Of a stretch of 64,000 nucleotides of DNA, positions 1 to 64,000 are shown in pieces. Origin of the DNA: Sphaerotilus mobilis (lineage in GTDB: Bacteria; Pseudomonadota; Gammaproteobacteria; Burkholderiales; Burkholderiaceae_C); the NCBI RefSeq assembly GCF_004216565.1, contig NZ_SGWV01000011.1:1-64000 (forward strand). The letters run 5' to 3'. Numbering within the stretch: the stretch's first letter is position 1; each line of letters opens with the position of its first letter. Under the pieces are notes generated by a model. The model made no database searches. It saw only the letters and a list, made by a program, of their open reading frames with translations, and had not been told where the DNA came from. The position numbers were made by a program, and so were the translations under genes.

Positions 1-44
1 ATGATAGTGCGCATTCGCGTGTGAAAGTAGGTCATCGTCAGGCT
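1..44 (+). rRNA. rrf: 5S ribosomal RNA, 3' end only
   Basis: The first 44 bases match the conserved 3' third of betaproteobacterial 5S rRNA, including the GTGAAAGTAGGTCATCGTCA stretch and the closing GGCT. The rest of the gene, and presumably the 16S-23S operon, lies before the window. A strong terminator begins 10 bases downstream, as expected for the last gene of an rRNA operon. Confidence 0.9.
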
Positions 45-53
45 ACTATCCCC

Positions 54-95
54 AAACCCCCTCAGTGAAAACTGCAGGGGGTTTGTTCTTTTGGG
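54..95 (+). terminator. Rho-independent terminator of the rRNA operon
   Basis: AAACCCCC followed by TCAGT pairs across a GAAA tetraloop with ACTG (one bulged C) A GGGGGTTT, positions 54-66 with 71-84. A T-rich tail follows (GTTCTTTT). The T-run is on the + strand only, so it ends rRNA transcription and probably does not serve the convergent gene downstream. Confidence 0.9.
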
Positions 96-153
96 GAAAT
101 GAAAAGCGTAGATATATCGGCGGCCTGTTCGCCGATATGCCGTTGCACGCTGT

Positions 154-483
154 TCAGCACGACTTGGGTGTGTCTGGAAGCAGACAGGCTTCGTTGACCT
201 GAAGATCGTTGTCGCGCGCGAAGTTCATGACGAAATCCCAAGCCATTGGTTCGATGTCTCGGAGTGCTTCGTTCACCACCACGCACTTCACTTGACCGAC
301 CACCATGGGGACGCAATAGGGCGAGTAGCCGATCGCAGCGAAACGGCTGTTGGCCATGCCGCCAGGACGAAATGCCGACATCGCGCCTGCCAGGCGCTCC
401 GCCCAGTCGCTTGGACGGAAGGTGCGGCCGTCGCGGGTGAGGCCTTGGATGAAGATCTCGCGGGATTTGTTCGTCGTGCTCAT
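154..483 (-). CDS. DUF3579 family protein
   Basis: A 109-residue soluble protein resembling the DUF3579 family of betaproteobacteria, which is commonly found next to argD. Recognisable parts are the N-terminal segment with IFIQGLTRDGRTFRPSDWAE, a central SPYCVPMVVGQVKCVVVNE strand region and a conserved MAWDFVMNFARDN helix near the C-terminus. The ATG at 483 is preferred because the 41 in-frame codons upstream encode Arg/His-rich sequence without family resemblance. It is convergent with the rRNA operon and divergent from argD. The biochemical function of the family is unknown to me. Confidence 0.8.
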   Translation of the reverse strand: MSTTNKSREIFIQGLTRDGRTFRPSDWAERLAGAMSAFRPGGMANSRFAAIGYSPYCVPMVVGQVKCVVVNEALRDIEPMAWDFVMNFARDNDLQVNEACLLPDTPKSC

Positions 484-713
484 GCGGCCTCTACGCGCCC
501 AAGGGAAGTGCCCCATGGCGCCCAACCCGGTATTGTGATGCACCGCACAAGCAGATGCCGTGCCGTGGAATCTGACCATGACAGGCCGACACCGGGTTTC
601 GGACATCTTCCCGCATCCGCCTGTCGCCGGGCTTGCCGTGGCAGCCGTTTGAGCGCATGGGGGGCGACGGGTGGCGCACCGTTCGACAGCATCGGCGCGT
701 GCGTGGCCTTGCC

Positions 714-719
714 TACAAT
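714..719 (+). promoter_or_regulatory. Putative -10 element for argD
   Basis: TACAAT lies 62 bases before the argD start and fits the CTACAAT-type -10 box common in this group. No convincing -35 hexamer is seen 16-18 bases upstream, so this is a position estimate only. The roughly 300 bases between the DUF3579 gene and argD hold no gene that I can support. Confidence 0.35.
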
Positions 720-781
720 CGTGCAGCGCGCCGCTGTAGTCGGTGCGTTCTTTTTTCTGCCTTCCGTCTGGAGATCCTGGG

Positions 782-1993
782 ATGACCGCCGTTGCCGATG
801 TGCCCGTGTCCGAACCGCATGTGATGAAGACCTATGGCCGCCTGCCGATCGCGATGTCGCATGGCCGAGGCTGCCGCGTCTGGGACACCGCCGGTCGCGA
901 ATACATCGACGGTCTCGGTGGCATCGCTGTCAACACCCTGGGGCACGCTCACCCGAAGTTCGTGGCAGCCCTCCAGGACCAGGTCAGCAAGCTGATCCAC
1001 TGTTCCAACTACTACCACGTGCCTGGGCAAGAGGCGTTAGCCGCCAAGTTGACCGAACTGTCGGGTCTGACGAACGCCTTCTTCTGCAGCACTGGTCTGG
1101 AAGCCAACGAGGCAGCGCTGAAGCTGGCGCGCAAGTTCGGGCATGAGAAGGGCATCGAGCGCCCGGAGGTCATCGTCTACGAGAAGGCCTTTCATGGCCG
1201 TTCGATCGCGACGCTGTCGGCGACCGGCAATCCGAAGGTGCAGGCGGGTTTTGGTCCGCTGGTCGAGGGCTTCGTGCGCATTCCGCTGAATGACCTCGCT
1301 GCGGTCGAGGAAGTCGCCCGCACCAACCCCAACGTCGTCGCCGTGTTCCTGGAGACCATCCAGGGCGAAGGCGGCATCAACCCGGCGCGTTGGGACTATC
1401 TGCGCGACCTGCGCGCGCTGTGTGATCGCCAAGACTGGTTGCTGATGCTCGACGAGGTGCAGTGCGGCATCGGCCGGACCGGCAAGTGGTTCGCACACCA
1501 GTGGGCCGGCATCGTCCCCGACGTCATGCCGCTGGCCAAGGGACTGGGCTCGGGTGTGCCGATCGGCGCGGTGGTCTGCGGTCCGCGTGCGGCGCACATC
1601 TTTCAGCCGGGCAACCACGGCACGACCTTCGGCGGCAATCCGCTGTCGATGCGGGCGGGTGTCGAAACGATCCGGATCATGGAAGAGGACGGCCTGCTGG
1701 ACAACGCCGAGCGTGTCGGCGCTCACCTGCAGAAGTCACTGGCTGAAGTGCTCGCCGGCCTGGCTGGCGTGGTCGAGATCCGCGGCGCCGGCCTGATGAT
1801 CGGCATCGAGCTGGACCGGCCCTGTGGCGAGATCCTCAGCCGCGCGATGGAAGCGGGCCTGTTGCTCAGCGTGACAGCCGACCGCGTCATCCGGTTGGTG
1901 CCGCCGCTGATCCTCACCGTGGCCGAGGCCGACGAGATCGTCGCCAAGCTCGCGCCGCTGGTCCGCCACTTCCTCTCCGCCGCCGACGCATGA
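782..1993 (+). CDS. argD: Acetylornithine aminotransferase
   Basis: PLP-dependent class III aminotransferase of 403 residues, of normal family length. It converts N-acetylglutamate-5-semialdehyde to N-acetylornithine in arginine biosynthesis, in the cytosol. Visible signatures are GGIAVNTLGHAHP near residue 45, the phosphate-binding CSTGLEANEAALK, the LDEVQCGIGRTG box with the PLP-contacting Asp, and PLAKG with the Schiff-base lysine at about residue 253. The start at 782 is chosen because GGAG sits 8 bases before it; an in-frame codon at 743 has no such site. Its stop overlaps the argF start (ATGA), so the two genes are translationally coupled. Confidence 0.95.
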   Translation: MTAVADVPVSEPHVMKTYGRLPIAMSHGRGCRVWDTAGREYIDGLGGIAVNTLGHAHPKFVAALQDQVSKLIHCSNYYHVPGQEALAAKLTELSGLTNAFFCSTGLEANEAALKLARKFGHEKGIERPEVIVYEKAFHGRSIATLSATGNPKVQAGFGPLVEGFVRIPLNDLAAVEEVARTNPNVVAVFLETIQGEGGINPARWDYLRDLRALCDRQDWLLMLDEVQCGIGRTGKWFAHQWAGIVPDVMPLAKGLGSGVPIGAVVCGPRAAHIFQPGNHGTTFGGNPLSMRAGVETIRIMEEDGLLDNAERVGAHLQKSLAEVLAGLAGVVEIRGAGLMIGIELDRPCGEILSRAMEAGLLLSVTADRVIRLVPPLILTVAEADEIVAKLAPLVRHFLSAADA

Positions 1994-2952
1994 AACCGGG
2001 CCAGAGCCTCATGAAGCACTACCTCCAGTTCAAGGACCTGCGGGCCGAGGAGTATGTCTACCTCTTCGAGCGCGCTCGTCTGATCAAGACCCGCTTCAAG
2101 AACTACGAGAAGTACACGCCGCTGGTTGATCGCACGCTGGCCATGATCTTCGAGAAGGCCAGCACGCGCACCCGCGTGAGCTTCGAGGCTGGCATGTACC
2201 AGATGGGCGGCTCGGTCGTGCATCTGACGACCGGCGACAGCCAGCTCGGTCGCAGCGAGCCGATCGAGGACTCGGCGCGTGTCATCAGCCGCATGGTCGA
2301 TCTGGTGATGATCCGCACGTTCGAGCACAGCAAGATCGAGGCGTTCGCCGCCCATTCGCGCGTGCCGGTCATCAACGGCCTGACCAACGAGTTCCACCCC
2401 TGCCAGATCCTGGCCGACCTCTACACCTTCCTGGAACACCGCGGCACGCTCAGCGCCGCCGGGGTCGACCTGGGCGGTCTCAAGGGCCGGGTCGTGGCCT
2501 GGGTCGGCGATGGCAACAACATGGCCAACACCTGGCTGCAGGCCGCCGAGGTGTTGGGCTTCACGGTGCATGTGAGCACGCCCAGCGGCTATGGCGTCGA
2601 CCCTGCGGTGGCGGGCGTGCGCGACAGCAAGTGCTATCGCGTCTTCGACGATCCGCGCGAGGCGTGCGCCGGTGCCGACCTCGTCACGACCGACGTCTGG
2701 ACCAGCATGGGCTACGAGGCCGAGAACGAGGCTCGCAAGAAGGCCTTTGCGCTCTGGTGCGTCGATGCCGACATGATGTCGCGCGCCAAGCCCGACGCGC
2801 TGTTCATGCACTGCCTGCCCGCCCATCGGGGCGAGGAAGTGACCGCCGACGTCATCGATGGCCCACAAAGCGTGGTCTGGGACGAGGCCGAGAACCGCAT
2901 GCATGTGCAGAAGGCGCTGATGGAGTACCTGCTCCTCGGCCGCATCGGCTGA
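1990..2952 (+). CDS. argF: Ornithine carbamoyltransferase
   Basis: Converts ornithine and carbamoyl phosphate to citrulline. The 320-residue protein has the carbamoyl-phosphate loop STRTR (about residues 58-62), FHPCQ, the ornithine-binding DVWTSMG and the C-terminal HCLPAHRG motif, all intact. The ATG overlapping the argD stop (ATGA) is used. A second ATG at 2011 would give MKHYLQF, which is closer to the usual N-terminus of the family, so the true start may be 21 bases later. The stop TGA shares its last base with the ATG of the next gene (TGATG), which ties the aryl polyene genes to the arginine operon. Confidence 0.95.
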   Translation: MKPGQSLMKHYLQFKDLRAEEYVYLFERARLIKTRFKNYEKYTPLVDRTLAMIFEKASTRTRVSFEAGMYQMGGSVVHLTTGDSQLGRSEPIEDSARVISRMVDLVMIRTFEHSKIEAFAAHSRVPVINGLTNEFHPCQILADLYTFLEHRGTLSAAGVDLGGLKGRVVAWVGDGNNMANTWLQAAEVLGFTVHVSTPSGYGVDPAVAGVRDSKCYRVFDDPREACAGADLVTTDVWTSMGYEAENEARKKAFALWCVDADMMSRAKPDALFMHCLPAHRGEEVTADVIDGPQSVVWDEAENRMHVQKALMEYLLLGRIG

Positions 2953-4340
2953 TGGTGGGGTCGGTCGACGCCGACCGGTCGCTGCTGGCGGGTGACACGC
3001 TCGAGGCGCCACTCGCCTGGCGGGCGGGACAGCCGGTCAGCCGGCGCCAGTATCTGGCCGATGTCGCCGAACTGGCCCGCCGCTGGAAACCCAAGGGTCC
3101 GGCGCTGGCCTTGACCGGCGACCGCTACCGATTCGCGCTGGCGTTGGGCGCCAGCCTCCTGCACGGCCAGCCTGGCCTGCTGCCGCCGAATCACACGCCG
3201 GACATGCTGGCGCGGCTGACGCGGCTTTTCCCGGGCGCAAGTGCGTTGGCCGACACCTTGGCGCTGGACGAGGCCCGCATCGGCGGCATGCCGGCGCAGG
3301 ACTTTGTCGACCTGCTGGGTTCGCACGCCGACGAGCCGTCACCGGCTGCGGTCGAACTGCAGGCCGACACCGTCGTCGCGCAGGTTCTGACCTCCGGTTC
3401 GACCGGTGCGCCGATGCCGCATCCCAAGGTCTGGGACCGGCTGGTGCTCAACATCGCCGCCGAGGCCCGCCGCGTCGCCGAACACCTGGCTCGGCCCGAC
3501 CTGCGCGGCGTCGTGCTGGTGGGCACCGTGCCGCCGCACCACATGTACGGTTTTGAGTCGACGGTGCTGCTGGCGATGCGCGGTGGCGCCTCTTTCGCCA
3601 CCGAGCGGCCTTTCTTCCCGGCGGAAATCGCCGACGTGCTGGCCGCCCTGCCGCGTCCGCGTGTGCTGGTGACCACGCCTTTCCATTTGAAGAACCTTCT
3701 GGACGCGAGCATCGCGCTGCCGCCGGTCGACCTGGTCATCAGTGCGACCGCGCCGCTGTCGCCGCAGATGGCCGCCCGCGCCGAGGCTGCGCTGCAAGGC
3801 CCGCTGATGGAGATCTACGGCTGCACCGAAGCTGGCCAGGTGGCGACCCGGCGCAGCACGGCGGGCCCGGAATGGACCACCTTTGATGGCCTTTGGTTGA
3901 GCGGGGATGGCGCCGAATCGGTCGTCCAAGGCGGCCATGTCCAGCAACCCACGCCGCTGGCCGACGTGCTGGAGGTGATCGATGCCCAGCGTTTCCGATT
4001 GCTGGGCCGCTCCAACGACCTGATCAACATCGCCGGCAAGCGCAGTTCGCTGTCGCACCTGAACTTCCACCTCAACAGCATCGAGGGCGTGCGCGATGGC
4101 GCGGTGTGGCTGCCGCCACATGACGAGGCCGGCGGTGTCGAGGCGGTCCAGCGCCTGACCGCCTTTGTCGTGCCCGAAGCCGGCCTGACCCGTGAACACC
4201 TGCTGGCGCGGCTGCGTGAACGTGTCGACGCGGCTTTCCTGCCGCGCCCGATCGTGTTCGTCGACAGCCTCCCGCGCGACCCGACCGGCAAGCTGCCCAC
4301 GGGCCGGCTGGCGGAACTGGCGACCTCCTTGAAGCGATGA
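2952..4340 (+). CDS. AMP-dependent acyl/aryl-CoA or ACP ligase (ApeH-like)
   Basis: A 462-residue member of the acyl-CoA synthetase superfamily, shorter than typical CoA ligases, as in aryl polyene clusters. Adenylation motifs are in order: phosphate loop TSGSTGAP (about residue 146), YGCTEAGQ, LLGRSNDLINIAGKR and the C-terminal PTGKLPTGRL containing the catalytic lysine. The likely role is ATP-dependent activation of the aryl starter (a hydroxybenzoate-type acid) for loading onto an ACP. It begins on the last base of the argF stop codon and is followed after 56 bases by a dehydratase gene. Substrate choice cannot be read from the sequence. Confidence 0.85.
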   Translation: MVGSVDADRSLLAGDTLEAPLAWRAGQPVSRRQYLADVAELARRWKPKGPALALTGDRYRFALALGASLLHGQPGLLPPNHTPDMLARLTRLFPGASALADTLALDEARIGGMPAQDFVDLLGSHADEPSPAAVELQADTVVAQVLTSGSTGAPMPHPKVWDRLVLNIAAEARRVAEHLARPDLRGVVLVGTVPPHHMYGFESTVLLAMRGGASFATERPFFPAEIADVLAALPRPRVLVTTPFHLKNLLDASIALPPVDLVISATAPLSPQMAARAEAALQGPLMEIYGCTEAGQVATRRSTAGPEWTTFDGLWLSGDGAESVVQGGHVQQPTPLADVLEVIDAQRFRLLGRSNDLINIAGKRSSLSHLNFHLNSIEGVRDGAVWLPPHDEAGGVEAVQRLTAFVVPEAGLTREHLLARLRERVDAAFLPRPIVFVDSLPRDPTGKLPTGRLAELATSLKR

Positions 4341-4396
4341 ACCGCGCGGCACGTCTGGCCTGACGTTCAGACGCCCGCCGCTGCACCTGACACCCC

Positions 4397-4741
4397 ATGC
4401 CCACCGCCGACCACACGGTCCCTGTTGACCATCCGAGCTTTGCTGGCCACTTCCCCGGCCATCCCATCCTGCCTGGCGTGGTGATGCTCGCGCAGGTGAG
4501 CGAGTGCCTGCTTGCGGATGTGCAGGCGGCCACCCTGCTCGGCGATGCGCCGCGTCTGGGGGCCGTGAAGTTCCTTGCGCCGATCGGGCCGGGCGCAAGG
4601 CTGCGCATTGGCTGGGACTGCGGGGCCACGCGGGTGAGGTTTGACGTCACCTTGCTGGACAGCGCCGGCGCGGCTGAGCGCCCGGCCGTGAGTGGCCACT
4701 TCGACGCCCGACCCGCCCCAGGAGCGAACGATGTCCGCTGA
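4397..4741 (+). CDS. Hotdog-fold 3-hydroxyacyl-ACP dehydratase (ApeI-like)
   Basis: A small 114-residue FabZ/FabA-like hotdog protein. The catalytic-loop motif HPSFAGHFPGHPILPGVV is near residue 12, with the active-site His in HFPGHPILPG. In aryl polyene assembly such enzymes remove water from the 3-hydroxyacyl-ACP after each ketoreduction to build the conjugated chain. It is short for FabZ (about 150 residues), but short stand-alone copies are usual in these clusters. The 3' end overlaps the next start by 11 bases. Confidence 0.8.
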   Translation: MPTADHTVPVDHPSFAGHFPGHPILPGVVMLAQVSECLLADVQAATLLGDAPRLGAVKFLAPIGPGARLRIGWDCGATRVRFDVTLLDSAGAAERPAVSGHFDARPAPGANDVR

Positions 4742-5696
4742 GTCCGGTCCGTCGACCGAATGGACCCGCCAGCGCGAACGCAGCAACTTGCTGGCCCTGA
4801 CGCTGATGCGCTGGATCGCCATGGCGCTGGGCCGGCGCGTGGCGCGCGGCGTGCTGCACCCGATCACGCTCTACTTCTTGCTGACCGGCGGCGCGGCCTC
4901 CCGGGCCTCGCGCCAGTACCTGACCCAGGTGCTGGGCCGGCCGCCGCGCTGGGCCGAGCGCTACCGCCATGTGCACCACTTCGCCGCGACCATCCTCGAC
5001 CGCGTCTACCTGCTGCAGCGCCGCTACGAGGCCTTCGAGATCACGGTGACCAACCCCCACCTGCTGCTGGATCAGGTCCGGGCCGGCCGTGGCGCGATGC
5101 TGGCGGGCGCTCACATCGGCAGCTTCGAGGTCCTGCGCTCGCTCGGCGAGGACATGAAGGACCTGCGTGTGGCCATGCTGATGTTCGAGGACAACGCCCG
5201 CCAGATCAACGCGACGCTGCGTGCCATTGCACCCGACACACCGCTGCACGTGATCGCCCTGGGCCGCATGTCGGCGATGCTGGAGTTGCGGGCGTGGCTG
5301 GACAGCAATGGGGTGGCCGGCCTGCTGGCCGACCGCACGCTGCGCGCGCCCGGCACCACGGCGATGCAACGCGGCGGCGTGCATCGGCTGAACTTCCTGG
5401 GTCAGCCGGCGTCCTTCTCCGATGGCCCGTTCCGGCTGGCGATGATGTTGCGACGGCCGCTGCTCTTCATGGCCGGGCTGTACCACGGCGCTCACCGCTA
5501 CGAGTTGCGCTTCCTGGAGATCGCCGACTTCAGCCAGCGACCGACCGACGGGGCCACGTCCGAGGTCGTCCTGCAGCGCGCGGTGCAGCGTTATGTCGAG
5601 ATCCTGGAAGGCATCTGCCATGAGACACCCCACAACTGGTTCAACTTCTTTGACTTCTGGGCCGACGACGATGCCGACACCTCCCCGCAGACCTGA
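4731..5696 (+). CDS. LpxL/HtrB-like lipid acyltransferase
   Basis: A 321-residue member of the lysophospholipid/lipid A acyltransferase (LABLAT) family. It has an N-terminal hydrophobic segment and the catalytic HX4E motif (HIGSFE, about residue 127), followed by the conserved LLADRT box that resembles the acceptor-binding region of LpxL. In aryl polyene clusters, enzymes of this type are thought to pass the polyene from ACP to a lipid or sugar-lipid acceptor at the inner membrane. The start at 4731 is fixed by GGAG at 4721-4724, inside the end of the dehydratase gene. Acceptor identity is unknown. Confidence 0.82.
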   Translation: MSAESGPSTEWTRQRERSNLLALTLMRWIAMALGRRVARGVLHPITLYFLLTGGAASRASRQYLTQVLGRPPRWAERYRHVHHFAATILDRVYLLQRRYEAFEITVTNPHLLLDQVRAGRGAMLAGAHIGSFEVLRSLGEDMKDLRVAMLMFEDNARQINATLRAIAPDTPLHVIALGRMSAMLELRAWLDSNGVAGLLADRTLRAPGTTAMQRGGVHRLNFLGQPASFSDGPFRLAMMLRRPLLFMAGLYHGAHRYELRFLEIADFSQRPTDGATSEVVLQRAVQRYVEILEGICHETPHNWFNFFDFWADDDADTSPQT

Positions 5697-6282
5697 GCAC
5701 CGCGTCGCCGTCCGGACCTGGCTCGCCGCCAGCATCTTCGCGGCCAGCAGCCTTCTGTCGCCCGCCTTCGCCTTCGGCCTCGAAGACCTGATGCGCACGC
5801 TGGCCAGCGTCAAGGAGGGCGAGGCCAGCTTCACCGAGAAGCGCACCGTGTCCTCGCTGGACCAGCCGCTGCTGTCGTCCGGGCGGCTCAGCTTCACAGC
5901 GCCCGACCGCTTCGAGCGTGTCACCCTCAAGCCCCGCCGCGAGGCGCTGCAGGTCAACGGCAACACGCTGACGATGAGCCAGGGCAGCCGCAGCCGCACG
6001 CTGGCGCTCGATGCCGTGCCCGAGGCGCAGATCATGGTCGAGGCGGTGCGTGGCACGCTGACGGGCAACCAGGCGGCGCTGCAGAAGTACTTCAGCACCC
6101 AGGTCAGCGGCGCGGCCGAGCGCTGGGCGCTGGACCTCAAGCCGCTGGACGCCAAGCTGCGCGGCAGCATCGCCACGATCCGCGTCAGCGGTCGACAGGC
6201 CGAGGTGCAGGAGATCGTGCTCGACCTCGCCGACGGCGACCGCTCGGTCATGAAGATCGAGCCGGCGATGGTCTCGCGCTGA
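5671..6282 (+). CDS. LolA-like outer-membrane lipoprotein carrier protein
   Basis: A 203-residue exported protein. A basic N-terminus and a hydrophobic stretch (TWLAASIFAASSLLSPAFA) form a signal peptide cleaved near residue 35. The mature part has the LolA-like opening with FGLEDLMRTLASVKEGEASF and SGRLSFTAPDRFERVTLKPR, typical of the divergent LolA family found in APE loci. It probably binds a lipidic intermediate or product in the periplasm and carries it towards the outer membrane. It overlaps the end of the acyltransferase gene by 26 bases, so it is part of the same operon. Confidence 0.8.
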   Translation: MPTPPRRPEHRVAVRTWLAASIFAASSLLSPAFAFGLEDLMRTLASVKEGEASFTEKRTVSSLDQPLLSSGRLSFTAPDRFERVTLKPRREALQVNGNTLTMSQGSRSRTLALDAVPEAQIMVEAVRGTLTGNQAALQKYFSTQVSGAAERWALDLKPLDAKLRGSIATIRVSGRQAEVQEIVLDLADGDRSVMKIEPAMVSR

Positions 6283-6298
6283 ACGGCGTCGTGCCCGC

Positions 6299-7150
6299 GT
6301 GAACACCGCCGCCGCGATCACCCCCGCCGCCCGCTGGTCCTGGCCGCCGCTGCTGCGCGCCAGCGTCGTGCTGCATGTGCTGGTCTTGCTGACGATGCTG
6401 GTGTGGCCGTTGCTGTGGCCCTGGGCGCTTGCGCTGCTGGTGGCCAACCATGCGGTGATCGTCCTTGGCGGCTTGTGGCCACGCGCCGACTGGCTCGGCC
6501 CCAACCTGCTGCGACTGCCGGCAGCGGCGGCCGCGCGCGGCGAGGTTGCGCTGACGATCGACGACGGCCCCGACCCGGTGCTGACCCCCGCCGTGCTGGA
6601 CCTGCTGGATGCGGCCGGTGCCCGGGCCACCTTCTTCTGCATCGCCGAGCGGGCCGAGCGCCACCCCGAGCTGGTCCGCGACATCATCCAGCGCGGCCAC
6701 AGCGTGCAGAACCACAGCCTGCGCCACCGGCACACCTTCTCGCTGCTGGGACCGCGTGGCTACGCCCGCGAACTGGCCGCCTCGCAGGCTGTGCTGACCC
6801 GCCTGACCGGACAGGTGCCGCGCTACTTCCGCGCCCCGGCCGGCTTGCGCAATCCCTTCCTCGACCCGGTGCTGCACCGCCTGGGCCTGACCCTGGCGAG
6901 CTGGACCCGACGCGGCTTTGACACCCGCGAGCGCGACCCGCACCGGGTCTTGGCCCGCCTGAGCCGTGGTCTGGCCGGCGGCGACATCCTGCTGCTGCAC
7001 GACGGCCATGCCGCCCGCACGGCCGAAGGGACGCCCGTCGTGCTGGCGGTCTTGCCACCGCTGTTGGCGCTGCTGCGCGAGCGGGGCCTGAGCGCGGTGA
7101 CGCTGTCGCAGGCCTGCCTTGAACGCGACCCGAACCCGCCGACCCGCTGA
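6299..7150 (+). CDS. Polysaccharide deacetylase (CE4/NodB domain), membrane-anchored
   Basis: A 283-residue protein with two hydrophobic segments in the first 60 residues and then a NodB-homology domain. Catalytic motifs are complete: TIDDGPD (base and metal Asp), the zinc motif HSLRH inside NHSLRHRH, RAPAG, and the C-terminal LLLHDGH. This predicts a metal-dependent hydrolase that removes acetyl groups from an N-acetyl sugar on the outer side of the inner membrane. Its presence inside an aryl polyene operon suggests the lipid or sugar anchor is deacetylated. The start codon is GTG, 16 bases after the LolA-like gene. Confidence 0.8.
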   Translation: MNTAAAITPAARWSWPPLLRASVVLHVLVLLTMLVWPLLWPWALALLVANHAVIVLGGLWPRADWLGPNLLRLPAAAAARGEVALTIDDGPDPVLTPAVLDLLDAAGARATFFCIAERAERHPELVRDIIQRGHSVQNHSLRHRHTFSLLGPRGYARELAASQAVLTRLTGQVPRYFRAPAGLRNPFLDPVLHRLGLTLASWTRRGFDTRERDPHRVLARLSRGLAGGDILLLHDGHAARTAEGTPVVLAVLPPLLALLRERGLSAVTLSQACLERDPNPPTR

Positions 7151-7156
7151 AGCCCC

Positions 7157-7936
7157 ATGACGACCCAGACCCAGCGCGCGCCCGCGCCGATCCGACCCGA
7201 CGCCGCCTGGCGTCGCCTGCTTGAACAGGCCACCGTGCCCTACCGCAGCGCCGGCCGCTTCGCCTGGCATTTCGCGCGCGGCAAGCTGGGCCGCGACCCG
7301 GTCTTCCGCCACCTGCTGGAAAGCGGCCTGCTGCGCACGCAAGCCCGCATCCTCGACATCGGTTGCGGCCAGGCGCTGCTGGCGCACCTCGTGCCGGCGG
7401 CCCAGCAGGCCGCTGCCAGCGGGCAATGGCCGCAGGACTGGGCCACCGCGCCGAGCTTGTCGCACTACACCGGCGTCGAACTGATGCCACGCGACGTGGC
7501 CCGCGCCCAGGCCGCGCTGGCCGGCCGCGAGGGCGGCGACCAGGCCCATGTGTTGTGCGGCGACATGTGCGAGGTCGCCTTCCCGGACTGCGACACGGTG
7601 GTGATCCTCGATGTCCTGCACTACGTCGACATCGCCGCGCAGGACGCCGTGCTGGCACGGGTGCATGCGGCGCTGACGCCCGGCGGCGTGCTGCTGCTGC
7701 GCATCGGCGATGCCGACCGCCGGCCCGGCTTCGTCGCCAGTCAATGGGTCGACCGGCTGGTGACCTGGACCCGCGGCCACCGCGTGCCGCCGACCTGGGG
7801 CCGGCCGCTGCGCGACTGGCTGGCGACGCTGGCGCGGCTCGGCTTCGTCGCCGAAGCCCGGCCGATGAGCCAGGGCACGCCGTTTGCGAATGTCTTGCTG
7901 GTCGCGCGCAAGCCTTCCGAAGGATCCTCGACATGA
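7157..7936 (+). CDS. SAM-dependent class I methyltransferase
   Basis: A 259-residue protein with the Rossmann-type SAM-binding motif ILDIGCGQALLA (about residue 67) and the following acidic and VILDVLHYVD motifs. A small insert (residues about 85-105) separates motif I from YTGVELMP. Methyltransferases in aryl polyene clusters O-methylate or C-methylate the aryl head, and that is the likely role here, although the acceptor cannot be seen. It lies 6 bases after the deacetylase and overlaps the next ketosynthase by ATGA. Confidence 0.8.
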   Translation: MTTQTQRAPAPIRPDAAWRRLLEQATVPYRSAGRFAWHFARGKLGRDPVFRHLLESGLLRTQARILDIGCGQALLAHLVPAAQQAAASGQWPQDWATAPSLSHYTGVELMPRDVARAQAALAGREGGDQAHVLCGDMCEVAFPDCDTVVILDVLHYVDIAAQDAVLARVHAALTPGGVLLLRIGDADRRPGFVASQWVDRLVTWTRGHRVPPTWGRPLRDWLATLARLGFVAEARPMSQGTPFANVLLVARKPSEGSST

Positions 7937-9135
7937 CGCCCCTGCCCATCACCCACCACACGCTCAGCACCGCGCTGGGTCTGGGGTTGGCCGAACACGC
8001 CGCAGCCCTGCACGACGGCCGCAGCGGCCTGCAGCCTTGCGACTTCCCTGACGTCACGTTGCCCGGCTGGATCGGCGTGGTGCGCGGCCTGGACGACGTG
8101 CGCCTGCCGGACGCGCTGAGCGACTGGAACTGTCGCAACCACCGTCTGGCGTGGCTCGGGCTGCAGCAGGACGGCTTTGCCGACGCCGTCGCGCAGGCCC
8201 GTGATCGCTGGGGCGCACACCGCGTCGCTGTCTTGCTGGGCACCAGCACCTCGGGCATCTACGAGACTGAACTGGCCTACCGGCGCCGCGACGACGGCCC
8301 GGCAGGTCCGAACAGCGGCGCATTGCCGGCCGATTTCCGCTACGGCGAGACCCACAACACCGGCGCGCTGGGCCGTTTCGTCGCGGCGGCGCTGGGCCTG
8401 GCCGGCCCGACCTGGGTGGTGTCGACGGCCTGTTCGTCCAGCGCCAAGGTCTACGCGTCGGCGCAGCGTCTGATCGAGGCCGGCTGTATCGACGCGGCGG
8501 TGGTCGGTGGCGTCGACAGCCTGTGCTTGACGACGCTCTACGGCTTCAACGCCCTGGAGCTGTTCTCGCCCGACATCTGCCGACCCTGGGATGCCAACCG
8601 CAGCGGCTTGTCGCTGGGCGAAGCCGCCGCCTTCGGGCTGTTGCAGCGCGAGGCCAGCGAGCCGCCGGCCGGCTGGCTGCTCGGCTGCGGCGAGACCAGC
8701 GACGGTCACCACATGAGTTCGCCCCATCCCGAAGGCGTTGGCGCCATCGCCGCGATGCGCATGGCGCTGGCCGATGCCGGCGTGGCGCCCGAGGCCATCG
8801 ACTACATCAACCTGCACGGCACCGCGACGCCGGGCAACGACGCCTCCGAGGACCGTGCCGTTGGCGCCGTCTTTGGCGACCGCGTGCTCGGCAGTTCCAC
8901 CAAGGGCGCGACCGGCCACACGCTGGGCGCCGCCGGTGGCGTCGAGGCCAGCCTGAGCCTGCTGGCGATCCGCGAGGGCCTGATGCCCGGCGGCCTGCAC
9001 CGCCTGACGCCCGACCCTGATTTGCACATCGCCTACCTGGGCGAGAACCGGCACGCGCCGGTGCGGCGGGTCTTGAGCAATTCCTTCGGCTTCGGGGGGT
9101 CCAACGCCTCGCTGGTGTTCGGAGGCCAGCCATGA
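7933..9135 (+). CDS. Beta-ketoacyl-ACP synthase, first KS of the cluster
   Basis: A 400-residue FabB/FabF-like condensing enzyme with a complete Cys-His-His triad: nucleophile in STACSSSAKV, first His in NLHGTATPGND, second His with its Lys in KGATGHTLGAAG. The C-terminal NSFGFGGSN glycine box is present. It is followed with an ATGA overlap by a chain-length-factor-like gene, which matches the heteromeric KS-CLF pairs that build aryl polyenes (ApeO/ApeC type). The start at 7933 has GAAGG just upstream and overlaps the methyltransferase stop. Confidence 0.88.
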   Translation: MTPLPITHHTLSTALGLGLAEHAAALHDGRSGLQPCDFPDVTLPGWIGVVRGLDDVRLPDALSDWNCRNHRLAWLGLQQDGFADAVAQARDRWGAHRVAVLLGTSTSGIYETELAYRRRDDGPAGPNSGALPADFRYGETHNTGALGRFVAAALGLAGPTWVVSTACSSSAKVYASAQRLIEAGCIDAAVVGGVDSLCLTTLYGFNALELFSPDICRPWDANRSGLSLGEAAAFGLLQREASEPPAGWLLGCGETSDGHHMSSPHPEGVGAIAAMRMALADAGVAPEAIDYINLHGTATPGNDASEDRAVGAVFGDRVLGSSTKGATGHTLGAAGGVEASLSLLAIREGLMPGGLHRLTPDPDLHIAYLGENRHAPVRRVLSNSFGFGGSNASLVFGGQP

Positions 9136-9950
9136 GCGCCGCGCTGAGCGTCTTCGTGCGCGCCGTCGCGCTGGTCGGCCCCGGGCTGCCCGACTGGGCC
9201 GCTGCACAGGCCGTGCTGACCGGTGCCGTGTCCTGGGCCCACGCACCAACCGCGCTGGCCGCGCCGCAGCGCCTGCCTCCGGCCGAACGGCGACGCGCCG
9301 GTGCGGCGGTCAAGGCCGCGCTGGTGGTGGCCGAGCAGGTCGTCGCCCAGGCGGGCATCGATCCGGCCACGCTGACGACGGTCTACACCTCTTCCAACGG
9401 CGACGGCGCCAACTGCCACGCGCTGTGCGAGGCGCTGGCGCTGCCACAGCGCCTGGTTTCGCCGACGCGCTTCACCAACTCGGTCCACAACGCGCCAGCC
9501 GGCTATTGGCACATCGCGGTCAGCGGCCGCGAGGCCTCGACCAGCCTGTGTGCCCACGACCACAGCTTCGCCGCCGGCCTGATCGAGGCCATCGGCCTGG
9601 TGCGCACGCGCCGCCAGCCGGTGTTGCTGGTGGCCAGCGACAGCCCCTACCCGGAGCCGCTGCAGGCCTGTCGGCCGATGGTCGACGTGGTTGGCGTCGC
9701 GCTGATCCTGTCGCCCCAAGCGGCGGTTGCAGGGCAGGGCGATCTGGCCCGGCTGAGCGTGGACCTGGTGCCGGGCGACGGCGTGGCCGACACCCGCTGC
9801 GACGACGCCGGCCTGGAGGGCCTGCGCACACAGGTGCCGGCCGCCCGCGCCTTGCCCTTGCTGGCGGCCATCGCGCGGGGCCAGCCCGCCGGTGTCGACA
9901 TCGCCTGGCCGGCCGGCCCGGCGCTGCGCATCGAGGTGCAGCCGACATGA
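9132..9950 (+). CDS. Ketosynthase chain-length factor-like protein, first copy (ApeC-like)
   Basis: A 272-residue protein covering only the N-terminal thiolase-fold half of a ketosynthase (Ketoacyl-synt_2 type). The hallmark block SPTRFTNSVHNAPAGYWHIA is present. Where a KS has Ala-Cys-Ser-Ser, this protein has Ala-Ser-Thr-Ser, so the condensing Cys is probably absent. It is expected to dimerise with the KS encoded immediately upstream and set chain length. GGAGG at 9121-9125 precedes the ATG, which overlaps the KS stop. Confidence 0.83.
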   Translation: MSAALSVFVRAVALVGPGLPDWAAAQAVLTGAVSWAHAPTALAAPQRLPPAERRRAGAAVKAALVVAEQVVAQAGIDPATLTTVYTSSNGDGANCHALCEALALPQRLVSPTRFTNSVHNAPAGYWHIAVSGREASTSLCAHDHSFAAGLIEAIGLVRTRRQPVLLVASDSPYPEPLQACRPMVDVVGVALILSPQAAVAGQGDLARLSVDLVPGDGVADTRCDDAGLEGLRTQVPAARALPLLAAIARGQPAGVDIAWPAGPALRIEVQPT

Positions 9951-10441
9951 GCGCCGTGCCGCGCCAGACCGACCGCGCCGGCATCGCCGCGCGCATCCCG
10001 CATGCCGGCACCATGTGCCTGCTCGACCGGCTGATCGGCTGGGACGAGGCCCACATCGTCTGCGAGGCCGACAGCCACCGCGCGCTGGACCACCCCTTGC
10101 GCAGCGCCAGCGGCCTGCTGGTCGGCGCCGCGATCGAATACGCCGCGCAGGCCATGGCCCTGCATGGCGCCTTGCTGGGCGAGTCCATGGCCCAGACCGC
10201 AAGTGGCTCAGACCTTGAGCCACCCAAGCCGGGCTTCCTCGCCAGTGCCCGGGGCGTCGACTTCGGCCGCTGGCGGCTCGACGACCTCGAAGGCCCCTTG
10301 CGCATCGAGGCCGTCCGCCAGGCCGGCGATGCGCAACAGATCCTCTACCAGTTCAGCGTCCGCTGCGGCGAGCTGATGCTGGCCTGCGGGCGCGCGGCGG
10401 TGGTGCTGAACACGCCGATCGCGCCCGCCGCATCGACCTGA
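9947..10441 (+). CDS. Hotdog-fold dehydratase (ApeP-like)
   Basis: A 164-residue hotdog protein that begins with IPHAGTMCLLDRLIGWDEAH, the substrate-tunnel region of the ApeP/COG4706 group of 3-hydroxylacyl-ACP dehydratases. This is the second dehydratase of the operon; in characterised APE systems two dehydratase subunits work with each other on the growing chain. It overlaps the chain-length-factor gene by ATGA. The sequence is more divergent than FabZ, so its catalytic residues are not assigned here. Confidence 0.78.
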   Translation: MSAVPRQTDRAGIAARIPHAGTMCLLDRLIGWDEAHIVCEADSHRALDHPLRSASGLLVGAAIEYAAQAMALHGALLGESMAQTASGSDLEPPKPGFLASARGVDFGRWRLDDLEGPLRIEAVRQAGDAQQILYQFSVRCGELMLACGRAAVVLNTPIAPAAST

Positions 10442-10458
10442 ATCCCTCTGGACCCGAC

Positions 10459-11202
10459 ATGACTGAATCCGTGAAGACCCCCGCCCGGCGGGCCCTGGTG
10501 ACCGGCGCCAGTGGCGACCTTGGCTCGGCCATCGCGCGCCGGCTGGCGCAGGCCGGCGTGCATGTCATCGTGCATGCCAACAGCCGCCTGTCAGCGGCCC
10601 AGGCGCTGGCCGATGCCTTGTGCGCCGAAGGCCTGAGCGCCGAACCCGTCGCCTTTGACGTCACCGACCGGTCGGCCAGCGCGGCGGCGCTTGAGGCGCT
10701 GCTCAAGGCTGGCCCGATCCAGATCCTGGTCAACAACGCCGGCATCCATGACGACGCCGTCTTCCCCGGCCTGCGGCCGGAGCAGTGGGACCGCGTGCTG
10801 GACGTGTCGGTCAACGGCTTCTTCAACGTGACCCAGCCGCTGACGCTGCCGATGCTGCGCACCCGCTGGGGCCGCATCGTCAACATCGGCTCGGTTGCCG
10901 GCATCACCGGCAACCGCGGCCAGGTCAACTACGCGGCGGCCAAGGGCGCGCTGCACAGCGCCACCAAGGCCCTGTCGCTGGAACTGGCCAGCCGGGGTGT
11001 CACGGTCAACGCCGTTGCACCGGGCATCATCGCCTCGGCCATGGCCGACGCGGTCTTCGACGACAAGCTGATCGCCAACCTCGTGCCGGTCAAGCGTGCC
11101 GGCCGGCCTGACGAGGTCGCCGCGTTGGTCGGCTTCCTCTGCGGCGACGAGGCGGGCTACATCACCGGCCAGGTCATCTCGGTCAACGGGGGCATGGTTT
11201 GA
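10459..11202 (+). CDS. 3-oxoacyl-ACP reductase (ApeQ/FabG-like)
   Basis: A 247-residue short-chain dehydrogenase of normal FabG length. Motifs in order are the NAD(P)H-binding TGASGDLG at about residue 15, NNAG near residue 93, catalytic Ser in GSVAG, YAAAK with the catalytic Tyr and Lys, and the C-terminal ITGQVISVNGGM. It reduces the 3-keto group after each condensation, before dehydration by the two hotdog enzymes. It starts 17 bases after the ApeP-like gene and overlaps the antiporter start by TTGA. Confidence 0.88.
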   Translation: MTESVKTPARRALVTGASGDLGSAIARRLAQAGVHVIVHANSRLSAAQALADALCAEGLSAEPVAFDVTDRSASAAALEALLKAGPIQILVNNAGIHDDAVFPGLRPEQWDRVLDVSVNGFFNVTQPLTLPMLRTRWGRIVNIGSVAGITGNRGQVNYAAAKGALHSATKALSLELASRGVTVNAVAPGIIASAMADAVFDDKLIANLVPVKRAGRPDEVAALVGFLCGDEAGYITGQVISVNGGMV

Positions 11203-12569
11203 ACGCGGCCTCTGCGGCCTCGGCAGCGACGGCCGCCGCGAACGTGCATGCCGGCGAAGCGCTGCTGTTCGCGGTGCTGATGCAGCTCGTGGTGATCGTG
11301 CTGGCGGGCCGCCTCGGCGGGGCGGTGGCTCAGCGTCTGGGCCAGTCGACGGCGGTCGGCGAGATCGTCACCGGCCTGCTGCTCGGCCCCTCGCTGTTCG
11401 GTGCGCTGGCGCCGGAGCTGTTTGCCCTGGTGTTCCGCTCGACCGGGCCACAGACGCTGACCATCCTGTCGCAGATCGGCCTGTTGCTGCTGATGTTCCA
11501 GATCGGCCTGACCTTCGACTTCGGCCACCTGTCGGCACGACACAATCGCCGCGCGGTCTGGTGGGTTGCACTGGCCGGGCTGGTTGCTCCCTTCGGACTG
11601 GGTTGGGGCCTGGGCTGGGTGATGCCCGAGAGCCTGCAGACCAGCGCACCGCGCTACGCCTTCGCGCTCTTCGTTGGCACCGCTTTCTCGATCACCGCGC
11701 TGCCCATCCTGGGGCGCATCCTGATGGAGTTCGGCTTGTCCCGCACGCCGCTGGGCGTCATCACCATCAGCGCGGCGGCGATCAACGATGTGGTCGGCTG
11801 GCTGCTGCTGGCGCTGGTCACCGCGCTGTCGACGGCGGCCTTTTCGGCCGGCGCTTTCGCCCGCGAGGTCGCCGGCGTGCTGGCCTTCGGCGTCGTCAGC
11901 TGGTTCCTGCTGCGACCGCCGCTGGAGCGCTTCATCGCCTGGCGCCTGAAGGCCGACAGCGGCGAGATCGGCCCGACCGCCATGGGCGTGACCATCGCGC
12001 TGGTCTTCGCGATGGGCATGTGCACCTACCAGCTCGGCATCTTCGCGATCTTCGGCGGCTTCATGGCCGGCGTGCTGCTGCACCGCCAGCACGCCTTCGC
12101 CGAGGCCTGGCAGGCCCGCGTCGGCGGTTTTGTGCAGGTCTTTTTCCTGCCGATCTTCTTCACCTACACGGGGCTGCGCACCGACATCGGCTCGCTGTCG
12201 GGCGCCAGTGCCTGGGGCTGGTGCGCGGGGCTGATCTTCCTGGCCACGCTGGGCAAGTTCGGCGCCTGCTCGGTGGCGGCTCGGTTCGCGGGGCTGTCTA
12301 CACCGGCGGCGCGACTGGTCGGCATCCTGATGAACACGCGCGCGCTGATGGAACTCATCATCATCAACGTCGGCTACGACCTGGGCGTCATCGGCCGCGA
12401 GGTCTTCACGATGCTGGTGCTGATGGCGGTCTTCTCGACCCTGGTGACGACGCCGATGCTGCGGCGCTGGCTGCCGGCGCTGCGCGGCGATGCGGTGCTG
12501 ACCGGCCGCGAGCTCAGTCCGAGTTCCGTCCCAGGTACTGGAACGGCGGCTGGCGCAACCAGCGCTTGA
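11199..12569 (+). CDS. Cation/proton antiporter, CPA2 (KefB/NapA-like) family
   Basis: A 456-residue integral membrane protein with about 12 hydrophobic segments and the CPA2-type GEIVTGLLLGPSLFG box near residue 50. It lacks a C-terminal RCK/TrkA-N domain. It should exchange K+ or Na+ for protons at the inner membrane. The assigned start is a TTG overlapping the reductase stop (TTGA); an internal GTG is a possible alternative. Antiporters are not standard APE components, so it may be a passenger or may balance ions or protons for the exporter. Its last 56 bases overlap, on the opposite strand, the end of the glycosyltransferase gene. Confidence 0.8.
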   Translation: MNAASAASAATAAANVHAGEALLFAVLMQLVVIVLAGRLGGAVAQRLGQSTAVGEIVTGLLLGPSLFGALAPELFALVFRSTGPQTLTILSQIGLLLLMFQIGLTFDFGHLSARHNRRAVWWVALAGLVAPFGLGWGLGWVMPESLQTSAPRYAFALFVGTAFSITALPILGRILMEFGLSRTPLGVITISAAAINDVVGWLLLALVTALSTAAFSAGAFAREVAGVLAFGVVSWFLLRPPLERFIAWRLKADSGEIGPTAMGVTIALVFAMGMCTYQLGIFAIFGGFMAGVLLHRQHAFAEAWQARVGGFVQVFFLPIFFTYTGLRTDIGSLSGASAWGWCAGLIFLATLGKFGACSVAARFAGLSTPAARLVGILMNTRALMELIIINVGYDLGVIGREVFTMLVLMAVFSTLVTTPMLRRWLPALRGDAVLTGRELSPSSVPGTGTAAGATSA

Positions 12570-13347
12570 CCAGCAGCAGCGGCAGGCGCAGGCCGAACTC
12601 GATCATCAGGCGGGTGTGCATCCACGTCAGCAGGACGTTGTCGCGCAGGTAGTGGAAGTGCGAGACGCCGCCTTCGGCCGCGCTCAGGTACTTCACCGGC
12701 GCCTTGCGGTTGATCGGTGCGACGCCGCGCCAGGCCAGGCGCACGACGGCCTCGGTGTCAAAGTCGAAGCGGCGCATCCAGGGCTGGCGGCGCATCACCG
12801 CCATCAGCGGCTCGATCGGGTAGACACGAAAGCCGTAGAGCGAATCGTGGATGCCCGCGCCCAGTGTCTCCAGGTTGGTCCAGCCGTTGGAGACCCGCCG
12901 GCCGCGCACCCGCAACAGCGGCGCGGAGGCGTCGAACACCGGCTCGCCCAGCACCATCGCGTCGGGATGTTCGAGCGAGGCCGACATGAAGGCGCGGATC
13001 AACGCGGCCGGATGCTGGCCGTCGGAGTCCATCGCCAGCACGTGGGTGTGGCCGGCCGCGCGGGCGGCCTGCAGGCCGTGCAGCACGGCCGCGCCCTTGC
13101 CCTGGTTGTGAGGCAGCACGAGCACATGCAGCAGCGGGTCGGCGGCGGCCATCGCCTGCAGTCCTGCTGCGGTGCCGTCGCTGCTGCCGTCGACCACGAC
13201 CCAGACGGGCGCCCATTCGGCCCGGGCCGAACGCACCGTCTCATAGACCTTCGGGCCCGTGTTGTAGCTGGGGATCAGCAGCGCGTGGGTGGGATGGGGC
13301 GTGTCGACGCGGGCGTCGTTTTGGGTCGTCGTCATGGGGTGGCTCAT
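12514..13347 (-). CDS. Glycosyltransferase family 2 protein
   Basis: A 277-residue GT-A fold transferase. It has ALLIPSYNTG at the N-terminus, VVVDGSSDGT, LPHNQGKGAAVLHGL and the metal-binding Asp-x-Asp in MDSDGQH (about residue 107). No clear membrane helix is seen, but the C-terminus is basic and hydrophobic (RLPLLLVKRWLRQ) and could lie on the membrane. It probably transfers a sugar to the lipid or aryl polyene acceptor. The ATG overlaps the stop of the PlsC-like gene (ATGA), and its 3' end overlaps the antiporter gene from the opposite strand. Confidence 0.83.
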   Translation of the reverse strand: MSHPMTTTQNDARVDTPHPTHALLIPSYNTGPKVYETVRSARAEWAPVWVVVDGSSDGTAAGLQAMAAADPLLHVLVLPHNQGKGAAVLHGLQAARAAGHTHVLAMDSDGQHPAALIRAFMSASLEHPDAMVLGEPVFDASAPLLRVRGRRVSNGWTNLETLGAGIHDSLYGFRVYPIEPLMAVMRRQPWMRRFDFDTEAVVRLAWRGVAPINRKAPVKYLSAAEGGVSHFHYLRDNVLLTWMHTRLMIEFGLRLPLLLVKRWLRQPPFQYLGRNSD

Positions 13348-14183
13348 CGACGGGGCTGCTTGGCCAGTTCTTGTTCAAGGTGTGACTGCAAGGCATCCAT
13401 CAGCACGCCGGGCGCCTCTGGATCATCGGCCGCCGGCGCTGCGAAACGCTGGCCCAGCCGCAGCCGGTAGACCATCGGCACGGGCGGCAGGCGCCAGATC
13501 GGCCAGCCCTTGGCGAGGAAGGGCGAGTCGGTCTCGATGATCACCGTCTGCACGGGCACCTGGGCGCGTTGCGCGATCAGCGCGATGCCGCCGCGCAGCG
13601 GCTGCAGCCGATCGCCTTCGGTGCGGGTGCCTTCGGGGAAGAGCACGAGCTGCGCGCCCGCTTGCAGTTCCTCGACGGCGCTGCGCACCAGCAGGTGCGG
13701 CACGTCGTTGGCGATGTAGCGCGCCAGCCGGGCACCAGCGCCGAGGAAGACGTTGCGCTGCAGGCCCGCCTTCATGATGCAGACGCTGCGCGGCAGGCGC
13801 GCGACGATCAGCATCGCGTCGGCCATGCAGGGGTGGTTGGCCGCGACGATCAGGCCGCCCGGCTGGTCGGCCAGCGCGTCCAGCGCCCGGGCATCGATGC
13901 GCATCAGCCCGCTGGCCCGGCCGCAGACCCAGTAGAAGCGGTAGCCCCAGGCGATCACCGCCCGGCCCAGGCGCTGACCGAAGGCGGCCGGCAAGACCGG
14001 GTGCAGCAGCATGGCCAGCACGGACCAGCTCAGCGACAGGACACCCAGCCAGGCGACCAGCACCCACAGCCAGGCGACCAGCACCGCGCGCAGCGGCCCG
14101 CGCGAGGGGGACAAGGACGGCGCGCGCAGCAAGTCGATCAGTCCGGTCGCATGACTTGTTCGGACGAGTTCGCGAAGATCCAC
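13344..14183 (-). CDS. PlsC-like 1-acyl-glycerol-3-phosphate acyltransferase family protein
   Basis: A 279-residue inner-membrane acyltransferase with one strong hydrophobic segment (about residues 33-57), the catalytic NHX4D motif (NHPCMAD, about residue 117) and the FPEGTRT acceptor motif. It is the second acyltransferase of the locus, beside the LpxL-like one, and could build or modify the lipid anchor. The GTG start at 14183 overlaps the upstream MipA gene by 46 bases; a TTG at 14132 is a reasonable shorter alternative. It is coupled to the glycosyltransferase by ATGA. Confidence 0.8.
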   Translation of the reverse strand: MDLRELVRTSHATGLIDLLRAPSLSPSRGPLRAVLVAWLWVLVAWLGVLSLSWSVLAMLLHPVLPAAFGQRLGRAVIAWGYRFYWVCGRASGLMRIDARALDALADQPGGLIVAANHPCMADAMLIVARLPRSVCIMKAGLQRNVFLGAGARLARYIANDVPHLLVRSAVEELQAGAQLVLFPEGTRTEGDRLQPLRGGIALIAQRAQVPVQTVIIETDSPFLAKGWPIWRLPPVPMVYRLRLGQRFAAPAADDPEAPGVLMDALQSHLEQELAKQPRR

Positions 14184-15058
14184 GACATCGCCACGCCGCC
14201 ACTGAGGTTGCTGCGCGAGCGCACCAGCGGGCTGTCGCCGAACACGGCGCCGCCGACGTGGTCATAGCGCAGGAAGGCGCCAATCCAGTGCCGCTCGAAG
14301 CGCCGCGAGGTGCCGACCAGCGCCTGCCAGCCGCCGTAGCCGCCGCGCGCCTGGTAGGCCGGTCGGCCCGCGATGGCCTCGGCCGCGCTGACGCCGTAGA
14401 TGCGCTGGTTGACCCCTTGCGACGCCCACAGCGGTCCGGCCACAAAGCCCAGCCGCCAGGGCGTGCCCGTGCTCACCGACAGGTCCAGGTTGGGCGTGAA
14501 GACATTGCCGACATGGCGTGGCGAGGACTCCAGCGTCAGCACCGCGCGCACCGGCACCTCCAGGTTGAGCCGCAGCCCGGGCGTGCGCAGCAGCGTGCTG
14601 CGCAGCTTGGGACCGATCTCGAAAGTGGCCGGCACGCGCCGCATGCCGGCGCGGGCGCCGCTGTCGTCGGTGTAGACCGGCGGGCTGGCGTTGAGGCTGA
14701 CCTCCAGTTCGGCGAAGGACGTGTCGAGCAGCACCGCACGGGCGCCCTCGCGGTCGGCCCGCAAGAAGTTTCCGCGGTAGACCACGAAGGGCAGGGGCAG
14801 CACATAGCCGCGGTAGCTGTCGGCGCCCCGGTAGTCGGGCAGGCGCAGCAGGCTGGCGCCCACGCCCAGTTCCCACAGCGGCAGCGCCTTCATGACCGGA
14901 CGGGCCGGCGCGTCCGGCGTGATCGCAGCACCGTCGGTGACCGGCAGGGTGCGCGGGCCGGCGCTCGTCGCGTCCGGGCTGTCGGCCGCCTGCACGCCAA
15001 GGGCGCAAAAGACGGGGGCGAGCGCGGCGGCCAGTTGGCGGCGGGAAAGTCTGGTCAT
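14138..15058 (-). CDS. MipA/OmpV family outer-membrane protein
   Basis: A 306-residue exported protein. The N-terminal RRQLAAALAPVFCALGVQAA is a signal peptide and the mature part has the MipA/OmpV beta-barrel signature: LGVGASLLRLPDYRGADSYR, YRGNFLRAD, GPLWASQGVNQRIYGVSA and a terminal barrel strand. The family sits in the outer membrane; some members act as scaffolds for cell-wall enzymes. The start at 15058 has GGAG upstream. It lies 32 bases after the chorismatase gene in the same orientation, so a role at the final envelope step of pigment placement is plausible but inferred. Confidence 0.82.
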   Translation of the reverse strand: MTRLSRRQLAAALAPVFCALGVQAADSPDATSAGPRTLPVTDGAAITPDAPARPVMKALPLWELGVGASLLRLPDYRGADSYRGYVLPLPFVVYRGNFLRADREGARAVLLDTSFAELEVSLNASPPVYTDDSGARAGMRRVPATFEIGPKLRSTLLRTPGLRLNLEVPVRAVLTLESSPRHVGNVFTPNLDLSVSTGTPWRLGFVAGPLWASQGVNQRIYGVSAAEAIAGRPAYQARGGYGGWQALVGTSRRFERHWIGAFLRYDHVGGAVFGDSPLVRSRSNLSGGVAMSWIFANSSEQVMRPD

Positions 15059-15090
15059 GCGGGTGGGCTCCGTGGCGTATTTCTTGACGT

Positions 15091-16128
15091 TCAGCACGAG
15101 GGGTTGAGGACGGCCTGGGCCTCGATCTCGACCAGCAGCTCGGCCCGGCAGACATCGGCGCGCAGCCAGACGGTGCGGTCCAGCGCGGCGACATCGTGCC
15201 GCAGCCAAGCGGCCAGGACGGCGCGGACGCTCGCCAGATCATCGGCGTGGCGCAGGTAGACCGTCAGGTCCAGCGCGCGGCGCAGCGTGTTGGGCTCGCC
15301 CTCGACCTGGGCCAGCAGCACGTCGATGTTGCGCAGCGACTCGCGCGTCTGCTCGGCCACGTCGCCCGGGTGAACGCTCTGGTGGCCGACGATGCTGGCG
15401 GTGCCGGAGATGAACAGCAGGCTGCGCCGCTCGGACAGGCGCAGCTCGGCCGCGCGCGAGAAGGTCGGGCTGACCGGGCCGTGGTCGTTCGGGTAGCGGT
15501 AGGCGCTGACCTGGCGCGGGTTCTCGATCACGCGCGGGTCGATGCGGCCAGCCAGCAGCGCGACGCTCAGCGCGCCGGCTTCGGTGCCCAGCGCACAGGC
15601 GGCCGGCGCGCCGTCGAAGGCCGCCTGGCCAGCGGCGACAAAGGCCTGCTGGCGGCCGATGTTGAACTGGCGGTAGCGCTCCAGCCGACCGGCCGGGCTG
15701 TCGGTCTCTGCGTTGATGTCGGCGAGGTAGTTCCAGAAGCGCGCCGGCTGCGTCAGACCGTGGCGGGCCATCAAGCCGAACAGCCGGGTGTAGGCGATGC
15801 GCGCGGCGCCGATCAGGCCGTCCGGCGTGGCGGTCTCGTCGACCGTGATGCGGGCAAACAGCCAGTCGCCGTCACAGGCCCAGTGCAGCGCGGCGGCGCC
15901 GTCGAGGTCTTGCGCGACGGTCGCCGGGCGCGGGCTCCACCATTGTTCGGTGACCGGCGCTGCCGGCCAGATCAGGCATGGCGCGGCGGGCTGGGGCGGC
16001 CGCGCCGGGGACTGCGGCTGATGCACCCGATGAACCAGCAAGAAGGGCGATGCCGGCGCGCCGTCTTCGGGTGCCCCGACCTGCCGGATCGGCAGCAGGC
16101 TGTCAGGGGCAGGAGGGGGCACGGGCAT
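15091..16128 (-). CDS. FkbO/Hyg5-type chorismatase (XanB2-like)
   Basis: A 345-residue protein of the chorismatase/RidA-like fold. Recognisable segments are RFWNYLADIN and YRQFNIGRQQAF in the middle, SAYRYPNDHGPVSPTFSRA, and LLFISGTASIVGH near residue 240, all typical of FkbO/Hyg5/XanB2 enzymes. These hydrolyse chorismate to hydroxybenzoate or dihydroxycyclohexadiene carboxylate plus pyruvate. XanB2 makes 3- and 4-hydroxybenzoate for xanthomonadin and ubiquinone. Here it probably supplies the aryl starter activated by the AMP-ligase at 2952, in place of the ammonia-lyase of some APE clusters. The exact product cannot be decided by eye. Confidence 0.85.
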   Translation of the reverse strand: MPVPPPAPDSLLPIRQVGAPEDGAPASPFLLVHRVHQPQSPARPPQPAAPCLIWPAAPVTEQWWSPRPATVAQDLDGAAALHWACDGDWLFARITVDETATPDGLIGAARIAYTRLFGLMARHGLTQPARFWNYLADINAETDSPAGRLERYRQFNIGRQQAFVAAGQAAFDGAPAACALGTEAGALSVALLAGRIDPRVIENPRQVSAYRYPNDHGPVSPTFSRAAELRLSERRSLLFISGTASIVGHQSVHPGDVAEQTRESLRNIDVLLAQVEGEPNTLRRALDLTVYLRHADDLASVRAVLAAWLRHDVAALDRTVWLRADVCRAELLVEIEAQAVLNPSC

Positions 16129-16331
16129 GAAGGGCGTCTGGCGTCAGGGTTGCGCGTGGCGTCGATGCCATCGGCAGGAACCCTGAATCTTACGGGGCGG
16201 CATCGCAGGGCTTGCCGGACAGCGCGGCGTCAGCGCCACGCCTCAAGCTTCCTGCCACGGCAGCCGGCCGCAGCCCCGAGGCTATCCTTGACCGCTGTCC
16301 CGCCACCCGGCCGACACGCACACCCATCGCC

Positions 16332-17075
16332 ATGAAGCTCGCCCTCATCACCGACATCCACGCCAACCGCGAGGCCTTCGAGGCCGTGCTGGAACAGGCC
16401 CACCTCCACGGCGCCGAGCGCATCGCGCTGCTGGGCGACTTCGTCGGCTACGGCGCCGATCCGGCCTGGGTGGTCGAGCGGGTGCAGGACCTGGTCGCGC
16501 AGGGCGCCATCGCGGTGCGTGGCAACCACGACGACGCCATCGTGCTCGGCCCCAGCCCCAACCTGGTCGAGGACGCCCGCCGCGCCATCGCCTGGACACG
16601 CGAGCAGCTCAGCCCGGCGCAGATCGAGTTCCTCGCCAGCCTGCCCTACAAGGTCGAGGACAGCGGTTGCCTCTTCGTGCATGCCAATGCCCATGCGCCG
16701 ACGGGCTGGGAATACATCACCGGCCGCAGCGAGGCGGTGCGCAGCATGCACGCGACCGACTGCCGCCACACCTTCTGCGGCCATGTGCACCACCCCACGC
16801 TCTATCACATGTCCAGCACCGGCAAGATCGCCGACTTCAAGCCGGTGCCCGGCGTGGCGGTGCCGGTGCCGGGCCACCGCCAGTGGCTGGCCATACCCGG
16901 CTCGACCGGCCAGCCGCGCGACGGCAACCCGGCCGCCTGCTGGGCCATGTTCGACAACGCCCGCGCCACGCTGACCTTCCACCGCGTGCCCTATGACCAC
17001 GAGACCACCGGCGCCAAGATCGTCGCCGCCGGCCTGCCGCGCACGCTGGCCACACGACTGGTTGACGGCACCTGA
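16332..17075 (+). CDS. Metallophosphatase, calcineurin-like
   Basis: A 247-residue cytosolic phosphoesterase with all metal motifs: DIHAN (D-x-H, residues 8-12), GDFVGYG, the catalytic GNHDD, the later FVHAN and the CGHVHHP box. The family includes protein phosphatases and cyclic-nucleotide or dinucleotide phosphodiesterases. It is followed after 52 bases by a Ser/Thr kinase gene, so a kinase/phosphatase pair acting on shared targets is a reasonable inference. The start at 16332 gives the canonical MKLALITDIHAN opening; upstream in-frame codons do not fit the family. Confidence 0.83.
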   Translation: MKLALITDIHANREAFEAVLEQAHLHGAERIALLGDFVGYGADPAWVVERVQDLVAQGAIAVRGNHDDAIVLGPSPNLVEDARRAIAWTREQLSPAQIEFLASLPYKVEDSGCLFVHANAHAPTGWEYITGRSEAVRSMHATDCRHTFCGHVHHPTLYHMSSTGKIADFKPVPGVAVPVPGHRQWLAIPGSTGQPRDGNPAACWAMFDNARATLTFHRVPYDHETTGAKIVAAGLPRTLATRLVDGT

Positions 17076-17127
17076 GCGCGAGCGCTGAGCACAGCGCCGA
17101 CCGGACATCCCGAGGGAGAACGCGACC

Positions 17128-18603
17128 TTGATCGACGACACCGCCAGCCTCTCGCCGCTCAATGCTGGCGACGTCATCGACGGCTTCGAGCTGATGGAGC
17201 GCCTGCACCAGGGCGGCATGGCCAACCTCTGGCGCGTCAGCCATGCGGAACACGGCAGCGCGTTGCTGATGAAGGTGCCGCGCATCAAGGGCGGCGAGGA
17301 CCCGGCCACCATCGTGGGCTTCGAGGTCGAGCAGATGATCTTGCCGACGCTGCGCGGCGTGCACGTGCCACGCTTCATCGCCCGGGGCGACTTCATCACC
17401 CGGCCCTACATCGTGATGGAGCAGATCGCCGGCGAGTCGCTGCGGCCGCGCCTGGACCAGGCGCCACTGCCGATCGACGAGGTCGTCAGCCTCGGCATCC
17501 GGGTGGCAACCGCGCTGCACGACCTGCACCGCCAGCACGTCATCCACCTCGACATCAAGCCCAGCAACATCCTGTTCCGGCCGAGCGGCGAGGCGGTGCT
17601 GGTCGACTTCGGCCTGAGCCGCCACGACCACCTGCCCGACCTGCTCGACGAGGAGTTCAACCTGCCCATGGGCACCGGGCCCTACATGTCGCCCGAGCAG
17701 GTGCAGTTCGTGCGCAGCGAGCCACGCTCGGACCTGTTCGCGCTGGGCGTGATGCTCTACCACCTGGTGACCGGCGCGCGCCCTTTTGGTGCGCCCACCA
17801 GCGTGCGCGGCCTGCGCGAGCGGCTCTATGCGCGTCCGGTGCCGCCGATCACCTTGCGGCCGGACTGCCCGCCATGGCTGCAGGAGATCATCCTGCGCTG
17901 CCTCGAAGTCCATGCCGACAAGCGCCACCCGAGTGCCGCCCACCTCGCCCAGGATCTGGCCAACCCGACGGGCGTTCCGCTGACCGAACGGGCCCGACAG
18001 CGTGACACCGGCACCCAGCTGCAGCGCCTGAGTCGCTGGTTCAAGGCACTGGGCGCCGAGCCGGTCGAGCGGCCCAGCGTGTCCGAGCAGCTCAAGCGCG
18101 CGCCCATCGTCATGGCGGCGGTCGACGTCAGCGGCGCGACCGATGACCTGCTCGACCTGCTGCGCGAGACGGTGCGCCGCATCGTCATCACCGAACAGGG
18201 CGCGCGGCTTGCTTGTGTCAGCGTCATGAAGACCAACCGCATCGGCATGGACGAGCTGACCGACAAGCAGGGCAACAGCCTGCACGTCAAGCAACTGGTC
18301 GGTCTCAAGCACTGGGCCCGGCCGCTGTCACAGGCGCTCGGGCTGGCCGACAACCGGCTGACCTTCCATGTGCTCGAAGCGCCCGATGCGGCCACCGCCA
18401 TTATCGAGTTCGCCCGCCGCACCCAGGTTGACCACATCGTGATGGGGGCGCGCGGCAACTCGGCGCTGCGGCGCTACCTGGGCAGCGTGTCGTCTGAGGT
18501 GGTGGCGCAGGCCGAATGCACCGTGACGGTCGTGCGGGTGCCGAGCGCGTCGACCGGCGAGGCAGGCGTTGCCGCCGACGGCCGCGAATCCGGCGCGGCC
18601 TGA
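17128..18603 (+). CDS. Serine/threonine protein kinase fused to a UspA domain
   Basis: A 491-residue two-domain protein. Residues about 20-290 are a Hanks-type kinase: glycine loop LHQGGMANLWRV, ATP-binding Lys in LLMKVPR, catalytic loop HLDIKPSN, DFG in LVDFGLSRH, and GTGPYMSPEQ in the activation segment. The catalytic Asp is preceded by Leu rather than Arg, so it is a non-RD kinase. Residues about 325-475 form a universal stress domain ending in GARGNSALRRYLGSVSSEVV, a nucleotide-binding GxRG motif. No membrane segment is seen. The start is TTG with GGGAGA upstream. It lies between the two halves of the pigment cluster, and any link to pigment control is inferred. Confidence 0.85.
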   Translation: MIDDTASLSPLNAGDVIDGFELMERLHQGGMANLWRVSHAEHGSALLMKVPRIKGGEDPATIVGFEVEQMILPTLRGVHVPRFIARGDFITRPYIVMEQIAGESLRPRLDQAPLPIDEVVSLGIRVATALHDLHRQHVIHLDIKPSNILFRPSGEAVLVDFGLSRHDHLPDLLDEEFNLPMGTGPYMSPEQVQFVRSEPRSDLFALGVMLYHLVTGARPFGAPTSVRGLRERLYARPVPPITLRPDCPPWLQEIILRCLEVHADKRHPSAAHLAQDLANPTGVPLTERARQRDTGTQLQRLSRWFKALGAEPVERPSVSEQLKRAPIVMAAVDVSGATDDLLDLLRETVRRIVITEQGARLACVSVMKTNRIGMDELTDKQGNSLHVKQLVGLKHWARPLSQALGLADNRLTFHVLEAPDAATAIIEFARRTQVDHIVMGARGNSALRRYLGSVSSEVVAQAECTVTVVRVPSASTGEAGVAADGRESGAA

Positions 18604-18615
18604 TCACCGTCGCAC

Positions 18616-19131
18616 ATGGCCAACGCCCGGCCGCCCGATCCCGCTGGACTGCCTTGGGTGCTGGACGTCGAGGCCTCCGGCTTCGGCCGCGGCAGCTACC
18701 CCATCGAGGTCGGTTTTGTCGGCCCGGCCGGCGAGGTCGGCTGCACGTTGATCCAGCCCGAGACGGACTGGACCAGCTGGGATCCCGCCGCCGCCCGCAT
18801 CCACGGCATCGCCCGCGAGTTGCTGCTGATGCACGGCAAGCCCGTCGACGTGGTGGCCCGGCTCCTCAACGAGCAGCTGGCCGGCCAGGTCGTCTACTGC
18901 GACGCCTGGGCGCACGACTACGTCTGGCTGGCACGGCTGTTCGATGCGGCGGACATGGCGCCCGCCTTCCGGCTGTGTGACCTGCGCGAGCTGCTGGTCC
19001 AGGATGAGCTGGACCGCTTCGACGCCGTGCGTGAGCGTGTGCGACGCGACCTCGCCAGTCCGCGCCACCGCGCCAGCGCCGATGCGCGGGTGCTGCAGCT
19101 GAGCGTGGCGGCGGTGCGGCGCGGCGGCTGA
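18616..19131 (+). CDS. DnaQ-fold 3'-5' exonuclease-like protein
   Basis: A 171-residue RNase H-fold protein with the DEDDh pattern: DVEASGFG (first D and E) near residue 17, CDAWAHD in the middle, and the terminal HRASADAR carrying the active His and last Asp. The length suggests a stand-alone exonuclease domain like those of oligoribonuclease or PolC/epsilon relatives. It starts 12 bases after the kinase-UspA gene and is convergent with the ketosynthase gene. Substrate is unknown. Confidence 0.75.
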   Translation: MANARPPDPAGLPWVLDVEASGFGRGSYPIEVGFVGPAGEVGCTLIQPETDWTSWDPAAARIHGIARELLLMHGKPVDVVARLLNEQLAGQVVYCDAWAHDYVWLARLFDAADMAPAFRLCDLRELLVQDELDRFDAVRERVRRDLASPRHRASADARVLQLSVAAVRRGG

Positions 19132-19145
19132 GCCGCCAGGCGGGA

Positions 19146-20363
19146 TCAGACCCGCTTGAAGACCAGCGACGAGTTGGTCCCGCCGAAGGCGAAGGAGCTG
19201 CTCAGCGCCGCGTCCAGCGGCCGGACCAGCGCCTCTCCCGCTCGTGCCAGCGGCACGTCGCACAACGGGTCCGGCGTGTCGCAATGGGCCTGCGGCGGCA
19301 GTTGCTGGCGCTTGAGCGCCTGGATGGTGATGACCGCTTCGAGCGCGCCGGCCGCGCCCAGCAGATGGCCATGCAAGGCCTTGGTCGAGCTGACGCGCAG
19401 GCCGCTCAAGTCCTCGCCCCAGACGCCGCGGATGGCTTCGCACTCGACCGTGTCGCCCGCCTTGGTCGCCGTGCCGTGGGCGTTGACGTAGCCGATGTCC
19501 GACGGCGTCAGGCCGGCCAGCTGCAGGGCCGCCCGCAGCGCGCGTTGCTGGCCCTGCGCATCGGGCTTGGTCAGGTGGGTGGCGTCGCAGCTCAGGCCCC
19601 AGCCGGCCAGCTCGGCGTGGCGCGTCGGTGCCTGACGGGCGGCGGCACGTTCGGCGCTTTCGAGCACCAGGAAGGCCGCGCCCTCGCCGAGCACGAAGCC
19701 GCTGCGATCGGCTGAGAAGGGCCGGCAGCAGCGCGCCGCCGCGTCGCCGCCGGGCGTGAAGCTGGCGAGCGTCTGCATGGCCTGCCAGGTCAGCACGACG
19801 CCAGGCACGATCAGCGCTTCGGTGCCGCCGGCGATGGCGATGTCGACCTCGCCGCAACGCACGGCCTTGGCCGCCTCGGCGATCGCGACCGATGACGAGG
19901 CGCAGGCCACCGCATAGGTCAGCACCGGTCCGCGCACGCCCAGCCGCATCGCCACATGGGCGGCTGGGGCGTTGGGCATGAAGGCGGGGATGGTCAGCGG
20001 CGAGACGCGCCCGTTGCTGGAACGGTAGGCCGCTTCCAGCGCCGAGGCGCCGCCCATGCCACAGCCAACGTAGATGCCGATGCGTTCGGGCGCGGCATGC
20101 GCAAGGCCACCGGCATCGCGCACCGCCAGGTCGGCGGCCGCGACGGCCAGCTGGCTGACGCGGTCGACGCCGGCGGTCTGGAGCTTGTTGAACCAGCGAC
20201 TCAGGTCGATGTCGACGGTGGCCGCCGCTGCCGGCTTGGCCAGGTCCATCGCCAATTCGTGCACCGCCGAGCGGCCTTGCACGATGGCGTCGAACACGCT
20301 GTCGGCGTCATGACCGTGCGGGGCGACGAGACCCAGGCCGGTGACAAGGACGCCGGAACTCAC
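19146..20363 (-). CDS. Beta-ketoacyl-ACP synthase, third KS of the cluster (FabF-like, ApeR type)
   Basis: A 405-residue condensing enzyme closer to FabF than the other two of the locus. It opens with VLVTGLGLVAPHG, has the nucleophile in YAVACASSSVAI, the histidines in NAHGTATKAGD and TKALHGHLLGAAG, and a closing SFAFGGTNSS box. All catalytic residues are present. In APE clusters a FabF-like single KS may start or finish chains, beside the KS-CLF heterodimers. The start codon is GTG, 14 bases after the ACP stop, so it is probably co-transcribed with the ACP. Confidence 0.87.
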   Translation of the reverse strand: MSSGVLVTGLGLVAPHGHDADSVFDAIVQGRSAVHELAMDLAKPAAAATVDIDLSRWFNKLQTAGVDRVSQLAVAAADLAVRDAGGLAHAAPERIGIYVGCGMGGASALEAAYRSSNGRVSPLTIPAFMPNAPAAHVAMRLGVRGPVLTYAVACASSSVAIAEAAKAVRCGEVDIAIAGGTEALIVPGVVLTWQAMQTLASFTPGGDAAARCCRPFSADRSGFVLGEGAAFLVLESAERAAARQAPTRHAELAGWGLSCDATHLTKPDAQGQQRALRAALQLAGLTPSDIGYVNAHGTATKAGDTVECEAIRGVWGEDLSGLRVSSTKALHGHLLGAAGALEAVITIQALKRQQLPPQAHCDTPDPLCDVPLARAGEALVRPLDAALSSSFAFGGTNSSLVFKRV

Positions 20364-20377
20364 GAGCCGCGTCGCAT

Positions 20378-20617
20378 TCAGGCGGCCTGCGAGGCGCGGA
20401 CCTTGTCGACCACCAGCGCCAGGGCGGCCAGGGAGTCGACCTGCGAGTCCTCTTCCGGGAGCTTGATGCCGTAGTGGTCCTCGACCGCGAACAGGAACTC
20501 GACCAGCGCGAGCGAGTCGATGCCGCTCTGGGCCATGGAGGCGTTGGGGTCCAGTTGGGACGGATCGAGGCCGTACTTTTCCTGGATCAGGGCCTGAAGC
20601 TCAGGGAGCGAACTCAT
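20378..20617 (-). CDS. Acyl carrier protein, first copy
   Basis: A 79-residue acidic carrier protein with the phosphopantetheine attachment Ser in QSGIDSLALVEF (about residue 35), the four-helix pattern and normal length. It should hold the growing polyene as a thioester once modified by a phosphopantetheinyl transferase, which is not encoded in this window. GGGAG precedes the ATG. It lies directly before the FabF-like KS, and a second ACP is encoded at the other end of the operon (28320-28604). Confidence 0.88.
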   Translation of the reverse strand: MSSLPELQALIQEKYGLDPSQLDPNASMAQSGIDSLALVEFLFAVEDHYGIKLPEEDSQVDSLAALALVVDKVRASQAA

Positions 20618-20761
20618 GTGATGGTTTCCGTGGTCTGGCGGCTGGCCGGTCGGCGCATCGATGTCATCGAGGTTCGACCGGTCGGAGCCCGGCTTGACAT
20701 GCGGCCGGTGCAGGGCCTCCCGTGCACCGTTTCCGGACTCGTCCGCAAGCGGTCGATGATA

Positions 20762-21442
20762 TCAGCGGCCCCCTGCGGGAATGTCCTGCGGACCCCCTTC
20801 GGCACGTGGCCCCCAGCGCAGTGCGGCCAGGGCAAACAGGCCGCCCAGAAGCGTGCCGGCGACGGCATCGAGGGCGACGTGCTGCTTGGTCGCCAGGGTC
20901 GAATACGCGATCGCCAGGAACCACGCCAGGTTGACGACATGCCAGACACGCGGCGAGCCGAGCACCGTCAATTGCCGCCTCAGCCACAGCCCCGAGTAGG
21001 CCGCAGATGCCACATGCAGCGACGGGCAGGCATTGCCCGCAGCGTCGACGCCCTGCAGCAGCGCGAAGCCGGCATGGCCGGACACGTCGACGCCGTGCGG
21101 CGGTACCGCGTTGGGCCAGAAGTAGAAGCAGGCCAGGCCCGTCAGGCACATCGCCGCAGCCCATACGCCGTAGGCGATCAAGCGGCGCAGCGTCAGGAAC
21201 AGGCCGGGCGAGATGCCGACATAGACCCACAGCGACACATAGGCCGCCAGCCAGCCCGGCTGCAAGGGAATGGCCTGGTCCAGCCAGGTCAGCGGCATGA
21301 CCGTCACCGGGTAGGCCGGATGCCGCAGCAGGTGGAAGTAGCCGATGAAGAACAGCCACATGAAACCGCTGATGCCGAACACCTTGACCCACAGGTGGCG
21401 GCGCCAGCAGCGCCACAGCGCCGGGTAGAAGCCGTCGGGCAT
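20762..21442 (-). CDS. PAP2-family membrane phosphatase
   Basis: A 226-residue inner-membrane protein with about six hydrophobic segments and the phosphatase motifs CPSLHVAS and KQHVALD, which correspond to the PSxH and HxxxD boxes of the type 2 phosphatidic acid phosphatase family. A clear KxxxxxxRP first motif is not obvious. Likely substrates are a lipid phosphate or undecaprenyl-type carrier in the lipid-anchor pathway. It is not a common APE gene but lies in frame with the operon, 17 bases after the halogenase-like gene. Confidence 0.78.
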   Translation of the reverse strand: MPDGFYPALWRCWRRHLWVKVFGISGFMWLFFIGYFHLLRHPAYPVTVMPLTWLDQAIPLQPGWLAAYVSLWVYVGISPGLFLTLRRLIAYGVWAAAMCLTGLACFYFWPNAVPPHGVDVSGHAGFALLQGVDAAGNACPSLHVASAAYSGLWLRRQLTVLGSPRVWHVVNLAWFLAIAYSTLATKQHVALDAVAGTLLGGLFALAALRWGPRAEGGPQDIPAGGR

Positions 21443-21459
21443 CGTGTGCGCGACGCGGC

Positions 21460-23130
21460 TCAGGCCGGCACGCGCTCGGGCGCCTCGAACAGCATCGGCT
21501 CGTAGGCATGCACGCTGCCGTCAGGCAGCAGCGCGTCCAAGGCCGGGCAGGCGAGCGCCGGGTGATCGGCGCGGACCCGCTCGCGCAGCTCCAGCGCCAT
21601 CGCACTCAGGCGTCGTGTGGCCTCCTGGATGCGGGCCTTGAAGCCGTCCGCATCGAGCGTGTCCTTCAGGCTGCCGTTGAGGTCGACGAACCACGGCACC
21701 GAGGCCTGGTCCAGCATCACCGGCAGGTTGCGACGCTGGCTGTGCTGGCCCCAGGTGCGCAGCAGCGCCTGCACCTCGACGTTGAGGCGCTGGCACAGCT
21801 GCAGCTCGTCGCGCAGCTGCGAGAGCGCACCCAGGTCGGCCAGCTTGTCGTGGAAGAAGAGCTGGGCCAGCACGCTCCAGTAGTAGGTGTAGTCCCAGAA
21901 CACCTTGGCCGGCAGCACCTCGGGATCGCCGAACAGCTCGTATTGATCGACGTACAGCGCCAGCGTGCTGTCGTAGAAGGAGCGGAAGATCTGCTCGAAG
22001 ACCTGGGTGTGCGCCTCCAGCTTCAGGCCGGCGCGGTCACGCATCACCAGCTCGGTGATGTAGGTGTTGCCGATGCCGATGAAGTCGCTGCCGGGCGAGT
22101 AGAAGGGGTCCAGGAAACGCCCCGCCTCGCCGGCCAGGGCCCAGCGGTCGGCCGAAAAGATCTGGGCGCAGTCGTAAGAGAAGCGGCGGAAGAAGGCGAA
22201 GTCCTGCAGGTCGTCGCGGCGCGGGTCGAGCTCGTCGAACAGGGCTGGCTGGTACTGGGCGAACCAGTCCATTGCCTTGTCGAAGGTGTCCATGGTCTCG
22301 ACCGGATGGATGCGCGGGTCGGCCACGATGCCCACCGAATGCGAGCCCGAGGACAGCGGGATCAGCCAGACCCAGTAGCCGCGCCCGACCAGATGGTTGG
22401 TCGACAGCCAGCGCGTGGGCGTGACGCAGCGGGCCTGCCAGGCCGGGTCGTCGCTCCAGCGGTCGATCTCGATGTGGCCCTTGACGCGAAACCAGATTGC
22501 ATGGGCCGGGTGGGCGTTCTCGCGCGCCAGGCCGAGCTGGCGCTTGATCAGCCCGGCACGGCCGCAGGCGTCGATCACCCAGCGCGCTTGCACGGGCGAC
22601 TGGGGCTCGCCGGCGCGCTGCCAGGCGATCTCATGCCGGCCGTCGCCCGCGCCCTCATGCAGCGTGACCTTGCGGATCAGTGCGCCATCGATGAAGCGGA
22701 TGCCGCGGCGCAGGCATTCCTCGCCAAGGAAGTTCTCGAAGCTGCCGCGATCGATCTGGTAGCTGGTCACCGGCAGTGGCCGGCTCGAACCGAGTTCGGT
22801 GACCTGGTCGATGTCGCGCCGGCCTTCGGAGAAAAAGAAGCGGAAGCCGAACTTGCGCAGTTGCTGGCTGCGCAGGTGTTCGCCCAGACCCAGCACCTGC
22901 TCGAAGTAGTGGGCACCGATCTCGACCGAGGACTCGCCGACCTTGTGGCAGGCCAGCGGCACCGGGTGGCTGCGCCGCTCCAGCACGAGGATGTCCAGCG
23001 TCGGGTCGCGCTCGCGCAGCTGCAGGGCCAGCGTCAGTCCGGCCAGGCCGCCGCCCATGATGACGATGTCATGCGTGGTGGCGGCTGTCGTGTCGCTCGC
23101 GAGGTCGTGCGGGGCGGCGTTCGTGCTCAT
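21460..23130 (-). CDS. FAD-dependent halogenase-family oxidoreductase
   Basis: A 556-residue flavoprotein of the tryptophan-halogenase/flavin monooxygenase superfamily. It has the FAD Rossmann motif IVIMGGGLAGLTLA near residue 22, KVGESS, a GYWVWLIPL segment near residue 250 that matches the halogenase WxWxIP signature, and AGRFLDPFYSPGSDF for FAD binding. It could halogenate the aryl head, as xanthomonadins are known to be brominated, or hydroxylate it. Catalytic halogenation cannot be proven by eye. The start at 23130 gives MSTNAAPHD; in-frame codons upstream lack family resemblance. Confidence 0.78.
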   Translation of the reverse strand: MSTNAAPHDLASDTTAATTHDIVIMGGGLAGLTLALQLRERDPTLDILVLERRSHPVPLACHKVGESSVEIGAHYFEQVLGLGEHLRSQQLRKFGFRFFFSEGRRDIDQVTELGSSRPLPVTSYQIDRGSFENFLGEECLRRGIRFIDGALIRKVTLHEGAGDGRHEIAWQRAGEPQSPVQARWVIDACGRAGLIKRQLGLARENAHPAHAIWFRVKGHIEIDRWSDDPAWQARCVTPTRWLSTNHLVGRGYWVWLIPLSSGSHSVGIVADPRIHPVETMDTFDKAMDWFAQYQPALFDELDPRRDDLQDFAFFRRFSYDCAQIFSADRWALAGEAGRFLDPFYSPGSDFIGIGNTYITELVMRDRAGLKLEAHTQVFEQIFRSFYDSTLALYVDQYELFGDPEVLPAKVFWDYTYYWSVLAQLFFHDKLADLGALSQLRDELQLCQRLNVEVQALLRTWGQHSQRRNLPVMLDQASVPWFVDLNGSLKDTLDADGFKARIQEATRRLSAMALELRERVRADHPALACPALDALLPDGSVHAYEPMLFEAPERVPA

Positions 23131-23170
23131 GCGGGGGCGGTCCTGGAAGGCGGGCGGTATGGCCGGGGCA

Positions 23171-24061
23171 TCATGCCTCAGCCCCTCTGGCGTTGTCTTG
23201 CGCGGGGACGGCTGTGTCGGTGTCCAGACGTTCGAGCTGGAGGGCCAGGCCCGTGCCGCCAGGCTGCGCATCCAGTGGCAGGTCCAGCGCCAGGTCGCTT
23301 GGGTCGCGGTCGGCGGACGTCAGCGTCGCCAATGCCTCGGCCAGCGGCAGGGCATCGGCCATGGCGTGTCCCGCCAGGGCCCGCGCGGCGGCGCTGCGCA
23401 GGTCGGGCGCGAGGCCCACCGGCCCGGGCGCCAGCCGCATCGCCACTGTTGAACGGGGCGTGCGGCGCGGACTCAGCACCAGCGCGAAGGCCAGCAGGCC
23501 GCGGTCGACATGGACCTGGGCGAGCCGGCCGCTGGCGGCGGTGTCCAGCGCCACCAGCAGCACGGGCACCTCGTCGGCCAGGCACAGCGTGGCGGCCTCG
23601 AACAGCCCGGCGGCAAAGCCGACATGCTGTTGCGCCAGCGCGCTGCTGCCCTTCTGGCAGCCGCTGGCGATGGCCCAGTAGCCCGAGGCGGCGTTGTGCA
23701 CCGAATGGTGGAAGCGCGTGGGCGAGAGCAGCAGCGGATCGGCCGCCAGCGTGCTGCACAAGGCGTCGACGATGGCCAGGTCGCCATGTGTCGAGGTGAA
23801 GACGCTGGCCGGCGGATCGTCGCCCAGCCCGGCGGCGGCGACGGCCGCCTGCGCCACCTCCAGCGCCAGCAGCACCGAATCGGGCGCGCGACGGCGTTCG
23901 TTGGGCGCGAGCATCGCCGCAGCCGGGCGCTTGCGGGTCGCGGCGGGGGTGTCGTCGACCGGCATGGGCTCGCCGCGCAAGGCCTTGGCGGCCGTCGCCC
24001 AGTCCGGCCAGGCGGCGGTCCAGCAGGCGATGCCGTCGATGTGGATCTGACCGGCGCTCAT
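23171..24061 (-). CDS. Ketosynthase chain-length factor-like protein, second copy
   Basis: A 296-residue half-ketosynthase of the same type as the one at 9132, sharing the block SPTRFHHSVHNAASGYWAIA and the following AQQHVGFAAGLFEA. The site matching the KS nucleophile reads Gly-Ser-Ser-Ala, so the Cys is absent. It should form a heterodimer with the KS encoded immediately upstream (24061-25320), whose stop overlaps its start. The C-terminal 30 residues are Asp/Gln rich and probably disordered. This second KS-CLF pair is additional to the pair at 7933-9950. Confidence 0.82.
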   Translation of the reverse strand: MSAGQIHIDGIACWTAAWPDWATAAKALRGEPMPVDDTPAATRKRPAAAMLAPNERRRAPDSVLLALEVAQAAVAAAGLGDDPPASVFTSTHGDLAIVDALCSTLAADPLLLSPTRFHHSVHNAASGYWAIASGCQKGSSALAQQHVGFAAGLFEAATLCLADEVPVLLVALDTAASGRLAQVHVDRGLLAFALVLSPRRTPRSTVAMRLAPGPVGLAPDLRSAAARALAGHAMADALPLAEALATLTSADRDPSDLALDLPLDAQPGGTGLALQLERLDTDTAVPAQDNARGAEA

Positions 24062-25320
24062 CACCGTCCCCCGGCGCGGCCGAACAGCAGCACGCAGTTG
24101 TTGCCACCGAAGCCGAAGGCATGGCTGGCGACACGGCGGACCTGCCCGTCGCGCTCGCAGGCCAACCGCAGCTGCTGCGCAAAAGGCGCCGGCAAGGCCG
24201 CATCCACCACGTGCGTGCCGATGCTGCCCGGCAGCCCCGCGCCGGCCAGCGCCTGCAGCCCGGCCACCGCCTGCACGATGCCGGCCGCGCCCATGGTGTG
24301 GCCGGTCAGGCCCTTGCTGGCGCTGGCATGCACGTCGGCGCGGTAGCGGCGGGCGACCAGGGCGGCCTCGACCTCGTCGTTGCGCGCGCTGGCGGTGCCA
24401 TGCAGCAGCACCAGGTCGATCGCGTCGGCGCGCAGGGCGGCACGGGCCAGGGCCTCGTCCAGCGCCCGCTCGGCGCCCAGGCCTTGTGGGTGCGGGCTGG
24501 ACATGTGGTGGGCGTCGTTGGACTCGCCGTGGCCGATCAGGCAAGGCGTGGCCGGGTCCTCGCCGGGCTCCCAGCGTTCGAGCAGGGCGTAGCCGGCGGC
24601 CTCGCCGATGCTGATGCCGTCGCGTGCCGCGTCGAAGGGCCGGCACGGCGATGTCGACACCAAGCCCAGCGCGCGGAAGCCGAACAGCACGCTGGCGCAG
24701 AGGGCGTCGACGCCGCCGACGACCACCGCGTCAACCCAGCCCAGCCGCAGCCAGCGTTCGGCGCTGGCAAAGACCTTGGCGCTCGACGAGCAGGCGGTCG
24801 ACACCGTCAGCGCCGGCCCGGCCACACCCAGCGCGCGCTGCACGAAGCCGGTGATGGCGTGCGGCGTGTTCAGGCTGGGGTGGCGCAGCGAGGCGGGCAC
24901 CGGCGTGTCGGCGGGCCAGTCGCGGTAGGCCTGTTCGCTGACGCCGATGGTCGATGCCGAACTGCCCAGCAGCAGCCCGACCCGGTCGGCGCCCCAGCGT
25001 TGCACGGCGTCCTGGGCGGCGTCGACGAAGCCGTCGGCCTGCAGGCCGCGCCAGGCCAGGCGCAGGGCGCGCGAGGTCCGCTCGGTGCGGTCGCCGGGAA
25101 AGTCGGACGGCGCCGCCTCGTCCAGGGCGTCGACCGCGCCGACCCAGGTGGGCAGCGCCCAGGCCGGCCAGCGTGTGGCGTCCAGCGGCTGCAGCGCGGT
25201 GGTCGATGCGGCCAGCGCCTTGCTCAGGCTGCTGCGGCCTTGCCCGGCAGCGCTGGTGGCGGTCCAGGCGCGGACGGCCACCGGCGCGATCGGGCGGATC
25301 GGGCGGATCGGCGGCGTCAT
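24061..25320 (-). CDS. Beta-ketoacyl-ACP synthase, second KS of the cluster
   Basis: A 419-residue ketosynthase with the same nucleophile block as the KS at 7933 (STACSSSAKV), His in LLHGTASARND, Lys/His in SKGLTGHTMGAAG and the final AFGFGGNN box. The SSPHPQGLGAERAL region also matches that KS, so the two look paralogous. The N-terminus carries an Ile-Arg-Pro repeat (IRPIRPIAP) encoded by a small GC-rich DNA repeat. The start overlaps the MMPL stop (ATGA), and its stop overlaps the chain-length-factor start. Confidence 0.87.
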   Translation of the reverse strand: MTPPIRPIRPIAPVAVRAWTATSAAGQGRSSLSKALAASTTALQPLDATRWPAWALPTWVGAVDALDEAAPSDFPGDRTERTSRALRLAWRGLQADGFVDAAQDAVQRWGADRVGLLLGSSASTIGVSEQAYRDWPADTPVPASLRHPSLNTPHAITGFVQRALGVAGPALTVSTACSSSAKVFASAERWLRLGWVDAVVVGGVDALCASVLFGFRALGLVSTSPCRPFDAARDGISIGEAAGYALLERWEPGEDPATPCLIGHGESNDAHHMSSPHPQGLGAERALDEALARAALRADAIDLVLLHGTASARNDEVEAALVARRYRADVHASASKGLTGHTMGAAGIVQAVAGLQALAGAGLPGSIGTHVVDAALPAPFAQQLRLACERDGQVRRVASHAFGFGGNNCVLLFGRAGGR

Positions 25321-27659
25321 GCCGAACGATCCGCCGGGCGCGGCGCGAAGGCCGCCGACAGCAGCAGCGCCAGCAGTGCGCCCGGCGCGACCACTCGGCC
25401 CATCGCCGACAGTGCCGGAATGGCCGAGAAGGCCAGCAGCGCGAAGGACAGCACCAGCGTCAGGTTGGCCAGCGCCAGCGAGGCCAGCGTGTCGTCGTCG
25501 GGCTGCGGCTGCTCGCGCAGCAGGTCGAAGAACAGCGCGTAGTTCGAGCCCACGGCGACCACCAGCAAGAGCCCGATCAGGTGCAGGATGCCCAGCGGCA
25601 CGCCGATTGCGGCACAAGCGCCCATCGTCAGCAGGACGGCCAGCAGCAGCGGCTGGCAGACCGCAACGAAGCGGCGCGGCGAGCGCAGCGACAGGGCGAT
25701 CAGGCCGATCACCACCCCCGCGCCGATCAGCGCCTGGGCCTGCGCCTCGCCGAGGTAGCGCTGGTAGACCCGCTTGAGCTCGACGCCGATGTCGATCATC
25801 TCCACGCCATCCAGACCCGCCAGCGCGGCACGCACCCGGTTCGCGTCGACGCCCTTGGCCGGATCGGCCGGCGTCAGCGGCATCAAGGCCGTCCAGCGGC
25901 CGTCCGGACCTTGTAGCAGCAGCGCATTGACCAGCGGCGCCAGGGCACCGGCGGCGGCCTGCGCGGGGGTGTCGTCGGCCTGCTGGCGGGCCTGTTCGAC
26001 GGCGTCGGCGAAAGGCTGCAGGCGGGCGGCTGGCAAGGGGCTGTCGACGCTGGCGGCGTCGAGCGCCTGCTTCAGGGCGTCCGGCGCGGGCAGGGCGGCG
26101 CGGCGCTGCTGCTGGGTCGCCAGGCTCGGCAGAAAGCGTGCGACGCTGCTGTAGCCGGCCAGCACATTGGCGTCGACCAGGCGATCCAGCCGTGTGCCGA
26201 CCGCTTCGGCGCGCTGCAACACGGCCTCGGCATCGGCCGCCTGCACGGCGACCAGCGCGCCGCCGTCGTCGGCACCCAGGTCGGCGCGCAGGCTGGCGTC
26301 CAGGGCCAGCAAGGCCGGGTTGATGGGACTCAGCGAGGCCAGCTCGGTGCCCCAGATGCCACCGCGCGCGACCATCGCGACGACCGCGAAGATGCCCAGC
26401 GCCAGCCAGATCGCCCGGGTCCGCGGCAGCCAGCCGAACAGACGGCGCGCGCCCCGGCCGAGCTGGCGGCGCAGGCCCAGACCGCGGGCGCCGTCGGGCA
26501 TCAGCACCGGCATCAGCCAGCGGGTCGTGGCCACGGCGGCCAGCAGGCCGGCGATCGAGAACACGCCCAGCTGCTGCAGACCTGGAAAGCCCGAGAACAG
26601 CAGCGCCGCGAAGCCGCAGACCGAGGTCAGCAGGCCGAGCCGCACCGTCGGCCAGTTCTCGCGCAGCCAGTGGCGCCAGCCGTCACCGTGGCCGCCGTGG
26701 CCACGGGCCTGGATCAGGTAGTAGATGGCGTAGTCGACCGCTTCGCCGATGAGGGTCGAACCAAAGCCCAGCGTCACGCCGTGCACGTTGCCGAACACCA
26801 GCCCGACCGCCGCGATGCCGGCCGCCACGCCGCTGGCCACCGGCAGCAGCGCCGTGCCCAGCGCCGCCAGCGAGGCGAAGGCGACCAGCAGCAGGGCGCT
26901 CATCAGCACCGTTCCGGCGGCAGCCAGCAGATGGACCTCGCGCTCGATGCCGGCGCGGCTGTCGACCGCGAACACCGGCGCGCCGGTCAGTTGCAGCGCC
27001 AGGCCCTGCGCGGCCAGCGGGGCGAAGTCGGCGCGGATGCGGTCAATGGCGCGCTGCATCGCGTCGAGGTCGGCGCCCGGCGCGCGTGTGCTGGCCATCA
27101 GCACCGCACGCGGCTCGCTGCGGCCGATCCAGACGCCGTCCTGCGTGCGCGGCGCACCCGCCGGGATCAGGGCCTCGGCGATGCGGCGGGTCTCGCCGGT
27201 CGGGTCACGTTCGAGGATGGGCTTGACCAGCGCACCGGCCGGCGTGCCCAGCAGCGACAAGGTCTCGTCGATGGCCTCGCGCAGGCCGTCGGCCTGGAAG
27301 CGCTCGGGCGTGATCGCCGGGCTGAGCGTGTAGCGGCGTTCGAAGACCCAGCGGCCGATGTCGGCCCAGGCATCGTTCTCGCCATTGCTGACCTGCTCGA
27401 ACAGGCCGCTGTTGCGCAGCGCGGCAGCAAGCGCCTTCGATGCGGCTGCACGCTGTGCCGCGTCGCCACCGGTGATGCCCATCATCAAGGTGCGGGCCGG
27501 TGCGCCGCTGCGCACCTGGTCGATCAGCACCTGCTGGCGGGCATCGGCACTGGCCGGCAGGAAGGCCGACAGGTCGGCTACAAAGGGTGTGCGGGCGATC
27601 ACGACCGCGCACAGCGCCATGGCCAGCAGCCACAGCGCAAGGACACGTCGGCGGTTCAC
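25317..27659 (-). CDS. MMPL-family (RND-like) exporter
   Basis: A 780-residue inner-membrane transporter with the RND/MMPL layout: N-terminal helix, a large periplasmic loop (about residues 30-235), five or six helices including [16 protein letters not shown], then a repeat of helix, second loop (about 430-630) and helices. The APE cluster exporter is of this family and has the same length range (about 770 residues). It should extract the aryl polyene or its lipid conjugate from the inner membrane, with the LolA-like protein as periplasmic acceptor. The start is GTG, 12 bases after the COG4648 gene. Confidence 0.87.
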
Positions 27660-27671
27660 GGCGTCACCGGC

Positions 27672-28301
27672 TCAGCGCGCCGCGTCGACCGCGCGCCAGG
27701 CCTGCCAGGCGCTGGCCAGCGTGACGCGTTCGAACTCGGGATGCAGGCGGTAGCGCAGCAGGTACTCGCCGATGAACAGCGCGATCGCGGCCAGCGGCGT
27801 CAGCACGTTGCAGTAGAAGCTCCACCAGGCCCAGGGTGCGAGGCGGTAGAGCAGCAGCGAGACGCCGATCATGGCGATGAAGTAGGCGCACCAGATCACG
27901 GTCAGTCGGCGCGTGTAGGCGCGTTGCGCATCGGGCAGGCTGCGCTGCAGGCGCGCGGCCATCTGCGTGATCAGCGGCGTCGAGCCCTCGCGCAGCGTGA
28001 TGCCGAAGCCGTAGGCGAGGACCGCATGCATGGCGGCGTGCTGCAGCACGTAGAGCATCTCGACGCGGCTGCCGCCGTCGTGCTGCTGGACCAGCGCCAG
28101 CACCAGGCCCAGCCCGGCCGCGCCGAGCAAGGACGGCACATGGCGCTTGGCGATGCCCGCGATCAGCAGGCCGCCCAGCAAGGGGCCGAACAGCACCGCG
28201 ATCGACCAGGGCTGTTCGGGCCACCAGGTCATCAGGCCATGCGACAACAGCGCGTAGCCTGCAAGGGCCGCAACGATTGCGGCGGTCCGCCAGCGCGACA
28301 T
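27672..28301 (-). CDS. COG4648 integral membrane protein
   Basis: A 209-residue protein with about six hydrophobic segments, beginning with [20 protein letters not shown]. The features [21 protein letters not shown] and TREL-type loops with [13 protein letters not shown] match the COG4648 family that recurs in aryl polyene loci. Function is unproven; it may help anchor or assemble the export or lipid-transfer complex. It lies 18 bases after the second ACP and 12 bases before the exporter. Confidence 0.78.
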
Positions 28302-28319
28302 CGGCCGTCTGCTCGTGTC

Positions 28320-28604
28320 TTACTGCGTGCGGTGGCGGGCGACGTGCTCGGCCAGGCTGCGCAGCGACTGGAAGATGCGCTGGTTGTTCTCGTCGTCCGA
28401 CCGCAGCTGGAAGCCGTAGCGCTGCGAGACCGCAAGGGCCACTTCCAGGATGTCGATCGAGTCCAGCCCCAGGCCGTCGCCATAGAGCGGCGCGCTCGGG
28501 TCGATGTCGGCGGCGGCGACTTCCAGGTTCAGGGCCGAGACGAAGATGTCGGCCAGCTCACGCTCGATCACGGACGGGTCGGTGGAGGGGGTCGGGCTGG
28601 TCAA
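28320..28604 (-). CDS. Acyl carrier protein, second copy
   Basis: A carrier protein of 94 residues with the phosphopantetheine Ser in [14 protein letters not shown] and the typical acidic helices, closer to the ApeE/F type with a DGLGLDS site. The TTG at 28604 is chosen because GGAG stands about 9 bases before it and the protein then begins with [16 protein letters not shown]; an ATG at 28691 would add 29 residues without ACP resemblance. It is the first gene of the - strand arm, separated by 165 bases from the divergent argG. Confidence 0.8.
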
Positions 28605-28769
28605 GGGGATGCTCCGCTGGATGGTGTTCTGGAAGGTCTTCGGGTGTGCGGGCCGGTCGGCCGCAGGGGCGCGATTGTAGGAGCCGGTCATCCGGCGACC
28701 TTCGCCCGGACGCATGCCAATAAAATGTCGGTTTGCTCTTTCAACGACCCTAGCCCCACTCCCCACACC

Positions 28770-30128
28770 ATGTCCAAAGACATCAAGCGCGTTGTCCTCG
28801 CCTATTCCGGTGGTCTCGACACCTCGGTCATCCTGAAGTGGCTGCAAGATCAGTACCAATGCGAGGTGGTGACCTTCACCGCCGACATCGGCCAGGGCGA
28901 GGAGGTCGAACCGGCACGCGCCAAGGCGCTGAAGATGGGCATCAAGCCCGAGAACATCTTCATCGATGACCTGCGCGAGGAATTCGTCCGCGACTTCGTC
29001 TTCCCGATGTTCCGCGCCAACGCGCTGTATGAGGGCGAGTACCTGCTGGGCACCTCGATCGCGCGTCCGCTGATCGCCAAGCGCCTGATCGACATCGCCC
29101 GCAAGACGAAGGCTGATGCCATCAGCCACGGTGCCACCGGCAAGGGCAACGACCAGGTCCGCTTCGAGCTGGGTGCCTACGCGCTGATGCCCAACGTCAA
29201 GGTCATCGCACCGTGGCGCGAGTGGGACCTGCTGTCGCGCGAGAAGCTGCTGGCCTATGCCGACAAGCACAAGATCCCGGTCGACTTCAAGAAGCGCAAG
29301 GGCGGCGCGCCGTATTCGATGGACGCCAACCTGCTGCACATCAGCTATGAGGGCGGCATCCTCGAAGATCCGAACTTCGCGCCCGAGGAGAACATGTGGC
29401 GCCTGACGGTCAGCCCCGAGAAGGCACCGTCCAAGCCGCAGGTCGTCGAGCTGAGTTACGTCAAGGGCGACATCGTCGCCATCGACGGCGTCGCGATGAG
29501 CCCGGCCACCGTGCTGGAGACGCTCAACAAGATCGGCGGCAAGCACGGCATCGGCCGGCTCGACAAGGTCGAGAACCGCTACGTGGGCATGAAGAGCCGC
29601 GGCTGCTACGAGACCCCTGGCGGCACCATCATGCTGGCGGGCCACCGCGCGATCGAGTCGATCACGCTCGACCGCGAGGTGTTGGCGCTCAAGGACGACC
29701 TGATGCCGCGCTACGCCCGCATGGTCTACAACGGCTACTGGTTCGCGCCCGAGCGCGAACTGCTGCAGGTGCTGATCGATGCGTCGCAGCAGACCGTCAA
29801 CGGCAACGTCAAGCTCAAGCTCTACAAGGGCACGATCATGTGTGTCGGCCGTGAATCGGCGACCGACAGCCTGTTCGACATGAAGATCTCGACCTTCGAC
29901 GACGACGGCGGCGCCTACAACCAGGCCGACGCGGGTGGCTTCATCAAGCTCAACGCGCTGCGCATGCGCATCGCGGCCAACGCCAAGGCGGCGCGCAAGT
30001 CGGCGGCCAAGACCGCCGCCAAGGCCAGCCAGGCAGCCGCTGCGCCGGTGGCCGACAAGGCGCCTGCCAAGAAGGCTGCGGCCAAGTCACCCGCCAAGCG
30101 CGCGGCCGCCAAGAAGGCCGCCGCCTGA
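28770..30128 (+). CDS. argG: Argininosuccinate synthase with Lys/Ala-rich C-terminal tail
   Basis: Ligates citrulline and aspartate to argininosuccinate using ATP. The core has the N-type ATP motif [10 protein letters not shown] at residue 10, the [13 protein letters not shown] box and the usual C-terminal [20 protein letters not shown] end near residue 406. Beyond it are 46 extra residues made almost only of Ala, Lys, Pro and Ser, with AAKSPAKR-type repeats like histone-H1 tails. This extension is unusual for ArgG, which normally stops near residue 405-450 without it. The ATG at 28770 is supported by homology of [15 protein letters not shown]. It is the third arginine gene, separated from argDF by the pigment locus. 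Confidence 0.95.
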
Positions 30129-30153
30129 ACCCGATCGACACGGAACCCACGAC

Positions 30154-30474
30154 ATGAGCAATCTGCAACTCGCCGTCGCCAGCGTCGGCACCCAGGCCAA
30201 CGTCTACTTCGACGGCAAATGTGTCTCGCACGGCATCACGCTGGCCGATGGCACGAAGAAAAGCGTCGGCGTGATCCTGCCGGCCTCGCTGACCTTCAAC
30301 ACCGGCGCGCCGGAGGTGATGGAAACCGTCGCCGGCTCCTGCCGCATCAAGCTGGCCGGCACCAACGAGTGGCACACCTACGGCCCGGGCCAATCCTTCG
30401 ATGTGCCGGGCAATTCGTCCTTTGACATCGTCGTCGAAGGCGCGCCGTATCACTATATTTGCCACTTCGGGTGA
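30154..30474 (+). CDS. ppnP: Pyrimidine/purine nucleoside phosphorylase
   Basis: A 106-residue cupin-fold protein of the YaiE/PpnP (former DUF1255) family, with full family length. Hallmarks are NVYFDGKCVSHGI, PASLTFNTGAPEVMET, and the terminal YHYICHFG. PpnP enzymes phosphorolyse several nucleosides to bases and ribose-1-phosphate. It lies 25 bases after argG in the same direction and may be transcribed with it. Confidence 0.88.
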   Translation: MSNLQLAVASVGTQANVYFDGKCVSHGITLADGTKKSVGVILPASLTFNTGAPEVMETVAGSCRIKLAGTNEWHTYGPGQSFDVPGNSSFDIVVEGAPYHYICHFG

Positions 30475-30670
30475 TCTGGGCGTGACCGGTTGCCGGACCT
30501 GACGGTCTGGCAGCCGGGATGGCGAGTCCGCGCGGCCCACACCTCAAGAAAATGCGCCGACTGCCGAAACTGGCAAACAGCCCGCCGGATCTGGCGCGCT
30601 GAAACGTCCGGCGTCGGTTGCATCCGATGGCCGTTCCATTGCCATCCCGTCGCCCCACGAGGTGTGAAAC

Positions 30671-31186
30671 ATGTTGCTCTCCCGTCGCCACCTGATCGCC
30701 TGCCTGGCTGCCGCCACCACGGCGCTGGCTGCCGCCCCCGCCGCTCATGCACAGGACCAGCCCAAGGGCCGCGTCGTGCTGACGGTCAGCGGCAAGATTT
30801 CCAAGGCCAATGCGGCCGGCAAGGTCGAGTTCGACATGGAGATGCTCGCGGCCCTGCCGCAGCACAGCTTCACGACCATGACCCCTTGGTACAAGGAGCC
30901 GCGCAAGTTCACCGGCCCGCTGCTGCGGGATGTCCTGGCCGCCGCTGGCGTGCAGGGCAAGGTCATCAAGGCGGTGGCGCTCAACGACTACAAGGCCGAA
31001 CTGCCAGTCGATGACAGCATCCGCTTTCCGGTCGTGCTGGCCCGCCTGATGGACGACAAGCCCATGCCCGTGCGTGACAAGGGTCCGCTGTTCATCGTCT
31101 ATCCCTACGACAGCCAAGAGACGCTGCGCTCCGAGCGTTACTACAACCGCTCGGCCTGGCAGCTCAAGAGCCTCGAAATCGAATAA
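30671..31186 (+). CDS. Exported SUOX/molybdopterin-domain-like protein without the ligand Cys
   Basis: A 171-residue protein with signal peptide (RRHLIACLAAATTALAAAPAAHA, cleavage about residue 27) and a mature domain resembling the oxidoreductase molybdopterin-binding fold: VLTVSGKI near the start, TPWYKEPRKFTGPLLRDVLAAAGV and the FIVYPYD region. The mature part contains no Cys, so the usual Mo-ligating Cys of the sulfite-oxidase fold is missing, and a redox role is doubtful. A hybrid histidine kinase starts 14 bases downstream, so it may be a periplasmic sensor partner. GAGGTG precedes the ATG. Confidence 0.72.
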   Translation: MLLSRRHLIACLAAATTALAAAPAAHAQDQPKGRVVLTVSGKISKANAAGKVEFDMEMLAALPQHSFTTMTPWYKEPRKFTGPLLRDVLAAAGVQGKVIKAVALNDYKAELPVDDSIRFPVVLARLMDDKPMPVRDKGPLFIVYPYDSQETLRSERYYNRSAWQLKSLEIE

Positions 31187-31200
31187 ACACGGCTGCGACG

Positions 31201-33651
31201 GTGCCGGACGTGTCCTCAGCGGTCGAGGTGCCCTCGACGTTGTCCGCTGGACGCAGCCACGGTGACGTGGGCGGCGGCGGCGTGGGGCGCTGGCTGACCT
31301 TGCTGGCCGGTGTACTGCTGGCGGTTTTCGCCGGTGTCGCCTGGTTGCAGTCGCAGTCGCTGGCGCTGCTCAATGCGACCGTCCAGTACCAGGGCGACAA
31401 CCTGGTCTGGAGCTTCTACCAGGTCGAGGCCGAGTTCGAGAAGCTGCGCAGCCAGACCCGTGAGCTCAGCTTCGACCCGTCACCCGACAAGGTCGAGTCG
31501 CTGCAGACCCGCTACGAGCTGTTTGTCAGCCGACTCAGCCTGATTGCCCCCGAGCGGACCGACGCGGTGCTGGTGCGACTGCCGCTGCAGGAGCAGGTGC
31601 TGCGTGACGTGAATGCCTTCGTCGCCCATGCCGATGGCGTCATCGGCCTCGACAGCAAGCCACCCATGGATGCCGCGTTCTGGCGCGACCTGGAGTCGCG
31701 CCTGCTGCCCCTGGCCGGTGCCATCCACGAGTTGTCCTTGCAGGCCAACCGCGGCATCGCCGAACAGGTTGCTGCCCGCAACGATGCGGTGCGCCAGCAG
31801 AACCGCATCGCCATCGGTCTGACGGTGTTCCAGTCGCTGTTGACGCTGCTGTTCGCCGTCATCGTGGTGCGCCAGCTGAGTGCCCTGCAGCAGCGCCGGG
31901 CCCACCTGGAGGCCCTGGCGATCAGCCTGCAGGAAGCTCGTCTCGAAGCCGAGCAGGCCAGCCGCGCCAAGAGCGCCTTCCTGGCCAACATGAGCCATGA
32001 GCTGCGCACCCCCTTCAACGGCCTGCTCGGCATGCTGTCGCTGCTGCAGCGCTCGCGCCTCGATGCCACCCAGGCCGACTACCTGCTGACCGCGCGCGAG
32101 TCCGGCGAGCACCTGCTGGGCATCCTCAACGACGTGCTGGACATCTCCAAGCTGGAGTCCGGCAAGCTCGAGATCACGACCGCACCGACCTTGTTGCACC
32201 GCGTGCTCGGGGACGTGCGCTCGGTGATGAGTCCGCAGGCCCAGGCCAAGGGCCTGCACTGGCATGTCACGCTGGCCGAGGACGTGCCGGTCTGCATCGA
32301 CACCGACGCCAAGCGGCTCAAGCAGATCCTGTTCAACCTCGTGGGCAACGCGCTGAAGTTCACCGAGCGTGGCGAGGTCAGCCTGGTGGTCGACCGCCTG
32401 TCCGCCGACCTGCGCCAGGGCCGCTCGGAGCCGCTGCTGCGGCTGCGTGTCAGCGACACCGGCATCGGCATGGACGGCCCAACCATGACGCGGCTGTTCC
32501 AGCGTTTCAGCCAGGGTGACGAGACCATCAACCGGCGCTACGGCGGCACCGGTCTGGGCCTGGAGATCTCGCGTTCGCTGGCCCGCATGATGGGCGGCGA
32601 CATCCAGGTCGAGAGCCGACCGGGCCAGGGCAGCGCCTTCACCCTCGTGCTGCCGCTGCGACTGGCCGATGAAGCGATCGACCGCAGCGACGTGGTGCCC
32701 GACTCGGGCTGGCGCGAGTCCATGGCCGCTGCGCTGGAGGCCAGCGAGCCGCAGGTGCTGCAGCCGCTGGACGTGCTGGTGACCGACGACCACCCGGTCA
32801 ACCGCAAGTTCATCCACGCGCTGCTGGTCCAGCTGGGCCACCAGGTCAGCTTCGCCGAGGACGGCCAGCAGGCGCTCGACATGGTCAGCCGTCACCGCTA
32901 CGACCTCGTGCTGATGGACGTGCACATGCCGGTGATGGACGGCATCGCCGCGACACGCGCCATTCGCGCGCTGGGCGGCGAGGCGGCTCGCACCCGCATC
33001 GTCGCGCTGACGGCCGATGCCTTCACCGAATCACGCCAGCGTGTCTTCGACGCGGGCATGGACGACTTCCTCGCCAAGCCGGTGCAGGTCGAAGAAATCG
33101 AGCAGTTGTTCAAGCGCCACTTCGGCGCGCGGGGGCGCATCGAGGCGCCGGCCGCTGAAGCACCGGCACCGGCCGCAACACCCGCCCCCGAACCCACGCC
33201 GGCATCCGCCGAGACCACGACCCTGGCGCCCATCCCCGTTCCGCCGCCCCCGGCGGCCACACCGCCGGCCGCGCCCAGGCGCCGCTTCCGACGTGGCGAC
33301 GCCGCCCGAGTGCTCGACCTCGAGGCCATCGGCGAGGTCTGCGTGGCCGTGTCGATCAAGGGTTATGGCGATCTGCTGGGCGGCTTCCTGTCCGACGAGT
33401 CCGGCACGCTCGCCGACCTGCTCATGGTGCTGCGGCAGGCCGATGCGTCGCGGCTGAAGGCCGCTGGCCACAAGCTCAAGGGCGCAGCGGCCAACCTGGG
33501 CCTGCGTGAGCTGGCCGCGACGGCCAAGACGATCGAGCAGGGCGGCGAGACGCTCGACGCGGCGCAGTGCGAGGCCCTGGCCGCGCGTCTGGTCGAAGAG
33601 TTCGAGACCGCCCGCGCCCTGTGCGCCCGGATGGGCTGGATCGCGGGCTGA
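31201..33651 (+). CDS. Hybrid sensor histidine kinase with receiver and Hpt domains
   Basis: An 816-residue membrane-bound phosphorelay protein of BarA/LuxQ type. Order: transmembrane helix about residues 32-52, periplasmic sensor of about 150 residues, second helix near 203-225, HisKA with phospho-His at about 266 (NMSHELRTPF), HATPase (NLVGNALKF, DTGIGMD, GGTGLGLEIS), receiver with phospho-Asp at about 573 (LVLMDVHMP), a Pro/Ala-rich linker, and an Hpt domain with His at about 757 (AAGHKLKGAA). All phosphotransfer residues are intact. The output regulator is not encoded nearby. The start codon is GTG. It is coupled with the exported SUOX-like protein. Confidence 0.9.
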   Translation: MPDVSSAVEVPSTLSAGRSHGDVGGGGVGRWLTLLAGVLLAVFAGVAWLQSQSLALLNATVQYQGDNLVWSFYQVEAEFEKLRSQTRELSFDPSPDKVESLQTRYELFVSRLSLIAPERTDAVLVRLPLQEQVLRDVNAFVAHADGVIGLDSKPPMDAAFWRDLESRLLPLAGAIHELSLQANRGIAEQVAARNDAVRQQNRIAIGLTVFQSLLTLLFAVIVVRQLSALQQRRAHLEALAISLQEARLEAEQASRAKSAFLANMSHELRTPFNGLLGMLSLLQRSRLDATQADYLLTARESGEHLLGILNDVLDISKLESGKLEITTAPTLLHRVLGDVRSVMSPQAQAKGLHWHVTLAEDVPVCIDTDAKRLKQILFNLVGNALKFTERGEVSLVVDRLSADLRQGRSEPLLRLRVSDTGIGMDGPTMTRLFQRFSQGDETINRRYGGTGLGLEISRSLARMMGGDIQVESRPGQGSAFTLVLPLRLADEAIDRSDVVPDSGWRESMAAALEASEPQVLQPLDVLVTDDHPVNRKFIHALLVQLGHQVSFAEDGQQALDMVSRHRYDLVLMDVHMPVMDGIAATRAIRALGGEAARTRIVALTADAFTESRQRVFDAGMDDFLAKPVQVEEIEQLFKRHFGARGRIEAPAAEAPAPAATPAPEPTPASAETTTLAPIPVPPPPAATPPAAPRRRFRRGDAARVLDLEAIGEVCVAVSIKGYGDLLGGFLSDESGTLADLLMVLRQADASRLKAAGHKLKGAAANLGLRELAATAKTIEQGGETLDAAQCEALAARLVEEFETARALCARMGWIAG

Positions 33652-33704
33652 TCACTGGTTGATCGCCGACGGATCACCAACGGATCACCGGGCGGCCCGG
33701 CGGA

Positions 33705-34118
33705 TCAGCCGATCGGTGGCGCGTCGTCGTCGCTCTCGGCCCGGGCCATGGCCCAACGCACCAGCACGTCGCGCCGGAAGGTCAGCACCAGTTCATTGCC
33801 GCCGGCATCGCGCCAGCGCCACTCGTCGTGGTCGTTGTAGGGCTCGCCCAGGCTGCCGGTGATCTGCAGCACTTCCAGCCGGCTCAGGCCGGGCGACAAG
33901 CGCGCTTGTGTCATCACGACGCTGTCGACCTGACCCTTGGGCCGCTGGCCGGCGTTGCGCAGCACGCGGGTGGCGCGGTTGAACTGCAGCACGGCCCAGA
34001 AGGCGATCACGGTGATCGCCAGGATCAGGCCCTGCCAACCGTAGACCCAGGTGCCGACGATCACGGCGGCACCGGCCAGCAGGGCATTGACGGGCATGCG
34101 GGACTTGGGGAACTTCAT
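33705..34118 (-). CDS. Small two-helix membrane protein, function unknown
   Basis: I do not recognise this 137-residue protein. Two hydrophobic segments (about residues 8-28 and 30-45) are followed by a basic and polar region with FNRATRVLRNAGQRPKGQVDS and a C-terminal domain containing Trp-Arg-Trp-Arg-Asp. An acidic tail of Asp residues ends the protein. It starts 114 bases after radA, in the same direction, behind a 44-base tandem repeat. The ATG at 34118 is the first good start and its N-terminus is basic, as expected of a membrane protein. Confidence 0.65.
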   Translation of the reverse strand: MKFPKSRMPVNALLAGAAVIVGTWVYGWQGLILAITVIAFWAVLQFNRATRVLRNAGQRPKGQVDSVVMTQARLSPGLSRLEVLQITGSLGEPYNDHDEWRWRDAGGNELVLTFRRDVLVRWAMARAESDDDAPPIG

Positions 34119-34173
34119 GGTTGAACGACCGGAGTCGGCGAATGGAAGGCGGTGGGCATGCCGTCTGGAGGCG

Positions 34174-34217
34174 GCTTGAACGTGGCTCGAACGTGGCTTG
34201 AACGTGGCTCGAACGTG
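34174..34217. repeat. Four tandem copies of an 11-base unit
   Basis: GCTTGAACGTG and GCTCGAACGTG alternate, four perfect 11-base units in 44 bases, in the space between radA and the small membrane protein gene. It is too short and without spacers to be a CRISPR. It falls in the 5' region of the - strand small gene. Confidence 0.9.
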
Positions 34218-34231
34218 AGATGTCAGCAGCG

Positions 34232-35599
34232 TCAGGTCAAGGACCGCGCCAGCTCGATGGCCTGCTCGATGCGTTCGACCGGGTGCACGGTCAGGCCCTC
34301 GATCGGCTTCTTTGGCGCATTGGCCTTGGGCACAACCGCGACCGAGAAGCCGAGCTTGGCGGCCTCCTTCAGGCGTTCCTGGCCACGCGGCGCGGGTCGC
34401 ACCTCGCCGGCCAGGCCGACCTCGCCGAAGGCGATGAAGCCGCGCGGCAGGGCCCGGCCGCGCAGCGAGCTCTGGATCGCCAGCAGCACGGCCAGGTCGG
34501 CCGCCGGCTCGCTGATGCGCACGCCGCCGACCGCGTTGACGAACACGTCCTGATCGGCGCAGGCCACGCCCGCATGGCGGTGCAGCACGGCCAGCAGCAT
34601 CGCCAGCCGGTCGCGGTCCAGGCCGACGCTCAGGCGTCGCGGGCTGGGGCCGCCCGAGTCGACCAGGGCCTGCACCTCGACCAGCATCGGGCGGGTGCCT
34701 TCGAGCGTCACCAGCACGCAGGCGCCAGGCACCGGCTCGCCGTGGGTCGACAGGAAGATCGCGCTCGGGTTGGCGACGCCCTTCAGGCCCCGTTCGGTCA
34801 TGGCGAAGACGCCGATCTCGTTGACCGCGCCGAAGCGGTTCTTGATGGCGCGCACCAGCCGGAAGCTGCTGTGCGTGTCGCCCTCGAAATAAAGCACGGT
34901 GTCGACGATGTGCTCCAGCACGCGCGGGCCGGCCAAGGCGCCTTCCTTGGTCACGTGGCCGACCAGCACGGTGGTGCAGCCGCTGGCCTTGGCCGAGCGC
35001 GTCAGATGGGCGGCACATTCGCGCACCTGGGCGACCGAACCGGGCGCGGAGGTGAGCTGGTCCGAATACAGCGTCTGGATCGAGTCGATGACGCAGAAGT
35101 CGGGCTGCTCCGCCTCCAGCGTGGCGAGGATGCGCTCCAGCCCGATCTCGGCCAGCACGCGCAGGTGCTTGCCTTCGAGCCCGAGCCGGCCGGCCCGCAG
35201 CGCCACCTGGGCGCCGGACTCCTCGCCGGTCACGTACAGCACCTTCATCTGGCGCGACAGCGCCTCGGCCGCCTGCAGCAGCAGCGTGCTCTTGCCGATG
35301 CCCGGATCGCCGCCGATCAGCACCACGCCGCCGGCCACGATGCCGCCGCCGAGCACGCGGTCCAGCTCTTCCTGGCCGGTGGGGGTGCGGGCCACCTCGG
35401 CCGCCTCGATGTCGGCCAGCGTGGCCACTGGCTGGCTGCGCGCGAGTCCCTGGAAGCGGTTGCGGCTGGCGCTGGCGGCGGGTTCGGCCGGGCCCTCGTC
35501 GAGCGTGTTCCAGGCCCGGCAATGCGGGCACTGGCCCAGCCACTTCGGGCTGGTGCCGCCGCAGTCGCGGCAGGTGTAGAGGGTCTTGTCGCGGGCCAT
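34232..35599 (-). CDS. radA: DNA repair protein RadA
   Basis: A 455-residue RecA-related helicase for branch migration and processing of recombination intermediates. It has an N-terminal C4 zinc finger (CRDCGGTSPKWLGQCPHC), Walker A GGDPGIGKSTLL at about residue 90, the RadA-specific KNRFGAVNEIG motif and a Lon-protease-like C-terminal domain (residues about 270-455). Length and motifs are standard for the family. The ATG at 35599 is the only start giving the complete zinc finger. Confidence 0.96.
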   Translation of the reverse strand: MARDKTLYTCRDCGGTSPKWLGQCPHCRAWNTLDEGPAEPAASASRNRFQGLARSQPVATLADIEAAEVARTPTGQEELDRVLGGGIVAGGVVLIGGDPGIGKSTLLLQAAEALSRQMKVLYVTGEESGAQVALRAGRLGLEGKHLRVLAEIGLERILATLEAEQPDFCVIDSIQTLYSDQLTSAPGSVAQVRECAAHLTRSAKASGCTTVLVGHVTKEGALAGPRVLEHIVDTVLYFEGDTHSSFRLVRAIKNRFGAVNEIGVFAMTERGLKGVANPSAIFLSTHGEPVPGACVLVTLEGTRPMLVEVQALVDSGGPSPRRLSVGLDRDRLAMLLAVLHRHAGVACADQDVFVNAVGGVRISEPAADLAVLLAIQSSLRGRALPRGFIAFGEVGLAGEVRPAPRGQERLKEAAKLGFSVAVVPKANAPKKPIEGLTVHPVERIEQAIELARSLT

Positions 35600-35647
35600 A
35601 GGGGCGCGATTGTCAGCGTTCGGCGCAGCGTCTCGCGGCCGCGCCGG

Positions 35648-36049
35648 TCAGTCGGTCACCCGGCCGCGCATCGCCTTGATGCCCGAGCGCACCGACTTGC
35701 CCTCCAGGCGCCGCTGCTTGGAGCCGTAGGTCGGCTGGGTTGCCTTGCGGTCCTTGGGCACGAACAGCGCACGCTGCAGCAACTCGTCCAGACGGGCCAG
35801 CGCCTCGGCCCGGTTGGCCTCCAGGCTGCGCGATTCCTGGGCCTTGATGACGACCACGCCCTCGCGCGTGATGCGGTGGTCGGCCAGCGCGGCCATGCGC
35901 GCCTTGACCTCGTCGGGCAGGCTGGAGGCGCGGATGTCGAAACGCAGGTGGACCGCGTTCGAGACCTTGTTGACGTTCTGCCCGCCGGCGCCCTGGGCCC
36001 GGATCGCGCTGATGTGCACCTCGTGCGGCGAGATGCTCGGCGGCTTCAT
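35648..36049 (-). CDS. arfB: Alternative ribosome-rescue factor / peptidyl-tRNA hydrolase ArfB
   Basis: A 133-residue protein with the release-factor GGQ motif in [10 protein letters not shown] (about residue 20-29) and a basic C-terminal tail ([14 protein letters not shown]) that binds the empty mRNA channel of stalled ribosomes. It hydrolyses the peptidyl-tRNA of non-stop complexes. It starts within the stop codon of alr (ATGA overlap), so the two are co-translated. Confidence 0.9.
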
Positions 36050-37143
36050 GGCGCGACGTGTGTCGGCACGCGCGGCGCCAGCGCACACATCAGCTCGTAG
36101 CCGATCGTGCCGGCGGCGTGCGCGACCGCGTCGATCGGCAGGCGCGTGCCGTGCGGGCCGTGGCCCCACAACGTCACCTCGGCGCCGACGGCGGCGTGTG
36201 GCAAGGGCGTCAGGTCGACCGCCAGCATGTCCATCGACACCCGCCCGACCGTCGTGCAGCGCACCCCGTCCACCAGCACCGGCGTGCCGGTGGGCGCGTG
36301 GCGCGGGTAGCCGTCGGCATAGCCGCAGGCGACGATGCCGATGCGCTGGGCGCGCTCGGCCCGGTAGCTGCTGCCGTAGCCGACGGTGTCGCCGGGCTGC
36401 AGGTCCTGCAGCGCGATCAGTCGGCTGCGCAGCGTCATGGCCGGGATCAGCTGCCAGTGGTCGATGTCGTGCTCGGGGAAGTCGGGCGCGCTGCCATAGC
36501 TCAGGATGCCGCTGCGGACCCAGTCGGCGCGCACCTCGGGCCGGTGCGCGTGGCGCAGGATGGCCGCGCTGTTGCCCAGGCTGCGTTCGCCGGGCAGGTC
36601 GTGCGTGGCGGCGACGAAGGCGTCCACGGCGGCGTCGATGCCCCGGGGTCCATCGGCGTCCGAGAAGTGCGTCATCAGCGAGATCTCGTCGACCTGCGGC
36701 AGCGCGTTGAGCCGCACCCAGGCGCCACGCCAGGCTTGCGGCGTGTAGCCGAGGCGGTTCATGCCGCTGTTCATCTTCAGGAAGACACGGTGCGGCTGGT
36801 GGGTCTTGTGTGCGGCCAGCCAGGCGATCTGCTCGTCGTGGTGGATGACGTGCCAGAGGTTCAGGCGCGAACAAAGCTCAAGGTCACGCGCCTCGAAGCA
36901 GCCTTCGAGCAGCAGAACGGGCCCGCGCCAGCCGAGGTCACGCACGCGCCGGGCCTCGTCCAGGTCGAGCATCGCCAGCCCGTCGGCCACCGCCAGCGCC
37001 GGCCACACCCGTTCGATGCCGTGGCCATAGGCGTTGGCCTTGATGACGCCCCAGAGCCGCGCGTCACCGGCCCGGCGTCGTGCGATGCCGAGGTTGTGCG
37101 CGATGGCATCGGGGTGGATCAGGGCTTCGATCGGACGCGGCAT
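36046..37143 (-). CDS. alr: Alanine racemase
   Basis: A 365-residue PLP enzyme of normal length that interconverts L- and D-alanine for peptidoglycan. The PLP lysine is in [10 protein letters not shown] (about residue 35) and the C-terminal catalytic Tyr region reads [30 protein letters not shown] is also present. The ATG at 37143 gives [14 protein letters not shown], matching the family start. It overlaps the arfB start by ATGA and is divergent from lplT. Confidence 0.93.
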
Positions 37144-37262
37144 GCGCGGGATTCTGCCAGCCGACCCCGAGCTGAAAGAGCCGTCTGCGAGGCCTCCGTC
37201 ACGCGGGCTCGCAGCCCCGGAATGGCGGGTATGACAGGAGCCGAAGCGCGTCAGGTGCCGTG

Positions 37263-37268
37263 CTATAA
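37263..37268 (+). promoter_or_regulatory. Putative -10 element upstream of lplT
   Basis: TATAAC (in GTGCTATAACC) stands 101 bases before the lplT start and about 120 bases from the divergent alr start. No matching -35 box is clear, so the promoter is only suggested. Confidence 0.3.
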
Positions 37269-37368
37269 CCCCGCCGCGATCACACGCGACCCTCGGTGCA
37301 TCCCGGCCCTTCCGCCCGTCCTGGCGGGAGACGCCGTCCGACAGGGATCGCTCACCCACCTGCGCCGG

Positions 37369-38646
37369 ATGAAAAAAGGTTTCTACACCATCATGTCAGC
37401 GCAGTTCTTCAGCTCGCTGGCAGACAACGCCCTGTTCGTCGCGGCCGTCGAACTGCTGCGCACTTCCGGGGCCGGGGAATGGCAACGGGCCGCGCTGGTC
37501 CCGATGTTTGCGCTGTTCTACGTCGTGCTCGCGCCTTTCGTGGGTGCCTTCGCGGACGCCGTGCCCAAGGGCAAGGTCATGTTCGTCTCCAACAGCATCA
37601 AGGTGGTCGGCTGCCTGCTGATGCTGTTCGGCACCCATCCGCTGCTCGCCTATGCGGTGGTGGGCCTGGGCGCTGCGGCCTACTCGCCGGCCAAGTACGG
37701 CATCCTGACCGAGCTGTTGCCGCCGTCCCAACTGGTCAAGGCCAACGGCTGGATCGAGGGCCTGACGATCGGCTCGATCATTTTGGGCGTGCTGCTGGGT
37801 GGTCAGCTGGTCGGCCCGCACATCGCGCCGTGGCTGACGTCCTTCGACCTGCCCGGCATCGAGACCGGCATCGACACCGCGCCGGAGGCGGCGATCACCT
37901 CGCTGGTCTCGCTCTACATCATCGCGGCGCTGTTCAACCTCTACATCCCGCGCACCGACGCGCCGCTGCAGCCTTTCCCGGCACAGCCGCTGGCGCTGGT
38001 GCGCGACTTCTCCGACTGCAACGCCAAGCTCTGGAACGACAAGCTCGGCCAGATCTCGCTGGCGACGACGACGCTGTTCTGGGGCGTCTCGGGCAACCTG
38101 CGCTACATCGTGCTGGCCTGGGCGGCGGCGGCGCTTGGCTACTCGACCACGCAGGCGTCTTCGCTGGTCGGGGTGGTGGCGGTGGGCACGGCGGTCGGCG
38201 CCATCGTCGCGTCGGTGGCGATGAAGCTCGACCAGGCCACCCGCGTGATCTCGCTGGGCATCGCGATGGGCTTGCTGGTCGTCGGCATGAACGTGATCGA
38301 CAACGTCTGGGTGGCCGCGCCCTTCCTGATCCTGCTGGGCGGGCTGGGCGGTTTCCTGGTCGTGCCGATGAACGCGCTGCTGCAGCACCGCGGCCACAAC
38401 CTGATGGGTGCCGGCCGTTCGATCGCCGTGCAGAACTTCAACGAGCAGGCCTGCATCCTGGCCCTCGGGGCCTTCTACACCGGCATGACCCGCGGGGGTC
38501 TCAGCGCCTTCGGCGCGATCACCATCTTCGGTCTGCTGGTGGCTGGCACGATGTGGCTGATCGGCCGCTGGCATCAGCGCAACCTGCGCGACCATCCCGA
38601 CGAACTGGCCCGGCTGCTGGCCGTGGCCCGCAGCGACGGTCACTGA
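37369..38646 (+). CDS. lplT: Lysophospholipid transporter LplT (MFS)
   Basis: A 425-residue inner-membrane permease with about 12 helices. The opening [21 protein letters not shown] and the [13 protein letters not shown] motif are characteristic of LplT. It flips lysophospholipids across the inner membrane for reacylation; the fused or neighbouring acyltransferase Aas is not in this window. The start is divergent from alr by 225 bases. A DMT permease follows after 9 bases. Confidence 0.88.
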
Positions 38647-38655
38647 ACGACCGAC

Positions 38656-39585
38656 GTGGATGCCGCGCGCACCGCCGGTGCGGTCAGCCGCGTGAGCGGC
38701 TTGGCCGTGCTGGCCCTGATGTTCAACGCCTTGACCTGGGGTCTGTCGTGGTGGCCGTTCCGGCAGCTGCAGGACGCCGGTCTGCACGCCCTCTGGAGCA
38801 CCGCGCTGATCTACGGCAGCGCGGTCCTGGTCGTCACCCTGGTCCGGCCCGGTGCCTGGCGACAGGTGCAACGTCACCGAAGCTTGTGGGCGATTGCCCT
38901 GGCATCCGGTTGCACCAACCTCGGCTTCAACTGGGGCGTGACCATCGGCGATGTCAGCCGGGTCGTCCTGCTGTTTTACCTGACCCCCTTGTGGACCGTG
39001 GTGCTGGCGCGCTGGCTGCTGCACGAGCGTGCCCATGCGCAGGTCTGGTTGAGGGTGGCGATGGCGCTGGGCGGCGCGGCGCTGGTGATCACCGCCGGCC
39101 ATGAGACACAGGCGCCGAGAGCGGCGGCCATGCCCTTGCTGGCCGATGCGCTGGCGCTGGCGGCGGGCTTCTTCTTCTCGCTCAACAACGTGATGCTGAA
39201 GCGCTCGGCCGATCTGCCCGAGGAAGGCCGCGCCATGGCCATGTTCGGCGGCGGCGCGCTGGTCTCGCTGCTGGTGGTGGGGGCCGGCTCGCTCGGCCTG
39301 CCGGCGCTGTCGGGCCTTGGCCTGCAGGCACCGCCGCCGCTGCAGGCAAGCTGGCTGTTGCCGGCGCTGGGCCTGGCGGCGGCCTTCCTCGTGGCCAACC
39401 TCGCGCTGCAATACGGCGCGGCGCGGCTACCGGCCAATGTCACCTCGGTCGTGATGCCGTGTGAGATCGTGTTCGCCTCGCTGTCCGCTGTGTGGTGGGC
39501 CGGCGAGACCCTCACGCCGATGCTGCTGCTCGGCGGCGCACTGATCCTCGGGGCGACGCTGCTGGCGGCCTGGCAGGGGCGCTGA
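38656..39585 (+). CDS. EamA/DMT-family permease
   Basis: A 309-residue membrane protein with ten hydrophobic segments arranged as two EamA repeats, typical of drug/metabolite transporters that export amino acids or related metabolites. Recognisable features are GLSWWPFRQLQDAG near the start and TLVRPGAWRQ after helix 3. The start is GTG, 9 bases after lplT, so it is likely co-transcribed. Substrate cannot be inferred. Confidence 0.82.
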   Translation: MDAARTAGAVSRVSGLAVLALMFNALTWGLSWWPFRQLQDAGLHALWSTALIYGSAVLVVTLVRPGAWRQVQRHRSLWAIALASGCTNLGFNWGVTIGDVSRVVLLFYLTPLWTVVLARWLLHERAHAQVWLRVAMALGGAALVITAGHETQAPRAAAMPLLADALALAAGFFFSLNNVMLKRSADLPEEGRAMAMFGGGALVSLLVVGAGSLGLPALSGLGLQAPPPLQASWLLPALGLAAAFLVANLALQYGAARLPANVTSVVMPCEIVFASLSAVWWAGETLTPMLLLGGALILGATLLAAWQGR

Positions 39586-39608
39586 GCCCAGCCTGCCTCA
39601 CGGCGAGC

Positions 39609-40454
39609 TCACTGCTGGATCGGCGCGGTCGGCTCGAACACCCGTTCGAAGGCGCGGTCGTGCTGGGCCAGCAGACGCACCAGCTCGGACTCGTCCAAAG
39701 GCGTCGTCAGATATGCGTCGCAGCCGGCGAACGTGGCGCGAATGCGGTCGATGGCACCGTGGTGGTGTGCCAGCGCCACGACCACCGGTGCGATGCCGCC
39801 GCCCGTCGGTCGACGCCGGATGCTGCGGCAGATCTGGTAGCTGTCGACGCCGTCCTGACCCAGGCCGAGGAAGACAAAGCCGTAGCTCTGGGACTCGCAC
39901 AGCTCGATCGCCCGCTCTGGGTTGCGTGCCAGCGTCACGCCGTAGCCGCAGTGGCTGAGCATGTCGTCGAGCAGGCCCCGCTCGGCCGGGCTTGCGCTGA
40001 CCACCAGCACTTCGTCCAGGCGCAGCTCGCCCTCCACCAGCACCGAGTTGCTGTAGCCCTCGCTGGTGTGAAAGTCGCCGACCTGCGCCGTGCTGTCCGC
40101 CGCCTGCTGGCGGGCCCGGCCGCTTGGCCGCTGCGTCTGGTGGCGCTGGGCCAGCGCATCGAGCGCGCGGCGGATCTGCAGTGCGTCGATCGGACGGGCC
40201 AGGTGGGCGCCGACGCTGGCTGGTGCGCTCGGGCCGCCCACCAGAACCGTGTCGCGCATGCGTCCGGCCCGGCCGATCGCCAGCAAGGCCTCGGGCTGCT
40301 CGGCATTGGCCACCACGAGGTCGCTGTCCTGCAGGTCCTGGCCGATCACGTAGCCGACAGGGTCGCGCGCAGCCGCCAGCCGGAAATAGCTTTCCAGCGT
40401 GCTGCGCTCGAAGGGCGCGAAGCCCACGAAGGCCACCCGGTGGGTGGATGTCAT
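39609..40454 (-). CDS. Degenerate double receiver-domain protein
   Basis: A 281-residue protein with two receiver-like domains joined by a Gln/Arg-rich linker (about residues 105-130). The second (about residues 140-270) keeps the receiver hydrophobic pattern (LDEVLVVSASPAERGLLDDM, YGFVFLGLGQDGVDSYQICR, CDAYLTTPLD) but lost the acidic pair (Ser-Ala instead of Asp-Asp), the phospho-Asp (Gly in its place) and the Lys (Thr). It cannot be phosphorylated in the normal way and may act as a partner or inhibitor. No DNA-binding domain is present. It is convergent with the DMT permease. Confidence 0.7.
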   Translation of the reverse strand: MTSTHRVAFVGFAPFERSTLESYFRLAAARDPVGYVIGQDLQDSDLVVANAEQPEALLAIGRAGRMRDTVLVGGPSAPASVGAHLARPIDALQIRRALDALAQRHQTQRPSGRARQQAADSTAQVGDFHTSEGYSNSVLVEGELRLDEVLVVSASPAERGLLDDMLSHCGYGVTLARNPERAIELCESQSYGFVFLGLGQDGVDSYQICRSIRRRPTGGGIAPVVVALAHHHGAIDRIRATFAGCDAYLTTPLDESELVRLLAQHDRAFERVFEPTAPIQQ

Positions 40455-40599
40455 GCGTGATTCCCGGTGGTTGCCGTTACAGGTCGAAACGGTTGGTCAT
40501 CTTTTGACGCCGGGCACCTTGGGTCAAGGTCATCCTTGGCGACGCGCAGGGATGACCCCGCATCCACGGGGGTGTCGGGTGCCGTGATGCATCTGCCGA

Positions 40600-40613
40600 C
40601 GGCAAATTTGCCG
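40600..40613. promoter_or_regulatory. 14-base perfect palindrome upstream of the aminotransferase gene
   Basis: CGGCAAATTTGCCG is a perfect inverted repeat 97 bases before the aminotransferase start in the 255-base divergent region. Such symmetry suits a dimeric repressor or activator site. A GATAAT box at 40649-40654 could be the -10 of the same promoter. No other gene is seen between 40455 and 40709. Confidence 0.4.
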
Positions 40614-40709
40614 ATTCCGGTGACGCGTGCGGGCTGCGGACGCGATCCGATAATCCGGCGTTTTGCGCATTCAACGACCGGCCCTGCGGCCGCGCCACGG
40701 AGTCCAGCC

Positions 40710-41903
40710 ATGTTCGAACACGTCGACGCCTACGCGGGCGATCCCATCCTGACGCTCAACGAGAACTTCCAGAAGGACCCGCGAGCCGACAAGATCAACC
40801 TGTCCATCGGCATCTACTTCGACGACGCCGGTCGCCTGCCCGTCATGGGCGCCGTGCGCGAGGCTGAAACGCAGCTGGCACAGGCGATCGGTGCGCGCTC
40901 CTACCTGCCCATGCTCGGCCTGCCGGACTACCGCACGCAGGTCCAGCAACTGCTGTTCGGCGCCGACCATCCGGCGATCCGCGACGGCCGCGTCGTGACG
41001 CTGCAGACGCTGGGTGGCTCGGGCGGCCTGAAGGTCGGCGGCGACTTCCTGAAGAAGTACTTCCCCGGCTCAGCCGTCTGGGTCAGCGACCCGACCTGGG
41101 ACAACCACCGCGCCATGTTCGAGGGCGCCGGTTTCCAGGTCCACACCTACCCCTACTACGACGCCGCCACCGGTGGCCTGCGCTTCGACGCGATGCTCGA
41201 GACCCTGCGCGGCCTGCCGCGTCACAGCATCGTGCTGCTGCATGCCTGCTGCCACAACCCGACCGGTGTCGACCTGAGTCCGGCGCAGTGGCGCGAGCTG
41301 ATTCCCGTGCTGGTCGAACGCGAGCTGCTGCCCTATGTCGACATCGCCTACCAGGGCTTCGGCGACGGCATCGCCGAGGACGCCGATGCGATCCGTGCGC
41401 TGGCCGATGCCGGCATCGCCTTCTTCGTCGCCAACAGCTTCTCCAAGAGCTTCTCGCTCTACGGCGAACGCGTGGGCGGCCTCAGCGTGGTTTGCCCGAC
41501 GCCGGCCGAGGCCCGTCTGGTCGAGGGCCAGTTGCAGATGGCCGTGCGCAAGAACTACTCCAGCCCGCCGACCCACGGTGCGCGCATCGTCGCCCGTGTG
41601 CTGGGCACGCCGGCATTGCAGCAGCAGTGGTCCGACGAACTGGCTGCCATGCGCCAGCGCATCCAGGCCATGCGCCAGCGCCTGCATGCGGTGCTCGGCG
41701 AGATGCTGCCGGGCCGGGACTTCGGCTACTTCCTGAGCCAGCGCGGCATGTTCAGCTACACCGGTCTGAGCGCGGCTCAGGTCGACACCCTGCGCGAGGT
41801 TCACGGCGTCTACCTTGTGCGCTCCGGACGGATGTGCGTGGCGGGCCTCAACACCGGCAACGTCGAGGCCACGGCGCGCGCCATGGCGGCGGTGCTGAAG
41901 TAA
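40710..41903 (+). CDS. tyrB: Aromatic-amino-acid / aspartate aminotransferase
   Basis: A 397-residue class I fold PLP enzyme that resembles TyrB/Asp[20 protein letters not shown] start, [21 protein letters not shown], and the PLP lysine in [16 protein letters not shown] (about residue 246). The final NTGNV region completes the family. It transaminates tyrosine, phenylalanine or aspartate with 2-oxoglutarate. The start at 40710 has CGGAG nearby; upstream in-frame codons have no similarity. TyrB versus AspC cannot be separated by eye. Confidence 0.88.
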
Positions 41904-41931
41904 GCGCGCCGGCAGCCGCGCTGGGCTGGAT

Positions 41932-43422
41932 TCAGGCGTCGTGCTGGATGCGCATGGACTTGATGCGGGTGTAGCGCTCGCGCAGGTCCATGCCCCAGGT
42001 GGCCAGTGACGGCGCCTGACCGGCCGCGGTGGACGTGCCCGGATCGTCGCTGCCGTTGATGCTGATGCGCTCGCCGCGCAGGCCATGCGCCAGTCGCCAC
42101 TGACGGGCCCCGTCGCGGGTCCAGATGCTGGCGCCGCGCAGCGGTTCGCAGGCATGGACCAGCGCGATGGCCTCGTCCTCGTCGTCGAAGGGGATCACGA
42201 CCTGCACCGGCCCCGCAGGGTCGACCGCGATGCGCCGGGTCCAGGCGGCGGTCCAAGGGGTCAGCAGGGTCGGCCGGACCCAGTAGCCGCCCAGGCCGGC
42301 GGCCTCGGTGTCGATCTCGCCTTGCGCCACCAGCCGCAGGCCGCTTTCGCCGGCAAAGGCGATCTGGCTCTCGACCTGGTCGCGCCGATGCGGCGAGGCC
42401 ATCGGGCCCAGGTCCCGATCGGCCAGCGCCGGTCCGACCCGCAGCTGGCGATAGCGCTGCGCCATGCGGTCCAGCAGCTCAGCTTGGGTGCCGCGCCGGA
42501 CCAGGATGCAGGTCGGTCGCGCCAGGCTCTGGCCCGAGCGGTGCACGGCCGCTGCAACCAGCTCGGGCACGGCGCGGTCCAGGTCGGCGTCCTCGAACAC
42601 GAGGTGCGGAAGGCTGCCGACCTGCAGCACCGTGAGGTCCTTGCCATGGCGGCTGGCCAGGGCCCGGACGGCAGCGGCGGTCTGGGCCGATCCGGCCACC
42701 GTCACGTGCGCGACGCCCGGGTGTTCGACCAGCGCCGCACCAGCCTCCTGACTCAGGCCCGGCACCACATTGAGCGTGCCCGCCGGCACGCCGGCCTCGT
42801 GGCAGATGTGGGCGAACGCCAGCACGCTGAGCACCACCGTCTCGGCCGGCTTGACGATGCAGGCGTTGCCCGCCGCCAGCGCCGCGCCGACGCAGTCGCC
42901 CAGCAGCGGCAGGTTGCCTTGTGTGGGCAGCATCAGGCCGACGATGCCCAGGGGTTCGCGCCAGCTCAGCAGGGTCTGGCCCGGCATGACCGCTTGGGCA
43001 CTGCCCGAGGTCTGGCCGATCTGTGCCGCCCAGCCTTCGAGGCGACGCGCCAGTGCGGTCGCATCGGCCCGGCCGCGTGACACGGGCAGGCCGGCGTCCA
43101 GCGCCTCCAGGTGTGCCAGCTCATCAACCCGCTCACGCACCAGGGCGGCGATGCGTTGCAGGCACAGGCTGCGTTCGTGTGGACTGGCCTGGGCCCAGCT
43201 GCCCGGCTCGTCCGCGCGCAAGGCACAGCGTGCGGCCTGCACGGCGGCGTCAATCTCTGGCGCACCGGCGCGGGCGATCCGGCCCAGTTCAACACCGGTC
43301 GAGGGGTCGATCAGCGGCAGCGTGTGCAGGCCCTGCGGCCGACGCCACTGGCCGGCGATGCAGACCAGCGCCGGGTCGAAGGGGAGAGGGGCGCGCAGGC
43401 TGGTGGGCAGGGTCGGGGCCAA
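41932..43422 (-). CDS. Aldehyde-dehydrogenase superfamily protein lacking catalytic residues
   Basis: A 496-residue ALDH-fold protein. The NAD-binding and oxyanion region is recognisable (LPTQGNLPLLGDC, AALAAGNACIVKPAE, TVAGSAQT). However, the general base Glu is Gln (VLQVGS instead of ELGG), and the nucleophile Cys site reads GQSLARPTC, where ALDHs have GQxC; the Cys is therefore Leu. The reading frame is intact with no stops, so this is not a decayed gene. It probably does not oxidise aldehydes. The start is TTG with AAGGA about 9 bases upstream. The 267 bases before mscL hold no supported gene. Confidence 0.8.
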   Translation of the reverse strand: MAPTLPTSLRAPLPFDPALVCIAGQWRRPQGLHTLPLIDPSTGVELGRIARAGAPEIDAAVQAARCALRADEPGSWAQASPHERSLCLQRIAALVRERVDELAHLEALDAGLPVSRGRADATALARRLEGWAAQIGQTSGSAQAVMPGQTLLSWREPLGIVGLMLPTQGNLPLLGDCVGAALAAGNACIVKPAETVVLSVLAFAHICHEAGVPAGTLNVVPGLSQEAGAALVEHPGVAHVTVAGSAQTAAAVRALASRHGKDLTVLQVGSLPHLVFEDADLDRAVPELVAAAVHRSGQSLARPTCILVRRGTQAELLDRMAQRYRQLRVGPALADRDLGPMASPHRRDQVESQIAFAGESGLRLVAQGEIDTEAAGLGGYWVRPTLLTPWTAAWTRRIAVDPAGPVQVVIPFDDEDEAIALVHACEPLRGASIWTRDGARQWRLAHGLRGERISINGSDDPGTSTAAGQAPSLATWGMDLRERYTRIKSMRIQHDA

Positions 43423-43689
43423 TCGGGGTCCTTGCGACCCTCGGGCCAGGCTTGCGTCGGCGGTCCGTGGGTCGACGTTGTTGCAGCGCCGACGAGGTGC
43501 GTTGCATCTTAGGAGTCGACCCCCCGACCTTGTGGTGCGCGCACGTCAGGTGTGTATCGGGTTGCTGCCCCGTGGCGCGCAGGCCACGAGGTTTGTCACG
43601 ACTCGCCGCGACGTCGTCAACCAGGCCGCCGCAAGCCGGCCGTCATCCCCTCGGGCAATCGCCCGCCGAACCCGGCGGGCGAGGCCCAC

Positions 43690-44115
43690 TCAGCGCTTCA
43701 GAGAGTCGCGGATCTCGCGCAGCAGCACGATGTCCTCGGCCGGGGGCGGCGGCTCGGCCGGCGCGGCGGGGGCTGCGACGGGTTCGGCCTTCAGGCGGTT
43801 GATCTGCTTGATCATCATGAAGATGATGAAGGCGAGGATCACGAAGTTCAGCGCCACCGTGATGAAGCTGCCGTAGGCGAGCACCGCGCCAGCCTTCTTG
43901 GCTTCGACCAGCGTCGTGGCGGTCTGACCGGCCAGCGGGATGAAGTGGTTGCTGAAGTCCAGCCCGCCGAAGATCTTGCCGACGATGGGCATGATGACGT
44001 CGCCGACCAGCGAGTCGACGATCTTGCCGAAAGCGCCGCCGATGATCACGCCGACCGCCAGGTCGACCACATTGCCCTTGACGGCAAAGTCCTTGAATTC
44101 GCTCATCACGCTCAT
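43690..44115 (-). CDS. mscL: Large-conductance mechanosensitive channel
   Basis: A 141-residue inner-membrane pentamer subunit that opens under hypo-osmotic shock. It has the N-terminal amphipathic helix and first helix [38 protein letters not shown], a periplasmic loop, and the second helix [19 protein letters not shown], with a charged C-terminal helix. The ATG at 44115 gives MSVMSEF; a second ATG at 44106 is also possible. It is divergent from petA across 256 bases. Confidence 0.92.
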
Positions 44116-44153
44116 GGCATCGATCCTCTGTGTGTCGTTCGGTTCTTTGGATT

Positions 44154-44172
44154 CGGTACCTCCTGGGTACCG
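44154..44172. promoter_or_regulatory. Inverted repeat in the mscL leader with a buried AGGAGG
   Basis: CGGTACC and GGTACCG are 7-base arms around TCCTG. On the - strand, the loop and arm contain AGGAGG, a perfect ribosome-binding core, but no start codon follows at the normal distance; mscL begins 39 bases on. Meaning unclear. Confidence 0.3.
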
Positions 44173-44316
44173 GCGAGGCGTGCAGTATTCCCGGGGAGTC
44201 CGGGCTGTCAATCCGGCGCAACCGGGCCGCAGACGCTGTCGTTTTTTTGACAGCCATCGGGCGCAGCGCCGTGGCGGCCGGCTTGCCGGTGTCAGGGAAT
44301 CCCGCAGGGCGTGGAC

Positions 44317-44322
44317 TAGAAT
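44317..44322 (+). promoter_or_regulatory. Putative -10 element for petABC
   Basis: TAGAAT in GACTAGAATCG, 50 bases before petA, matches the CTAGAAT-type box seen elsewhere in the window. No clear -35 is seen. The region between 44116 and 44371 is the divergent promoter region for mscL and the pet operon. Confidence 0.4.
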
Positions 44323-44371
44323 CGCGGGTTGCTCCCATAACAGACCGGTTTACTTTTCCACGAGGACTCAC

Positions 44372-44968
44372 ATGAGTGACCAGCAAGTCGACCAGGCCAA
44401 GCGGACATGGCTGATTGCGTCGAGCTGCGCAGGTGCGATCGGCGGCGCGGCCGTTGCGGTGCCCTTCGTCAGCACATTTGCTCCGTCCGAGCGCGCCAAG
44501 GCGGCCGGTGCGGCCGTTGAGGTCGAGATCGGTGCCCTGCAGCCCGGTGAGAAGCTCACGGTCGAATGGCGTGGCAAGCCGGTCTGGATCGTGCGCCGCA
44601 CGCCCGAGCAACTGGCTGAACTGTCGAAGCTGGATGGCCAGCTCGCCGATCCCAACTCGGATCGCAAGGCCTACCCCACCCCCGAATACGCCAAGAACGC
44701 GGCCCGCTCGATCAAGCCCGAGTACCTCGTCGTCGTCGGCATCTGCTCGCATCTGGGCTGCTCGCCCAGCGACAAGTTCCAGGCCGGCCCGCAGCCCTCG
44801 CTGCCCGACGACTGGACCGGTGGCTTCCTGTGCCCCTGCCACGGTTCGACCTTCGACCTGGCTGGCCGCGTGTTCAAGAACAAGCCCGCGCCGGACAACC
44901 TCGAGGTGCCGCCGCACATGTACCTGTCCGACACCAAGCTGCTGATTGGTGAAGACAAGAAGGCCTGA
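44372..44968 (+). CDS. petA: Ubiquinol-cytochrome c reductase iron-sulfur subunit (Rieske protein)
   Basis: A 198-residue subunit of the cytochrome bc1 complex that carries electrons from ubiquinol to cytochrome c1. One membrane anchor (about residues 12-33) follows a Tat-like KRTWLIAS motif, with Lys-Arg where twin arginine is usual. The [2Fe-2S] ligands are in CSHLGC (about residue 128) and CPCHGS (about 154). The ATG at 44372 has GAGGA upstream. It is the first gene of petABC. Confidence 0.95.
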   Translation: MSDQQVDQAKRTWLIASSCAGAIGGAAVAVPFVSTFAPSERAKAAGAAVEVEIGALQPGEKLTVEWRGKPVWIVRRTPEQLAELSKLDGQLADPNSDRKAYPTPEYAKNAARSIKPEYLVVVGICSHLGCSPSDKFQAGPQPSLPDDWTGGFLCPCHGSTFDLAGRVFKNKPAPDNLEVPPHMYLSDTKLLIGEDKKA

Positions 44969-44986
44969 CGAGGAATCGAGGACAAC

Positions 44987-46387
44987 ATGGCTGAATTCAA
45001 AGAGGCTCCCGCCGACGCATCGGCGGCACTCAAGCTCCTGACCTGGGTCGACAACCGCTTTCCGGCGTCCAAGCTCTACAAGGAGCACCTGTCGGAGTAC
45101 TACGCACCGAAGAACTTCAACTTCTGGTACTTCTTCGGTTCGCTGGCGCTGCTGGTGCTGGTCATCCAGATCGTCACCGGCATCTTCCTGGTGATGCATT
45201 ACAAGCCGGATGCGGCGCTGGCCTTCGCATCGGTCGAATACATCATGCGAGATGTCCCATGGGGCTGGCTGGTGCGCTACATGCACTCAACCGGCGCCTC
45301 GGCCTTCTTCGTCGTGGTCTACCTGCACATGTACCGCGGCCTGATCTACGGCAGCTACCGCAAGCCGCGCGAACTGGTCTGGATCTTCGGCTGTGCGATC
45401 TTCCTGTGCCTGATGGCCGAAGCCTTCATGGGCTACCTGCTGCCGTGGGGCCAGATGTCCTACTGGGGCGCCCAGGTGATCGTCAACCTGTTCGCGGCCG
45501 TGCCCTTCGTGGGCGAGGACCTGGCGCTGCTGATCCGCGGTGACTATGTCGTCAGCGACGCGACGCTCAACCGCTTCTTCAGCTTCCACGTCATCGCCGT
45601 GCCGCTGGTGCTGCTGGGTCTGGTGGTTGCGCACATCATCGCGCTGCATGAGGTGGGTTCGAACAACCCCGATGGCGTCGAGATCAAAGCCAAGAAGGAC
45701 GAGCGCGGGATCCCGCTGGATGGCATCCCCTTCCACCCCTACTACTCGGTGCACGACATCATGGGTGTGGGCGGCTTCCTGATGATCTTCACCGCCATCG
45801 TGTTCTTCGGCCCCGAGCTGGGCGGCTATTTCCTGGAGTACAACAACTTCATTCCGGCCGACCCGCTGAAGACCCCTGCGCACATCGCGCCGGTCTGGTA
45901 CTTCACGCCGTTCTATTCGATGCTGCGTGCGACCACCGACGTGATGGTCAACGTGCTGAGCGTGATCGTTGCGCTCGGCGCTGTGCTGACGGTGCTCAAG
46001 GGCGGCCTGTCCGGCAAGGCCAAGGGCGCCGTGCTGATCGGTGCGCTGGTCGGCATCGCCCTGCTCAAGACCTTCGACGCGAAGTTCTGGGGCGTGGTGG
46101 TGATGGGCGGTGCGGTCATCATCCTGTTCTTCCTGCCTTGGCTGGACAAGAGCCCGGTCAAGTCGATCCGGTACCGTCCGACGTGGCACAGCTATCTGTA
46201 TGGCGTCTTCGTGGTGTTCTTCCTGGTGCTGGGCTACCTCGGCATCCAGCCGCCGTCGGACATCGGCACGCTGGTGGCCCAGGTCGGCACGCTGTTCTAT
46301 TTCGGCTTCTTCCTGCTGATGCCGTGGTGGAGCCAGATCGGCGAGTTCAAGCCGGTCCCGGACCGCGTCACGTTCGAAGCCCACTGA
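44987..46387 (+). CDS. petB: Ubiquinol-cytochrome c reductase cytochrome b subunit
   Basis: A 466-residue integral membrane subunit with about eight to nine helices, the two heme-binding histidine pairs in helices B and D (near MHSTGASAFFVVVYLHMYRG and SFHVIAVPLVLLGLVVAHIIALH) and the quinol-site PEWY-like region. The C-terminus is extended by about 30 residues compared with mitochondrial cytochrome b, as usual in betaproteobacteria. It starts 18 bases after petA and works with PetA and PetC in proton pumping. Confidence 0.95.
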   Translation: MAEFKEAPADASAALKLLTWVDNRFPASKLYKEHLSEYYAPKNFNFWYFFGSLALLVLVIQIVTGIFLVMHYKPDAALAFASVEYIMRDVPWGWLVRYMHSTGASAFFVVVYLHMYRGLIYGSYRKPRELVWIFGCAIFLCLMAEAFMGYLLPWGQMSYWGAQVIVNLFAAVPFVGEDLALLIRGDYVVSDATLNRFFSFHVIAVPLVLLGLVVAHIIALHEVGSNNPDGVEIKAKKDERGIPLDGIPFHPYYSVHDIMGVGGFLMIFTAIVFFGPELGGYFLEYNNFIPADPLKTPAHIAPVWYFTPFYSMLRATTDVMVNVLSVIVALGAVLTVLKGGLSGKAKGAVLIGALVGIALLKTFDAKFWGVVVMGGAVIILFFLPWLDKSPVKSIRYRPTWHSYLYGVFVVFFLVLGYLGIQPPSDIGTLVAQVGTLFYFGFFLLMPWWSQIGEFKPVPDRVTFEAH

Positions 46388-46412
46388 GTCGGCACACGGA
46401 GCCATCACCATC

Positions 46413-47195
46413 ATGATCAAGCGTATTGCCGCCTTGCTCGCTTCCCTGGTTGCCTGCGCCGCGTTGCTCGCGCCGGCCGCGCACGCCGCTGGCGGAGGCA
46501 TCGCCTGGGACAAGTTCCCGGCCGAAAAGATGCAGGACACCGCCGCCCTCCAGCGCGGCGCCCAGCTGTTCGTCAACTACTGCCTGAACTGTCACTCGGC
46601 CGCCTACATGCGCTACAACCGCATGCGCGACATCGGCTTGAGCGAAGAGCAGATCAAGGCCAACCTGATGTTCGCCACCGAGAAGGTCGGCGACGTCATG
46701 AAGGTCAACCTCGATCCGCGTCAGGCCAAGGACTGGTTCGGTGCCACGCCGCCCGACCTGACCGTGATCGCCCGTTCGCGCGCTGGTTCGGGTGGCTCGG
46801 GCGCCGACTACCTCTACACCTACCTGCGCACCTACTACGTCGACGACACCAAGGCGACCGGCTGGAACAACCTGGCCTTCCCGAGCGTGGGCATGCCCCA
46901 TGTGCTGTGGGAACTGCAGGGCATGCGCCGTGCGGTCTACGAGGATCAGGTCGACGCGCACGATCCGAACAAGAAGATCCACGTCTTCAAGGGCTTCGAG
47001 CAGGTCACCCCCGGCAAGCTGAACGCGCTGGCCTATGACAGCGCGGTCGGCGACCTGGTGGCCTACCTGCAATGGATGGGCGAGCCCGCACAGACCACCC
47101 GCGTCAAGCTGGGTGTCTGGGTGCTGCTGTTCCTGACGATCTTCACGACGATTGCCTGGCGCCTGAACGCGGCGTTCTGGAAAGACGTGAAGTGA
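46413..47195 (+). CDS. petC: Ubiquinol-cytochrome c reductase cytochrome c1 subunit
   Basis: A 260-residue periplasmic cytochrome with signal peptide (ASLVACAALLAPAAHAA, cleavage near residue 26), one c-type heme site CLNCH (about residues 56-60) and a C-terminal anchor helix ending WRLNAAFWKDVK. It accepts electrons from the Rieske protein and passes them to a soluble cytochrome c. It starts 25 bases after petB. Confidence 0.94.
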   Translation: MIKRIAALLASLVACAALLAPAAHAAGGGIAWDKFPAEKMQDTAALQRGAQLFVNYCLNCHSAAYMRYNRMRDIGLSEEQIKANLMFATEKVGDVMKVNLDPRQAKDWFGATPPDLTVIARSRAGSGGSGADYLYTYLRTYYVDDTKATGWNNLAFPSVGMPHVLWELQGMRRAVYEDQVDAHDPNKKIHVFKGFEQVTPGKLNALAYDSAVGDLVAYLQWMGEPAQTTRVKLGVWVLLFLTIFTTIAWRLNAAFWKDVK

Positions 47196-47320
47196 CGGCC
47201 TGACCGCCAGGGGCCCCTCAGAGGCCCTCGGCGTGGGCGCGCAGTGGCGGGCAACCGTTGCTGCGCGATTTTGTTTTTGTGTCCCGCCTTTTGTGCGTCC
47301 TCTTGGGAGCGACTCCAGCC

Positions 47321-47935
47321 ATGATGGTCCTCTACTCCGGCACCACCTGCCCCTATTCGCATCGTTGCCGTTTCGTCCTGTTCGAGAAGGGCATGGATTT
47401 CGAGATCCGCGATGTCGACCTGTTCGCCAAGCCCGAGGACATCGCGCTGATGAACCCGTACAACGAGGTTCCGATCCTGGTTGAGCGCGAACTGATCCTG
47501 TACGAATCGCACATCATCAACGAGTACATCGACGAGCGCTTCCCGCACCCGCAGCTGATGCCCGGTGACCCGGTGGCACGTGCCCGTGTGCGCTTGTTCC
47601 TCTTCAACTTCGAGAAGGAACTGTTCGCCCACGTCAACGTGCTGGAAGGCCGTGGCGTGCCCAAGGGCAACGACAAGCAGTTGGAGAAAGCCCGTTCGCA
47701 GATCCGCGACCGCCTGACCCAGCTCGCGCCGATCTTCCTGAAGAACAAGTTCATGCTGGGCGACGACTTCTCGATGCTCGATGTGGCCATCGCGCCGCTG
47801 CTCTGGCGCCTGGACTACTACGGCATCGACCTGTCGAAGAACGCGGCGCCGCTGCTGAAGTACGCCGAGCGCATCTTCTCGCGCCCGGCCTACATCGAGG
47901 CACTGACGCCGTCCGAGAAGGTGATGCGCAAGTAA
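47321..47935 (+). CDS. sspA: Stringent starvation protein A homologue (GST-like)
   Basis: A 204-residue glutathione-S-transferase-fold protein that binds RNA polymerase in enterobacteria. It has the thioredoxin-like N-terminal part with GTTCPYSHRCRFVLFEKGM and the C-terminal helical domain ending in RIFSRPAYIEALTPSEK, both usual for SspA. GGGAGC precedes the ATG at 47321 (a second ATG follows at once). It follows petC and precedes sspB, a betaproteobacterial arrangement. Confidence 0.9.
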   Translation: MMVLYSGTTCPYSHRCRFVLFEKGMDFEIRDVDLFAKPEDIALMNPYNEVPILVERELILYESHIINEYIDERFPHPQLMPGDPVARARVRLFLFNFEKELFAHVNVLEGRGVPKGNDKQLEKARSQIRDRLTQLAPIFLKNKFMLGDDFSMLDVAIAPLLWRLDYYGIDLSKNAAPLLKYAERIFSRPAYIEALTPSEKVMRK

Positions 47936-47950
47936 GAAGGCGCTGCGACG

Positions 47951-48517
47951 ATGCCCATCCCGACCGCACCGGACGCCCAGGCGTCCTCGACCCGGCCCTA
48001 CCTGATCCGGGCTTTGCACGACTGGTGCACCGACAACGGCTACACGCCCTACATCGCCGTCTACGTCGATGCGAGCGTGCAGGTGCCGATGGAGTACGTG
48101 AAGAACCACGAGATCGTGCTCAACGTCGGCATCGACGCCACCAATGGCCTGAGCCTCGGCAACGACTATGTCGAGTTCAAGGCCCGGTTTGGCGGCGTCG
48201 CGCGCGACATCATCGTGCCGGTCGACCACGTCATCGCCATCTACGCCCGCGAGAACGGCCAGGGCATGGCCTTCCCGGTGCCGACCGAATCGACGCCGAT
48301 CGTCGGTGGCGACCAGGTCGGCGGCCCGTCCGACGGCGCGCAGGCACAGACCCAGGACGGCGCGCCGGCACCGGTGGTCGGGCTGCGTCTGGCCAGCGTG
48401 CCGGGCACGGATGCCTCGACGGCCGAGGGCGTGGCCGACACCAACGGCGGCGATGACGACCCCGTGCCGCCGACATCGGGCGGGGCTCCCCGGCCCTCGC
48501 TCAAGCGCATCAAGTAG
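47951..48517 (+). CDS. sspB: ClpXP protease specificity-enhancing factor SspB
   Basis: A 188-residue adaptor that delivers ssrA-tagged proteins to ClpXP. The substrate-binding fold covers about residues 15-110 (YLIRALHDWCTDNGYTPYI, VPMEYVKNHEIVLNV, DIIVPVDHVIAIYARENGQG), followed by an acidic disordered linker and the C-terminal ClpX-docking tail RPSLKRIK. It starts 15 bases after sspA and should be co-transcribed. Confidence 0.92.
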   Translation: MPIPTAPDAQASSTRPYLIRALHDWCTDNGYTPYIAVYVDASVQVPMEYVKNHEIVLNVGIDATNGLSLGNDYVEFKARFGGVARDIIVPVDHVIAIYARENGQGMAFPVPTESTPIVGGDQVGGPSDGAQAQTQDGAPAPVVGLRLASVPGTDASTAEGVADTNGGDDDPVPPTSGGAPRPSLKRIK

Positions 48518-48566
48518 GCCTGCCCGGCGGCTCTCGCAGCCCTGCAGGACCCCACGAGACGCCCTC

Positions 48567-48572
48567 TACAAT
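48567..48572 (+). promoter_or_regulatory. Putative -10 element for tRNA-Thr
   Basis: TACAAT is 30 bases before the tRNA start in the same CTACAAT context as the argD box. No good -35 is seen. Confidence 0.4.
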
Positions 48573-48601
48573 CGCGCCTCGTTTCACGTCTGACCGACGC
48601 A

Positions 48602-48677
48602 GCCGGCTTAGCTCAGCTGGTAGAGCACCCGCCTTGTAAGCGGAAGGTCGTCCGTTCGATTCGGACAGCCGGCACCA
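48602..48677 (+). tRNA. tRNA-Thr (UGU)
   Basis: A full 76-base cloverleaf: acceptor stem GCCGGCT with AGCCGGC, D-loop CAGCTGG, anticodon loop CTTGTAA giving anticodon TGT (reads ACA and probably other Thr codons), and T-loop GTTCGAT. The CCA end (48675-48677) is encoded in the DNA. It follows sspB by 84 bases. Confidence 0.97.
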
Positions 48678-48714
48678 ACGCTGCGTCAACCACCTCCCGT
48701 CCCACGACACCGCG

Positions 48715-49113
48715 ATGAAACGATCCCTGTGGATGCTGGCCGGCGCGATCAGCCTGATCGTCGGCATCGTCGGGATCGTGGTGCCGCTGTTGCCCACCAC
48801 CCCCTTTGTGTTGCTCGCGGCCGCCTGTTGGTCACGCGGCAGCGCGCGCTGGGAGCGCTGGCTGCTGGCCCATCCCCGCTTCGGCCCGATGGTGATCGGC
48901 TGGCGCCGTGACCGTGCCATTCCGTTGCGGGCCAAGCAGATGGCCACCGTGATGATGGCCGCCGGCAGCGCCTGGGCCTGGACCCGCCTGCCGAGTCTGC
49001 CCTGGCTGCCTGCGCTGTGCTGCGCGGCCGTGCTGGTCTGGATGTGGCGACGTCCGAGCGCACCGCCCGAGGTTCAGGCGCCCGCCTCGTCTTCGAACAA
49101 GGACATCGAGTAG
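48715..49113 (+). CDS. DUF454 (YbaN-like) membrane protein
   Basis: A 132-residue protein with three or four hydrophobic segments; the motif GIVGIVVPLLPTTPFVLLAA near residue 20 and SARWERWLLAHPRFGPMV are diagnostic of the DUF454/YbaN family. Its function is unproven. It starts 37 bases after the tRNA and overlaps the 3' end of dinB on the other strand by 40 bases. Confidence 0.85.
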   Translation: MKRSLWMLAGAISLIVGIVGIVVPLLPTTPFVLLAAACWSRGSARWERWLLAHPRFGPMVIGWRRDRAIPLRAKQMATVMMAAGSAWAWTRLPSLPWLPALCCAAVLVWMWRRPSAPPEVQAPASSSNKDIE

Positions 49114-50336
49114 CCATCGCCGCCGTTGCCGCTCGGCACCCGTGGCTTGGCTGCGGACGCCGTCGCGGCCTTCTGAGGCGCTGTTGCCGCTGGTTCCTGG
49201 ACGATCGCACCCGGCCGGCTCAGGTTGCCAACCCGCACGCCCAGCAGCCGGATCCGGCGTGACAGCGTGATGCGCTTGAGGCACTGCCCGGCCGCCGCGC
49301 GGATCACCGCGCCGTCGTCTGTGGGCCCGGGCAGCGTCAGGTCGCGGGTGACGGTGCGGAAGTCGTCGAAGCGCAGCTTGATGCCCACCGTGCGCCCGAC
49401 ATAGCCCTTGCGCGCGAGGTCGTCGCCGACCCGTTGGCACAGCGTCGTGAAGATGTCGGACAGCCGGCTGCGGTCGTTGCGCGGGTGCAGGTCGCGATCG
49501 AAGGTGGTTTCGCGGCTCATCGACACCGGTTCGCTGTTGCGCACCACGGGCCGGTCGTCGCGGCCGTGGGCAGCCTCCAGCAACCACGCGCCGTGGTGTT
49601 CGCCGAAGTGCTCAACCAGCCAGGCCAGCGGCTGTTGCGCGAGTGCGCCGATGGTTGGCACACCCAGCTCGATCAAACGCGCGCTCGCCTTCGGACCGAC
49701 GCCATGGATCCGCCCGACCGGCAGCGGCCAGATCCGCGTGGCGATGTCCTCGGGCATGACCACCGTCAGGCCGTCGGGCTTGTCCAGGTCGCTGGCGATC
49801 TTGGACAGCAGCTTGTTGGGCGACAGGCCGATCGAGCAGCTCAGGCCGGTCGCGGCGCGCACGTTGTTCTTCAGCTCCCGGGCGATCGCGCGCAAGCCAC
49901 CCAGCGGGTCGTGTCCGACCGCCTCACGCGCGCCGGGCAGGTCGCTCAGGTCGATGTAGATCTCGTCGATGCCGCGGTCCTCGATGGTCGGCGCCAGTTC
50001 GGCCACCGCTGCCTTGAACAGCCGCGACATGCGCCGGTACTCGTCGAAATCCGCCGGAAGCAGGACGGCGTGCGGCGCCAGCACAGCGGCCTTCATCAGC
50101 CCCATGCCGGAGTGGACGCCGAAGGCGCGCGCTTCGTAGGTCGCGGTCGTCACCACGCCCCGACCGACGTAGCCAGTGAGTGGCGCGCCCTCCAGCGCAT
50201 CGGCCGGAGCCGACCGCCGCCCACCCACCACCACCGCCTTGCCCCGCAACCCGGGACGACGCGCCAATTCGACCGATGCATAGAACGCGTCCATGTCGAG
50301 GTGTGCGATCAGCCGATCGGGGAGGGGAGATGTCAC
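49074..50336 (-). CDS. dinB: DNA polymerase IV
   Basis: A Y-family translesion polymerase of 420 residues from the chosen start. The catalytic acidic residues are in HLDMDAFYAS and GIDEIYIDLS. The palm-thumb HhH motif (GRIHGVGPKASARL) and a little-finger domain are present. The C-terminal tail SMSLFEDEAGA resembles a clamp-binding motif. The GTG at 50336 is preferred over farther upstream codons (up to 50483), which would add 49 residues without family resemblance and reach into the divergent promoter region. The gene is divergent from the DUF5666 lipoprotein. Confidence 0.92.
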   Translation of the reverse strand: MTSPLPDRLIAHLDMDAFYASVELARRPGLRGKAVVVGGRRSAPADALEGAPLTGYVGRGVVTTATYEARAFGVHSGMGLMKAAVLAPHAVLLPADFDEYRRMSRLFKAAVAELAPTIEDRGIDEIYIDLSDLPGAREAVGHDPLGGLRAIARELKNNVRAATGLSCSIGLSPNKLLSKIASDLDKPDGLTVVMPEDIATRIWPLPVGRIHGVGPKASARLIELGVPTIGALAQQPLAWLVEHFGEHHGAWLLEAAHGRDDRPVVRNSEPVSMSRETTFDRDLHPRNDRSRLSDIFTTLCQRVGDDLARKGYVGRTVGIKLRFDDFRTVTRDLTLPGPTDDGAVIRAAAGQCLKRITLSRRIRLLGVRVGNLSRPGAIVQEPAATAPQKAATASAAKPRVPSGNGGDGYSMSLFEDEAGA

Positions 50337-50486
50337 GGTTGTTGCGTCGGACGCGCGTTCAGCTTGGCAAGTTTGACTTACAAGAGAGGCTTGCGAACCG
50401 ACGCAGAAGATGGGATGATTTCCCACATCGAAGGCCAGAAGACACAGACCACCCGTCTCAGCCGCCGCAAACCAAGGAGTCACACC

Positions 50487-51779
50487 ATGTCACCACAGAT
50501 CTCTCGAGACACCGTTGCGCCGGCCAAGCGCGTTTTGCAACTGACGCTGGCTGGCGTGTTCGCTGCCGTGATCGCGGCCTGCGGCGGCGGCGGTGTGGGC
50601 GCGGGCGGCACCGGCGCCACGGCATCCGGCACGGTCAATGGCTTTGGTTCGGTGGTCATCGGTGGCGTGCGCTACGACGACAGCGGCATCTCGGTCTCGG
50701 GCGAGGACGCGTCGGACGACAGCAAGCTGCGTCTGGGCATGTCGGTGGACGTCTCTTTTGATGACAGCAGCTGCACCACCGCCGCCACGCCTGTCTGCGT
50801 CGCAAAGGCCTTCGAGATTCACAGCGATCTGGCTGGTGAAGTGACCGCCGACACGCTGGACGTGAATGGCAACGGCACGATCGAAGTGTTGGGACAGACC
50901 ATCGCGGTGACGAACAACACCTTCATCCACCGCTCGTCGGGCGTGTCATCCGCGCTGGGTCTGGGTACTGGCCAGATCGTCAAGGTCCACGGCCGTCGCG
51001 CCGCGGCTGCCGCCGCCACCGACTGGGTCGCCACCTATATCGAGATCAAGGCCGCGACCGATGCGGGTCTCGCCGGGCTGAGTAGCAGCTTCCAGTTCCG
51101 CCTCGCCGGTGCACTGACCGGCACCGCTGGTAACTACCAGATCGGCGGAGAGCCGGTCGACTTGACCGGGATCACCGTGCCGAGCGGCACAAACCCGTTC
51201 GTGCGCGTGCGCATCACGCCGGCAGCCGTTAGACCCGCCAACGGCTGGGACGTCGCGGAGCTCAAGTCGCAGCGCAGCCGTTCGCTGGAGCGCCGTGACC
51301 GTTCGCGTGTCGAAGTGCAGGGCTATGTTGAGTCGGCTGATGTTGATGCCGTAGCGAATACCACCACCCTCGTCATCAATGGCGTTGATGTCAAGGTCTC
51401 GGGAAGGTTGGGCGCCGTGGAATTCGAAGGCAGCGGCTTGGACTACGCGGCTTTGGCGGCCACCTCTGCGCTGCTCGAGGTGAAGGGCACCATTGACGTG
51501 AATGGCGTCCTGATCGCCACGAAGATTGAGTTGGAAGACGAGAATGAACGCGAGTTCTATGCCCTCGCCACGGAGATCGGACGCGTGGACACCGTTGCCA
51601 ACACCTTCGTCGTCACCAAGCGCAACACCGATCCCATCACCGTGACTTACAGCGATACCACCCCTGGCGTGCTCGAAGTGAGTGAAGCCAGTCTCGGCAC
51701 CCAGAAACTCGAGATCAAGGGCAATCTCGACCGCGCCACCGGCAACCTGATCGCCACCCGCATCAAGCGCGAAGACTGA
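50487..51779 (+). CDS. DUF5666-domain lipoprotein
   Basis: A 430-residue exported lipoprotein. The signal ends in LAGVFAAVIAAC with Cys as the lipidated residue, followed by a Gly-rich linker. The mature protein consists of several repeats of short beta-rich OB-like modules (GTVNGFGSVVIGGVRYDDSG, LAGEVTADTLDVNGNGTIEV, VQGYVESADVDAVANTTTLV), matching the DUF5666 family of unknown function. It has an ideal AAGGAG site 8 bases before the ATG. Probably on the outer membrane or periplasmic side. A strong terminator follows. Confidence 0.82.
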   Translation: MSPQISRDTVAPAKRVLQLTLAGVFAAVIAACGGGGVGAGGTGATASGTVNGFGSVVIGGVRYDDSGISVSGEDASDDSKLRLGMSVDVSFDDSSCTTAATPVCVAKAFEIHSDLAGEVTADTLDVNGNGTIEVLGQTIAVTNNTFIHRSSGVSSALGLGTGQIVKVHGRRAAAAAATDWVATYIEIKAATDAGLAGLSSSFQFRLAGALTGTAGNYQIGGEPVDLTGITVPSGTNPFVRVRITPAAVRPANGWDVAELKSQRSRSLERRDRSRVEVQGYVESADVDAVANTTTLVINGVDVKVSGRLGAVEFEGSGLDYAALAATSALLEVKGTIDVNGVLIATKIELEDENEREFYALATEIGRVDTVANTFVVTKRNTDPITVTYSDTTPGVLEVSEASLGTQKLEIKGNLDRATGNLIATRIKRED

Positions 51780-51805
51780 CACCACCCGAGTCTCGACACG
51801 ACACG

Positions 51806-51838
51806 ACCCCACGGCCCCCCGCCGTGGGGTTTTTCTTT
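51806..51838 (+). terminator. Rho-independent terminator after the DUF5666 lipoprotein gene
   Basis: ACCCCACGGC (51806-51815) pairs with GCCGTGGGGT (51821-51830), a 10-base perfect stem with a C5 loop, followed by TTTTCTTTG. It lies 26 bases after the lipoprotein stop. Confidence 0.9.
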
Positions 51839-51863
51839 GTGCGAAGGCCTTTCACCCCCTGCC

Positions 51864-51869
51864 TAGAAT
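51864..51869 (+). promoter_or_regulatory. Putative -10 element of tldD, possible leaderless mRNA
   Basis: TAGAAT ends only 6 bases before the tldD ATG, and no ribosome-binding site lies between. If active, transcription would start at or within one base of the ATG. Confidence 0.4.
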
Positions 51870-51875
51870 GGCTCC

Positions 51876-53339
51876 ATGATCTCCCGCGAACCCACCCTCG
51901 AACGCCTCGTCATCGCCCGCCAGCTGCTGCTCGAGCCTTATGGCCTGAGTGATGCGCACCTCAGCCGGGCGCTCAACACGATCGCGGCGCACAAGGTCGA
52001 CGATGCCGACCTCTACTTCCAGTACACCCGCAGCGAGGGCTGGAGTCTGGAGGAGGGCATCGTCAAGAGCGGCAGCTTCAGCATCGACCAGGGTGTGGGC
52101 GTGCGGGCGGTGGCGGGCGAGAAGACCGCCTTCGCCTACTCGGACGACATCTCCGAAGCCGCGCTGTTGGATGCCGCGCGCACGGTGCGCAGCATCGCGG
52201 CGGCCGGGCAGAGCAGGCGCGTCAAGGTCGACACGCCGCAGCAGGTCGCGGCCAGCCGCAGCCTCTACGCAGGCATGGACCCGATCGCGACGCTGGACAG
52301 CGCCGCCAAGGTTGCGCTGCTCGAACGGGTCGAGCGCATGGCGCGCGCCAAGGACCCGCGTGTGGTGCAGGTCATGGCCGGCCTGGCCGGTGAATACGAC
52401 GTCGTGCTGATCGCCCGCGCCGACGGCACGCTGGCGGCTGATGTGCGCCCGCTGGTGCGGCTGTCGGTCACGGTGATCGCCGAGCAGAACGGTCGGCGCG
52501 AAATCGGCTCGGCCGGTGGTGGTGGCCGCTTCGGCATGGGCCACTTCCAGGACGACGTCATCACCCGCTACGTCGACCAGGCCGTGCAGGCGGCGCTGAC
52601 CAACCTCGACAGCCAGGCCGCGCCGGCTGGCGAGATGACCGTCGTGCTGGGCTCGGGCTGGCCCGGCATCCTGCTGCACGAGGCCGTTGGCCACGGGCTG
52701 GAAGGCGACTTCAACCGCAAGGGTTCGAGCACCTTCGCCGGCCGCATCGGCCAGCGCGTGGCGGCCAAGGGCGTGACCGTGCTCGATGACGGCACGCTGG
52801 CCGACCGGCGCGGCTCGCTCAACATCGACGACGAGGGCCATGCCTCGCAGCGCAACGTGCTGATCGAGGACGGCATCCTCAAGGGCTACATCCAGGACGC
52901 CACCAATGCCCGTCTGATGAAGGTCGCTCCGACCGGCAACGGCCGCCGCGAGAGCTACGCCCACGTGCCGATGCCGCGCATGACCAACACCTACATGCTG
53001 CCGGGTGACAAGACGCCCGAGGAGATCATCGCCAGCATCGATCGCGGCCTGTACGCGAGCAACTTCGGCGGCGGCCAGGTCGACATCACCAGCGGCAAGT
53101 TCGTGTTCTCGGCGAGCGAAGCCTGGTGGGTCGAGAAGGGCAAGCTGCTCTACCCGGTCAAGGGCGCGACGCTGATCGGCAATGGCCCGGACGCTATGAA
53201 CCGCGTCTCGATGATCGGCAACGACATGGCGCTGGACCCTGGCGTGGGCACCTGCGGCAAGGAAGGCCAGAGCGTGCCGGTGGGCGTTGGCCAGCCGACC
53301 CTGCGCATCGACGGCATCACCGTGGGCGGCACCGGCTGA
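51876..53339 (+). CDS. tldD: Metalloprotease TldD
   Basis: A 487-residue cytosolic zinc protease subunit that acts with TldE (PmbA) on small peptides and antitoxins such as CcdA; tldE is not seen here. The zinc motif HEAVGH with downstream Glu is at about residues 268-273, in the LLHEAVGHGLEGDFNRKGSS block. The family-typical opening DADLYFQYTRSEGWSLEEG fits. The start at 51876 gives normal length (about 480-490 residues). Confidence 0.95.
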   Translation: MISREPTLERLVIARQLLLEPYGLSDAHLSRALNTIAAHKVDDADLYFQYTRSEGWSLEEGIVKSGSFSIDQGVGVRAVAGEKTAFAYSDDISEAALLDAARTVRSIAAAGQSRRVKVDTPQQVAASRSLYAGMDPIATLDSAAKVALLERVERMARAKDPRVVQVMAGLAGEYDVVLIARADGTLAADVRPLVRLSVTVIAEQNGRREIGSAGGGGRFGMGHFQDDVITRYVDQAVQAALTNLDSQAAPAGEMTVVLGSGWPGILLHEAVGHGLEGDFNRKGSSTFAGRIGQRVAAKGVTVLDDGTLADRRGSLNIDDEGHASQRNVLIEDGILKGYIQDATNARLMKVAPTGNGRRESYAHVPMPRMTNTYMLPGDKTPEEIIASIDRGLYASNFGGGQVDITSGKFVFSASEAWWVEKGKLLYPVKGATLIGNGPDAMNRVSMIGNDMALDPGVGTCGKEGQSVPVGVGQPTLRIDGITVGGTG

Positions 53340-53388
53340 CGCGCGCTCCTGCGGAAAGCACGTAGGCCAGGCGTCAGGGGCCGCGTGC

Positions 53389-53394
53389 TAAAGT
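53389..53394 (+). promoter_or_regulatory. Putative -10 element of the aroG leader
   Basis: TAAAGT lies 7 bases before the leader-peptide ATG, so a transcript would start at or near that ATG. No clear -35 is visible. A box this close mirrors that of tldD. Confidence 0.3.
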
Positions 53395-53401
53395 CATTGG
53401 C

Positions 53402-53470
53402 ATGTCTCGGCACTCGTTTTTCTTTGCGACCTTTTGGTTCTCACCCCGCACCGGCGGAGGAGAGGCCTGA
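53402..53470 (+). CDS. Phenylalanine-rich leader peptide of the aroG attenuator
   Basis: A 22-codon open frame that encodes Phe at codons 6, 7, 8, 11 and 13 and Trp at codon 12, then Ser-Pro-Arg-Thr-Gly-Gly-Gly-Glu-Ala and TGA. Such a run of codons for the end-product amino acid is the signature of attenuator leaders (compare pheL and trpL). A terminator hairpin follows 33 bases after its stop and the DAHP synthase gene lies beyond. Low charged tRNA-Phe should stall ribosomes at codons 6-13 and favour readthrough. Confidence 0.75.
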   Translation: MSRHSFFFATFWFSPRTGGGEA

Positions 53471-53533
53471 ACGCACGCGCAAAGCAGCGACAGACCGATC
53501 AAGAACCGCCGGATGCTCCGGCGGTTTTTTTTT
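53451..53533 (+). promoter_or_regulatory. Transcription attenuator with antiterminator and terminator arms
   Basis: The terminator arms AACCGCCGGA (53504-53513) and TCCGGCGGTT (53517-53526) form a perfect 10-base stem with a 3-base loop and a run of nine T. CCGGCGG at 53451-53457 repeats the right arm exactly and can instead pair with the left arm (53506-53512) as an antiterminator. This segment is within the end of the leader peptide coding region, so ribosomes that finish the peptide cover it and let the terminator form. Confidence 0.8.
53504..53533 (+). terminator. Rho-independent terminator of the attenuator
   Basis: A 10-base perfect stem (53504-53513 with 53517-53526), loop TGC, and T25-T33 tail. 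It stands 84 bases before the aroG start and would end transcription before the gene. Confidence 0.9.
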
Positions 53534-53616
53534 GCCCGTTTGACTTCTCTCTTTCCTTCCTCTGCCCTTCCCCTGCCCCTTCCCATTACCCCTTTCCGTC
53601 ATCACAGGACCCGACC

Positions 53617-54735
53617 ATGACCGCTCCGCACGACAACGCCGCCCATCGCTGGCAGGCCCCGATCGACAAGACCTCGCAGACCGATGACGAAAGGATTGTT
53701 GACGTGACCCCGCTGCCGCCGCCCGAGCACCTGATCCGCTTCTTCCCGATCCGCGGCACCGCCGTGGAAAGCCTGGTCTGCGGCACGCGCCAGAAGATCC
53801 GCGACATCCTGCATGGCCGTGACGACCGACTGCTCGTGGTGATCGGACCTTGCTCGATCCATGACCCGGTTGCCGCACTCGACTACGCCCGCCGCTTGCT
53901 GCCGTTGCGCGAGAAGTTCGCCGACACGCTCGAGATCGTCATGCGCGTCTACTTCGAGAAGCCGCGCACCACGGTGGGCTGGAAGGGCCTGATCAACGAC
54001 CCCTACCTGGACGGCAGCTTCCGCATCGACGAGGGCCTGCGCATCGCGCGCCAGTTGCTGGTCGACATCAACCGCCTGGGCATGCCTGCCGGCAGCGAGT
54101 TCCTCGACACCATCAGCCCGCAGTACATCGGCGACCTGATCAGCTGGGGCGCCATCGGCGCACGCACCACCGAAAGCCAGGTGCACCGCGAACTGGCCTC
54201 GGGCCTGTCGGCACCGATCGGCTTCAAGAATGGCACCGACGGCAACATCAAGATCGCCACCGACGCGATCCAGGCCGCAGCCCGTCCGCACCACTTCCTG
54301 TCGGTGCACAAGAACGGTCAGGTCTCGATCGTCGAAACCCGCGGCAACGCCGACTGCCACGTCATCCTGCGCGGCGGCAAGGCGCCCAACTATGACGCGT
54401 CCCATGTCGCTGCGGCCTGTGCCGACCTGGGCGCGGCCAAGCTCGAACAGCGCCTGATGGTCGACTGCAGCCATGCCAACAGCAGCAAGCAGCACCAGCG
54501 CCAGATCGACGTCGCGCAAGACATCGCCGCGCAGATGGCCGCCGGCAGCCGCTCCATCTTCGGCGTGATGGTTGAAAGCCACCTGGTCGGCGGCGCGCAG
54601 AAGTTCAACCCGGGACAGGACAGCCCGGCGGCGCTGGCCTATGGCCAGAGCATCACCGACGCCTGCATCGGCTGGGACGATTCGGCCGCCGTGCTGCAGA
54701 CCTTGTCCGACGCGGTGAAGGCGCAGCGCGCTTGA
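53617..54735 (+). CDS. aroG: 3-deoxy-7-phosphoheptulonate (DAHP) synthase, type I
   Basis: A 372-residue enzyme that condenses phosphoenolpyruvate and erythrose-4-phosphate, the first step of aromatic amino acid biosynthesis. Metal- and substrate-binding motifs are present: VVIGPCSIHDP (about residue 70), KPRTTVGWKGLINDP, GTDGN, and DCSHANSSK near residue 285. It resembles the AroF/G/H family. The ATG at 53617 is chosen because the in-frame extension upstream runs through the attenuator terminator. The leader suggests control by phenylalanine. Confidence 0.94.
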   Translation: MTAPHDNAAHRWQAPIDKTSQTDDERIVDVTPLPPPEHLIRFFPIRGTAVESLVCGTRQKIRDILHGRDDRLLVVIGPCSIHDPVAALDYARRLLPLREKFADTLEIVMRVYFEKPRTTVGWKGLINDPYLDGSFRIDEGLRIARQLLVDINRLGMPAGSEFLDTISPQYIGDLISWGAIGARTTESQVHRELASGLSAPIGFKNGTDGNIKIATDAIQAAARPHHFLSVHKNGQVSIVETRGNADCHVILRGGKAPNYDASHVAAACADLGAAKLEQRLMVDCSHANSSKQHQRQIDVAQDIAAQMAAGSRSIFGVMVESHLVGGAQKFNPGQDSPAALAYGQSITDACIGWDDSAAVLQTLSDAVKAQRA

Positions 54736-54806
54736 TCCTGCGCTTGAAGGCGTCGATGCAGCCCCGCTAGCATCGACGCCAACCCCAAGATCTCGGAGAA
54801 CACGAC

Positions 54807-55109
54807 ATGCCCCACGTCACCGTCAGCTGGTCCGAACGCGAGCAGCTCAGCCTTTCTGCCGAGGCCGGCCTTGATGCGATCGATGCACGTCGCTGGCTCG
54901 ATGAGCAATTCGTCGCGCTGGACTGCGAGCCTCTGCGGGCCTCGGGCAAGGTGCTGGTGGCCGACAAGCTGCTCGCGCTGGCGGCCACCGGTGGGCCGGA
55001 ACAGTTCGCCGACGCGGCCTGGGCGGCGCAGTACGCCCGCGCGGCGGTCGCGGCTTCCGGGCGTGAGTCCGTCCGTGTGGACGTCGCAACTGGCAAGGTC
55101 AGCTACTGA
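54807..55109 (+). CDS. Conserved small protein of unknown function
   Basis: A 100-residue acidic-to-neutral protein (MPHVTVSWSEREQLSLSAEA at the start) with alpha-helical composition. No recognised domain. It lies between aroG and the adenosyltransferase gene, and its stop overlaps the end of the opposite-strand gene by 7 bases. The start has GGAG 7-10 bases before it. Confidence 0.65.
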   Translation: MPHVTVSWSEREQLSLSAEAGLDAIDARRWLDEQFVALDCEPLRASGKVLVADKLLALAATGGPEQFADAAWAAQYARAAVAASGRESVRVDVATGKVSY

Positions 55110-55705
55110 CCGTCTTGGCCCTCGGCGTCCGCTGATTCGCTGCGCGTCAGACGCTCGCTGCGCCAGTAGACGTCGTCGCCGCCGAGCCCGTCGAGGTTGG
55201 CGCGGTTGAGCACGCGGGCCAGCACGAAGAGCAGGTCCGACAGGCGGTTGAGGTAGTGGCGCGGCGCCTCGTTGACGGCCTCGACACCGGCCAGACCGAC
55301 GACGGCGCGTTCGGCCCTGCGGGCGATCGTGCGGGCCACATGGGCCAGCGCGGCGCTGCGGGTGCCGGCCGGCAGGATGAACTCCTTCAGCCGAGGCAAC
55401 TGGGCGTTGTAGAGCGCCAGAGCCTCGTCCAGCCGGACGACGGCTTCGACCTTCAGCAGCGTGTAGCCCGGGATGGACAGCTCGCCGCCGAGGTTGAACA
55501 ACTCGTGCTGGATGACGACCAGCAGCTCGCGCACATCGGCCGGCAAGGGCTCGGCCAGCAGCACGCCAAGCTGCGAGTTCAGCTCGTCGACATCGCCCAT
55601 CGCGGCGATGCGCAGGTGGTTCTTCGGCACGCGCTGGCCGTTGCCCAGGCCGGTGCTGCCATCGTCACCCGTGCGGGTGCTGATCTGTGTGAGTCGGTGT
55701 CCCAT
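55103..55705 (-). CDS. Cob(I)alamin adenosyltransferase, PduO type
   Basis: A 200-residue helical-bundle enzyme that transfers adenosyl from ATP to cobalamin. The motif TRTGDDGSTGLGNGQRVPKN at the N-terminus and the later RTIARRAERAVVGL and YLNRLSDLLFVLAR blocks are the family hallmarks for ATP and corrin binding. It would feed B12-dependent enzymes. The ATG at 55705 is divergent from the UPF0149 gene. Confidence 0.88.
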   Translation of the reverse strand: MGHRLTQISTRTGDDGSTGLGNGQRVPKNHLRIAAMGDVDELNSQLGVLLAEPLPADVRELLVVIQHELFNLGGELSIPGYTLLKVEAVVRLDEALALYNAQLPRLKEFILPAGTRSAALAHVARTIARRAERAVVGLAGVEAVNEAPRHYLNRLSDLLFVLARVLNRANLDGLGGDDVYWRSERLTRSESADAEGQDGQ

Positions 55706-55762
55706 AGGCCGACATCGTAGCGCCGGCACAATGCCCGTTTTCTGGAGAGCTGGAGAGCACCC

Positions 55763-56533
55763 ATGGCCACGATTGCCGACTTGACCGACGCCGAGATCGG
55801 CGAACTCGATGACCTGCTGGCCGCGATCCCGGAGCCTCTGGAGGCGCTGGACGTGGTCATGCTCGATGGCTACCTCTGCGGCGTGCTCGCCCAGCCCCGC
55901 GTGATCGATCCGGCGCAGTGGCAGCCGCCGGCCTTCGACTGGAACTTGCTCGGTGCGGCGGAAGCCGCTGCTGCCGATGCGCCGGCCGGCAGCGTGCTGA
56001 CGCCCGACACCGCCGGCTGGCACAGCGCCAAGCACGAGCGCCTGCTGCAACTGGTGATGCGCCGGCACGATGCGCTCGCGCAAGGCCTGATCGACGGCTG
56101 GTTCGACCCGCTGGTGATGCAGCCGCTGGACGACGACGGCAACCCGCTCAAGGGCAAGGAAGCCATGACCGCCGCGCTCGCGCCGTGGGTGATCGGCTTC
56201 GAACACGCGCTGGAGCATTTCCACGACCTCGAATCGCTCGATGCGCCCGAACTGCCGGACCTGCTGGCCTGCCTGTGGCGGCACCTGCCCGAGCAGAGTG
56301 ACGAGGAGCGCGCCGAGTCACAGGCGCTGGACCAGGAACATCCGCTGACCTCGCTGGACGCCGCCATCGATGACCTGGTGGGCAACGTCGTCGAACTGGC
56401 CGACCTGGCCCGCGCCGCGCGCGTCAAGGTCGAGACGGTGCGCCGCGAGCAGCCCAAGGTCGGCCGCAATGACCCGTGCCCCTGCGGCAGTGGCCGCAAG
56501 TTCAAGGTCTGCCACGGCAAGGACGGCACCTGA
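55763..56533 (+). CDS. UPF0149 (YecA-like) protein with C-terminal SEC-C zinc motif
   Basis: A 256-residue protein of the UPF0149 family; [14 protein letters not shown] is near residue 33 and the family helical region follows. The C-terminus ends with a SEC-C motif, [17 protein letters not shown], which binds zinc and, in SecA, ribosome or SecB. Function is unproven. It is divergent from the adenosyltransferase by 57 bases. Confidence 0.85.
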
Positions 56534-56668
56534 GCGTTCAGGCCATGCGGGGTTCCACGGATCCGGAGCCCCCCTTCAACTTGACGATCATCAGAACACC
56601 CGCTTGGGGTGATGACACACTGAGCACCTGGGCCACACCGGCGCTTTCCGCCTGCAAGGAGCACGTTC

Positions 56669-57091
56669 ATGAAGATCCTGGTCGCCGTCGACGGCAGCGA
56701 GTTCACCCGCCGCATGGTCGCCTACTGGACCGCCCACGAAGAGTGGCTCGGCCCCAGCCACGACTACACCGTGTTGACCGTGGTGCCGACGATCCCGCCG
56801 CGCGCGGCGGCCGTGCTGGACCGCGAACTGCTGCATGCCTACTACGCCGATGAAGGCGAGAAGGTGTTCAAGCCGCTGCGCACCTTCCTGGACGGCCAGC
56901 GCATCCAGGCGACCTTCCTGAGCAAGACCGGCCACGTCGCCGACGTGATCGCCAAGACCGCCGAGGACGGCAAGTTCGACCTGCTGATGATGGGCTCGCA
57001 CGGCCACTCGGAACTGGCCGGCCTCGTCATGGGCTCGGTCGCGACCCGGGTGCTGGCGGGCTGCAAGGTGCCGCTGCTCATCGTGCGGTGA
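56669..57091 (+). CDS. Universal stress protein UspA-type
   Basis: A 140-residue single-domain Usp. It opens with KILVAVDGSEFTRR and ends with the nucleotide-binding MGSHGHSEL and GSVATRVLAGCKVPLLIV motif (G-x2-G-x9-GS), so ATP binding is likely. The terminator at 57130 follows its stop by 39 bases. It is unrelated in position to the UspA domain of the kinase fusion at 17128. Confidence 0.88.
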   Translation: MKILVAVDGSEFTRRMVAYWTAHEEWLGPSHDYTVLTVVPTIPPRAAAVLDRELLHAYYADEGEKVFKPLRTFLDGQRIQATFLSKTGHVADVIAKTAEDGKFDLLMMGSHGHSELAGLVMGSVATRVLAGCKVPLLIVR

Positions 57092-57129
57092 CCTTCGTGC
57101 GCTGAATCGATTGCAGCGCCAGATGTGAC

Positions 57130-57156
57130 AAGGCCCGCGACTGCGGGCCTTTTTTC
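57130..57156 (+). terminator. Rho-independent terminator after the uspA-type gene
   Basis: AAGGCCCGC (57130-57138) pairs with GCGGGCCTT (57143-57151) around a GACT loop, followed by a run of T. Confidence 0.92.
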
Positions 57157-57167
57157 ATGGCGACGTG

Positions 57168-57386
57168 TCAGCGGGCCGGGGCAGGCACCGCCGGCACGAT
57201 GGCCTTGGGCGGTGGCGCCTCAGCGGCCGTCGGACGCAAGGGCGGCGTCTCGGGCGTCATGCTCAGGTCCAGCCCGAAGGCGGTGCCGTAGTCCGCGAAG
57301 TCCGGCACGCGGCGCTTGCGGCCGGCGGCGGTCGTGACGGTTTCCTTGCGTTTGAACCAACGGGTCCAGGCCATCCAAGTTCTCAT
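57168..57386 (-). CDS. Small protein of unknown function
   Basis: A 72-residue protein with an aromatic, basic N-terminal helix (MRTWMAWTRWFKRKETV) and a Pro/Ala-rich C-terminal half (PPPKAIVPAVPAPAR). A good GGGAGAA site precedes the ATG at 57386. I do not recognise the family. It is convergent with the Usp gene and shares its direction with the phosphatase at 57478, 91 bases upstream of its start. Confidence 0.5.
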   Translation of the reverse strand: MRTWMAWTRWFKRKETVTTAAGRKRRVPDFADYGTAFGLDLSMTPETPPLRPTAAEAPPPKAIVPAVPAPAR

Positions 57387-57477
57387 GACGTTTTCTCCCT
57401 GGCCCTGTGCGTCGAGCCTCACGGAACACGATCTCGGTCCTTCTCAATCGCGACCGGGCTGGCTGGAAGACATCACA

Positions 57478-59091
57478 TCACCCGCTTCGGGCCGCAGCAG
57501 CCGGTTCGTCTGAACCGTCCTTCTGAGGTCCTGCCCGGCCTGATTCAATCGTGAACCGAACCTGATCGGACAGTGTCGCCTGATCGCGTGACGGGAATGA
57601 TGTCGCCCGTGCAACGAAGTGTAGCCAGCGGTCACCGAGCTCGATCTGCGCATAACCCCTGTCATCGCTGCAGGCGTGCAGGATGTCTGTGTTGCTTTCA
57701 CGAATCAGGTCATTGAGCGGGCCCGTCAAGCCTCGGGTCGTCACCGAGGTGGTCACCAGCTCGCTGGCGACCACCTCGGACCGGGGATCGTTCGGCCGCA
57801 CGCGCAGGTTGGCGACCACATGCCGGTGCACATCGCCGCCGAGCAGCACGACGTCCTTGATGCGCCGCTCGGCGATGCCCGCCAGCAAGCGTTCGCGGGC
57901 GCTCGGGTAGCCGTCCCAGCCGTCGCTGGAGACCAGCCGGCGGCCCATCAGGTCGATGCCGCTGGGTGACATCTGGCTGGCCTGGCCGATCAGCTTCCAG
58001 CGCCGCTGGCTGGTGACCAGACCGTCCGCCAGCCAACGTTCCTGGGCGCTGCCGAGCACGGTCCGGCGTGGATCGGCCTGGGCGACGCGGCGTGCGCTGA
58101 CCAGTCCGCCGCCGGGGTCTGCCGGGTCCGAGCCGACCTGGGCGCTGCGGTGCTGGCGGCCGTCCAGCGTCCAGATCTCGGCCAGCCGGCCCCAGGTCCA
58201 GCGGTCATGCATGCGCATGCCTTGCGGGCCGGGCAACTGGTCCAGTGCCAGCGGCAGATGTTCGAAGTAGGCCTGATAAGCCGCTTGCCGGATCGCCAGG
58301 AAGGTGCGGGCCTCGTCGGCCTCGCCACCCTGCTCGCTGGCGTAGTCGTTGCGGACCTCGTGGTCGTCCCAGCACAGCAGCCACGGGTGCGCCGCGTGTG
58401 CTGCTTGCAGGTCGGCATCGAGCTTGTAGGTGGCGTGGCGGGCGCGGTACTCGTCCAGCGTCTGCGGCGGCGGGCCTTCATGTGCGCGCAGCAGGAAGGC
58501 CGGGTTGCTCGAGTCGTAGATGTAGTCGCCGACGAAGAGCACCAGGTCGATGTCGCTGGCCGCGATCTCTCGGTGGGCGATGAAGCGGCCCTGCTCATAG
58601 TGCTGGCAGGACGCCAGTGCCAGCCGCAGCCGGTCGGGCAGGGCGTCTGCCGCCGGAGCGGTGCGGGTGCGGCCGATCGGGCTGGTGGCCGCGTCCAGCA
58701 AGAAGCGGTAGTGGTAGGTGCGGCCGGGCGCCAGACCTCGCACCGGCACGCGCACGCTGTGGCCGACATCCGGGTGGGCGATCACCTCGCCGTCGCGCAC
58801 GATGCGCCTGAAACTGTCGTCATCGGCCACCTCCCAGCGCAGCCGCACCGGCAGGGGTGGCATGCCGCCGCCGGGCGCGTGGGGCTGAGGCGCCAGCCGG
58901 GTCCACAGCAGGACCGAATCCGGGCGCGGCTGGCCACTGGCCACGCCCAGCGTGAAGGGGTCGTGCTCGAAGCGCGGACGCCAGTGCGGCAGGCGCGGCA
59001 GCGCCGCCTCCGTCGAACGCAGCCGGCCGGCGGCCAGCAGCAGGGCCAGCGCGGACAGGCGTTGCAGGGTCGAACGACGGGGGGCGTGCAT
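57478..59091 (-). CDS. phoD: PhoD-like alkaline phosphatase/phosphodiesterase
   Basis: A 537-residue metallophosphoesterase. After an N-terminal basic and hydrophobic signal segment (LSALALLLAAGRLRSTEA) comes the PhoD N-terminal domain (FTLGVASGQPRPDSVLLWTRL) and a catalytic domain with ASCQHYEQG, FVGDYIYD, WDDHEVRNDY and LGGDVHRH metal motifs. It hydrolyses phosphate esters in the periplasm using Ca and Fe. A twin-arginine motif is not obvious, although the family is usually Tat-exported. Confidence 0.87.
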   Translation of the reverse strand: MHAPRRSTLQRLSALALLLAAGRLRSTEAALPRLPHWRPRFEHDPFTLGVASGQPRPDSVLLWTRLAPQPHAPGGGMPPLPVRLRWEVADDDSFRRIVRDGEVIAHPDVGHSVRVPVRGLAPGRTYHYRFLLDAATSPIGRTRTAPAADALPDRLRLALASCQHYEQGRFIAHREIAASDIDLVLFVGDYIYDSSNPAFLLRAHEGPPPQTLDEYRARHATYKLDADLQAAHAAHPWLLCWDDHEVRNDYASEQGGEADEARTFLAIRQAAYQAYFEHLPLALDQLPGPQGMRMHDRWTWGRLAEIWTLDGRQHRSAQVGSDPADPGGGLVSARRVAQADPRRTVLGSAQERWLADGLVTSQRRWKLIGQASQMSPSGIDLMGRRLVSSDGWDGYPSARERLLAGIAERRIKDVVLLGGDVHRHVVANLRVRPNDPRSEVVASELVTTSVTTRGLTGPLNDLIRESNTDILHACSDDRGYAQIELGDRWLHFVARATSFPSRDQATLSDQVRFTIESGRAGPQKDGSDEPAAAARSG

Positions 59092-59139
59092 GGGGTGGCA
59101 GATGCTAGTGGCTGGGCGTTCGTCGGCCCGTCGACGGCG

Positions 59140-60099
59140 TCAAGCTGGCGCGGATGCCGCCGCGACGAGCGCCGGCGGCGGTCTTCCGTCACGTGGCGCA
59201 CCGTGCGCCAGCGCCGCACCGATGCGGTCCAGCAGCGACGGCCGCCCGGAACCGGCCGCCCCGGCCTCGTCACCCAACAGCTTCCACTGGTGCCAGTGCA
59301 GCGTGATCTCGATGCTGACCTGCGGGTGCAGCAAGGTGAGCGCGCCGCGCTCGACCGCGTCCTGCACCAGCGACCAGGCGGCCACGCCGACGCCCCAGCC
59401 GGCGGCCACCGCGCGCACATAGGCCTCGGCCGACGGCACATGGCGCTGCACCAGCCGGGGCTGGCGCACGCCGAAGGCCTTGGCGACCCATTGCGCCTGC
59501 ACATCGTCCTTGCGGTTGAAGACCACGAAGGGCACTTGCGCGAAGTTGCCTCGGTGCAGGCCGCCGCTCAGGTGACGGGCGAGAAAGGCCGGGCTGGCGA
59601 CCGCCACGTAGTGCATCACGCCCAACGGGCTGACGCGGCAGGCGCGCAGGGCCTCGTCCAGCGTCGTCACGCAGCCCAGCACCTGGCCTTGTCGCAGCCA
59701 TTCGTGGGTGAAGTCCTGGTCGTCGACGATCAGCTCCAGCGACACGCCCTCGTCGACCAGCGGCTGCAGCGCCGGCAAGACCCAGGTGGCGAGGCTGTCA
59801 GCGTTGACCGCGATCGGCACGCGCTCATGTGTGCGGCCCGTTTCGCCCAGCTCGCGGTCCAGGTCCGCCTGCAGCGCCTGCACTTGGCGGGCGTGGCGCA
59901 GCAGCACCTGGCCGGACGCGGTCAGGCGCAGGGGCCGCGAGCGCACGACCAGCGGCTGCCCGACCCGGGTTTCCAGCGCACGCAGGCGCTGCGAGACGGC
60001 GCTTTGCGTCACCGCCAGCCGGCGTGCGGCGGCATCGAAGCTGCCTTCGTCGACCAGCGCGATCAGGGCGTCCAGGGCGGCGGGATCGAGTGGTTCCAC
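59140..60099 (-). CDS. argP: LysR-type regulator, ArgP/LysG-like
   Basis: A 319-residue transcription factor with a helix-turn-helix in residues 1-60 (FDAAARRLAVTQSAVSQRL) and a ligand-binding domain of the LysR type. The N-terminal opening and the PLVVRSRPLRLTASGQVLL region resemble ArgP (IciA)/LysG, which sense basic amino acids. It starts with GTG, divergent from dadA by 116 bases, so it may control dadA. Ligand is inferred from family only. Confidence 0.75.
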   Translation of the reverse strand: MEPLDPAALDALIALVDEGSFDAAARRLAVTQSAVSQRLRALETRVGQPLVVRSRPLRLTASGQVLLRHARQVQALQADLDRELGETGRTHERVPIAVNADSLATWVLPALQPLVDEGVSLELIVDDQDFTHEWLRQGQVLGCVTTLDEALRACRVSPLGVMHYVAVASPAFLARHLSGGLHRGNFAQVPFVVFNRKDDVQAQWVAKAFGVRQPRLVQRHVPSAEAYVRAVAAGWGVGVAAWSLVQDAVERGALTLLHPQVSIEITLHWHQWKLLGDEAGAAGSGRPSLLDRIGAALAHGAPRDGRPPPALVAAASAPA

Positions 60100-60215
60100 G
60101 GCGTTTCCTTCATCAGAGCGACTAATGATTCGTGATGAATATTAATCGCGCTTCTCGAATCGGCCGGCCGATCGCAAGATGCCGTCCATTCCACGAAACC
60201 CGCAAGGAGTTCCTC

Positions 60216-61526
60216 ATGCACGTGATCGTCCTGGGCGCCGGCATCATCGGCGTGAGCACCGCCTGGCACCTGATCGAGCGCGGCCACACGGTCACGATGG
60301 TCGACCGGCAGGAGGACGCCGCGCTCGAGACCTCGTTCGCCAACGGCGCGCAGATCTCGGTCAGCTTCTGCGAGCCTTGGGCGAGCGCCGACGCGCCGTT
60401 CAAGGTCGCCAAATGGCTGCTGCGTGACGACTCGCCACTGCTGTTCCGCCCGCGGCTGGACCCGCACCAGTGGCGCTGGGGCCTGTCCTTCCTGACGCAA
60501 TGCAACGACGCCGCCTTCGAGCGCAACGTTGCTCAGTTGGTCGCACTGGGGCGCTACAGCCACCAGGCGCTCAAGCAGGTCGTGGCCTCGACCGGCATCG
60601 AATACCAGCGGCAAGAACGCGGCATCCTGCACTTCTTCTCGTCACAGGCGGACCTCGACGCCGGCGCCGCCGCCGCCGCGCTGATGCGCCGCCACGGTGT
60701 CGACCGCCAGGTGCTGGACCGCGCCGGTGTGCTGGCGGTGGAACCGGCCTTGGCGGCCCACGGCGAGCGCATCTTCGGTGGCACCTACACCCGCAGCGAC
60801 GAGTCGGGCGATGCCCGCGTCTTCACCCAGGAGCTGGCCCGCCGGGCGATCGCCAAGGGTCTGCAGGCGCATTGGAAACACGAGGTGCTGGGACTGGAAC
60901 AGGGATCGGACGGGGCGGTCAACGGCGTGCTGGTGCGCGACCTCGCCACCGCACAGCGCCGCACGCTGCGCGCCGATGCGGTCGTCGTTGCGATGGGCTC
61001 CTACAGCGCGCCGCTGCTGCGCCCGCTCGGCATCCACCTGAACATCTACCCGGCCAAGGGCTATTCAGCCACCTATGCGCTGCGTGAACCGGCCCGCGCC
61101 AGCGTCGTCAGCCTGCTGGACGACAGCCGCAAGATCGCCATCTCGCGCCTGGGCGACCGGCTGCGCGTGGCGGGCACCGCCGAGCTGGCCGGCTACGACA
61201 CGAGCCTGGACTCGCCGACCGCGCGGGCGCGCTGCCAGGCGCTCACCCGGCGGGTCGAGGAGCTGTTCCCCGGTGTCGTCGACACCAGCGAGCCGAGCTA
61301 CTGGACCGGCCTGCGCCCCAGCACGCCGGACAACATCCCGCTGATCGGCCGCACCCGCCTGCCGGGACTCTGGGTCAACGCCGGCCACGGCACGCTGGGC
61401 TGGACCCACGGCGCCGGATCGGGCCTGGCCTTGGCCGAGCTGATGGGCGGTCGACAGCCGGATCTGGCCTTCCGATTTCTGGGCGTCGATGCGACGACGT
61501 CGGGTGCGCGCATCGCCATGGCCTGA
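60216..61526 (+). CDS. dadA: D-amino acid dehydrogenase small subunit
   Basis: A 436-residue flavoprotein that deaminates D-amino acids, mostly D-alanine, to oxo acids at the inner membrane. The FAD Rossmann motif is VIVLGAGIIGVSTAWHL at the N-terminus and the family C-terminal NAGHGTLGWTHGAGSG is present. GAGT and AAGGAG at 60204-60209 precede the ATG. The partner for L-to-D supply, alr, is 23 kb away. Divergent from the ArgP-like gene. Confidence 0.93.
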   Translation: MHVIVLGAGIIGVSTAWHLIERGHTVTMVDRQEDAALETSFANGAQISVSFCEPWASADAPFKVAKWLLRDDSPLLFRPRLDPHQWRWGLSFLTQCNDAAFERNVAQLVALGRYSHQALKQVVASTGIEYQRQERGILHFFSSQADLDAGAAAAALMRRHGVDRQVLDRAGVLAVEPALAAHGERIFGGTYTRSDESGDARVFTQELARRAIAKGLQAHWKHEVLGLEQGSDGAVNGVLVRDLATAQRRTLRADAVVVAMGSYSAPLLRPLGIHLNIYPAKGYSATYALREPARASVVSLLDDSRKIAISRLGDRLRVAGTAELAGYDTSLDSPTARARCQALTRRVEELFPGVVDTSEPSYWTGLRPSTPDNIPLIGRTRLPGLWVNAGHGTLGWTHGAGSGLALAELMGGRQPDLAFRFLGVDATTSGARIAMA

Positions 61527-61633
61527 ACCGGTGGTCGCCTGAAGACGCGCTGATCCCTCGGAGTTACGTCACTTTCGGGCCACAGCTTGTGACTTATTCA
61601 CCGCTTGGGTTCCACCTTTATGGGGATGCTGAT

Positions 61634-61649
61634 GGGGGGGGCCCCCCCC
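61634..61649. repeat. Perfect G8C8 palindrome
   Basis: Eight G followed by eight C, self-complementary without a loop. Such a homopolymer pair can slip during replication and could also be a sequencing weak point. It lies 108 bases after dadA. Confidence 0.9.
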
Positions 61650-61782
61650 TACAGTTCCCTCCAACAGCTGTCACACGGCCACGGAGTTCCGGCGCCAGCG
61701 ATCGCAGCAGTCACATCACCTACAACCACAGACTGCGCGGTCCGGATGCCCGGTACCCACCTCGTTCCCTCCAGGACGCCTG

Positions 61783-61816
61783 CGGGCCCACCTTCACCGG
61801 TGGGCCCGTTTTTTTT
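61783..61816 (+). terminator. Rho-independent terminator without an immediate gene
   Basis: CGGGCCCACC (61783-61792) pairs with GGTGGGCCCG (61799-61808) over a six-base loop, then eight T. The polarity is + only, since the left flank is not T-rich in reverse. It is 256 bases downstream of dadA. Confidence 0.9.
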
Positions 61817-61845
61817 GAGCCTGACGGTGGTTGGCGGGTGCCGGA

Positions 61846-62805
61846 TCAGGGCCGGAAGCCGTCCTTCAGGCTGGCGCGCAGGAATTCGACCAGTGCGTGC
61901 ACCGCGCGGGGCACGTAGGGGCTGTAGGGGCGGATGGCGAACAGCGATTCGCCGAAGCTGCCGACCGGGCGCCAGTCCGGCAGGAGGGCCTGCAGCGTGC
62001 CGGCGCGCAGGGCGGCCTGGGCGCTGAAGTCGGGCAGCAGAGCGATGCCCAGGCCGTCGATGGCGGCTTCGCGCAGGGCCTCGCTGTTGTTGGCGCTGAA
62101 TGGGCCGCGGATGGCGACCGTGAGCGGGGCGGACGCGCGCTCGTCGCCGGGCGTCGGCGTGGCTTCGAACTGCCAGGTCGGCGTCTCGCCGGGCCGGGCG
62201 TAGGAGAGGCAGTCGTGCCGTCCAAGATCGGCCGCCAGCTCGCCGGGATGGGCCGGCCGGCCGCGCCGTGCCAGGTAGTCGGCGCTGGCGACCAGGCAGG
62301 AGCGGGTCTCGCACAGCGTCCAGGCGACGTGGGTCTCGGGTGGCCGGGCGGTGTGGCGGATGGCCAGATCGAAGCCTTCCTGGGCCAGCGACAGCAGCTG
62401 ATCGGTCAGCACCAGCTCGATGCGCACCTCGGGCACCTCGCGCAGGAAGCCCGCCAGTCGCGGCACGATCTGCTGGCGACCCAGCGCCACCGGCGCGGTC
62501 AGGCGCAACAGGCCGCTCGGCGCGGCGGCCAGGTCCTTGACCTGGGCCAGCTCGCGTTCGATCTGCGCGTAGGCGTCGCGTGTGCTGTCGGCCAGCTGCT
62601 GGCCAGCTTCGGTCAGGCGCACGCTGCGGGTGGTGCGGCGCACCAGCGGCACGCCAGCGGCGCGTTCCAGCTCGGCGATGCGCTGGCTCATGGCCGCCTT
62701 GCTGACACCCAGGCGCTGCGCCGCCGCCGTGTAGCTGCCCAGCGCGCCGAGCACGCCCAGCCAGTGGATGTGGGCCCAGAGCCCGTCGACGCGGCGTGTT
62801 TCCAT
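61846..62805 (-). CDS. LysR-type transcriptional regulator
   Basis: A 319-residue LTTR. The HTH is in SYTAAAQRLGVSKAAMSQRI (about residues 24-43) and the C-terminal effector domain has SFDLAIRHT- and LPDFSAQAALRAGTL-type blocks. GGAG lies upstream of the ATG at 62805. It is divergent from mmsA by 242 bases, and LTTRs in this position usually control the neighbouring gene. The effector is unknown. Confidence 0.87.
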   Translation of the reverse strand: METRRVDGLWAHIHWLGVLGALGSYTAAAQRLGVSKAAMSQRIAELERAAGVPLVRRTTRSVRLTEAGQQLADSTRDAYAQIERELAQVKDLAAAPSGLLRLTAPVALGRQQIVPRLAGFLREVPEVRIELVLTDQLLSLAQEGFDLAIRHTARPPETHVAWTLCETRSCLVASADYLARRGRPAHPGELAADLGRHDCLSYARPGETPTWQFEATPTPGDERASAPLTVAIRGPFSANNSEALREAAIDGLGIALLPDFSAQAALRAGTLQALLPDWRPVGSFGESLFAIRPYSPYVPRAVHALVEFLRASLKDGFRP

Positions 62806-62901
62806 GGTCGGCTCCGGCTGACGATCGCCCCGATGGGGGTGGCGCCTCAAGGCTGTCCGTCAGCGTGGGTGTTGCAGGGTTCCTGCTTTGTTCTTGTTTT
62901 C

Positions 62902-62925
62902 CACGGGGGATTGTTTTCCCTCGTG
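62902..62925. promoter_or_regulatory. Imperfect inverted repeat in the LysR/mmsA intergenic region
   Basis: CACGGGGG (62902-62909) and CCCTCGTG (62918-62925) form near-symmetric arms with a G/A mismatch, which is compatible with a LysR-type T-N11-A site. The 242-base region also has TAGACT at 62973-62978, a possible -10 for mmsA. Confidence 0.3.
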
Positions 62926-63047
62926 AACAGTGTAGTCAGCCTGCGGCCCTTTTTCAGCCCGACCCCGCTGCCTAGACTGCGCACACGTTCAGCACATGAA
63001 CCTGGCAGACCGCGCTGTCGCAGCCTGCCCACCTCCAGGAGACCGAC

Positions 63048-64000
63048 ATGGGCGCACCCGACGCATTCACTTCCACCACCGACGTGGGCCACTACATCGG
63101 CGGCCAGGTCGTTGCTGGCCACAGCGGCCGCACGCAAGGCGTCTACAACCCGGCCACCGGCCAGGTCGCCCGCCAGGTCGCGCTGGCCTCGGTCGACGAG
63201 GTCAACGCCGCCGTCGCGTCCGCCAAGGCGGCTTTCCCGGCTTGGTCGGCGATGCCGGCGATCCGGCGGGCCCGCATCATGGACAAGTTCCTCGCTCTGC
63301 TCAACGAGCACCGCGACACGCTGGCCGCCATCATCGTGGCCGAGCACGGCAAGGTCTTCACCGACGCCCAGGGCGAGGTCACCCGCGGCATCGAGATCGT
63401 CGAGTTCGCCTGCGGCATTCCGCAGCTGCTCAAGGGCGACTACACCGAGCAGGTCTCCACCGGCATCGACAACTGGACGATGCGCCAGGCGCTTGGCGTC
63501 GTTGCCGGCATCACGCCGTTCAACTTCCCCTGCATGGTGCCGTGCTGGATGTTCCCGGTGGCCATCGCCTGCGGCAACACCTTCGTGCTCAAGCCCAGCG
63601 AACGCGACCCGTCGGCTTCGCTGTTCATGGCCGACCTGCTGACCCGGGCGGGCCTGCCTTCGGGCGTGTTCAACGTCGTCCAGGGCGACAAGGTGGCGGT
63701 CGACACGCTGCTGACCCATGTCGATGTGAAGGCGCTGTCCTTCGTGGGCTCGACCCCGATCGCGCAGTACATCTACGAGACCGGCGCCCACCACGGCAAG
63801 CGCGTGCAGGCCCTGGGTGGCGCCAAGAACCACATGGTCGTGATGCCCGATGCCGACGTCGACCAGGTCGTCGACGCGCTGATCGGCGCGGCCTACGGCT
63901 CGGCCGGTGAGCGCTGCATGGCGATCTCGGTGGCCGTGCTGGTCGGCGACATTGCCGATCAGGTGGTCCAGCGCGTGGCCGAACGCGCCCGCACGCTCAA
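63048..64000 (+). CDS. mmsA: Methylmalonate-semialdehyde dehydrogenase (CoA acylating), 3' end outside window
   Basis: The first 317 codons of a class I aldehyde dehydrogenase. The oxyanion and cofactor region reads [15 protein letters not shown], the GG motif is ALGGAKNH, and the catalytic Cys is in [11 protein letters not shown] (about residue 289). MMSDHs oxidise methylmalonate or malonate semialdehyde to propionyl- or acetyl-CoA in valine and inositol breakdown. The ATG at 63048 has CAGGAG 8 bases before it. The gene continues beyond base 64000. The upstream LysR regulator may control it. Confidence 0.9.

Follow-up and report, generated by a model that had tools for sequence, protein, structure and literature searches.

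Aromatic amino acid synthesis begins with DAHP synthase, which determines how much flux reaches Phe, Tyr and Trp. In E. coli, the repressors TyrR and TrpR govern transcription of this enzyme. According to a survey of these regulators (PMC5343134), the TyrR and TrpR regulons are found in gammaproteobacterial lineages. Transcription attenuation before a DAHP synthase gene has been described in C. glutamicum, where the aroR leader of aroF is a Phe-Tyr-Phe leader attenuator enhanced by Phe limitation (PMC4046766, PMC11802643). Table 7 of a 2005 paper (PMC1173090), drawn from Merino's website, has entries for Vibrio parahaemolyticus and V. vulnificus in which an operon of DAHP synthase and tyrA is preceded by a putative attenuator, and the only betaproteobacterial row in the part of that table considered here is the gyrA-serC-aroQ-pheA-tyrA supraoperon of Bordetella parapertussis; an earlier prediction for a betaproteobacterial DAHP synthase on Merino's website is possible. 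In the open full texts searched, we came across no description of an attenuator that precedes DAHP synthase in Betaproteobacteria. A phrase search of open full texts returned the C. glutamicum paper PMC4046766 as its sole match, and aroG, aroF and DAHP do not occur in the main text of Naville and Gautheret 2010 (PMC2965389). This literature agrees with an earlier sequence-only reading of the locus described below, which knew of no attenuator for an aroG-type gene in Burkholderiales, while precedents are to be found in C. glutamicum and, as predictions, in Vibrio.

In this study, a 64,000-nucleotide stretch of DNA (the window) was analysed, and all features given here lie on its + strand. A class I DAHP synthase gene of the AroF/G/H family (53617-54735), putatively the regulated gene, was recognized by TIGR00034 with 541.9 bits (cut-off 173.2) and scored just below the cut-off of the AroG model NF006723 (554.9 bits, cut-off 568); the gene upstream is tldD (51876-53339). 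Between them lies a leader ORF of 22 codons (MSRHSFFFATFWFSPRTGGGEA, 53402-53470, ATG at 53402-53404 and stop TGA at 53468-53470), whose codons 6-13 (FFFATFWF, 53417-53440) comprise five Phe and one Trp in eight, just as had been read directly from the sequence before; the leader has no Tyr. An intrinsic terminator, apparent both from the sequence and from folding, follows at 53501-53533 as AAGAACCGCCGGA-TGC-TCCGGCGGTTTTT with nine T; its hairpin (53501-53529) has a TGC loop and ten perfect pairs, or a 13-pair stem counting one G-U, and its T tract occupies 53525-53533, which confirms the perfect 10-base terminator of the earlier reading. Within the leader ORF, the segment CCGGCGG (53451-53457) is fully complementary to CCGCCGG (53506-53512) in the left terminator arm, a shared segment that may have as its partner either this antiterminator 5' arm or the right arm of the terminator. 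The 141 bases 53400-53540 fold better than 200/200 shuffles (z -3.0).

Leader, terminator and shared-arm antiterminator are among the features of a trp/phe-type attenuator, and all three are present here as predicted from sequence. We therefore regard it as highly likely that the element is a ribosome-mediated transcription attenuator of this type, which senses aromatic aminoacyl-tRNA and controls DAHP synthase; because the leader and a switchable terminator are conserved before DAHP synthase, the element very probably turns on this gene when aromatic amino acids are short. Transcription would start at or beside the leader AUG. With an ample supply of charged tRNAs for Phe, for Trp and, in most relatives, also for Tyr, the ribosome would reach the stop codon and cover CCGGCGG, and the left arm (53501-53513) would then pair with the right arm, resulting in termination. 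When they are scarce, we infer that the ribosome would stall in FFFATFWF and cover TTCTC, so that the 1:2 hairpin would be blocked and CCGGCGG, being free, would pair with the left arm during its synthesis, with read-through into DAHP synthase as the expected outcome. The choice between terminator and antiterminator would be kinetic, as in trp.

Conservation was scored by a rule, namely an ORF of 8-60 codons with at least five aromatic codons in eight, followed within 60 bases by a hairpin and a T tract. Among 120 genomes of the same family searched, 119 had a DAHP synthase match (G048 had none), and 116 upstream regions were taken after weak or partial matches in G061, G067 and G102 were left out. 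The rule, and with it the aromatic run, was satisfied by 115 of 116 orthologues and by 0/1160 dinucleotide shuffles of their upstream regions, although kinship of the genomes inflates this and every other shuffle and permutation test given here. L112 is the sole orthologue that fails, with a leader recognisable by eye and four aromatic codons in eight, and a hairpin with T tract is present after each of the 115 family leaders scored. The attenuator that had been suggested before DAHP synthase is thus supported by the comparison with relatives, which have kept leader, terminator and antiterminator. Among named loci, which partly overlap the other genome sets and, being the best 80 of 586 matches, are uninformative on frequency, the rule was satisfied by 65 of 80 (0/790 shuffles); of the 15 misses, L261 and L277 have a terminator and a leader with four aromatic codons, L299 has just 49 bases of upstream sequence, and L326 is described below with other single loci. 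None of 15 paralogues satisfied it (0/150 shuffles). Another class I DAHP synthase (L033, G000:C3:159004-160086), 64% identical to that of the window, is encoded elsewhere in the genome from which the window comes, and leader and terminator are absent before this gene and before 14 paralogues from relatives.

The hairpin might alternatively be merely the 3' terminator of tldD, with a short ORF arising by chance, as 24 of the 30 family loci, including the window, have a same-strand tldD ahead of the element. However, the element is kept without a same-strand tldD in 42 of 124 loci (1500-2000 bases searched; sets overlap), an upstream tldD being missing at 6/30 family, 21/29 other and 15/65 leader-bearing named loci. 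A conserved -10 box directly before the leader, the conserved leader frame and the failure of every one of the 1160 shuffles point in the same direction. We rejected this explanation because the element is retained where tldD was not found upstream, and consider it extremely improbable.

Paired segments of the putative attenuator change together across genomes. The antiterminator pairing is complete (7/7) in 78 of the 115 family members, 6/7 in 27 and 5/7 in 10. Eight members have the left arm CCGTCGG, and the facing leader base is A in six of these eight and in 0/107 others; since the right arm retains a G-U pair in the CCGTCGG members, the leader A tracks the antiterminator pairing, not that of the terminator. 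Both members with the left arm CCGCTGG (L100 and L119) likewise have the facing leader A, while L035 and L083 provide a counter-example, with a leader A opposite a left-arm C resulting in a mismatch. Outside the family, the left arm CCGCCAG faces a leader T in 7/11 cases, versus 0/11 for left arms with G at that position (22 rows, the last two rows of the set excluded). In a 57-row alignment, six antiterminator cells had changes on both sides versus 1.1 in shuffles (1/500), a covariation score of 0.095 was reached by 3/500 shuffles, and 89.5% of cells were paired versus at most 73.7% in slid versions. The slid version at +3 also has five double-change cells, and the number of pairs with double changes (2 vs 1.0 in shuffles, 134/500) was not above shuffles. 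When partners of leader tail and left arm were permuted over 115 rows, the mean energy was -16.78 kcal/mol for own and -15.88 kcal/mol for permuted partners, and pairing was weaker in 200/200 permutations. The pairing of CCGGCGG with the left terminator arm, which the sequence-only reading had put forward as an antiterminator, is hence fully complementary in the window and covaries across genomes.

In 100 of 115 leaders, 12-16 bases separate the start of the last Trp codon from the antiterminator segment. This spacing is close to the reach of a stalled ribosome, whose footprint extends some 12 bases past the first A-site base, so the segment would stay free during a stall. Folding of the window sequence with the ribosome edge at codons 13, 12 and 11 and the right arm still unmade yielded the antiterminator (-26.9, -29.7 and -30.0 kcal/mol, respectively), and with the ribosome at the stop codon the terminator alone was left. 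As soon as the right arm has been added, the window fold prefers the terminator even with the ribosome at codon 13.

A second candidate pairing, between TTCTC (53438-53442) and GAGAG (53460-53464), matches the trp 1:2 (protector) hairpin in position. RNAalifold on 57 sequences found this core unprompted, with three of its five pairs predicted; 94% of its cells are paired and a double change occurs at 3/5 pairs, slid controls being equal on double changes. Together with the terminator, the 1:2 hairpin has four pairs with double changes versus 0.6 in shuffles (1/500). Because slid versions reach similar double-change counts (four pairs in four cells for the structure itself, four pairs in four cells at +3, three pairs in six cells at -2), the share of paired cells, 93.2% versus at most 63.3% in slid versions, is the stronger sign. 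The hairpin encloses CCGGCGG, which it could hide. Because the last Phe-Ser codons form part of its 5' arm, stalling of a ribosome in FWF would prevent the hairpin from forming. While the 1:2 hairpin shows up in the full-length window fold, a ribosome-free window transcript that ends before the right arm adopts the antiterminator (-35.6) and lacks the 1:2 hairpin, which is therefore not favoured at that length in the window. The minimum free energy (MFE) fold of the window and a permutation test suggested in addition a longer outer stem, in which the aromatic codons would pair with the spacer that follows the stop, with CTTTGCG (53422-53428) inside the Phe codons and CGCAAAG (53478-53484) past the stop codon as possible arms; own partners gave -9.04 and permuted partners -7.90 kcal/mol (0/200, 115 rows).

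The likely start of transcription is indicated by an extended -10 promoter element, TGCTAAAGT (53386-53394), recognized by family comparison. Of 115 family members, 106 have a TANNNT with its first base 12-15 bases ahead of the leader ATG (consensus TGTGCTACATT, the box lying 6-9 bases from the ATG), versus 1, 2 and 3 of 115 at three upstream control positions; a generic sigma-70 promoter scan gave no site, and the -10 box is known from comparison. A Shine-Dalgarno sequence is absent before the window leader, and an SD-like 4-mer occurs in just 2/115 family leaders. Among 40 leaders scored outside the family, 15 have TANNNT at the same distances and one an SD-like 4-mer, so the -10 box is clear within the family and less clear beyond it. 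From the position of the -10 box and the near-absence of a Shine-Dalgarno sequence, transcription probably begins at the AUG, and the leader mRNA is probably leaderless, with its start at or within about 2 bases of the ATG. Such an arrangement is described for rnTrpL of Sinorhizobium meliloti, a leaderless sORF starting with AUG (PMC10117765), and several leaders of Streptomyces lividans are likewise leaderless (PMC8079986). By analogy with rnTrpL, the terminated RNA of about 130 bases or its peptide might act in trans.

Averaged over the best nine codons of the 115 family leaders, there are 4.29 Phe, 1.50 Tyr and 0.94 Trp codons; Tyr codons occur in 111/115 and Trp codons in 108/115 of these leaders, while outside the family Tyr was found in 41/41 and Trp in 31/41 leaders scored, and in 12 leaders from another class Tyr codons (30) outnumber Phe codons (24). 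Since the leaders of relatives encode Phe, Tyr and usually Trp, the sensor is probably a mixed aromatic one. The "phenylalanine attenuator" of the sequence-only reading is thus supported as to the attenuator and too narrow as to Phe. It may be argued that Phe-tRNA alone matters and that the Tyr and Trp codons are incidental, given that Phe is the commonest residue in family leaders and that the window leader is without Tyr; the C. glutamicum aroF leader, with its Phe-Tyr-Phe, is reported to answer to Phe and not to Tyr availability (PMC11802643, citing Neshat 2014), a precedent that warns that not every leader codon need matter. However, the occurrence of Tyr and Trp in nearly all family leaders, their recurrence outside the family and the leaders of the other class that are richer in Tyr than in Phe speak against this, and we consider sensing of Phe alone unlikely, if far from negligible.

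In the best 9-codon segments, in-frame TTY codons number 493 versus 4 TTR, compared with 233:84 and 135:187 in the other frames, and while these segments were picked for aromatic codons, the difference argues that the protein reading is under selection. We also observed that the leaders favour TTT for Phe (314 TTT, 179 TTC), whereas the DAHP synthase gene of the window has 0 TTT and 10 TTC; this preference may make the ribosome slower or have a role in the outer stem.

Nascent peptides can themselves stall ribosomes, as in TnaC and SecM, and a stall caused by the aromatic peptide and not by uncharged tRNA would agree with a peptide that is well conserved in the family (about FYFAYFWFS). Against this, the order and spacing of aromatic residues vary by lineage (FYFYFFWHL, SFYFWYYFP, SFWYFSY), and in L006, L009, L115 and L117 the frame shifts after the aromatic run with CCGGCGG and GAGAG retained, so the post-aromatic part seems to be constrained as RNA and not as protein. 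A stall due to the peptide is accordingly very improbable, and stalling at codons whose charged tRNAs are short would be the preferred explanation.

A model built from 57 family sequences (R1) had matches in 57 of 200 genomes of the order at E 0.01, and DAHP synthase follows the element at every one of its best 30 loci, of which 24 are outside the family; two weaker matches (L237 and L238) were dismissed as noise. A second model (R2, 36 sequences) matched 12 of 276 class genomes and 58 of 299 phylum genomes, the samples overlapping. Of its nine non-family matches in the class sample, four are before DAHP synthase and five are noise, and among 20 places (18 R2, two weak R1) 14 are before DAHP synthase, two before pheA-like genes, one before a pheS-like gene, and three are noise; the weak matches read as noise (L208-L212, L233, L237 and L238) are not before DAHP synthase. 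The DAHP synthase cases include the families f60 and f65 of the same class and f231, f234, f227 and f238 of another class, the promoter style of which suggests Alphaproteobacteria. In f207 genomes, R2 also matched separate Phe leaders such as MKLFPFFFAFFFTFP (L228; L230) before what we take to be a pheA-like gene, and the leader of L231 before a gene that is presumably pheS-like.

Among named loci, the element occurs in Acidovorax, Variovorax, Polaromonas, Rhizobacter, Hydrogenophaga, Burkholderia, Caballeronia, Paraburkholderia, Trinickia and Massilia, as well as in Comamonas kerstersii, and is absent at two Cupriavidus loci and at 3/4 Polynucleobacter loci. The upstream region of Cupriavidus sp. 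EM10 has neither a short Phe-rich ORF nor a terminator, and in a Neisseria gonorrhoeae record a short Phe-rich ORF lies upstream with no terminator found after it. Within the order, 0/40 DAHP synthase genes without an R1 match in front satisfied the rule (0/400 shuffles); these genes come from a part of 77 genomes with a match, and four of their genomes (G150, G162, G171 and G215) have weak R1 matches elsewhere. On this ground we rejected an occurrence in all Burkholderiales. From these sequence comparisons, the putative attenuator belongs to many Burkholderiales and some other Proteobacteria, and is special neither to this genome nor to Burkholderiales.

Several single loci deserve mention. 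In small f31 genomes (L164/L239 and L165/L240; G149 and G192) and at the Polynucleobacter loci L285, L288 and L289, DAHP synthases 74-77% identical to that of the window stand without leader and terminator, which have probably been lost there. At L326 (Candidatus Burkholderia humilis) the terminator is retained and the aromatic ORF continues past the usual stop through the hairpin, possibly a decaying attenuator. Three metagenome-assembled genomes (MAGs) labelled Planctomycetota, Verrucomicrobiia and Gemmataceae (L313, L318 and L320) carry DAHP synthases 67-73% identical to that of the window and without leader, either by contamination or by transfer. In f22 (L155 and L156; G260 and G140), two tandem DAHP synthase genes stand behind the leader, at 2637489-2638529 and 2636369-2637424 in G140, the second gene of L155 being cut by the locus end, and one attenuator may therefore govern both.

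In a quick tree of 67 DAHP synthases (46 rows with and 21 without leader), the label changes seven times versus 18.1 in shuffles, with at least three changes forced by well supported branches and 22 of 64 inner branches weak, and the leader therefore follows the gene lineage, apart from occasional loss or gain. One group in the tree unites genomes from two classes (SH-aLRT 97), a hint that gene and leader were transferred jointly. We are evenly divided on whether all these elements form one widespread class, leaderless, outside Rfam 15 as scanned, reading the charging of tRNA-Phe, tRNA-Tyr and tRNA-Trp together where the shikimate pathway begins, present in parts of two or more classes of the phylum, and inherited or transferred with DAHP synthase lineages.

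A conserved attenuator of this kind would answer how Betaproteobacteria tune the DAHP synthase step, by a simple switch. It would also fill a gap in Rfam, account for a short ORF that many genomes carry without annotation, and supply a compact means of sensing aromatic starvation. At positions 53300-53700, no Rfam 15 family reached its cut-off, the best being sroD with 22.9 of 50 bits, and membership in Phe_leader (RF01859) was rejected at 19.5 bits (E 0.78) against a gathering cut-off of 55. The pheL/pheA and pheM/pheST attenuators of that family likewise have a Phe-rich leader peptide, alternative hairpins and an intrinsic terminator; the element described here differs in that it would control DAHP synthase, is probably leaderless and in most relatives mixes Phe with Tyr and Trp codons. 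The trpL/rnTrpL attenuator RNA of S. meliloti has the kind of leaderless sORF, starting with AUG, that is predicted here (PMC10117765), and differs as a Trp attenuator before trpE. The aroR/aroF system of C. glutamicum, the nearest described precedent, is, as far as its description allows comparison, also an attenuator with an aromatic leader before DAHP synthase, but belongs to another phylum, and the leaders found here usually add Trp and a CCGGCGG-type arm. The Vibrio predictions, compared by their table entry, also place an attenuator, by prediction, ahead of a proteobacterial gene for DAHP synthase, in their case the Tyr-inhibited enzyme, and differ in concerning an operon with tyrA and in being computer predictions. 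As judged from sequence, the mechanism is the classical one, and the element is well supported by comparison.

The case would further be an example of attenuation acting on the step that all branches of a pathway share, with a leader carrying codons for several end products. The ilvL leader of ilvGMEDA likewise combines codons for more than one product of a branched pathway, and differs in serving branched-chain and not aromatic amino acids. If the reading of three tRNAs is true, the element described here would be a multivalent counterpart of ilvL.
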